DNA from: Pseudomonadota bacterium
GTDB lineage: Bacteria > Pseudomonadota > Gammaproteobacteria > Acidiferrobacterales > Acidiferrobacteraceae
Assembly (NCBI GenBank): GCA_021827145.1
Contig: JAKAXK010000009.1
Location: 1-42,423 of the forward strand
DNA length: 42,423 bases
Reading direction: 5' to 3'
Position numbers and translations under genes: made by a program. The notes beneath the pieces are model-generated. The model saw only the letters and a program-made list of their open reading frames with translations. It ran no database searches and was not told the DNA's origin. Shown piece after piece: positions 1 through 42,423 of the stretch; the first letter of the stretch is position 1; each line of letters starts with the position of its first letter.

Positions 1-2397
1 GGTCAGGCGCGGGTAAAGGGGGTGTCCGGCACCTGGAAGGATTTGACCGAAAACGTAAATCAGTTGGCCGGCAATCTGACCTCGCAGGTGCGTAACATCG
101 CGCTCGTGACCACGGCGGTGGCCAAAGGCGATTTGTCACAGAAGATCACGGTCGGGGCGCGTGGCGAAATCCTGGAACTGAAAGACACCATCAACACCAT
201 GGTCGACCAGCTGCGGTCCTTCGCGGCCGAGGTGACGCGCGTCGCCAAGGAAGTGGGCATCGAAGGCAAGCTCGGCGGTCAGGCCAAGGTGCCGGGGGTC
301 GCGGGTACCTGGAAGGATCTGACCGAAAACGTAAACCAGTTGGCGGGTAACTTGACGGCGCAGGTGCGCGCGATCGCTGAGGTGTCCACCGCGGTGACCA
401 AGGGCGACCTCACGCGCTCGATTACGGTCGAGGCCGAGGGCGAAGTTCTGGCGCTCAAAGACAACATCAATCAGATGATCAAAAACCTGAAGGAGACCAC
501 CGAGAAGAACATGGAGCAGGATTGGCTCAAGACCAATCTGGCGCGCTTCTCGGCCATGATGCAAGGGCAGAAGAACCTCTCGGCGGTCTCCCGACTCATC
601 ATGAGCGAACTCACCCCACTCGTATCCGCCCAACATGGGGCCTTTTACAGTGTCAACGTCGAAGAGAACCGCCTGGATCTGATTGCTGCTTACGCCTACA
701 ACAAGAGCGCCTCGGTTCCCACGAGCTTTGAGTTTGGCGAGGGTGTCGTCGGCCAGTGTGCCCTCGAGAAGAAGCCCATCGTGCTCGGCACGGTGCCCGA
801 TGATTACATTCGAGTCGCCTCCGGACTCGGCTACGCAGGTCCCGCCAATATCCTGGTGTTACCCGTGTTATTCGAGGGCGATGTGCTGGCGGTGATCGAG
901 CTGGCCTCGTTCCAGTCATTCAACTCGATCCATCGGGTTTTTCTTGATCAGCTAATGGTGAGTATCGGCGTGGTACTGAACATCATCGGCGCCTCCATGC
1001 GCACGGAGGAGTTGCTCCAGGAATTGCAGAACTCGAATGGCGAGCTCGAGGCTCAGGCCAAAGAGCTTGAAGAAAAGGCCACGCTGCTCGAGATCAAGAA
1101 CCAGGAAGTCGAAATGGCGAGCTTATCGCTCGAGGAAAAGGCCGAGCAGCTCGCCATGATCTCGAAATACAAATCCGAGTTCCTGGCCAATATGTCGCAC
1201 GAATTGCGGACCCCGCTGAATAGTCTGTTGATCATGGCCAAGCTTCTGGCCGAGAACCGCGATGCCAACCTCAACAGCAAGCAGGTGCAGTTCGCCAATA
1301 CGATCTACGCCTCCGGGCGTGATCTCCTGAACCTCATCAACGAGATACTTGATCTGTCCAAGGTTGAGGCGGGCAAGATGGGCATCGTCGCCAGCGACAC
1401 CAAGGTGGCTGATCTTATCGATTACGTGGTCCGAGACTTTCGCGCGATCTCGCAGCAGAAGGATATCGCCTTTACGATCAATATTGCTGACGATGTTCCG
1501 GAGGCGATGTTCACGGACGGCCAGCGGCTCCAGCAGGTGCTGAAGAACCTGCTATCGAACGCCTTCAAGTTCACCGACAGCGGGACCATCGTGCTCAAGG
1601 CCTACTGCTACCGGGGCCACCGCTCGGTGTTTCAGGCCGATACCTTGCGCGAGTCCGATGTCGTTGTGGCCTTCACGGTTCGTGACACTGGTATCGGTAT
1701 CGCCGATAACAAGCAGCGGCTCATTTTCGAGGCCTTTCAGCAGGTGGATGCGACCACGAGCCGCAAGTACGGGGGTACCGGGCTTGGTCTGACCATCAGC
1801 CGCGAAATCTCGCGTCTCCTTGGCGGAGAAATCCACTTGCGTAGCGTCGAGAACGAGGGCAGCGAGTTTACGCTCTACCTGCCTGAGATCTACGTGGGGC
1901 AGGATGCCGAAGACGACGGCACGCGCGAGCAAGTCGCAGACTATGGCGAGGCGGTTACGTTCGACGCCGACAGGGCCTCGGGTGATGACGACGCCCTTGC
2001 CTTTTCGGGGCAGAAGGTGCTCGTGGTCGACGACGACGTGCGCAATATTTTCGCCATATCGAGCGTCCTCGAGAACCACAAACTGACTGTGGTCTTCGCG
2101 GAGAGCGGCGCGGCAGCTATCGAGATCCTTCAGGGAAACGAGGAAGTCAATGTCGTTCTCATGGACATCATGATGCCCAATATGGATGGTTACGAGACCA
2201 CTCAGGCGATACGACGGATGGATCGCTACAAGGATTTGCCGATTATCGCGCTCACCGCGAAGGCCATGAAAGGAGACCGTGAAAAGTCGCTGGCGGCCGG
2301 CTTGTCGGATTACATCACGAAACCTGTAGATTCCGCCGCGCTTCTGCGCATGGTCGGGCATTGGCTCAAATCCGGCACTCCGGAGGCGGTTTCATAG
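1..2397 (+). CDS. Hybrid sensor histidine kinase (tandem HAMP repeats, GAF, HisKA, HATPase, C-terminal REC), 5' truncated by window edge
   Basis: Frame open from base 1; the listed start at 22 is an internal GTG. HAMP-type repeats '[18 protein letters not shown]' twice, HisKA '[17 protein letters not shown]', ATPase 'GTGLGLTIS', REC 'VLVVDDD...[12 protein letters not shown]...TAKA'. Confidence 0.93.
32..365 (+). repeat. Tandem HAMP-domain coding repeat, period about 276 bp
   Basis: 'ctggaaggatttgaccgaaaacgtaaatcagttggc' near 309-344 closely repeats the copy near 32-67; protein repeat [18 protein letters not shown]. Confidence 0.8.
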
Positions 2398-2406
2398 GAG
2401 CATGTC

Positions 2407-4758
2407 GTGGATAACGACGAGAAAATCAAGATCCTGGTCGTCGACGATAGGCCGGAAAACGTAACGGCGCTCGCCGAGACCCTGGATGATCCGGAGTACG
2501 ATGTAGTTAAGGCCTTGTCCGGTGAGGACGCGCTCAAGGAGGTATTGCGCAACGAGTTCGCCGTCATTCTGCTGGATGTCCAGATGCCTGGATTGGACGG
2601 TTTTGAGACCGCGAGCCTCATTCGCAGACGGCGCAAATCGCGTTCGATTCCGATCATTTTCGTGACAGCGATCAACAAGGAAGAGCAGTACGTCTACAAG
2701 GGTTATTCGCTTGGCGCGGTCGACTACCTGTTCAAGCCCTTCGACATCGAGATACTGCGCTCCAAGGTTGCGGTCTTCGCGGATCTGTTTCGCAAGAGTC
2801 GGCATATCAAGGCGCAGGCGCGACTCATACAGGAGAGCGAGCGTCGCGAGCGCGCGCGGCAGGTCGCGGAGGTGCAGCGGCGCGGCGAGCGCCGCTACCG
2901 AGACCTCGCCGATCTCGTGCCGCAGCTTGTCTGGATCGTGAGCCGCGATCTGCGTTTCGAGTACGTGAATCAGCGAGCGTTGAGCTACTTCCATGTCGAT
3001 AGTGAGAGCGTAAGCGGCTTGGTCTTGGAGGATGTTGTGCATGCCGATGACCTCAAGGGGAAGAAGCATGTGTGGCGCGAGGCCTTGCTTGGGGGCGCCG
3101 AATTGTGCGCGGAGGTGCGGCTAAAGCGGGGCCGGGACCAGAGTTATCGCTGGCATCTCGTGCATGTCCAGCCCGAACATGACGCTCGCGGACGGGTGCG
3201 CGCCTGGCTCGGCGCCGCCACGGACATCGACGACCAGCGTCAGGTGGCCGAGGCCTTGGCGCTAGAGAAGGAGCGTCTTGCGGTCACCCTGCGCTCGATA
3301 GGTGACGGCGTGATCGCGACCGATATCGATGGGCGTGTCGTGTTGATCAATCGCGCGGCCGAGCAGCTCACGGGGTGGAGTCAGGAAGAGGCTGTTGGGC
3401 GACCACTTTCGGAGGTTTTCGTGGTGCGCGAGGCGCCTTTCATCGCCGAGGTCGTGAATGGCGGTGGCGAGCGCCTGGGGTACGGCGGGCCAGATCGGGA
3501 GGGCTTATTGATCCGTCGCGACCAGCGCGAGTGTGCGGTGGCGACCGGAATCATGCCGATGCGCGACGCCGAAGGGCAGTTGCAGGGGACCGCCGTGGTG
3601 TTTCGCGACGTGACCGATGCGCGGCGGGTCGAGGAAGAGCGCCAGAAGGCCAGCAAGCTCGAATCGGTGGGGCTTTTGGCTGGCGCCATTGCCCATGACT
3701 TCAACAATATCCTGACCGCGATCATGGGCAACATCTCGCTGGCCAAGCTCTATACGTCAGCGGGTGGGCAGGTTTTCGACAGGCTTGAGGAGGCGGAGCG
3801 CGCTACCCTCTGGGCCAAGGACCTCACGCAGCAGCTCCTGACCTTCTCCAAAGGCGGGGCACCGGTCAAGAGGCCCATCGATATCGGTTCGGTCGTGCGC
3901 GATGCGGCTGAGTTCGCCTCGCGCGGAACGAACATTCTCTGCGAGGTGTCGGTGAACGGCCATGTGGTGGTCGAGGCCGACGAAGGGCAGGTCCGCCAGG
4001 TCGTGCACAATCTCGTCTTGAATGCGCAGCAGGCCATGCCGGACGGCGGACGGATACGCGTCACCACCAACGAGGTACGGCTCACGGTGGGGGAGGGGCG
4101 TGGCTTAGCCCCGGGGCGCTATGCCGAAATCGTATGCGCCGACGAGGGCACGGGGATCAGCAAGGAGAATCTGGCGCGCATCTTCGATCCTTACTTCACC
4201 ACCAAACAAAAGGGCAGCGGGCTCGGGCTGGCCACCACCTATTCCATCGTCCGCAAGCATAGCGGCGTAATCACGGTCGACTCCGGTGTCGGCCGGGGTG
4301 CGACGTTCCGCATCCTGCTGCCAGCCTCCGATAAGGGTCTACCGTCCGCCGCCAACCCCGCGGGGCGCGTACGTCGGGGGCATGGGCGCATCCTGATCAT
4401 GGATGACGAGTCGTTCATCCGCGATGTGCTGGGTCGGCTCTTCATCCATTTCGGCTATGAGGTCGGTTACGCGAAGGACGGGGTGGAGGCGCTCGCCGCC
4501 TATAAAGGAGCGGTCGACGAGGATCGGCCCTACCATCTCGTAATCATGGATCTCGTGATACCGGGAGGCATGGGGGGGCGTGAGGCCGTGCGCAAGCTTT
4601 TGGAGTTCGACCCCAAGGCCAAGGTGATCGTGTCGAGCGGTTACTCCAACGATCCGATCATGGCCAATTACAGGCATTACGGCTTTTGCGAGGCCGTGGC
4701 CAAGCCATACCGTAATGATGAATTGCGCACGGTGGTGCAAAGGGTGCTCGCGCGTTAG
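2407..4758 (+). CDS. Hybrid histidine kinase: N-terminal REC, two PAS domains, HisKA, HATPase, C-terminal REC
   Basis: 'ILVVDDRPENV...LLDVQMPGLDGFE'; PAS regions; 'LLAGAIAHDFNNILTAIMGN'; 'GSGLGLATTYSIV'; second REC 'ILIMDDESFIRDVL...VIMDLVIPGGMGG'. Confidence 0.92.
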   Translation: MDNDEKIKILVVDDRPENVTALAETLDDPEYDVVKALSGEDALKEVLRNEFAVILLDVQMPGLDGFETASLIRRRRKSRSIPIIFVTAINKEEQYVYKGYSLGAVDYLFKPFDIEILRSKVAVFADLFRKSRHIKAQARLIQESERRERARQVAEVQRRGERRYRDLADLVPQLVWIVSRDLRFEYVNQRALSYFHVDSESVSGLVLEDVVHADDLKGKKHVWREALLGGAELCAEVRLKRGRDQSYRWHLVHVQPEHDARGRVRAWLGAATDIDDQRQVAEALALEKERLAVTLRSIGDGVIATDIDGRVVLINRAAEQLTGWSQEEAVGRPLSEVFVVREAPFIAEVVNGGGERLGYGGPDREGLLIRRDQRECAVATGIMPMRDAEGQLQGTAVVFRDVTDARRVEEERQKASKLESVGLLAGAIAHDFNNILTAIMGNISLAKLYTSAGGQVFDRLEEAERATLWAKDLTQQLLTFSKGGAPVKRPIDIGSVVRDAAEFASRGTNILCEVSVNGHVVVEADEGQVRQVVHNLVLNAQQAMPDGGRIRVTTNEVRLTVGEGRGLAPGRYAEIVCADEGTGISKENLARIFDPYFTTKQKGSGLGLATTYSIVRKHSGVITVDSGVGRGATFRILLPASDKGLPSAANPAGRVRRGHGRILIMDDESFIRDVLGRLFIHFGYEVGYAKDGVEALAAYKGAVDEDRPYHLVIMDLVIPGGMGGREAVRKLLEFDPKAKVIVSSGYSNDPIMANYRHYGFCEAVAKPYRNDELRTVVQRVLAR

Positions 4759-4825
4759 GGCCGCGCCTACGGGGCAGGCTGGGTGGCGGGTCCTCCGGTC
4801 GGGGCGCCGCCGCGCAGCCCTTCCC

Positions 4826-4854
4826 TTGCTTGCCGACGGTCGGGCAAGTAGTAT
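4826..4854 (+). promoter_or_regulatory. Putative sigma70 promoter for dapA (TTGCTT-N17-TAGTAT)
   Basis: -35 TTGCTT 4826-4831, 17-nt spacer, -10 TAGTAT 4849-4854, just upstream of the dapA start. The spacer carries an imperfect inverted repeat CTTGCCGAC/GTCGGGCAAG. Confidence 0.5.
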
Positions 4855-4878
4855 CGCGCTTTTATTGTGGGCCGGCTT

Positions 4879-5757
4879 ATGATTCGCGGTAGTCTTGTCG
4901 CCATCGTGACGCCCATGCGCGACGATGGCGCTGTCGATTTTGCAGCCCTAGACAGGCTTCTCGACTTCCATCTCCATGCCGGGACTCACGGCATCGTAGC
5001 GGTCGGGACGACCGGCGAGGCGTCGACTTTGGATGTCGACGAGCATGTGGCGGTCATCGCGCATGTGGTGCGGGCGCTCGCTGGGCGGCTGCCCGTCATC
5101 GCCGGGACAGGCGCCAATGCCACCTCGGAGGCGATCGCGCTTAGTCGCGCGGCGGCCGAAGCGGGGGCTTCGGCCTGCTTGGTCGTGACCCCTTATTACA
5201 ACAAACCGACGCAGGAAGGGCTCTTCCAGCATTTCTCGGCGATCGCGCACGCTGTCGATATCCCCGTGATCCTGTATAACGTTCCGAGTCGCACGGCCTG
5301 CGATATGTTACCGGAGACCGTGGCGCGGCTTGCGAGGGTGCCGGGAATCGTGGGCATCAAAGAGGCGACCGGGAATCTGGAGCGCGCGCGCGCCATACGC
5401 GCCTCGTGCGGTCCGGATTTCGCCCTCTATGGCGGCGATGATGCGACAGGTGTCGCGCTCGGGCTCCTCGGGGCCCAGGGCGTGATTTCGGTGACCGCGA
5501 ATGTCGCGCCGCAGGCGATGAGCAAGGCGTGGGAGGCGATTTTCGTGGGTGATCATGAAGCGGCGCGGCGGACGGATAGAGCGCTCACGGCCTTGCATCA
5601 GGCCTTATTCGTGGAGTCGAACCCGATTCCCGTGAAGTGGGCGCTGCACGCGATGGGCCTCATCGGGTCCCACCTGCGGCTTCCGTTGACACCGTTATCC
5701 GGCGACAGGCAGTCGGCGGTTCGAGACGCATTACAGCAGGCGGGGATCAAGCTATGA
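4879..5757 (+). CDS. dapA: 4-hydroxy-tetrahydrodipicolinate synthase
   Basis: 'GSLVAIVTPM', 'GTTGEASTLD', 'VTPYYNKPTQEGLFQHF', 'YNVPSRTACD', 'GIKEATGNL'. ATG at 4879 preferred over GTG at 4867. Confidence 0.96.
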   Translation: MIRGSLVAIVTPMRDDGAVDFAALDRLLDFHLHAGTHGIVAVGTTGEASTLDVDEHVAVIAHVVRALAGRLPVIAGTGANATSEAIALSRAAAEAGASACLVVTPYYNKPTQEGLFQHFSAIAHAVDIPVILYNVPSRTACDMLPETVARLARVPGIVGIKEATGNLERARAIRASCGPDFALYGGDDATGVALGLLGAQGVISVTANVAPQAMSKAWEAIFVGDHEAARRTDRALTALHQALFVESNPIPVKWALHAMGLIGSHLRLPLTPLSGDRQSAVRDALQQAGIKL

Positions 5758-6173
5758 GGTATGGATGGTTGGCGGTAGCGATTGTGGCGGGCGTGGGTCT
5801 TTCTGGGTGCGCATCGACGGGGGGTGGGTGTCGGGCGCCGGCTTATGTAGTGCCGCCCCCGCTGCCACCCCTGCAGATTCCATCCGGTATGTCGGCTCCG
5901 CCCGATCATAGTCGCTATGCGGCGAATGGACAGGCGCTCCCGTCCACGACGACGCGACAAGCACCCGGGACCGGCCGCGAGGCCGCGCCGCCGGCGGGCG
6001 CCGTGGCCCCCGCGCGGACGCAGTCACCGGCGGCCACTTCCCGGTCATCCGCCACAGCCAAGAAGGCCCCTCCCGGGATGAGCGGGCCACCGCTCAGCAA
6101 TACGAGCGCCGATGCCCAGGGGGAGGGCGCGGGTAGCGCGCCGCAGTCGGCACCTGCCTCGTCGACGCCGTAG
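5754..6173 (+). CDS. Small outer-membrane lipoprotein (BamC/NlpB-like N-terminus, low-complexity tail)
   Basis: ATGA overlap with the dapA stop; lipobox 'GVGLSGC'; Pro/Ala/Ser-rich remainder with no recognised fold. Confidence 0.65.
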   Translation: MRYGWLAVAIVAGVGLSGCASTGGGCRAPAYVVPPPLPPLQIPSGMSAPPDHSRYAANGQALPSTTTRQAPGTGREAAPPAGAVAPARTQSPAATSRSSATAKKAPPGMSGPPLSNTSADAQGEGAGSAPQSAPASSTP

Positions 6174-6259
6174 CGCGTGGCGCAAGGTGATGGATCGGGG
6201 GTCTTGCGCGCCCCCCTGAGGGACCTGAGTCTGGGCAAGAGGTCGCGGAGCTGACGTTG

Positions 6260-10149
<3,890 letters not shown>

Positions 10150-10153
<4 letters not shown>

Positions 10154-11169
10154 CCCGACGTGGCCAAGAGCGCCGCGATGAAGGCGTCGCGTTCGACGCC
10201 AAGGGCGGAGAGATCGGGAAGGGCGGCTTGGAGCGCGGCGCGCTCGAGCGGCTGGCCGACGAGGGGTGACAGGTCGATCGGCGCCCCGCCCGACGCCGCG
10301 TCCAGGGCCGCGCTTCTTATGCGGTCGTCCTGGATCGTGAGCGATACGACGACGCGGCCAGCAGCGGTCGTGATCGCACGCTGGCAGAGATAGAGCCCCT
10401 CGCGCACCTTGAAGAGCGGCCGGGGCCGGGTCTCGTCGGAGTCCACGACCTGGGGATCGCTGAGTTCGCAGGCCACCGCGCGCGCCTTGCTGGCGAGGAA
10501 GGCGGGCACGGCGCGCGGCGTCAGGCCACCGACGAGCGGTGCGAAGGCCTCGGCCAGGGCCCGTTTGACGGCCGCGGACGGCGGCCGCATCCCGGTGCGG
10601 GCGCGGATGGATGTGAGTCCTTCCTCCAGAGTGGCCTTGAGGGGGCTGCGCAAGCCCTCGTCCGGCAGTTTGACCACGCGATGCATGAGGTCGGTATCGA
10701 AATCGAGCAGGATGCTGCCCACAAAGCAGAAGCATCCGTTGATGTCACCTGCCCCTTGCCCGCCTATTTTGCATCCCTCGGCCGTGACAATATCATTGAT
10801 GGGGCGCAGACGGGCATCGACACCGAAACGGCGGTAGACTGCGATCGGGGCCTGGGAGAGATGCCGATAGGCCTCGTCGACCCGGCTTGGCACGGTCGTG
10901 TGGGGGCGTCTCAGGACCAGGGTATAGAAGACTTGGCCCGGACCGAGCAGCACCATGCCGCCGCCGGTCTCGCGGCGCATGACCGGAATGCCGTGTGCGC
11001 GGCAATAGTCCTGGTCCAGACAGCTTGCGGCATCGTCGAAGGCGCCCAAGCTCACGAAGGTTCGCGCCGGTTCTATCAAGATCAGCCCCTCGCCGCCTAG
11101 GCGCGCCAGGGCATGGAAATAGGCGATGGGGAGTATGCCGCTATTATCGGCGGGTTCGAACAGCTCCAT
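10150..11169 (-). CDS. Lipoate-protein ligase A family protein with C-terminal accessory domain
   Basis: '[32 protein letters not shown]', ligase lysine region '[27 protein letters not shown]'. Start at '[21 protein letters not shown]'. 4-bp convergent overlap with purL. Confidence 0.85.
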
Positions 11170-11228
11170 CGGACGGTCACGTGGGCGCAGGGCGCGAAGG
11201 GCGTCTATATTACCAGCAGGGGGCGGGT

Positions 11229-11921
11229 ATGCATGAGGATTTGAAGGCGGTCCATGGGGCACCACTCTTCTCGGGGCTGTTCCCCGACGAGGTGGAGCAG
11301 CTGCTCGCCCATGCTAAGCGCCGCGCCCTCAAGGCCCACGAGACTTTATTCGCCGAAGGCGATCAGGCCCGCGCCTTCTATTTCATCGTGACGGGCTCCG
11401 TGCGCCTCTACCGGCTCTCACCCCAGGGTGACGAGAAGGTGATCGAGATCTTGATGGCCGGGCAGACGTTTGGAGAGGCCGTGGTGTTTCTGGGTGGCCA
11501 CTATCCGGTCTATGCCGCCGCGCTCTCCGACACCCTGCTCGTGGAGATCCCGACCGACGATTTTGTGAGGATATTGAAGGCCAACGGCGGTATGGCGTTG
11601 CGCATGTTGGCGAGCGTCAGCATGCGTCTGCACCAGCTCATCAACGACGTGCAGGCCTTGACGCTGGAGACCGCCGGACAGCGCGTCGCGGGTTACCTGC
11701 TCAGCCAGTCCCCGGCCAGCGCCAACTCGGGAGATGTTCATATCCAAGTGCACAAGAATGTCGTGGCTTCGCGTCTCGGCGTGAAGCCCGAGACATTCTC
11801 GCGCGTGCTTGCCACCTTGCGCGATCTTGGCCTTATCTCGGTTGCCGGCAACGACATCCATATCACCGATCGGGCGCGGCTCGCCCAATGGCGGGACGAG
11901 GCGGGACCAGGGCGGCCTTGA
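11229..11921 (+). CDS. Crp/Fnr-family regulator, cysteine-free, Dnr-like
   Basis: cNMP-like domain 'LFAEGDQARAFYFIVTGSVRLYRLSPQGDEKVI', HTH 'VASRLGVKPETFSRVLATLRDLGLI' with the Fnr-type E-x-x-S-R recognition pattern; no cysteines in the protein. Confidence 0.9.
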   Translation: MHEDLKAVHGAPLFSGLFPDEVEQLLAHAKRRALKAHETLFAEGDQARAFYFIVTGSVRLYRLSPQGDEKVIEILMAGQTFGEAVVFLGGHYPVYAAALSDTLLVEIPTDDFVRILKANGGMALRMLASVSMRLHQLINDVQALTLETAGQRVAGYLLSQSPASANSGDVHIQVHKNVVASRLGVKPETFSRVLATLRDLGLISVAGNDIHITDRARLAQWRDEAGPGRP

Positions 11922-11933
11922 TGGTCGTCAAGG
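11916..11933. promoter_or_regulatory. Fnr/Dnr-type operator CCTTGATGGTCGTCAAGG
   Basis: Palindrome CCTTGA-N6-TCAAGG containing the Crp/Fnr core TTGA-N6-TCAA, centred about 57 bp upstream of the GcvH-like start. Confidence 0.75.
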
Positions 11934-11981
11934 TTGGTGCCGTGACCCAATCTTTAGACTGAGACCCAAGGAGCACAGGGC

Positions 11982-12431
11982 ATGACAGAGTACCGCGGAT
12001 GCGAGTTGCCGGACGATCTTTTCTATGATCTGGATTATGTGTGGGCGCGCCCCGATGAGAATGGCCTTGTGGTCCTCGGCATCACGGATGCCGCGCAGAC
12101 CATGGCGGGGCGTGTGCAGAAGATCCGCATCAAGAAGGTCGGTACGCATCTGAATAAGGGCCGCCATGTGGCGACGCTCGAGAGTGGCAAGTGGGCGGGC
12201 GGCGTGCCCTGCCCGTTCGAGGGGGTCGTGGAGGAGGTGAACGCCGCGGTCCTCGAAACCCCGCATCTCGTCAACATCGGCCCGTATACGGATGCTTGGC
12301 TTGCCAAGGTACGACCTATCGAACCCGCGCTTGCATTCGCGGATCTCGTGACCGGGCCCAAGGCCATGGAGGCCTTGCGGGTCTGGCTGGATCGCTACGA
12401 CGTCCAGTGCATGCGCTGCGCCGAGCCTTGA
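11982..12431 (+). CDS. GcvH-like lipoyl carrier protein (LbpA/GcvH-paralogue type)
   Basis: 'YVWARPDENGLVVLGITDAAQTMAGRVQKIRIKKVGTHLNKGRHVATLESGKWAGGVPCPFEGVVEEVN'; predicted lipoyl-Lys in ESGKW; no gcvT or gcvP nearby. Confidence 0.85.
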   Translation: MTEYRGCELPDDLFYDLDYVWARPDENGLVVLGITDAAQTMAGRVQKIRIKKVGTHLNKGRHVATLESGKWAGGVPCPFEGVVEEVNAAVLETPHLVNIGPYTDAWLAKVRPIEPALAFADLVTGPKAMEALRVWLDRYDVQCMRCAEP

Positions 12432-12462
12432 GGGCGCTATCGGGTCAGACGGAGGTGGGGCT

Positions 12463-12990
12463 ATGCAGATCGGCGAGAAAGGCGCGCAGGGCGCGCCCGG
12501 CTTCGATGACCCCCTAGGGCTTCTGGTGGCCTGCCATGAGCGTATCGAGGGTCATTGCGCGACGCTTGTGCGCCTGAAGGCCTATGTGTGCGTCCATGGC
12601 GGCGACCGCGATGCACAACTGGCGGCCGAGCGGGTGTGGGGCTATTTCGCGCAGGCCGGGCGCTGGCACCATGAGGATGAGGAGCGCGATCTCGCGCCCC
12701 TGCTCGAACGCCAGGGCGATCGCGTGCTGGCCACGGCCATGGCGCATCTCATGGCCCAGCATCGGGATCTGGAACGCGCCTACGCGCCCCTCGAGCGTAT
12801 CTTGCAAGCGCTCCCCGCCACGCCGACCGAGCTTCCCGTCGAGCCTTATGTAGGTCTCATGCGCGCCCACATGGAGGCCGAGAACACCGTGATCCTGCCG
12901 CGCGCCCGCGCGCTCCTTGGTGCGCCCGAGATTGCGGCCCTGGGGCGCGCCATGGCCGCGCGCCGCGCCGTTAGACCTCGAGCGCCTTGA
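12463..12990 (+). CDS. Hemerythrin HHE-domain protein
   Basis: 'LLVACHERIEGHCATL', 'WHHEDEERDLAPLL', 'LMAQHRDLERAY', 'MRAHMEAENTVILPRA': HHE-type His/Glu spacing. Confidence 0.83.
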   Translation: MQIGEKGAQGAPGFDDPLGLLVACHERIEGHCATLVRLKAYVCVHGGDRDAQLAAERVWGYFAQAGRWHHEDEERDLAPLLERQGDRVLATAMAHLMAQHRDLERAYAPLERILQALPATPTELPVEPYVGLMRAHMEAENTVILPRARALLGAPEIAALGRAMAARRAVRPRAP

Positions 12991-13402
12991 TGGCCGGACC
13001 TGGGTCCGGCAAGAGCAAGGCGACCGCCGGGTAGAACTCCTGCTCCTCTTTCTCGTCGTGGTGCTGGAGGATCTGGGCCACCGTTCCCATGAGCGCCACC
13101 GCCTCGTCGCCATCGGCCTGATCCACGGCCTCGGCGATCTCCTCGAAGAAGCCACGCAGGTCACGATGTCCCTTGCGCAGGATGGAGGTCATGGCGTTGT
13201 CGGAGCCGTGCTGGGCCTCGTAGGCCGGGAAGAGCCAGGTCTCCTCGGCCCGCATATGGCGCTCGATGGCATCGCGAAACACCTGGAATGCCTCGGTCGC
13301 ACGGACGAAGTCGCCGGTCTCGGCGGCCGCTCGTGCTTCGTCGAAGGTGTCGTCGAGATGGCGGTGGTGGTGCGTGAAGCTCTCGGTGAGCTTTGTGTCC
13401 AT
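12971..13402 (-). CDS. Hemerythrin HHE-domain protein
   Basis: 'FTHHHRHLDDTFDEA', 'IERHMRAEETWLFPAYEAQHG', 'LRKGHRDLRGFFEE', 'LQHHDEKEEQEFYPAV'. 20-bp convergent overlap with the preceding hemerythrin gene. Confidence 0.86.
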   Translation of the reverse strand: MDTKLTESFTHHHRHLDDTFDEARAAAETGDFVRATEAFQVFRDAIERHMRAEETWLFPAYEAQHGSDNAMTSILRKGHRDLRGFFEEIAEAVDQADGDEAVALMGTVAQILQHHDEKEEQEFYPAVALLLPDPGPAIKALEV

Positions 13403-13465
13403 GACGTCTCCTGGGCGCTCGTCGTACAGGCAGCTATCATTACCATACGGTCGCGGCTCCGTCAT

Positions 13466-13483
13466 CCTTGATGGCCGTCAAGG
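13466..13483. promoter_or_regulatory. Fnr/Dnr-type operator CCTTGATGGCCGTCAAGG
   Basis: Matches the 11916-11933 palindrome at 17 of 18 positions; lies in the divergent intergenic region between the minus-strand hemerythrin and the plus-strand thioredoxin-like gene. Confidence 0.78.
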
Positions 13484-13541
13484 AGTCGTGCCGGGTACGA
13501 CTCGTAGAGTGGGTCCAAGAGTGGGATTTTGGAGGTGTGTG

Positions 13542-13790
13542 ATGGAAGTGCGACTATTGGTCTCGAAGTGGTGCCCGATCTGCCCGCAGGCCGAGCAGGT
13601 ATGGAGCGAGGTGGCGCGCCGCCAACCCATCGACTATCAGGTCCTCGACATCGCCGAGCCCGTCGGCCGGGCGCTGGTCGCGAACCTGCGCGTGCGCACG
13701 GTACCGGCACTGGTGGTTGATGGCAAGCTTACCGCCGTGGGGCTCCAATCGCTCGGCGATGCCCTGAAGATCGCTCAACAGGCGGCGTGA
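13542..13790 (+). CDS. Thioredoxin/glutaredoxin-like small protein with CPIC motif
   Basis: 'MEVRLLVSKWCPICPQAEQVWSEVA...RVRTVPALVVDGKL': CxxC and cis-Pro pattern. Confidence 0.8.
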   Translation: MEVRLLVSKWCPICPQAEQVWSEVARRQPIDYQVLDIAEPVGRALVANLRVRTVPALVVDGKLTAVGLQSLGDALKIAQQAA

Positions 13791-14161
13791 AGCGCCGGTG
13801 TGTGCCGCGCATCCTCGTGCGCCGCGTCTACGAGGCGGCTGCGCCCGACGAGCCTCCGCGCTGGTTGGTTGACCGGGTGTGGCCGCGGGGTCTCACAAAG
13901 GAGGCCGCGGGTCTGGCCGGCTGGGCCCGGGACGTCGCGCCATCGACCCCGTTACGCCAATGGTTTGGACACGAGCCGGCCCGCTTCCCGGAATTTCGTC
14001 GAAGCTATCTCGCTGAACTGCGCGCCCATCCGGAGGTCGCCGATGTGCTGGTGGCTACGGCGTGCGCGGACGGGGTCGTGTTGGTGTACGCGGCGCGCGA
14101 CGAGACGCACAATAACGCGGTCGTGCTGCGTGAATATCTGAGGGAGCGCGTGGATGGGTGA
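13787..14161 (+). CDS. DUF488 family protein
   Basis: 'ILVRRVYEAAAPDEPPRWLVDRVWPRGLTKEAAGLAGWARDVAPSTPLRQWFGHEPARFPEFRRSYLAEL'; GTGA overlap with the upstream stop. Confidence 0.82.
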   Translation: MKRRCVPRILVRRVYEAAAPDEPPRWLVDRVWPRGLTKEAAGLAGWARDVAPSTPLRQWFGHEPARFPEFRRSYLAELRAHPEVADVLVATACADGVVLVYAARDETHNNAVVLREYLRERVDG

Positions 14162-14615
14162 GGCGCTATTTCTGGTGCTGATCGCGCTCCATCTGGTGGC
14201 CGCCACCGCATGGGTGGGCGGCGTGTTGTTCTTCGTGTTTGCGGTTGTACCGGCCGCGCGCGCGACGCCCGGGGCCGGCATCCCCGAGGCCCTCGGCCGC
14301 GCGTTTCGTCCCGTGGCTTATGCGGCGCTGGGCACTCTGATCGTAACCGGCCCCTTGCTGCTGTGGGTGCTCGGCATAGGTCCGGAGGCGTTCATGCAGG
14401 CGCGGTTTTGGGCGGACCCCTTCGGTATCACCTTAGGGCTAAAGCTGGTGATGGTCGTGCTGGTGCTCGCACTCACGGCTTGGCACGACGCGGTGCTCGG
14501 TCCCCGCGCCCAACGCACCGGCCAAGTCGGCGCCACGCGCCGCGTCGGGCGCACCATAGGCCTGTTATCGGTCGCCATACTGTTGGCGGGGCTCTTATTG
14601 GCCCAAGGCCTTTAG
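14154..14615 (+). CDS. CopD-like / DUF2269-like four-helix membrane protein
   Basis: 'ALHLVAATAWVGGVLFFVFAVVPAAR' and several hydrophobic helices. Confidence 0.68.
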   Translation: MGEALFLVLIALHLVAATAWVGGVLFFVFAVVPAARATPGAGIPEALGRAFRPVAYAALGTLIVTGPLLLWVLGIGPEAFMQARFWADPFGITLGLKLVMVVLVLALTAWHDAVLGPRAQRTGQVGATRRVGRTIGLLSVAILLAGLLLAQGL

Positions 14616-16448
14616 CGCTGGTGTCGGATCCGTGCGCGGCGGCCGGTGCGTCTCTTGCTGCAGGGCCCAGAGTTCCGCATAAAGGCCGCCTAGCGCAATG
14701 AGTTCGCGATGGCGTCCCCGCTCCACGATACGTCCCTCGCGCATGACGAGAATCTGGTCGGCGTGCTGTATGGTCGCCAGCCTGTGAGCCACGACGATCG
14801 TCGTCCGGCGCTGGGCGAGCAGTGCAAGGCCTTCCTGTACCACCCGTTCGGAAGCGGCATCCAGTGCCGATGTGGCTTCATCAAAGAGCAGGATGCGGGG
14901 GCGCTTCAATAGGGTCCGGGCGATCGCCACGCGCTGCTTCTCACCACCCGAGAGCTTCAATCCGCGTTCACCCACCCGGGTCTCGTAGCCCTTTGGCAGG
15001 GCGGCTATGAAGCGACCCAGATGGGCCAGTTCCGCGGCCTCCCGTACCTCATCGAGGCTTGCGCCCGGGCGACCGTAAGCGATGTTGGCGTAGAGACTGT
15101 CGTTGAAGAGCACCGGGTCTTGCGGGACGATGCCGATCACCTGCCGCAGACTCTGTTGCGTCACGGTGCGGATGTCCTGGCCGTCGATCAGGATGCAACC
15201 ATCCTCGGGATCGTAGAGGCGTGCCAAGAGCCGCATGACGGTCGATTTCCCCGAACCGCTTGGCCCCACGACCGCGGTGGTCGACTCGGGGGCGACCGTG
15301 AAATCGACGTGATCCAGGAGTGGCTGGCCGCCGTACGAGAAGGCCACATGATCGAAACGCACCTCGCCGCGCGTAATCGTGAGGTCGCCCGCCCCTGGGG
15401 CGTCGGCGATATCGATGGGCGCATCCAGGAGGGCGAACATCTTTTCCATGTCCGCGAGCGAGTGCTTGATCTCGCGGTAGACAAAGCCCAGGAAGTGCAG
15501 GGGCATGAAGAGCTGGATCAAGAACGCGTTGACCAGTACGAGGTCACCGATAGTCATGGTGTGGTGGGCGACACCTTGGGCGGCGAGCAGCATGAGCCCA
15601 GTGGTACCAGCCGCAATGATGGCCGCCTGTCCGGCGTTTAGGAAGGCGAGCGACGACTGGTTCTTGACGGCGGCATTTTCCCATTGCGCCAGATGGGCGT
15701 CATAGCGCCCGGATTCATAGTCCTCGTTGGCGAAATACTTCACTGTCTCGTAGTTCAGGAGGCTGTCGACCGCATGATTGTTGGCGCGCGAATCCATATC
15801 ATTCATCGATCGCCTGAAGACCGTGCGCCATTCCGTCACGAACAGGGTGAAGCCGACATAGAGCGCGAGCGTACAGAACGTGATGACCGCGAACCAAAAG
15901 CGGAATTTGGCGATCAGGATGCCGGCGACGAGCGCGATCTCGACGATGGTGGGGATGATGTTGAAGAGCAGCACATTCAAGAGTAGCGCGATGCCGCGGC
16001 TGCCGCGCTCTATGTCGCGCGCCACCGCCCCCGTCTGCCGATCCAGATGGAATCGCAGCGACAAGGCATGGAGGTGACGGAAGACGGTCGTGGCCGCGCG
16101 CCGCACGGCACGCTGCTTGACGCGCGCGAACACGAGATCGCGGAGTTCGCCAAAGAGCGAGTTGGCGAATCGCAAGCCGCCGTAGGCGGCGAGCAGTGCC
16201 ACGGGCACGATGAGCGCGGAGTGATCGGAGTCGAGGTCGTTGACGATGTCCTTCAGGACCAGGGGAACCGCTACCCCCGCTGCCTTCGCCACGATGAGTG
16301 AGGCGAGCGCGAACCCCACGCGCAGCCGGTATTCCCACAAGTAAGGGGCGAGCCTTTTGATCGTCGACCAGAGGAGGCCGCGTGTGGCGATCGTGTTCTG
16401 GCCCGGCCCTGCAAGGGTGTCGCCCGACCGACCCGCAAGGCCGCGCAC
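14595..16448 (-). CDS. Atm1/HMT1-type ABC exporter (fused TMD-NBD)
   Basis: 'VVGPSGSGKSTVMRLLARLYDPEDG', 'LSGGEKQRVAIARTLLKRPRILLFDEATSALD', six-TM region 'DLVFARVKQRAVRRAATTVFRHLHALSLRFHLDRQTGAVARDIERGSRGI'. Confidence 0.9.
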   Translation of the reverse strand: MRGLAGRSGDTLAGPGQNTIATRGLLWSTIKRLAPYLWEYRLRVGFALASLIVAKAAGVAVPLVLKDIVNDLDSDHSALIVPVALLAAYGGLRFANSLFGELRDLVFARVKQRAVRRAATTVFRHLHALSLRFHLDRQTGAVARDIERGSRGIALLLNVLLFNIIPTIVEIALVAGILIAKFRFWFAVITFCTLALYVGFTLFVTEWRTVFRRSMNDMDSRANNHAVDSLLNYETVKYFANEDYESGRYDAHLAQWENAAVKNQSSLAFLNAGQAAIIAAGTTGLMLLAAQGVAHHTMTIGDLVLVNAFLIQLFMPLHFLGFVYREIKHSLADMEKMFALLDAPIDIADAPGAGDLTITRGEVRFDHVAFSYGGQPLLDHVDFTVAPESTTAVVGPSGSGKSTVMRLLARLYDPEDGCILIDGQDIRTVTQQSLRQVIGIVPQDPVLFNDSLYANIAYGRPGASLDEVREAAELAHLGRFIAALPKGYETRVGERGLKLSGGEKQRVAIARTLLKRPRILLFDEATSALDAASERVVQEGLALLAQRRTTIVVAHRLATIQHADQILVMREGRIVERGRHRELIALGGLYAELWALQQETHRPPRTDPTPALKALGQ

Positions 16449-16452
16449 GGCG

Positions 16453-18126
<1,674 letters not shown>

Positions 18127-18278
18127 GGGGCGAAGTATACACCGGGGCTTCGGAAGTTGCTTCCGGTGCTGGGCGTCCGCAGGGCACCTCCGCGCCCCCG
18201 TCTATCGCCCTTGTCTCTATGTCCGGGGCGCGAATGGGGTAGGCTTCGCGGACGCACAGGATGGCGTGGGCTTGACCC

Positions 18279-18307
18279 TTGAGGTCGATGGGCTTAGCCA
18301 TCATAAT
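18279..18307 (+). promoter_or_regulatory. Putative sigma70 promoter TTGAGG-N17-CATAAT
   Basis: -35 at 18279-18284, -10 at 18302-18307, upstream of the DLH-fold gene. A 'gaggggtgagg' ribosome-binding site precedes ATG 18359. Confidence 0.45.
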
Positions 18308-18358
18308 GCCCGCGGCATGATGCGTGCCGCGGCACCGGGCGTAACGCGAGGGGTGAGG

Positions 18359-19141
18359 ATGTTGCGTGGAATAGGGGCGGGCTTGGGTGCGGTTTTGTTT
18401 AGCGCTTCGGTACTCGCCCACAAATTTCCTGACCTGTCATGTCGGGCATTTTCCGGGAAGTTCGTGCAACTGACGACGCACAGCGGCCGTCGGTTCGACG
18501 TGTATCGCACGGGACCGCCATCGGCGCGCATCGGGCTTCTGCTGCTGCCCGGCAAGGCGGGCCTCGACCAGCATACGCTGGCATGGGCCGACCGCGTGGG
18601 CGCACAGGGCTACCGGGTGCTGACCATGGGGCTCGGGGCCAAACATAAGGACGGTAGCGCGCCCACTGGCACGCATGGGCGTTCGGTGGCCCGCGAACGC
18701 GCCGCGCTTCATTACCTGAGCGCGCCGGGCCGCAAGATCGTGACCTTCGGTTGGGGGCGAGCAGGGGCCCTCCAGTCCGTTCAGGCGAGCGCGGCGGATC
18801 CATCCGATGTCTCGGGGACGGTGCTCTGCAACGGCGGCGTGTCGGCCAAACCCGCCCTTTTACGTAAATTGAAGTCGAAAGTCCTGCTTGTCGCCTTCCA
18901 GAAGACTACGCCCGTGGCAAAGCTGCAGGCCTTCGAGTCCCGCATGCGCTTGGACGGCAAGCCCTTGATCGTGCATTACTACCATATCGATCCGAAGGCC
19001 GCGAACCCGACCGGTCGCCATTTCGACAGCGCGATCGCGCAAGAGGTGTGGGGGCAGGCGCGGATCTTCTTTCGGCAGATCGCCTTCCTCTGCCGGCGCT
19101 GCGCGCCTTATCCGCGGCTCCTGTTCAATTACCGCCGATAG
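18359..19141 (+). CDS. Secreted dienelactone-hydrolase-fold protein, probable pseudoenzyme
   Basis: Signal peptide 'MLRGIGAGLGAVLFSASVLAH'; DLH-like 'GLLLLPGKAGLDQHTLAWADRVGAQGYRVL' and 'NPTGRHFDSAIAQEVWGQARIFF'; elbow reads GWGRAG. Confidence 0.65.
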   Translation: MLRGIGAGLGAVLFSASVLAHKFPDLSCRAFSGKFVQLTTHSGRRFDVYRTGPPSARIGLLLLPGKAGLDQHTLAWADRVGAQGYRVLTMGLGAKHKDGSAPTGTHGRSVARERAALHYLSAPGRKIVTFGWGRAGALQSVQASAADPSDVSGTVLCNGGVSAKPALLRKLKSKVLLVAFQKTTPVAKLQAFESRMRLDGKPLIVHYYHIDPKAANPTGRHFDSAIAQEVWGQARIFFRQIAFLCRRCAPYPRLLFNYRR

Positions 19142-19164
19142 GCCTGCGGGTCTCTCGGGCGGGC

Positions 19165-20064
19165 TCAGCCGAGCAGGAACTCCAGGAGTGCCTTCTGGGC
19201 GTGGAGGCGGTTTTCGGCCTCGTCCCAGACCACGCTGCGCGGTCCATCGATGACGTCGGCGGCCACTTCGACCCCGCGATAGGCGGGCAGGCAATGCATG
19301 AAGAGCGCATCGGGGGCGGCGATCTCCATGAGGTGCGTGTCGACACAGAACCCCCGGAAGGCGCGGGCGCGCACCTCCTTCTCCGATTCCTGTCCCATAC
19401 TCGCCCAGGTGTCCGTTACCACGAGATCCGCGCCGGTGGCCGCCTCCTCCGGGGTGGCGACCAGTCGTGCCGCGTCACCGGCGGCACTGAGGATCTCCGC
19501 ATCCGGGCCGTAGCCCGACGGCGTGGCGATGCGCAGGGTAAAGGCGAACTGCCGGGCGGCATTGATCCAGGACTGACAGACGTTGTTGCCATCACCGATC
19601 CAGGCCACCGTGCGTCCGGCGATATCGCCCCGGTGCTCGAAGTAGGTCTGCATGTCGGCCAAGAGCTGGCAGGGGTGGAAGCGATCTGTCAGGGCGTTGA
19701 TGACCGGGACCTGCGAATGGGCCGCGAAGGCTGCGAGCTTGGCGTGCTCGTGGGTGCGAATGACGATGGCGTTGACCATGCGCGAGATGACGCGCGCGGT
19801 GTCCTCGAGCGGTTCGCCCCGCCCCAGTTGCAGTTCAGCGGGGGCAAGGAACATGCTGTTGCCCCCGAGTTGCGTGATGCCGGCCTCGAACGAGACCCGC
19901 GTGCGGGTCGAGGATTTCTCGAAGATGAGCGCGAGACTCGAGCCGCGCAGATATTCATGCGGCTCGCGCCGACGCAGGATGGCCTTGAGGGTGACGGCGC
20001 GCTCGACCAGCATGCGCAGTTCCTTGGGCGTGCAGTCCATGAGACTCAGGAAGTGCCTGGTCAT
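19165..20064 (-). CDS. argF: Ornithine carbamoyltransferase
   Basis: '[30 protein letters not shown]', '[24 protein letters not shown]', '[10 protein letters not shown]'. Confidence 0.97.
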
Positions 20065-21242
20065 GACGCCAGGAACTCCTGGATCGCGGCCACTGTTCCC
20101 TGCGCAAGGAGGCCGGCCTCCTCGTCGCTCAGTATGAGCGGCGGCAGGAGGCGGACCGTCCGTTCGGCGGTGACATTGATCAGCAGGCCGCGGTCCAAGG
20201 CGAGCTTCATGATGGGCTGCGCGGGGCGATCGAGCTCTATGCCCAGAAGGAGGCCTTGGCCGCGGATCGCCTTGACGCCCGCGGTGTCGCGCAAGCGCTC
20301 TTGCAGGTCGGCGAGCAGTCGTGCCCCCAGGGTTTGGGCCCGTTCCCAGGCACGCATGGCTTCAAGTGTCTCGATGACAGCGAGCCCCACGGCCGTTACC
20401 AGAGGGCCACCGCCGAATGTCGAGCCGTGCTGTCCGGGATGGAACAACTCGGCGGCCGCGCCATGCGCAAGGCACGCCCCGATCGGCAGGCCGTTACCGA
20501 GCGCTTTGGCGACCGTCATGACGTCCGGGCGTGCCCCTTCTTGTTGCCAGGCGAACCACGAGCCGCTCCGGCACATGCCGGTCTGGATTTCATCGAGGAT
20601 GAGGAGCCAGCCCGCCTCGTCGCAGATCTTGCGCAGGCCCTTCAGATAGCCCGGGTCCGGGATCTGGATGCCGCCCTCTCCGAGGACGGGCTCGACGAAC
20701 ACCGCGACCACGGTTTGGTCCCGCTCGCGCACCTGGCGCACGGCCGCGAGATCATTGAAGGGCACGCGCCGAAAGCCAGGTACCAGGGGCTCGAAGCCCG
20801 CTTGCACCTTGCGGTTTCCGGAGGCGCTCAGAGTGCCCAGGGTGCGCCCATGGAAGCTCCCTTCCATGACGATCACGGCTGGCGCCTCGACCCCCTTGCG
20901 GTGTCCGTGCAGCCGCGCAAGCTTCAAGGCCGCCTCATTGGCCTCGGCCCCGGAGTTTGCGAAGAACGCCCGATCCATGGACGCCACCTCGCAGAGCTTG
21001 CGGCCGAGCGCCTCCTGTTGGCGATTTTGGTACCAGTTCGAGACGTGGATCAGGCGCCGGGATTGGGCGCAGATCGCCTCGACGACTGCCGGATGGGCGT
21101 GGCCCAGGCCGTTGACCGCGACGCCGGCGAGGCCGTCCAGGTACTTACGACCTTCCTCGTCCCAGAGCCAAGCCCCTTCGCCGTGCGTGAAGGCGACGGG
21201 AAGTCGCCCGTAGGTCGTCATGAGATAGCGTTCGGTTGGCAT
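20061..21242 (-). CDS. argD: Acetylornithine aminotransferase
   Basis: '[48 protein letters not shown]', '[18 protein letters not shown]', '[20 protein letters not shown]'. Alternative start M8. Confidence 0.96.
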
Positions 21243-21251
21243 CGCGCCCCC

Positions 21252-21283
21252 AAAATATAAAGCGCCCCAAGGTGGGGGCGCTT
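21252..21283 (-). terminator. Terminator-like hairpin with U-rich tail directly upstream of argD
   Basis: Perfect 9-bp stem AAGCGCCCC (21260-21268) / GGGGCGCTT (21275-21283); minus strand continues TTATATTTT. Confidence 0.75.
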
Positions 21284-21516
21284 CAACGATTTAAGGATCG
21301 CGGCCGCCTGCGGCACCAGGCAGTCCGATCAAAGGGCGGATGTTACCGCTCCGGCTCCCTAAAATCCAGTCTAGGGGCAAGGCGGTGGTGTCTCGGTTTG
21401 AATTTCCGGGACTCGTGGATTGCGGCCCTTCCGCTTTGTGGCCACACTCGGCGAATCTCGATGCCGTCCTCGTGCGCCGAAACGCACGCCCAACGGTCGC
21501 CCGGAGAACATGACGA

Positions 21517-22074
21517 ATGCCGAAAGACGATGGCACCCGGATAATCTACAGCAGGACGCCAGAATCAACGGCCATGGCGGCAAACGTCAAACGCGCGATG
21601 GCGATCACCGTCAGGCTTAATCGTTTGACGTTCAACGATGCGGACGAAATCCGGGCCTTGTTCAGCGAACTGATCGGTAAAAAGGTGGACGAGAGCTTTT
21701 TACTGATCCCGCCATTCTATACGGCTGGTGGGGACGAAATCCGCGTCGGGCGCAATGTCTTCGTCAATCAGAACTGCACCTTCTATGATCTCGGCGGCCT
21801 CGATATCGCCGACGAAGTGATGATCGGGCCGAACGTGAGCCTCCTCACGGCGGGCCACCCCCTTGAACCCTCGCGCCGGCGCGCCGCTACCATCGGAAAG
21901 CCCATCGTGATTGAGAAAGGCGTGTGGATCGCCGCCGGCGCGACTCTCATCGGGGGTGTCACGGTCGGCGAGAATTCGGTCGTCGCGGCCGGTTCGGTCG
22001 TCACCCGGGACGTTCCCCCGAATACCCTTGTCGGAGGCAATCCGGCGCGGGTCATTCGTTCGATTGGCGACTGA
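21517..22074 (+). CDS. Hexapeptide-repeat (left-handed beta-helix) O-acyltransferase, maltose/sugar O-acetyltransferase-like
   Basis: 'PPFYTAGGDEIRVGRNVFVNQNCTFYDLGGLDIADEVMIGPNVSLLTAGHPL...GVWIAAGATLIGGVTVGENSVVAAGSVVTRDVPPNTLVGGNPARVIR'. True start may be 21571 or 21598. Confidence 0.85.
   Translation: MPKDDGTRIIYSRTPESTAMAANVKRAMAITVRLNRLTFNDADEIRALFSELIGKKVDESFLLIPPFYTAGGDEIRVGRNVFVNQNCTFYDLGGLDIADEVMIGPNVSLLTAGHPLEPSRRRAATIGKPIVIEKGVWIAAGATLIGGVTVGENSVVAAGSVVTRDVPPNTLVGGNPARVIRSIGD
21583..21632. repeat. Perfect 11-bp inverted repeat AACGTCAAACG / CGTTTGACGTT around a possible start codon
   Basis: Arms 21583-21593 and 21622-21632, 28-bp spacer containing ATG 21598. Confidence 0.75.
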
Positions 22075-22132
22075 TGGAACGCCCGACAGAGGTCGGAAGC
22101 GGAAATTCAAGCCGAGACCCATCCGGCGAGGC

Positions 22133-23596
22133 CTACCACTCGAAGGCCGGATCGGCGAGCAGGGCCACGGTGAAATCGACGCCAAATCCCGTGACATCCG
22201 AGGGAATCGCGCCGAGCCCCCCTTTGTGGCGCCCGGCCGAGAGATCCAGATGGACCCAGGTCGGATCGTGAGCGATGAAGCGCTTCAGGAACAGTGCTGC
22301 CAGGATGTGATCGGCCTCGCCTTCGAGCGTGCATTGCTTGACGTCGGCGATGTCGCTTTTCAGGTCGGCGCTGTAGTCGTCCTCGAGCGGGAAGGGCCAT
22401 ACGCGCTCGCCGCTCGTGCGGCCGACCTCGATGAGCCGTGGGATGAGCGCCGTACGGTTCGTGAAGACGCCCGTCATGCGCGTCCCGAGGGCGTAGACGC
22501 AGGCGCCCGTGAGGGTTGCGTAGTCGATAATGAGGCCCGGCCGCTCGCGGGAGGCGAGCACCAGGGTGTCGGCGAGCACCATGCGCCCCTCCGCATCCGT
22601 GTGCACGACCTCTATGGTCGTGCCGTCGGCGGCGCGCACGACCTCGTTGGGCCGATAGCTTGCGGGACCGATGGCGTTCTCGGCGATGGCCAGGTAGCAA
22701 TCGACTTGGAAGGGCACCTGCAAGCGCGCGAGCGCCGACAGTGTCCCCAGGGCTACGGCGCTGCCGGCCATGTCCTCGTGCATCCCATACATGTGGCGTG
22801 CGGGCTTCAGGTTGACGCCGCCGGTATCGAAGCAAATCCCTTTGCCGACCAGGGCTACGGGGGGTTTCAGGGCCTTGCGTGGGGTGTAGCGTAGGTGCAC
22901 GATGCCCGAGCCGACCGCGCGCGTGCGCGTCACCGCCAGAAAGGCGCCGGCACCGAGTGCAGCCAGACGCTTTTCGTCCAGAAAGCGTAGGCGCCAGCCG
23001 TTCTCGGTGGCGAGCTTCTTGACCCGTTTTACGTACTGGGCAGGCCCAAGCTCGTTTTCCGGGAGCACGGACAGGGCCCGCGCCAGATGGTTGCCGTAGG
23101 CGCTGGCCCGCAAGGCCGCATCGCCAGGATCCGTGCCATAGACGTCGATGGCGGTCAGCAGGGCGTCACGGCGTTCGGCCTGCCATGACGGCAAGGGCGC
23201 TTGCGCGTAGACGGCACGCACGAGGGTTCGGACTGTCTCCTGGTGCGCGTCGCCCTCGAGCCCCAGGGCGAGCAGGGCGGCTTTCGTGACCCCCGGCCGG
23301 AATCTCGTGAGGCGGCGGGCGAGCTCAAGGCGCGCAAACGGGCTCAGGGTCTCGTCGGCGAACCCCAGGGCGAGCTGCGTGCCGGCCTCATCCGGCGCCT
23401 CGGTGAGGAAGGTCGCGCCCGGCTTCACCGTGATCCCCTGCGTCTTCAGACGCTTTTGCAGGACATCGCCGAAGGGGGCCTGGGCGAGATCCGCGATCCC
23501 GCGCACGATGAGGGCGATGTGCTGATAGGCGGCAAGGCCGGTCGTGATCTGGGCGGTTTTCCTGTAGCGTACGCGCGGGACCTTGAATGTCATCAT
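22133..23596 (-). CDS. M17 leucyl aminopeptidase family protein
   Basis: 'VALVGKGICFDTGGVNLKP', 'EDMAGSAVALG', 'EVVHTDAEGRMVLADTL'. Confidence 0.92.
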   Translation of the reverse strand: MMTFKVPRVRYRKTAQITTGLAAYQHIALIVRGIADLAQAPFGDVLQKRLKTQGITVKPGATFLTEAPDEAGTQLALGFADETLSPFARLELARRLTRFRPGVTKAALLALGLEGDAHQETVRTLVRAVYAQAPLPSWQAERRDALLTAIDVYGTDPGDAALRASAYGNHLARALSVLPENELGPAQYVKRVKKLATENGWRLRFLDEKRLAALGAGAFLAVTRTRAVGSGIVHLRYTPRKALKPPVALVGKGICFDTGGVNLKPARHMYGMHEDMAGSAVALGTLSALARLQVPFQVDCYLAIAENAIGPASYRPNEVVRAADGTTIEVVHTDAEGRMVLADTLVLASRERPGLIIDYATLTGACVYALGTRMTGVFTNRTALIPRLIEVGRTSGERVWPFPLEDDYSADLKSDIADVKQCTLEGEADHILAALFLKRFIAHDPTWVHLDLSAGRHKGGLGAIPSDVTGFGVDFTVALLADPAFEW

Positions 23597-23672
23597 GCCT
23601 TTCCTTGACCTCTCGTCATAAAACCCCGATCATACCTCCGCGCTCGGGCCTGGCGCACGGGCCGTCTGTGTC

Positions 23673-23692
23673 TGGGGCTCAGGCGAGCCCCA
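23673..23692 (+). repeat. 8-bp perfect hairpin in the pdhA leader
   Basis: TGGGGCTC-AGGC-GAGCCCCA, 20 nt upstream of the ATG at 23713; no T-run on either side. Confidence 0.6.
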
Positions 23693-23712
23693 CTCAAATA
23701 AACAGGAAAGAA

Positions 23713-24726
23713 ATGAACGCAAGCGATCAGAAACGCCTGTTGCGCGAGATGATTTTCTACCGCCGGTTCGAGGAGCGCTCGTTCGAGGCCTACATGGAGC
23801 GCAAGATCGGCGGTTTCCTGCACCTCTATTCGGGGCAGGAGGCGATAGCCACCGGGGTGCTGGAGAGGGCGCACTGTGGCTCCGACTACGTCATAACGGG
23901 TTACCGCGACCATGTCCACGCCCTCAAGGCCGGTGCCCCGGCGCGCGAAGTCATGGCCGAACTGTATGGCAAGGAGACCGGGTCGAGCCGTGGTCGCGGC
24001 GGATCCATGCATATATTCGATCCGACGGTGAATTTCATGGGTGGCTATGCTTTGGTCGGTCAACCCTTCCCCTTGGCCGCAGGACTCGCGCTCGCGTGTA
24101 AGCATAAGGGTACGGATCAGATCGCGATCTGTTTCCTTGGCGATGGTGCCAATAATCAGGGCACTTTCCACGAGACGATGAATATGGCCTCGGTCTGGAA
24201 GCTGCCGGTGCTCTTTGTTTGCGAGAACAACCTGTACGCCATCGGCACCCGTATTGACCGCTCGACGGCCGTGACCGACCAGTATAAGCGGGTCGCCGCC
24301 TATAATATCCCGAGCAGCCAGCACGACGGCCAGGACATCGATATCGTCATGGCCGCGGCCACCGATGCCATCGCCCATGTGCGCAGTGGCAAAGGCCCCT
24401 ATTTCATAGAATTCCTGACCTATCGTCAGAGAGGCCATTCGATGTCGGATTCGAACGCCTACCGTTCGAAGGAAGAAGAGCGGCTGTGGATGGAGCGCGA
24501 TCCGCTCAAGATCTACGGCGACCGCCTCAAGAAGGCGAAGGTTCTAACCGAGAAGGACATTGCCGCCATGGAGAAGTCGGTGCTCGAGGAGATCGAGAAC
24601 GACATCGTACGTTTTGCCGAGGAGAGCCCGGATCCGCGCGTGGAAGATTTGAATAAGTACTGCCTCGACGACCAGCCGGATCCGCGCTGGATCGGGCCGC
24701 TTGCGCAAGGGGAGCACCATGGCTGA
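23713..24726 (+). CDS. pdhA: Pyruvate dehydrogenase E1 component, alpha subunit
   Basis: 'GRGGSMHIFDPTVNFMGGYALVGQPFPLAAGLALA', 'CFLGDGANNQGTFHETMNMASVWKLPVLFVCENN', 'YRQRGHSMSD'. Confidence 0.95.
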   Translation: MNASDQKRLLREMIFYRRFEERSFEAYMERKIGGFLHLYSGQEAIATGVLERAHCGSDYVITGYRDHVHALKAGAPAREVMAELYGKETGSSRGRGGSMHIFDPTVNFMGGYALVGQPFPLAAGLALACKHKGTDQIAICFLGDGANNQGTFHETMNMASVWKLPVLFVCENNLYAIGTRIDRSTAVTDQYKRVAAYNIPSSQHDGQDIDIVMAAATDAIAHVRSGKGPYFIEFLTYRQRGHSMSDSNAYRSKEEERLWMERDPLKIYGDRLKKAKVLTEKDIAAMEKSVLEEIENDIVRFAEESPDPRVEDLNKYCLDDQPDPRWIGPLAQGEHHG

Positions 24727-25699
24727 GATCGCGTACTGGGAAGCTATACGGCGCGCGCACGACGAGGAGCTTGCGCATGATCGCATGGTGATCGCCATGG
24801 GCGAGGACATCGGTGTGGCGGGCGGGACGTATAAGGCGACCTCTGGGCTGTATCAAAAATATGGCGCGGATCGGATTATCGATACACCCATCTCCGAGAA
24901 CTCGTATACGGGGATCGGGATAGGTGCGTCCATGGCCGGCATGCGTCCCATTATCGAGATCATGTCCATCAACTTCGCGTTGCTGGCGCTCGATACGCTC
25001 ATAAACGCTGCGGCCAAGATCCGCTATATGTCGGGCGGCCGGGCGTCCTGTCCGATCGTGATGCGCACCCCTGGGGGCACCGCGCATCAGCTGGCGGCCC
25101 AGCACTCGGCGCGTCTTGCGCGCATGTTCATGAGCACGCCAGGCCTTCGGGTCGTGACCCCGCGCGGACCGCTCGACGCCTATGGCATGTTGAAATCCGC
25201 GGTGCGGTGCAACGATCCCGTCATCATCATCGAGCATGAAAGCATGTACAACATGCGCGGCGAGGTCCCGGACGAGGAGACCTTCCGCCCGCTCGAAGGC
25301 GCGGAGATCGTGCGCGCCGGGACCGACGTTACCTTGATCGGTTACAATTACAGCGTGCACCTCTGTCTGGCAGCGGCCGACAAGCTCGCCGCCATGGGCG
25401 TAGCGGCCGAAGTCCTGGATCTGCGCGCCCTGCGGCCGATCGACCGGGACACGATCCGGCGCTCGGTCGAAAAGACGCACAAGGTGGTTATCGCCGAGGA
25501 AGACGAGGCGACGGTCGGCGTGGGCGCGGAGATCATATCGGTCATTATCGAGGAATGCTTCTTTGCGCTCGATGCGCAACCCGTGCGCGTGCACGCGGCG
25601 GACGTCCCGGTCCCCTACAACCGCCAGATGGAAAAGGCGGCCATCCCGAATGCCGACGATGTGTTGGCAGCTGCGCTCAAGGTTTTGGGCCGCGTCTGA
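24719..25699 (+). CDS. pdhB: Pyruvate dehydrogenase E1 component, beta subunit
   Basis: 'VIAMGEDIGVAGGTYKATSGL', 'DTPISENSYTGIGIGASMAGMRPIIEIMSINFALLA', 'VVIAEEDEATVGVG'; 8-bp overlap with pdhA. Confidence 0.95.
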   Translation: MAEIAYWEAIRRAHDEELAHDRMVIAMGEDIGVAGGTYKATSGLYQKYGADRIIDTPISENSYTGIGIGASMAGMRPIIEIMSINFALLALDTLINAAAKIRYMSGGRASCPIVMRTPGGTAHQLAAQHSARLARMFMSTPGLRVVTPRGPLDAYGMLKSAVRCNDPVIIIEHESMYNMRGEVPDEETFRPLEGAEIVRAGTDVTLIGYNYSVHLCLAAADKLAAMGVAAEVLDLRALRPIDRDTIRRSVEKTHKVVIAEEDEATVGVGAEIISVIIEECFFALDAQPVRVHAADVPVPYNRQMEKAAIPNADDVLAAALKVLGRV

Positions 25700-25740
25700 C
25701 GGCTCTGGCCCGACCCTCTTTGTTAGCATAGGAAGCCACT

Positions 25741-28700
25741 ATGGCCGAGCCGTTTCTCATAAAGATGCCGCAGCTTTCGGACACGATGTCTGAAGGCACG
25801 ATCGTTTCCTGGGAAAAGGCGATCGGGGATTTCATTAAGCGTGGCACCGTGGTGGCGACCGTGGAGACCGACAAGGCCATCATGGATGTCGAGGTGTTCC
25901 GCGAGGGTTATCTCTCCGGGCCGCTGGCAGCGGTCGGCGCCGCGATCCCGGTCGGCACCCCGATTGCCGCGCTCGTGGGCGAAGCGACGGCGGTGACGGA
26001 CATGCATGCGGCCGCGCCGCCGACGGCGCAGCCGGTCGTGCCCGCCGCCGTCGAGGTGCCCGCGGGTCAGGCGATCCTGATGCCGCAACTCTCGGATACC
26101 ATGACCGAAGGGACTCTGGTGTCCTGGGAAAAGGCGATCGGGGATTTCATTAAGCGTGGCACCGTGGTGGCGACTGTGGAGACCGACAAGGCCATCATGG
26201 ATGTCGAGGTGTTCCGCGAGGGTTATCTCTCCGGGCCGCAGGCCAGTGCCGGGCAGGTCGTTCCCGTGGGGCAGCCGATCGCTTTTCTGGTCGCCGATGC
26301 CAAAGAGGTGACGGAGAGCGCCTTGGCGCCGAGCGCAGTCGTGGCCGCCAAGGATGCACCCGCGCCCTTTGCGCCGGTGCCCTCCGGAAGCGTGCAAGCC
26401 AAGACCCGGGCACCGGCGATGCCGCAGGGAGCGACGCCGGCGCCGCGGCCTCGCAAGGGGACGGCGACGCCTTACGCGCGGCAACTCGCGGGCGCCCATG
26501 GTATCGATATCAATAGTCTGGCGGCGGGGACCGGCCCCGCCGGATGCATCACCGGCGCCGATGTGGCCGGTGCCGGCGGCGGGCCACGCGTCCAGGCCAA
26601 ACGGATCTTTCAGGTGCCGGGGGTCGGGCGCCCCATGGACAGCATGGAAAAGGCGGTCAGCCAGAACATGGAGTACTCGCTGTCCATGCCCTTGTTCCGC
26701 GTCACGGTCCACGTCGATCCGGCACGGCTTGGCCACACCGCCAAGGACCTCAAGGTGTCGCTCACCGTGTTACTCGCCGCGGCCGCCGCGCGCGCCATAG
26801 AACGTCACCCACGCGTGAACGCCGTCTATCAGCACGAGGATCGCATCGTCGAACGCGCGCAGATCGATGTCGGGCTTGCGGTCGAGACCGAGGGGATGGG
26901 GCTTGTGGTGCCAGTGTTACGGAATGTCCTGGCACGGTCGGTGGAGGAGTTGAACACCCAGTGGAAGGATCTCGTGGCACGCGCCCGCTTGAAGCGATTG
27001 AAGCCCGATGAGTATTCGAATCCAACGTTCACCATCTCGAACATGGGTATGCTGGGTGTCGCCCAGTTCGACGCCATTCCCGTGCCTGGGACCTCGGCGA
27101 TCTTTGCCATCGCGAGCACCCAGCCGCACGGCATGCCGGTGACCATGACCGCCGACCATAGGATCGTCAATGGCGCCGAGGCCGCCAAGTTCCTGAATAC
27201 CTTCAAGGGGCTGGTCGAAGATCCGACGTGGCTGTTGACGTCAGCGGGGCCGGCGGCTGCGGCGCGTAGTGCGCAGACCGCCACGACCCGCGCCGAGCGA
27301 CCTGTTCCTGGGGCCTTGCCGTCGGATACCAGCGCCTATGACTGCGATGTGCTAGTCATAGGCGGAGGGCCTGGCGGTGAGGACTGCGCGCGCGAACTCG
27401 TGGATCATGGGCGGCGGGTGGTCATGGTCAACGACGCCCCGTTTCCGGGTGGCGAGTGTCTTTGGCGCGGCTGCATTCCGTCGAAGGCGTGGCGCGCGGC
27501 GGCCGACCGCATCCGCGATCGCCGTCACGACGGAGATCTCGGGGTGGCCAATACCGCGGAGCCCGCGCTCGACTGGTCACGCCTTGATGCCATGCGCAAG
27601 CGTGTGCTCACGACGCGCGGTGAGATGGCCCTCAAAACCGACAGGGGCGTGCGCATCGACGTGCGCGAGGGCTTCGCCTATTTCGATTCCGACCATAGTG
27701 CGGTCATCGTGCCCGTGGAGGGCGCGGACCCTTACGAGCGGCGGGCCCCGAAGTCGGCTGCGCCCGGCCAGCGCATCACCTTTGCCAGCGCCGTCATCGC
27801 GACGGGCGCCCCGCCTTTCGTGCCGCCCATCCCTGGGGCCGATAGTCCGGGGGTCTTGACCTCGGATACGGTGTGGAAGCTCGAGAGGCCGCCCAAGCAT
27901 CTCGTGATCGTGGGTGCTGGCGCCATCGGGCTTGAGATGGCGCAGATCTTCGTCGACTTTGGCTGCGAGGTCACGGTGTTGGAGGCGCGCGACCGGGTGC
28001 TCCCCGAGGTCGAGGCCGAGGTGGCCACACAGCTTGCCGCTTTGCTCGCCAAAGAAGCGCGTCTGTCGGTCGTCACGTCAGCCCAGGTGCAGGGTATCGA
28101 GGGTGCCCCGGGCTCAATCACGGTGCGTTACGCCGTCGGCGCCGATGCGCGCGTGGCGCAGGCGGATTATGTGTTGCTGGCGACCGGCAAGCGCCCGGTC
28201 ACAGAGCCCCTGGCGCTGGCGCGGGCCGGTGTCGCCACCGACCGTGGCGTCATTACCGTCAATGAGCGCTGTCAGACGAACGTCCCGCATATTTTCGCGG
28301 TGGGCGACGTGGTGGGGGGCTATATGCTTGCCCATACGGCCGGCCACCAGGGGCGGGTGGCGGCCCAGACCTTGCTCGGCCACGAGGCGGCGTATGAGGA
28401 ACACAAGGACTGCGGTGTGATTTTCACGCGGCCGCAGGCGGCGTTCGTCGGTGTGTCGGCGGAGCAGGCGCGCGCCCAAGGTCTGGACCCGGTCGAGATC
28501 AAGGTACCTTTCTCGATAGACGCCAAGGCCATGATCACGGGCGAGACCGCGGGCTTTATCAAGATGGTGGCCGATCGCGCCACGCGACGCATCGTCGGCG
28601 TGCATTTTCTGGCCGACCATGCCGATACCCTGATCGGCTCGGCGGTGCTTATGGTGAGCGCCGGCCTCACCCTAGAACAGGTAGGTTCGGCAATCCATCC

Positions 28701-28785
28701 GCATCCGACGCAGACGGAACTCTTCGGGGATCTCGCCCGACGATTGCTCGCGCGCTTGAGGAGAACGGCGCGTGCCACGAGTTGA
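25741..28785 (+). CDS. Fused dihydrolipoyl acyltransferase (E2: two lipoyl domains, E1/E3-binding domain, catalytic domain) and dihydrolipoyl dehydrogenase (E3)
   Basis: Lipoyl 'ETDKAIMDVE' twice; binding domain 'ATPYARQLAGAHGIDINSLAGTG'-like; E2 'TADHRIVNGAEAAKFLNTF'; E3 'VLVIGGGPGG', 'GGECLWRGCIPSKAW', 'VIVGAGAIGLEMAQIF', 'HPHPTQTE'. Single uninterrupted 1014-aa frame. Confidence 0.95.
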   Translation: MAEPFLIKMPQLSDTMSEGTIVSWEKAIGDFIKRGTVVATVETDKAIMDVEVFREGYLSGPLAAVGAAIPVGTPIAALVGEATAVTDMHAAAPPTAQPVVPAAVEVPAGQAILMPQLSDTMTEGTLVSWEKAIGDFIKRGTVVATVETDKAIMDVEVFREGYLSGPQASAGQVVPVGQPIAFLVADAKEVTESALAPSAVVAAKDAPAPFAPVPSGSVQAKTRAPAMPQGATPAPRPRKGTATPYARQLAGAHGIDINSLAAGTGPAGCITGADVAGAGGGPRVQAKRIFQVPGVGRPMDSMEKAVSQNMEYSLSMPLFRVTVHVDPARLGHTAKDLKVSLTVLLAAAAARAIERHPRVNAVYQHEDRIVERAQIDVGLAVETEGMGLVVPVLRNVLARSVEELNTQWKDLVARARLKRLKPDEYSNPTFTISNMGMLGVAQFDAIPVPGTSAIFAIASTQPHGMPVTMTADHRIVNGAEAAKFLNTFKGLVEDPTWLLTSAGPAAAARSAQTATTRAERPVPGALPSDTSAYDCDVLVIGGGPGGEDCARELVDHGRRVVMVNDAPFPGGECLWRGCIPSKAWRAAADRIRDRRHDGDLGVANTAEPALDWSRLDAMRKRVLTTRGEMALKTDRGVRIDVREGFAYFDSDHSAVIVPVEGADPYERRAPKSAAPGQRITFASAVIATGAPPFVPPIPGADSPGVLTSDTVWKLERPPKHLVIVGAGAIGLEMAQIFVDFGCEVTVLEARDRVLPEVEAEVATQLAALLAKEARLSVVTSAQVQGIEGAPGSITVRYAVGADARVAQADYVLLATGKRPVTEPLALARAGVATDRGVITVNERCQTNVPHIFAVGDVVGGYMLAHTAGHQGRVAAQTLLGHEAAYEEHKDCGVIFTRPQAAFVGVSAEQARAQGLDPVEIKVPFSIDAKAMITGETAGFIKMVADRATRRIVGVHFLADHADTLIGSAVLMVSAGLTLEQVGSAIHPHPTQTELFGDLARRLLARLRRTARATS
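25807..25924 (+). repeat. 118-bp direct repeat, copy 1 (first lipoyl domain)
   Basis: Identical to 26122-26239 except one C/T (25860 vs 26175). Confidence 0.95.
26122..26239 (+). repeat. 118-bp direct repeat, copy 2 (second lipoyl domain)
   Basis: Identical to 25807-25924 except one base; offset 315 bp (105 codons). Confidence 0.95.
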
Positions 28786-28797
28786 GGGGGTGTCCCT

Positions 28798-30009
28798 ATG
28801 AGTGACGTAAAGAAGGTTGTACTGGCCTACTCCGGGGGGCTCGACACCTCGGTGATCCTGCAGTGGCTCATCGAGCACTACGGCTGCGAGGTCGTGACGT
28901 TCACGGCTGATATCGGCCAGGGCGAGGAACTCGAGCCGGCGCGCGAGAAGGCCCGTGCGGCCGGGGTGCGTGAGATCTATATCGATGATCTGAAGGAGGA
29001 GTTCGCGCGCGATTTCGTGTTCCCGATGTTTCGTGCCAACGCCCTTTACGAGGGGGAGTACCTGCTCGGCACGTCCATCGCGCGCCCCTTGATTGCCAAG
29101 CGCCAGATCGAGATCGCGCGCGAGACCGGCGCCGACGCGGTCGCGCATGGCGCCACTGGCAAGGGTAACGATCAGGTGCGCTTCGAGCTCGGGTATTTCG
29201 CCCTGAACCCCGATATTCGAGTCATCGCCCCCTGGCGGGAATGGGATTTGAATTCGCGCGAACGTCTCCTGGCCTATGCGGAGAGCCATGGCATCTCCGT
29301 CGAGCACAAGCGCAAGGGCGCCTCGCCATACTCCATGGATGCCAATCTGCTCCATATCTCCTACGAGGGCGGTATCCTCGAGGATCCCTGGCAGGAACCG
29401 GAGGCTTCGATGTGGCGTTGGACCTGCGCCCCGGAAGAAGCCCCTGATGAACCGCAGTGGATTGAGTTGACGTATACGCGCGGGGATGTGACGGCGATCG
29501 ACGGCATCCCCCTGTCGCCGGCGCAGGTGTTGGCCACCCTGAATGAGGCCGGCGGGCGTCACGGCATCGGACGCCTGGACTTGGTCGAGAACCGCTATGT
29601 GGGCATCAAGTCGCGCGGCTGCTACGAGACGCCGGGCGGGACCATTTTGCTGCGCGCCCATCGCGCCATGGAGTCGCTCACGCTGGATCGGGAAGTCGCC
29701 CACCTGAAAGACGATCTGATGCCGCGCTATGCAGCCCTGATCTACAATGGCTACTGGTGGAGCCCGGAACGCAAGCTTCTTCAGGAACTTATTGATAAAT
29801 CACAGGAAACAGTGAATGGCCGGGTACGGCTCAAGCTCTTCAAGGGGCAGGCTTCGGTGGTCGGGCGGGAGTCGGCCAGCGACTCGCTCTTCGATCCGGC
29901 CATCGCCACTTTCGAGGATGACGGCGGGCGTTACAACCAGGGTGACGCCACGGGCTTCATCCGCTTGACCGCCCTGCGTTTACGGACCGCGGCGCGCCTG
30001 CGCAAATAA
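28798..30009 (+). CDS. argG: Argininosuccinate synthase
   Basis: '[18 protein letters not shown]', '[21 protein letters not shown]', '[17 protein letters not shown]'. Confidence 0.98.
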
Positions 30010-30029
30010 AGCGCATAAATTTCGGCTTG

Positions 30030-30045
30030 TGGCATAACCCTTGCA
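30030..30045 (+). promoter_or_regulatory. Putative sigma54 (-24/-12) promoter TGGCATAACCCTTGCA
   Basis: TGGCAT-N5-TTGCA with exact GG/GC spacing, in the argG/histidine-kinase intergenic region. Confidence 0.55.
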
Positions 30046-30080
30046 CCTATCCGTAGGGAGAGGATGCAGGGGAGCGGGAC

Positions 30081-31880
30081 GTGACGTTCGAAGCGGCGGG
30101 CACGGGGGTGAAGGGGCTGCCGGCGGCACCCCTGGGAGCGACTGAGGTCCAGCGAGAGCAGGTCGGTCTTATATACGCCAGCCTGCCGCCGGGGCTGCTG
30201 ATCACCGCGGTCAATGCCACCATTCTCGCGTTCATGGAGTGGCATGTCGTGCCGCAGGCGCGCATCGCCGCTTGGCTCTTGGCGGTGCTGCTTGTGGCGG
30301 TCGCGCGTTACCGACTGGTCGGGTACTATCGTAGGACACCGGAGGCCCACGATACACGCACGTGGGGCCGCTACTACGCCATCGCGACCGCAGCGGCGGG
30401 GCTCGTGTGGGGCGCGACCGCCGTGTGGCTCTTTCCACAAGCGCTGTTACCGCAGGTGTTTCTGTTTTTCATGCTCACGGCCATGACCGTGGGCGCGGTC
30501 GTCAGTTTCTCCGCGATATTTTCGGTCGCCCTTTTATTCGTCGTTCCCGTGTTGGCTCCCCTGGCGCTGCGTCTCTTCGTTTCGGGTGGCCGTACGCATG
30601 AGGCCATGGCCCTGGTCGCGCTTGCGTTCATGGGGGTCATGCTCCTGACAGCGCGACGCGTCGAGCGCACGATCATGGCCTCGCTGCAATTGCGGTTCGA
30701 GAACCGCGGTCTCATTGCCCATCTGGAGGCGGAGCAGGCCGCTGCCCACCGCTTGAATGAGGAGCTGAGACGCGAGGTGGTCCTCCATAGTCGCACGGCG
30801 GGGGATCTCAAGGAGCGCGAAACGTATATCCGCGCCGTGCTTGAGCATGTCGAAGAGGGGATCGTCACGGTGGACCGTGCCGGCTGCTTGCGATCCTTGA
30901 ATCGCGAGGCTTTGCGCATATTCGGCTACGAGGAGGAGGAGATCATAGGGTCCCACTTTTCGCAGCTCGTCCCGGCCGCCGAGCGCGTCGAGTACACACA
31001 GTTTCTGGAAAGCCAGATCGAGCGCGCCGGCGTTAAGTTCGCCGGACATGGCTTGGAAGTCAACGGTTTGCGGCGGGACGGCACTGTATTCCCGATGGAA
31101 CTTGGCTTGAGCGCGATGACGGTGGGTTCGGAGCGTGGGTTCGTCGCCGTGACCCGTGATGTGACGAATCGCCGACGCAGCGAGCAGTTGAAGAGTGAGC
31201 TGGTGGCCACCTTAGGCCACGAGATCAGGACGCCGCTCACCTCGGCCTTGGGTTCGCTCGGGCTCTTGACCGAAACCGCTACCACCAAACTTGCGAGCGA
31301 TGACAGGCGCCTTCTCAGGATCGCGCGCAGCAATATGGAGCGCTTGGCGCGTACGGTCGCCGAACTCCTCGATGTCGACAACAATGATGCGGCCACCATG
31401 AAATGGACGCTGGCGCCGCTTGTACTGGTGCGCCTGGCTGAAGATGCGGTATCCGCGGATGCCGATTATGCCCAGGCGCGGAACATCCGTCTCGCCCTCG
31501 ATCCTTGCTCGAGCGCGGCCGTGATTCAGGGGGATCGGGGCCTGCTGCTGCGCGCCGTGAGCCATCTCTTGATCAACGCCATCCATCTCGCCCCGCCGCA
31601 TACGACCGTCGAGGTCGCCGTTACGACCGAAATGGGGGTCGGCGTCGTTTCGGTCCGCGATTGCGGTGTGGCCTTGCCCCCGGAAGCCCGCATCCGCCTG
31701 TTCGATCCGCAGCCCGGCACGTCAGTCCGCGGCCGTGTCGCGCCCCGCAGTCTCTGGGTGGCGCGCGCCATCGCCGAGAAACACGGGGGTACCGTAGGCT
31801 ACGAGGCGCGCGAGGCCGGCGGTTCGCATTTCTTCCTGCGCGTGCCCCTGTTTGCCGTTACAAAGGCCGGTAGAGCTTGA
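30081..31880 (+). CDS. Membrane PAS-domain sensor histidine kinase
   Basis: N-terminal multi-TM region; PAS 'ILEHVEEGIVTVDRAGCLRSLNREALRIFGYEEEEIIG'-like; HisKA 'LVATLGHEIRTPLTSALGSLGLL'; degenerate ATPase C-terminus. Confidence 0.87.
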   Translation: MTFEAAGTGVKGLPAAPLGATEVQREQVGLIYASLPPGLLITAVNATILAFMEWHVVPQARIAAWLLAVLLVAVARYRLVGYYRRTPEAHDTRTWGRYYAIATAAAGLVWGATAVWLFPQALLPQVFLFFMLTAMTVGAVVSFSAIFSVALLFVVPVLAPLALRLFVSGGRTHEAMALVALAFMGVMLLTARRVERTIMASLQLRFENRGLIAHLEAEQAAAHRLNEELRREVVLHSRTAGDLKERETYIRAVLEHVEEGIVTVDRAGCLRSLNREALRIFGYEEEEIIGSHFSQLVPAAERVEYTQFLESQIERAGVKFAGHGLEVNGLRRDGTVFPMELGLSAMTVGSERGFVAVTRDVTNRRRSEQLKSELVATLGHEIRTPLTSALGSLGLLTETATTKLASDDRRLLRIARSNMERLARTVAELLDVDNNDAATMKWTLAPLVLVRLAEDAVSADADYAQARNIRLALDPCSSAAVIQGDRGLLLRAVSHLLINAIHLAPPHTTVEVAVTTEMGVGVVSVRDCGVALPPEARIRLFDPQPGTSVRGRVAPRSLWVARAIAEKHGGTVGYEAREAGGSHFFLRVPLFAVTKAGRA

Positions 31881-32295
31881 TGCCGGAGGTTCCTGGACCA
31901 TAATAGTCGGGAAGCTCTTCGTGTTCCTCGAAGCCGAGGTCCGCGTAGAGGCGCCGGGCGCCCAGATTGGTGTTTTTTACCTCCGCGCGCATGGCCTGTA
32001 CCCCCTGTTCCCGCAACCAGGCGAAGGAGGCCCCGAGCAGGCGTTTGGCCACACCTTTGTTACGGTGCGCGGGGTCGACAGCCAGGGAGTAGAGGCGGCC
32101 CCAGCGTTTACGTCCATTGGAGGCGACCAATAGACAGGCGGCACCCTCGAACTGGCCCGCCACGAACCATGCGCAGTGGGGGCTTGCGAGTTGATAGCGG
32201 AGTTGGCGGCGATGAAAGAGCCCGTCCCCGGCCGAGAAGCAGCGGGCCTCGAGGGCCATAAGGCCCTCGAGGTCGGCCAGGCCCGCTCGCCTCAA
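31858..32295 (-). CDS. GNAT family N-acetyltransferase
   Basis: 'RLYSLAVDPAHRNKGVAKRLLGASFAWLREQG...LGARRLYADLGFEE'; TTG start overlapping the upstream stop. Confidence 0.88.
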   Translation of the reverse strand: MRRAGLADLEGLMALEARCFSAGDGLFHRRQLRYQLASPHCAWFVAGQFEGAACLLVASNGRKRWGRLYSLAVDPAHRNKGVAKRLLGASFAWLREQGVQAMRAEVKNTNLGARRLYADLGFEEHEELPDYYGPGTSGIKLYRPL

Positions 32296-33377
32296 CGGAT
32301 TTCCGCCGGGACCCGCCGGTGGAGGATCACCTTCTCGCCGAACATGGCCGGTCGGTAGCTCATCTTGACGCGCCGCAGGTTTTCGAAGCCGAGGTCGTCG
32401 CCCACATTGATATAGGTGGAGTGTGCGAAGACCTTGGTGAATTCCCGGAACAGATATTGCGCTGCCCCCTGAATGTGGAAATTGGTCTTTTCGATAAGGA
32501 CGTTGGCCACGTCAGGGCTCAGGCGCTCCCCGAATGTGAAACCTTCCAGGACCCCGTCTATAAAGAGACAGAGCCCTTCGAGACCCAGCTCCTCGTAGAG
32601 GGCGATGGTGCGGTTGATCGCCTTGCGTTCGAGCTCGAGATTGTAAAGGAAGTCCTCGAGCGAGCCCTCGGGGAGCGCACGGATGCGGTTCTCCGTCCAG
32701 GTATTGACCAGGCTGCGCGCCGCCTCCCGATGTTCGGTGGAGAACGGCACCAGTGTATGGTTCGGGTAGGCGCGCCGGAATTGGTTGATTTCGTTGCGCT
32801 TGGTCTTGAAGGCGTTGCCGCGCAGCTCGATCAGGTCGGAGGTGCGGTAGATGTAGTCGGGGTTTGTGACCTCGACATGCCAGCCTTCACCCTCGATGAG
32901 GGGCGCGCCATCCTCGGCATGATCCAGGATCTGAAGAAAATCCTTGTACACGAAGTCCAGACGCGCCTGGTAGGGCGATGGATTGTATTGATCCATGATG
33001 CGGATACAGGTCTTCAGTGCACGCTTTTGTTTATGCGGCTCGCCCAGCGGCGGCAGGAGCATGGTCAGGCCATTACCGGATAGCCCAAAAAGGCAGAAGC
33101 AGCCTTCTATGATCTGATAGAAGCCGCTGGCTTGATAGAGCCAGATGACGTTGTTCGCGAAGCTGTAATCGGACAGGGCCACACCCAGACGTGCGACCGC
33201 ATCGTCGAAGTAGGGCTTGGCGTTCTTGTCGAAGGGGAAGAGTCGATATTTGCCCGAGACGAGGTAGCGTCCCTGCGGTTCGAGACGTCGGCGATTATCG
33301 GAGTCGAGGGCTTGCGGGCGACCCTTGGCTGGCGTGAGGAAATGCGCGTCCATCACGGCGTTGACGGCGTTCAACAT
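32292..33377 (-). CDS. DUF2156 / phosphatidylglycerol lysyltransferase C-terminal-like (GNAT-fold) protein
   Basis: 'NPDYIYRTSDLIELRGNAFKTKRNEINQFRRAYPNHTLVPFS' and 'FTFGERLSPDVANVLIEKTNFHIQGAAQYLFREF' resemble DUF2156/LPG_synthase_C. Confidence 0.82.
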   Translation of the reverse strand: MLNAVNAVMDAHFLTPAKGRPQALDSDNRRRLEPQGRYLVSGKYRLFPFDKNAKPYFDDAVARLGVALSDYSFANNVIWLYQASGFYQIIEGCFCLFGLSGNGLTMLLPPLGEPHKQKRALKTCIRIMDQYNPSPYQARLDFVYKDFLQILDHAEDGAPLIEGEGWHVEVTNPDYIYRTSDLIELRGNAFKTKRNEINQFRRAYPNHTLVPFSTEHREAARSLVNTWTENRIRALPEGSLEDFLYNLELERKAINRTIALYEELGLEGLCLFIDGVLEGFTFGERLSPDVANVLIEKTNFHIQGAAQYLFREFTKVFAHSTYINVGDDLGFENLRRVKMSYRPAMFGEKVILHRRVPAEIR

Positions 33378-33414
33378 GCTTCCTCCCAGGCGCGCGCTGA
33401 GCAGGGGAGGAAGC
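33378..33414 (-). promoter_or_regulatory. Shine-Dalgarno-sequestering stem upstream of the DUF2156 start
   Basis: mRNA GCUUCCUCCC (33414-33405) pairs perfectly with GGGAGGAAGC (33387-33378), which abuts the AUG at 33377; 17-nt loop. Confidence 0.7.
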
Positions 33415-33504
33415 TCGGTTCGGGGGGGTCGTTGTCTGTTTTTTCGATCTCGAGTGTCACGCGTTTGTCCTCAGGTCGGCCTCTCGTGGCCAAATCGTGC
33501 CCAT

Positions 33505-33527
33505 AAAAAACGGGGCTAAAAGCCCCG
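33505..33527 (-). terminator. Intrinsic terminator (minus strand)
   Basis: Minus strand CGGGGCT-TTT-AGCCCCG followed by TTTTTT. Confidence 0.88.
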
Positions 33528-33578
33528 CGTACCGTGTACGGTGATTTTGCTTCGACTTTCGGTTGACGTTCAAGCGAC

Positions 33579-33668
33579 TCACGACTCTTTCGATGTCCTC
33601 TTTTTTCGTGTCTGTGCCGCGCGCGATTTTCGTACGCGGCCGACACGACCCTTGACGGGTCTTCCCAT
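33579..33668 (-). CDS. Candidate 29-aa Lys/Arg-rich small protein or leader peptide, or part of a small RNA
   Basis: ATG to TGA frame: MGRPVKGRVGRVRKSRAAQTRKKRTSKES (12 of 29 K/R), between a good promoter and an intrinsic terminator. Too short to appear in the ORF track. Confidence 0.4.
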   Translation of the reverse strand: MGRPVKGRVGRVRKSRAAQTRKKRTSKES

Positions 33669-33674
33669 GCCCCT

Positions 33675-33703
33675 TATCTACACGCGATATAACCACTTTG
33701 CAA
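33675..33703 (-). promoter_or_regulatory. Putative sigma70 promoter TTGCAA-N17-TAGATA (minus strand)
   Basis: -35 TTGCAA (33703-33698), exactly 17-nt spacer, -10 TAGATA (33680-33675). Confidence 0.6.
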
Positions 33704-33718
33704 GGGGTCGCATCGAGG

Positions 33719-33760
33719 GCGCGCACTCTTTTTTACGAACGCCCTCTGCCGAGTGCGCGC
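33719..33760. repeat. 10-bp perfect inverted repeat GCGCGCACTC / GAGTGCGCGC bracketing the DUF1841 stop codon
   Basis: Arms 33719-33728 and 33751-33760, 22-nt loop. Confidence 0.65.
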
Positions 33761-34167
33761 AGGCGTTCGATATAGGTCGAGTCATCGGGCGCCACGCCCC
33801 GGCCCTGCGCCTCCCACAGGGTCTCCTCCAGGCATTCCATCATTGCGTGGCGCGTGCGATGTGTATCCTGCCAGAGGCCCTGGAGGCGCTGCCATTCATG
33901 GGCGACACCGGGGGGGCGGTCGGTTGTGATCTGTTCGGCGATGGCGATGTGTAGCCCTAAGTGTAGAAAGGGGTTCACCTCGGCGCCGGCCCGAGAGTCG
34001 ATGATCTCGGACGGATGGTCGTCGTCGAAGAGCGGTTGATATTCCGGATGGGCGATCAAGGCCTCGACGATCAAGGCCTCGACGCCCGTGAGGGGCATCT
34101 GCTCCTTGAAGTGTCGCCAGGCGTCGTAGAACACCGCGCGCAGGGTGTTGCGGTCTGCCGACCACAT
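33733..34167 (-). CDS. DUF1841 family protein
   Basis: 'DRNTLRAVFYDAWRHFKEQMPLTGVEALIVEALIAHPEYQPLFDD...NPFLHLGLHIAIAEQITTDRPPG'. Confidence 0.85.
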   Translation of the reverse strand: MWSADRNTLRAVFYDAWRHFKEQMPLTGVEALIVEALIAHPEYQPLFDDDHPSEIIDSRAGAEVNPFLHLGLHIAIAEQITTDRPPGVAHEWQRLQGLWQDTHRTRHAMMECLEETLWEAQGRGVAPDDSTYIERLRALGRGRS

Positions 34168-35276
34168 CAGGCGGCGTTTCGCGTGTTTGCCCGGAAGAGC
34201 CCGAGCACGGCCGAATACTGGTAGAGGTGGTTCGCTTCGTCGAGCGGGCCAATTTCCCCGTTGCCGTAGATTCCGATGACCGGGAGGCCAGGAAATCGGT
34301 GCGTCAGGAGATCGAGGTCGCGATCTGTGTCGCCATAGAAGTGCGGGCCGCGCCCGGTGCAGGGGAATAATAACCCAAAATCCGGAGGGGCTTTGAGCCC
34401 GAGTGCCGTCCGATCTATGGTGGCGCGCATATCCCTTTCCGCCGCCAAGGTATCGCGCATGGCCCAGAAAAGGCGCTCGCCCCGCGTCAGGCGTTGTGCA
34501 AAGGTGATGGACTGATCGCTCATATTGGCGGCCACGATATGGTTCAGTCGGTAGCGCCCGTCCTTGATGGCCGTAGCGGGGTCGCCGAAGGTGACGCCTC
34601 CCATGATGAGATGCAAGGGGATCCGCTCCATTTCACGCACACCGATCGGTAGTGCCTGGACTAGGACATTGAGCGCCGGGTAGTGGCCGAGTTTCAGGAC
34701 ATCATAGTCGTGCACCTCTGCCACTTCGATCGGTGAAGTGAGTGCGCGCACCCCTTGCGAGGCCCCGAGGTTGCCGATCAGTCCCCGCAGGGCCACTTCC
34801 GCTCGGCCCTCGCGCCGGACCTGTCCGCCGCTCCACACGCGAAAGGGGCCGCGCCCCAGGACGTCCCCGGCGACCGCGCCCACCCGCCGGGAACCGACAT
34901 CGAGCCAATCGGCGGCGAGGTCACCTGGTGTGGCGAGGCTCAGGAGGACGTCCTCATCATTCTTTTGGACGTGGTCGAGAAGGGCTGCCCCCCCGAATAC
35001 CATGGCCGCCGCCGCTGGCGCATCGATGATCCACTCCTCGTCGGTCAAGAGCCCCGCGGCCGTGCAGCCGGCAATCTGTGTGCAGCCCGCCGCCCGCGCC
35101 GCCGCCCGTAGCGCCGGTGTCGGGTTGTCGGCGAAGTGGTGGGTCAGGAAAAGGATGACGGAGCGGGCGTTCTCTAGGCGGGCTCGCGCGAGCGCCCGGG
35201 AGACCGCCGCTGCGGCAAGCTCCGGCTGGGCCCGCGGGCCGCGCCCGAGACCTGTGGCGATCCTGTGGCTGTCCAT
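34167..35276 (-). CDS. FIST N- and C-terminal domain protein (sensory)
   Basis: 'SVILFLTHHFADNPTPALRAAARAAGCTQIAGCTAAGLLTDEEW' and C-terminal 'PPDFGLLFPCTGRGPHFYGDTDRDLDLLTHRFPGLPVIGIYGNGEIGPL'. Confidence 0.88.
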   Translation of the reverse strand: MDSHRIATGLGRGPRAQPELAAAAVSRALARARLENARSVILFLTHHFADNPTPALRAAARAAGCTQIAGCTAAGLLTDEEWIIDAPAAAAMVFGGAALLDHVQKNDEDVLLSLATPGDLAADWLDVGSRRVGAVAGDVLGRGPFRVWSGGQVRREGRAEVALRGLIGNLGASQGVRALTSPIEVAEVHDYDVLKLGHYPALNVLVQALPIGVREMERIPLHLIMGGVTFGDPATAIKDGRYRLNHIVAANMSDQSITFAQRLTRGERLFWAMRDTLAAERDMRATIDRTALGLKAPPDFGLLFPCTGRGPHFYGDTDRDLDLLTHRFPGLPVIGIYGNGEIGPLDEANHLYQYSAVLGLFRANTRNAA

Positions 35277-35908
35277 GGCCGTACTTTATCCCGATAGGTG
35301 CACAAATCAAAGAGAACGCAGCGCTCGCACGCGGGCCTGCGCGCCTTGCAGACGTAGCGCCCGTGGAGGATCAACCAATGATGGGCGTCGGCCCGAAAGC
35401 GGTCCGGTACGACGCGCGCGAGCCGATCCTCCACCGCCCGCACGGTCGGGCCCGGCGCGAGGCCCAGCCGATTGGCCACGCGAAAGATATGGGTGTCGAC
35501 CGCGATCACGGGTTCACCAAAGGCGGTATTCAGGATGACGTTGGCGGTCTTGCGGCCCACGCCCGGCAGGGCCTCGAGGGCGGCACGCGTGCGGGGCACT
35601 TGCCCTGCGTGGTCGCGGACCAGGATCTCGCACGTCTGGCGGATATGGCGGGCCTTGGTGTGGTAAAGGCCGATGCTGCCGATGAAGGCCTTCAATTCGT
35701 CTTCACCCAGACGCAGCATGGCCGGCGCGTCCGGGGCCGCCCTGAAGAGCGGCCCTGTGGCCTTATTGACAGCCCGGTCCGTCGACTGCGCGGATAGCAG
35801 CACGGCGATCAGGAGCTGAAAAGGGCTCCCATAACACAGCTCGGTCGTGGGGTGCGGGTTGCTCTCCCGGAGGCGCTCGAAGACTGCCTCGCGGTCCGTG
35901 GCGGGCAT
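35174..35908 (-). CDS. nth: Endonuclease III
   Basis: 'LLIAVLLSAQSTDRAVNKAT', 'LEALPGVGRKTANVILNTAFGEPVIAVDTHIFRVANRLG', Fe-S loop C-x6-C-x2-C-x5-C 'CKARRPACERCVLFDLC'. Confidence 0.95.
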   Translation of the reverse strand: MPATDREAVFERLRESNPHPTTELCYGSPFQLLIAVLLSAQSTDRAVNKATGPLFRAAPDAPAMLRLGEDELKAFIGSIGLYHTKARHIRQTCEILVRDHAGQVPRTRAALEALPGVGRKTANVILNTAFGEPVIAVDTHIFRVANRLGLAPGPTVRAVEDRLARVVPDRFRADAHHWLILHGRYVCKARRPACERCVLFDLCTYRDKVRPWTATGSPQVSGAARGPSRSLPQRRSPGRSREPA

Positions 35909-35924
35909 CCGTACCCGCGACCCC

Positions 35925-36341
35925 TTAGACGTGCCGGTAGCGGCCAACGTCGGGCGGGGCCTCGCGGGGCGCCTTCTCGCGCTCGGCGAGCAGCGCCTCC
36001 ATCATGGCCTCGTAGTCGTGCTCAAGCTTATGGGACTGCGCCTCGTCCAGCTTGGGGAAGATTACGTTGGCGATGAAGGCACCAAGATCGGCCAGGGCGG
36101 TGGCCCACTTGTAGCCATGGAGATGGAAATTGGACTCGGCGTGCTGACCGAAGGGGTAATGCTGGAAATCCACGGCGCGTGTCACTTTGAGATCCGCATC
36201 CTGGTCGACCAGGGATTTGGCGAAATCGTACCACCACCGGTAATAACGTTCCTGGAGTTCCAGGCTCAATTGGTTTTTCTCGAAAAAGGCAAAGGCACTG
36301 ATACGGTTGGCCTTGCCGCCGAAGGGGTAATGTCCGGACAT
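35925..36341 (-). CDS. Hypothetical protein, no recognised family; internal HYPFG motif twice
   Basis: 138-aa ORF 'MSGHYPFGGKANRISAFAFF...FQHYPFGQHAESNFHLHGYKWATALADLGAF', tightly packed between rnfB-like and nth on the same strand. Confidence 0.65.
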   Translation of the reverse strand: MSGHYPFGGKANRISAFAFFEKNQLSLELQERYYRWWYDFAKSLVDQDADLKVTRAVDFQHYPFGQHAESNFHLHGYKWATALADLGAFIANVIFPKLDEAQSHKLEHDYEAMMEALLAEREKAPREAPPDVGRYRHV

Positions 36342-36367
36342 GAGGATTCCTCGTGATGCGGTCGACG

Positions 36368-37012
36368 CTATTCGCCGCGGGCTATTCTACGGTTGCGTAT
36401 GGCGCCTTGCCAACCGCGTTCGCGGCGCGCCTGCTCGAGGGCCTCGCGGATCTCCCGGCGCTTGCGCTCGCGGTCGGCGTGCACCGAGGGTCGGCGTTGC
36501 GGGGTGCGCGCCCGTCGGGCCTTGCGGTAAGCGCGCAGGCGGGCGCGTCTCGCCTCGGCTTGCGAGCGATCCGGCCAGGGCCCGTGCGGGGGATCTTCAT
36601 GGGCGTGGATCGTGAAGCAGTCCACGGGACAGGGGGCGAGACAGAGCCGGCAGCCCGTGCACTCCGCCTCCACGACGGCATGCAGCAGGCCCGGCGCACC
36701 GACGATGGCATCCACGGGGCAGGCGGGGAGGCAGCGGGCGCAGCCTATGCAGCCTTTGGGGTCTATGGCGACCAGGACTCGTGGGGCTGGCCGTCGCTCG
36801 CCCTCCCAGGCGCGCGCCTCGCGGCCGAGAAGCGTAGCCAGCGCTAGGCGCGTCACATCTCCGCCGGGCGGGCACCGGTTGACGTCGGTATTTCCCGCAA
36901 CGAGCGTCTCGGCGTAGGGCCGACAGCCGTCGAAGCCGCAGAGCCGACATTGGGTCTGGGGCAGAAGGGCCATGACGGCCGCGAGCGGGACGGGACGGGT
37001 GTGGCGAGCCAT
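36368..37012 (-). CDS. RnfB/RsxB-like 4Fe-4S ferredoxin without membrane anchor
   Basis: 'LLPQTQCRLCGFDGCRPYAETL', two clusters 'CIGCARCLPACPVDAI' and 'CTGCRLCLAPCPVDCF'; long basic C-terminus. Confidence 0.88.
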   Translation of the reverse strand: MARHTRPVPLAAVMALLPQTQCRLCGFDGCRPYAETLVAGNTDVNRCPPGGDVTRLALATLLGREARAWEGERRPAPRVLVAIDPKGCIGCARCLPACPVDAIVGAPGLLHAVVEAECTGCRLCLAPCPVDCFTIHAHEDPPHGPWPDRSQAEARRARLRAYRKARRARTPQRRPSVHADRERKRREIREALEQARRERGWQGAIRNRRIARGE

Positions 37013-37064
37013 GGCGCCAGTCTGCCGGGCGTGGTAGCGGGGCGCAAGCCGCCGCGAGCGATCT

Positions 37065-37640
37065 CTAGGCCGCTCCCGAATCATCGGCCAGCGCTTGTGT
37101 GCGCGCGCGGCACTGCGGGCAGCGGCCGCAGGGCGTGCGTCGTCCAAGCAGGCAGCTATAGGTCGCCGTGTAATCGATTCCGAGGGCGCGGCCGCGCGCC
37201 ACCACCTGCGCCTTACTTAGATCCCGATACGGGGTCTCAAGTTCGAGTCCGAGCGCCGCCAGGGTGTCTGCGAGCGCGGTAATGAAAGGTGCCGCCCCCT
37301 CACCATGCGCCCGATCATCGCGCTGCAGGCCGAGCAGCACGCCGCGCACCCGCAGGGCCAACGCGTGATTGGCGGCGAGGCTCACGGCCAGGAGATTGCG
37401 CGCCGCCAGGGGGACATGGGGCGTCCAGGCCGCTGCGGGCGCGAGCGCTCCCAAGCCCTTAAGCGCGACTGTCGTGAGCGGTGTACCGGTGCGTGTGCAG
37501 AGGGCGATCGCAGTCGCCCGCTCCGCGCGCGCGGCGCGTTGGCCGTAGTCGATAAACAAGGCGCGTAGGTCCCGCGACCCGCACCGCTCGTGGAGTAGGG
37601 TCGCGCTCTCTATGCCGCCGCTCAGGAGCAGGATGGGCAT
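37065..37640 (-). CDS. QueC-like PP-loop protein (7-cyano-7-deazaguanine synthase family)
   Basis: PP-loop 'LLLSGGIESATLL'; Zn motif 'CLLGRRTPCGRCPQC'; 'YRDLSKAQVVARGRALGIDY'. Confidence 0.78.
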   Translation of the reverse strand: MPILLLSGGIESATLLHERCGSRDLRALFIDYGQRAARAERATAIALCTRTGTPLTTVALKGLGALAPAAAWTPHVPLAARNLLAVSLAANHALALRVRGVLLGLQRDDRAHGEGAAPFITALADTLAALGLELETPYRDLSKAQVVARGRALGIDYTATYSCLLGRRTPCGRCPQCRARTQALADDSGAA

Positions 37641-37748
37641 GGGCCTCCGTCGGTCTTCGCAACACGGCGCGATCCGTCGGTCGCGGCGCCCGTGGCCTCG
37701 GCGCTACGCCCCGGGGTCTTGTCACTTTCATCCCGGCGCATCGGCGCG

Positions 37749-40700
37749 TCAAGGCGTGGCGCCCGGCGCGCGGGCCTGGTCGCGTCGGCGCAGGGCGCGG
37801 TAGATGCTCGGGATGACGATCAGATTGAGTAGCGTAGAGGTCACGAGGCCGCCCAGTACCACGAAGGCCAGCGGGCGCTCGAGTTCCTTACCGACCGGTG
37901 ATCCCCACAGCAGTGGCAAGAGGCCCAGGGCGGGCGCGATCGAGGTCATCAGGATAGGTATGAGGCGATCGAGCGTCCCTTCCCTCACCACCTCGTCGAT
38001 CGATCGCCCGTCGGCCTCGAGGGTTTTGTAGTGGCTTATGAGGATGATCCCGTTGCGCGCCGTGATCCCAAAGAGCGCGATGAATCCGATGACGGCGGCG
38101 GTGCTCAGCGTGGATCCGGTCAGAAGGAGCGCCGCGACGCCCCCGACCATGGCCAGCGGCAGATTGACGAGCACGAGCAAGGCGTCGCGAAGCGAGCCAA
38201 AGGCCTTCTGGAGGAGCAGTGCGGAGACGATGAGCGCGAGCAGACCGAGACGCCATAGAGTCGTATTGGCGCGCTCCTGACTGCGGAAGGTACCGCCGTA
38301 GCGTACGAAGTAGGCGCGCGGCAGGTGGACGGTCGCCACCCGCGCCCTGACCTCGCGGATGACCGAAGACAGGGCCCTTCCGGCCACGTCGAAGGTGAGC
38401 AGCAGGACACGATGCCCGTGGGCCCGGCGGATCTCGAAGGGCACCGGGCGCACGCGGACCGATGCCAGCTCCGCGAGTGGCACGACGGCATGGGGGCCGA
38501 GGGCTGGGGCCTCCACGGGCAGCCGGCGCAGCGCGCGTGCCGAGCGCCTCGCGCCGTGGGCGACCCGCAGGGTGATCGCGAAGCGCCGCGGGCCGTGGAG
38601 GACGTGACCGATCGGCGTGTCATTCAGGTAGAGATTGACGTCCCGCAGTAAGCGCCCTGCGGCCACACCGTAATGCGCGTCGCGTCCACGCCGCGGCGTG
38701 ATGACGATCTGGGGGACGCGGATCTGCGGTTCCAGATGGAGGTCGACAACCCCCGGAACCGACGCGATCACTCGCCTTGCGGCCTTGCCGATATCGTAAA
38801 GGTGACGTAAGTGCGGCCCGTAGATCTTGACGGCCACGTCCGCCGGTACGCCCGATTCCACGTCGTCGATGCGATGGGCGATGAATTCACCTAGGTTGAA
38901 GGCGGCCCCGGGGATTGTCGCAAGCCGGCGGCGGATCTCGCCTAGCAGGACATGGGGCGACTGCGGGCCGCGGTGAAAATCGATGCGCAGATCGAACTCG
39001 GAGTTGTTCGGGGTGTTGGCCCCTGGCGTGAGTGTTCCGGCGCCGGCGCGCTGGTCGACCGACACGATCTGCGGGAAAGCCGCGAGGTCGCGCCGGACAA
39101 CGGCGCCGAGACGCATCGATTCTCGCCACGGAGTCCCGGGAAGGGTGGTCATGATCAGTATGTAATTGCCCTCATGGAACGGAGGTAGGAATGAGCGCCC
39201 AAGGTGCGCGAGGCTCGCCCCGGCCGCGAGCACCGCGACCAGCGCAAGCACCGCGATCGTCCGCGTCCACGGCAGAAGACCTTCCAGGAGGCGCAGGTAA
39301 TGACGCTTGAGGAAGCGGACCAGCCCTGTTTCGCGCTCGGCACCGGGCGCCCTGTGGCTGAAGCGACTGAAGAGCAATGAACAAAGGGCAGGCACCAGGG
39401 TCACCGATACGATGAGCGAGGCGAGCATGGTGGCCAGATATGATAGGCCGAGCGGCGAAAAGATGCGTCCTGGTATGCCGCGCATGAAGAACACCGGCAG
39501 AAACACCAGGATGACGATCGCGGTGGCATAGACGATGGAATTCAAGACCTCGCGTACGGCATGGAGGATAAGACCGTCGATTCCCTCGTCACCCGACCTC
39601 TCGCGGGCGAGGCGCAGACGACGGACGATGTTCTCGACGGTAATGATGCCGTTGTCGACGACCTCGCCTATGGCGACCGCGAGGCCGCCTAGCGTCATGG
39701 CGTTGACGCCCGCATGAAAGGCGTAAAGGATCAAGGTCCCGAGCGCGAACGAGGCGGGTAAGGCGATAAAGGTCGCAAGCGAGGCCCGCCAATTGGCCAG
39801 GAACACGAGCAGCACGAGGATGACGATGAGCGCACCCTGCCAGAGCGCGGTCCAGAGGTTGTGGATGGCGGCCTTGATGAAGGTCGACTGCCGGAAGATA
39901 TGGGTATTCATCGTGACGCCGGGCGGGAGTGCGCGCCGCGCCGCGCGTAGGGTATCCAGCACGTGCCGGGTGGTTGTGATGGTACCGGCGCCATAAGCCT
40001 TGTACACGGTCCCCACCACCGCGGGCGCCCCACCCAAGGCCGCGGCGCCCAGGCGTATGGCGTGCCAGCGGCGGATGTGGGCGACCTGGGCCAGGGTTAT
40101 GGGGAGGCCGTCGCGCATCGCGACCAGGGTATGCCGCAGGCGTGACAGGGCGTCGCCTTCATGGAGCCGACCGGCCGCCGATACGATCAGCTGCTGTCCG
40201 GGTGTCTCCACGAGACCACCCGGCAGATCCCGGCTCACGCCGCGCACGGCGCGCGCCACATCGCCCACGCCGACCCGATAGGCCTGCATGGCGGTGGGGT
40301 CAAGCGCGATCTGGTATTGCGTGACGGCGCCGCCAATATCGGCGACGTCGGCTACCCCACCCACCGACAGGAGTCGGGGGCGGATCACCCAGTCGGCCAG
40401 GGTGCGGAGTTCTTGAGCGGGCAGGGTCGGGCTTGTGAGCGAATACTTGACGAGCCATCCGATGGCCGATGTGAGCGGGAATATCTCCGGCCCATGGGCG
40501 CCCGCCGGCAATCGTGACTGCAGGTTCTGGAGTCGTTCGGCGATCAGCTGGCGATCGTGGTAGATGTTGGTGCCGGCGTGAAAGACGACCGTCACGAGCG
40601 ATACCCCAAGCGTGGTCTTCGAGCGCACCACGCGTATCCCCATCGTGCCGCTCACCGCGGTCTCGATCGGGTAGGTGATGAGCGCCTCCATGTCGCGCGG

Positions 40701-40871
40701 CGCCATGCCGGGCAGGGTGGTGCCTATGACCACGCGCGGCGTGGCGAAGGCGGGAAAGACGTTGATGGGCATGCTGCGCCAGGCAAGCAGGGCCGTCCCG
40801 GCGAGAATCGCGAACACCCCGAGGACCAGGGCACGGCTGCGCAGGGATAGACGGATCAAAAAGTCGAACAT
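37749..40871 (-). CDS. RND efflux pump inner-membrane subunit, CusA/CzcA-like
   Basis: 'VFPAFATPRVVIGTTLPGMAPRDMEALITYPIETAVSGTMGI', 'VVDNGIITVENIVRRL', 'GFIALFGITARNGIILISHY'; about 1040 aa. Confidence 0.9.
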   Translation of the reverse strand: MFDFLIRLSLRSRALVLGVFAILAGTALLAWRSMPINVFPAFATPRVVIGTTLPGMAPRDMEALITYPIETAVSGTMGIRVVRSKTTLGVSLVTVVFHAGTNIYHDRQLIAERLQNLQSRLPAGAHGPEIFPLTSAIGWLVKYSLTSPTLPAQELRTLADWVIRPRLLSVGGVADVADIGGAVTQYQIALDPTAMQAYRVGVGDVARAVRGVSRDLPGGLVETPGQQLIVSAAGRLHEGDALSRLRHTLVAMRDGLPITLAQVAHIRRWHAIRLGAAALGGAPAVVGTVYKAYGAGTITTTRHVLDTLRAARRALPPGVTMNTHIFRQSTFIKAAIHNLWTALWQGALIVILVLLVFLANWRASLATFIALPASFALGTLILYAFHAGVNAMTLGGLAVAIGEVVDNGIITVENIVRRLRLARERSGDEGIDGLILHAVREVLNSIVYATAIVILVFLPVFFMRGIPGRIFSPLGLSYLATMLASLIVSVTLVPALCSLLFSRFSHRAPGAERETGLVRFLKRHYLRLLEGLLPWTRTIAVLALVAVLAAGASLAHLGRSFLPPFHEGNYILIMTTLPGTPWRESMRLGAVVRRDLAAFPQIVSVDQRAGAGTLTPGANTPNNSEFDLRIDFHRGPQSPHVLLGEIRRRLATIPGAAFNLGEFIAHRIDDVESGVPADVAVKIYGPHLRHLYDIGKAARRVIASVPGVVDLHLEPQIRVPQIVITPRRGRDAHYGVAAGRLLRDVNLYLNDTPIGHVLHGPRRFAITLRVAHGARRSARALRRLPVEAPALGPHAVVPLAELASVRVRPVPFEIRRAHGHRVLLLTFDVAGRALSSVIREVRARVATVHLPRAYFVRYGGTFRSQERANTTLWRLGLLALIVSALLLQKAFGSLRDALLVLVNLPLAMVGGVAALLLTGSTLSTAAVIGFIALFGITARNGIILISHYKTLEADGRSIDEVVREGTLDRLIPILMTSIAPALGLLPLLWGSPVGKELERPLAFVVLGGLVTSTLLNLIVIPSIYRALRRRDQARAPGATP

Positions 40872-41773
40872 CAGCTGTCCGCCTCGAGTTTGCCGCCGGT
40901 CAACCACAGCGTATAGAGCTCGGTGTTGCCTTGCGTGACGACGCGCGCGCCGGCTTTAAGTCCCGAGACCCCGCAATAGCCGTGTTCGCATATGCCAATG
41001 CCTATGGGCGTATAGAGAAAGCGGCCGGGGGCCGCTGCGACGAATACCGCGGGTCGGCCGTCGCCATCCACGATGGCCGCCCTCGGTACGGCGACGGTCC
41101 GGGCGGCGCCTATGGTTATGCGTGCACGGGCAAAGAGCGCAGGTTTCAGCGCTGCGGGTGTAGAGGCGAGTGAGAGCCATATCGTCTGCGCGCCGCGCCG
41201 GGGATTGATGCGTGGGGCCATCATGACGACGCGCCCCCGCAGGCGCGCGGCGACCCCGAGGGCGCGGATGCTGGCCTGCTCTCCCAAACGGATGGATGCG
41301 ATGTCCTTCTGATAGACATAGACCTTGAGCCAGAGCCGGTGGGGCTTGATCAGATGGTAGAGGGGTGTGCCTGGAACCACGGCCTCGCCCAGGACCGCGG
41401 GCCTCGTATCTACGACCCCGCTCATGGGGGCATGAACAAGAACGCTGGGCGGGGGATTGCCCACAAGCAGGGATTGCACGCGCGCAAGCGGCGCGCCCCG
41501 ATGTACATAAGCCCCTATGGTCGCGTAGAGGGCCGTCACGCGGCCTCGGATCCGTGGTGTCACCACGGCTTGTGCGTCCGGAGGCAAGGTAAACGCACCG
41601 TAGAAGGTTCGATGGGCGTAAAGCGTATGTACGCGCGCCGGGGTAAGTCTGAGCGTGAGCGCGCGCATGTTCGCGGCGTTCAGTTGGACCACGGGAGAGC
41701 GGTGGGCGAGAGCGGGAACGGTGGCGAAGGCGAGCGCCAGTATGGCGGTCGCCTTGACGGGGGTGTTGATCAT
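40871..41773 (-). CDS. RND periplasmic adaptor subunit (CusB-like)
   Basis: Signal peptide; 'VVTPRIRGRVTALYATIGAYVHRGAPLARVQS', 'VHAPMSGVVDTRPAVLGEAVVPGTPLYHLI'; TGATG junction with the RND gene. Confidence 0.87.
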   Translation of the reverse strand: MINTPVKATAILALAFATVPALAHRSPVVQLNAANMRALTLRLTPARVHTLYAHRTFYGAFTLPPDAQAVVTPRIRGRVTALYATIGAYVHRGAPLARVQSLLVGNPPPSVLVHAPMSGVVDTRPAVLGEAVVPGTPLYHLIKPHRLWLKVYVYQKDIASIRLGEQASIRALGVAARLRGRVVMMAPRINPRRGAQTIWLSLASTPAALKPALFARARITIGAARTVAVPRAAIVDGDGRPAVFVAAAPGRFLYTPIGIGICEHGYCGVSGLKAGARVVTQGNTELYTLWLTGGKLEADS

Positions 41774-42423
41774 GAAGTCTCCTTAGGTCCGCCCAAAGCT
41801 ATGCGTAGGGTCGTACGCGCGTCTGCTGTCGCGGCTTTCGTCTTAAGGTAGGCCGCAGTCAGGGTGAGTTGGTCCGTAAATACGGCCAGCGCGCTGGCCG
41901 TGTGTACCTGACCCAACCTCAGGCCTTGCAATGCCAAGGCCGTCGCGTGCCGGGCTTGTTTGCACAGCCTGGCAAGGCGCCGTTCGCGTGCTTGCAGACG
42001 TTGAAGCGTGAAGAGGTCGCGGGCAACGTCGTGGCGGATGCGCCAGCGCAGCGCCTGCAGGCGCGTGCGCGCCTGAACGACCCGGGCCGCCGCCGCGGAT
42101 CGGTTACCCTGGTTACGGTTCCAGAACGGCAAGGGCAGTGAGGCGCTCAATTCGATGGATCGGTCGATGGGTTGTGGCGGAACGCCGCGTAGGACCTGCC
42201 GGTCGAGCGCGACGCCTGCGCCTATCGTCATCCATCCCAGCCGGCGGGCGCGTTGGTATCGGTGCATGGATTGGCGGTAGCGGCGTTCGCTCGCCGCCAA
42301 CCGAAGATCCGGACGGCGCGTCAAGGCCGCGATGGGCGCGAGTGTCGCCGCCGGGGGTTGCCAGCGCGAGGGTCTCGGGGGTGACCAGTCCCGGTGCGGG
42401 CGGTCACCGACCAGGGCGATGAG
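41770..42423 (-). CDS. TolC-family outer membrane efflux protein, 5' end beyond the window
   Basis: 'RPDLRLAASERRYRQSMHRYQRARRLGWMTIGAGV...ASLPLPFWNRNQGNRSAAAARV'; frame stays open to the right edge. Confidence 0.85.
   Translation of the reverse strand, partial: LIALVGDRPHRDWSPPRPSRWQPPAATLAPIAALTRRPDLRLAASERRYRQSMHRYQRARRLGWMTIGAGVALDRQVLRGVPPQPIDRSIELSASLPLPFWNRNQGNRSAAAARVVQARTRLQALRWRIRHDVARDLFTLQRLQARERRLARLCKQARHATALALQGLRLGQVHTASALAVFTDQLTLTAAYLKTKAATADARTTLRIALGGPKETS

Follow-up and report, generated by a model that had tools for sequence, protein, structure and literature searches.

What controls a gene whose entire ribosome binding site (RBS) is buried in a perfect stem that ends at the start codon? 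The question is posed by a locus in the window, by which we mean the whole 42,423-nucleotide stretch that was analysed, from the MAG of an Acidiferrobacter relative. Read on the minus strand, the AUG of a DUF2156 gene is immediately preceded by GCUUCCUCCC, a 17-nt loop and GGGAGGAAGC (5′ arm GCTTCCTCCC at 33414-33405; 3′ arm GGGAGGAAGC at 33387-33378; ATG at 33377-33375). The hairpin as a whole (33378..33414, minus strand), delimited by pairing and covariation across genomes and by its single site per genome, consists of an outer 10-bp stem (33414-33405/33387-33378), a 2x2 internal loop, an inner 5-bp stem and a 3-nt loop; the window's copy combines a perfect outer stem with a degenerate inner one. 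The Shine-Dalgarno (SD) sequence of the gene, GGAGG (33382..33386, minus strand), falls entirely within the 3′ arm. An initial annotation had described a perfect 10-bp stem with a 17-nt loop abutting the AUG and a fully paired SD; the geometry is confirmed on the minus strand, and RNA folding indeed pairs the entire SD (MFE -22.8 kcal/mol over 67 nt, z -2.2). It had also allowed that the true start codon might lie further downstream. The start MLN, MLK or MLS is, on the contrary, found at a position conserved in 25 relatives, the sole nearby alternative (Met9) is without an SD as read from the sequence, and the annotated start codon appears credible.

The hairpin is an extreme outlier among gene starts. 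We scored, for each gene start predicted in the window and in 400 kb of one same-genus genome, together about 440 kb, the longest perfect Watson-Crick stem ending no more than 12 nt from the start. The DUF2156 gene, with 10 bp, is the only such gene among 278 predicted starts; the next best is 8 bp (one gene), nine genes reach 7 bp and the mode is 4 bp. A covariance model finds one hairpin site per genome, always at this locus, in 17/17 genomes of two genera, and also gives weaker scores for the hairpin's own reverse complement. The best match elsewhere in the order has an E of about 0.007, and none has a comparable score. A dispersed repeat is ruled out by the single copy per genome.

Comparison of relatives indicates that the hairpin is a real, selected RNA structure. 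The initial annotation had proposed a search for covariation, and this is what the gapless 37-nt alignment of 17 genomes from two genera (Acidiferrobacter and a sister genus) contains: 92.2% of cells are paired, counting the ten outer pairs, the 2x2 internal loop and five inner pairs, against at most 57% in slid controls, and compensatory double-sided changes occur at 6/15 pairs. None of 500 shuffles reached the observed pairing or covariation score, a test that is inflated by kinship among the aligned sequences. Pair 7 changes from T-A to C-G in L013 and L014, with T.G intermediates, and in doing so alters two residues of the leader peptide discussed below (CTC to CCC and GAG to GGG); it was therefore probably kept for the RNA. 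Pair 10 changes from C-G to T-A in L015-L017, and several further pairs of the inner stem change among relatives. The sequence of the loop is not conserved. Under a synonymous-codon null, local MFE lies below the null mean in 17/17 genomes, with individual fractions of 0.013 to 0.35. The same null applied to SD pairing is not discriminating: SD pairing is common in such GC-rich leaders, and its fraction is not unusual at most loci because the residues FLP...EE by themselves render the two arms complementary.

A second, conserved open reading frame encloses the entire hairpin. This leader ORF (33371..33460, minus strand) has a GTG start, 29 codons and a TGA stop, and would encode the peptide VTLEIEKTDNDPPEPSFLPCSARAWEEAC*. 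Its own SD, GAGGA, is located 7 nt before the GTG (33468..33472, minus strand, from the sequence), and a purine run of the GGAG/GAGG type stands upstream of the leader starts of relatives. The ORF is present, at 26-34 codons, in 25/25 relatives from the two closest families, f1 (18 loci) and f5 (7 loci), and at all 25 loci its stop overlaps the DUF2156 start as ATGYTRA (ATGTTGA in the window). Among 14 genomes of the genus, leader codons 2-17 have a pN/pS of 0.22, compared with 3.14 and 1.31 in the other two frames. The codon table for the same 14 genomes defines a core, N-D/E-P-P-E (33419..33433, minus strand), of which the amino acids P-P-E (codons 12-14) are invariant while both Pro codons vary synonymously. 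Protein constraint is relaxed in the hairpin-forming codons 17-29 (pN/pS 0.68). An SD of its own and purifying selection specific to one frame, both from sequence comparison, mark the leader as a coding frame under purifying selection that is predicted to be translated. The leader peptides matched no family in an NCBIfam search. At such a length the leader readily escapes gene finders, and a conserved peptide of 26-34 residues would therefore go unannotated.

Taken together, these observations make it likely, in our view, that the leader ORF is translationally coupled to DUF2156, which it controls, and that the hairpin serves as the lock. Ribosomes would enter the mRNA at the leader's own SD. 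When the leader is untranslated, the hairpin in its second half would pair the whole DUF2156 SD and the gene would be off; a ribosome translating the leader would traverse both arms, open the hairpin and terminate at the TGA inside ATGTTGA, whereupon either the terminating ribosome or a fresh 30S subunit on the freed SD would start DUF2156. The GNAT gene would follow DUF2156 via a further TTGA overlap. Since a conserved, covarying RNA structure hides the SD, the hairpin very probably governs how DUF2156 is translated, and the position of the hairpin inside a leader whose stop overlaps the ATG in 25/25 loci, the stop-start arrangement of a coupled gene pair, points to opening by the ribosome. 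Further points favour coupling: in the melting simulation the stem is too stable for spontaneous opening, the stem codons are relaxed as protein, there is one hairpin per genome, always at the DUF2156 start, and L026 has an independent 9-bp stem that sequesters the SD at the same position. A point against coupling via the stem is the degenerate inner stem of the window's copy. Comparison of genomes, then, shows conservation, at one and the same place, of the leader ORF and its coding constraint, of the overlap and of the hairpin; we infer from it that the stem is opened by translation of the leader, on which expression of DUF2156 would depend. The suggestion of the initial annotation that the structure regulates the gene through its SD thus stands on the conserved, covarying structure; two of the agents it had named, a thermometer and a riboswitch, find no support, and it had missed the leader ORF, conserved in 25/25 relatives, that surrounds the hairpin.

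The phylogenetic distribution suggests how such an arrangement may have arisen. The DUF2156 gene occurs in 36/57 genomes of the order. The SD is sequestered in two genera; L019, of genus g3, and most members of family f5 possess the leader and overlap without a comparable stem, so that coupling cannot depend on the stem everywhere. It also follows from this distribution that the hairpin arose after the leader ORF did. With the leader and overlap predating the hairpin on this comparison, coupling by overlap probably came first, and the SD-locking hairpin was probably added afterwards, as a reinforcement, in two genera. In another family, at L026, an unrelated 9-bp stem (GCGACCTTC/GGAGGTCGC) ends 5 nt before the DUF2156 ATG and hides the SD, which suggests convergent SD locking there.

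Regulatory uORFs that sense ribosome stalling are exemplified by the erm leaders. Unlike those and the stalling uORF of topAI-yjhQ, our leader contains in EPP only a candidate pause site, known from sequence; the E. coli topAI-yjhQ uORF resembles it in lying upstream of the gene it controls (PMC12121999). The closest described case is mgtQ-mgtB of Salmonella, where a short ORF frees a sequestered RBS and by which ORFs of this kind are established (PMC8092293). As we infer here, translation of the short ORF would likewise release the downstream RBS from a stem-loop that inhibits it. However, mgtQ, at 8 codons, acts by way of alternative stem-loops and of ribosomes destabilised at Asp/Glu (PMC8092293), whereas the present leader has 26-34 codons, holds both arms of the stem and has a stop that overlaps the next start. 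Coupled overlapping gene pairs also share features with this locus, namely a downstream SD that lies inside the upstream ORF and is hidden by structure, and a stop/start overlap (PMC12548453; PMC6728339). They differ in that the upstream ORF here is a tiny conserved peptide and not a full gene, and in the overlap, which is ATGYTRA as opposed to ATGA or TGATG. Both models of translational coupling presented in these sources, RNA unfolding (PMC12548453; also PMC6728339) and termination-reinitiation, fit our observations.

The regulated gene (32292..33377, minus strand) encodes a DUF2156/LPG_synthase_C protein of 361 aa with a tandem-GNAT fold of the MprF/FemX type. The match to PF09924 (LPG_synthase_C) has an E of 1.4e-32 and 113.4 bits against a curated cut-off of 27.5, and the nearest solved structure is 2hqy (profile match E 1.2e-32). 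A Foldseek search with the model of a relative returned 2hqy, followed by MprF/A-PGS C-terminal domains and FemX. The stand-alone DUF2156 protein 2hqy from Bacteroides, the MprF/L-PGS C-terminal domain and FemX all share the same tandem-GNAT fold; the present protein differs from MprF in being without its membrane domain. On these models the product is a probable aminoacyl-transferase with the fold of aminoacyl-tRNA-dependent transferases. Downstream lies a RimI-like GNAT acetyltransferase gene (31858..32295, minus strand; PF00583 E 1.8e-16, NCBIfam rimI below cut-off), whose TTG start overlaps the DUF2156 stop (TTGA) and which is probably, from this arrangement, a third coupled ORF. The DUF2156-GNAT order is kept in nearly all relatives. 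The two genes (31858-33377, minus strand) also stay adjacent across gammaproteobacteria, and this adjacency suggests a putative two-enzyme modification pathway. Upstream of the leader ORF is a predicted intrinsic terminator (33504..33528, minus strand; GCGGGGCTTTTAGCCCCGT + TTTTTTATGGG), which could close the transcription unit before it or act as an attenuator. With such a strong terminator directly upstream of the leader, a promoter of its own would hardly fit in between, and transcription of the leader operon may begin inside the terminator or rely on read-through. Between DUF1841 and the terminator there is a small basic ORF, MGRPVKGRVGRVRKSRAAQTRKKRTSKES (33579-33668, minus strand), which matched no NCBIfam family and had no tblastn match in relatives at 1e-3.

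The conserved EPP core of the leader admits further explanations, of which the best surviving is that the leader is a functional micropeptide, the EPP tail of DUF2156 having become detached and being supplied in trans, with coupling to equalise dose. We regard this as a tentative possibility. Relatives lacking the leader ORF (f7 and other gammaproteobacteria) have DUF2156 proteins nearly all of which start M/V-L-x-x-x-[D/E]-E-P-P or nearly so, E-P-P following in frame after a few residues, and the first half of the leader is strongly constrained (pN/pS 0.19-0.22). The split-type proteins, moreover, form one clade (SH-aLRT 100) among the fused-type; it is nested there at weak support (82), on a long stem branch and with an uncertain root, and a single derived change likely underlies the split type on this tree. 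However, the tail around EPP in the fused relatives is otherwise variable, and in the AlphaFold model of one leader-less relative it is undocked and predicted to be disordered (pLDDT about 27-32 for residues 1-30). In the split type the main ORF keeps its length, with a conserved N-terminus of its own, MLNAVNAVMDxHFLTP, and homology cannot be proved from 3-4 matching residues.

An unlikely though conceivable addition to coupling, rather than an alternative to it, is that the leader peptide is a sensor. A pause at N-E-P-P-E would tune opening of the hairpin, and DUF2156 would respond to EF-P activity or prolyl-tRNA charging in the manner of the erm and mgt leaders. Consistent with this, PP is invariant and EPPE sits directly 5′ of the stem at a constant distance in both hairpin-bearing genera. 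The first Pro codon is CCC or CCT in 25/25 leaders and CCC, CCT or CCA in 17/17 fused relatives; CCG occurs in 0/42, even though it makes up 59% of the first codons of PP pairs in the one same-genus genome that served as codon-usage reference. As the sequences are related, these are not 42 independent events, and that kinship, like the use of one genome's codon usage, weakens the argument. Geometry also speaks against a sensor: by our estimate, a ribosome holding the second Pro in its P site would reach with its leading edge over only about 5 nt at the beginning of the 5′ arm, so that a pause there leaves GGGAG of the SD paired and frees only the outer half of the stem. The literature describes CCC/U-C pairs as frameshift-prone and selected against in E. 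coli (PMC8129111) and lists EPPP among the stalling motifs tested (PMC4176338); in these passages on stalling motifs, stalling at EPPE itself was not found. The first-Pro codon pattern, together with the EPP core that opens the DUF2156 protein in leader-less relatives, hints at either a ribosome-pause element or a detached N-terminal motif. A broader proposal, which we consider distinctly improbable, is that the conserved EPP element acts in translation wherever it occurs, causing a proline pause via slow CCC/CCU-C pairs; in Acidiferrobacteraceae and the sister family it would sit in a separate coupled leader and, combined with the newly evolved hairpin, would form an EF-P or prolyl-tRNA sensor. 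As to the EF-P machinery, EpmA (genX, above cut-off), the enzyme of EF-P lysylation, and DUF2156 share a distribution among the families of the order: each occurs in f1, f5 and f7 alone and is missing from f2, f3, f4 and f6. Within f7, EpmA also occurs without DUF2156, and the co-occurrence therefore shows nothing beyond shared ancestry. A search for EarP gave no match, and its control search was likewise empty.

The remaining candidates fare worse. It is very improbable that the hairpin is a riboswitch expression platform, or a protein or sRNA site at which the stem is opened or stabilised. A conserved two-part hairpin with a 2x2 internal loop that sequesters an SD is what such a switch might look like, but no Rfam family comes near threshold (a permissive search gave chance-level matches only), the loop is not conserved, and the conserved sequence upstream behaves as codons (pN/pS 0.22, in one frame) and not as an aptamer; the riboswitch of the initial annotation is accordingly not borne out. 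Programmed -1 frameshifting that fuses the leader to DUF2156 appears extremely unlikely. The DUF2156 frame is indeed -1 relative to the leader, EPP stands in frame in relatives and the window's own copy has C CCC CCC, but slippery X XXY YYZ heptamers are present in only 3/25 leaders, at two different places, and in L020, L022 and L023 the main frame stays open over no more than 12 nt upstream of the ATG. With no conserved slippery heptamer in the overlap, we reject it. Least credible is the RNA thermometer that the initial annotation had named as one option, for which an SD fully paired in a hairpin adjoining the AUG would speak, and in which the stem would melt with rising temperature and expose the SD: there are ten perfect pairs, predicted SD opening is <0.1% up to 50°C and ~3.5% at 90°C, so that the simulated stem does not melt in the physiological range, and the structure is absent in part of the clade.

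Coupling of DUF2156 to its leader is probably, on strong comparative support, a new instance of leader-ORF-coupled translation that is ordinary in mechanism; a search of the available literature for an earlier description found none. The comparative support is unusually clear, with RNA covariation inside a coding leader and an overlap kept in 25/25 loci. What appeared to be an RNA thermometer becomes a concrete and testable case of leader-ORF coupling, and the EPP core at the N-terminus of leader-less relatives provides a handle on whether the conserved element may act as a peptide or as a pause in translation.
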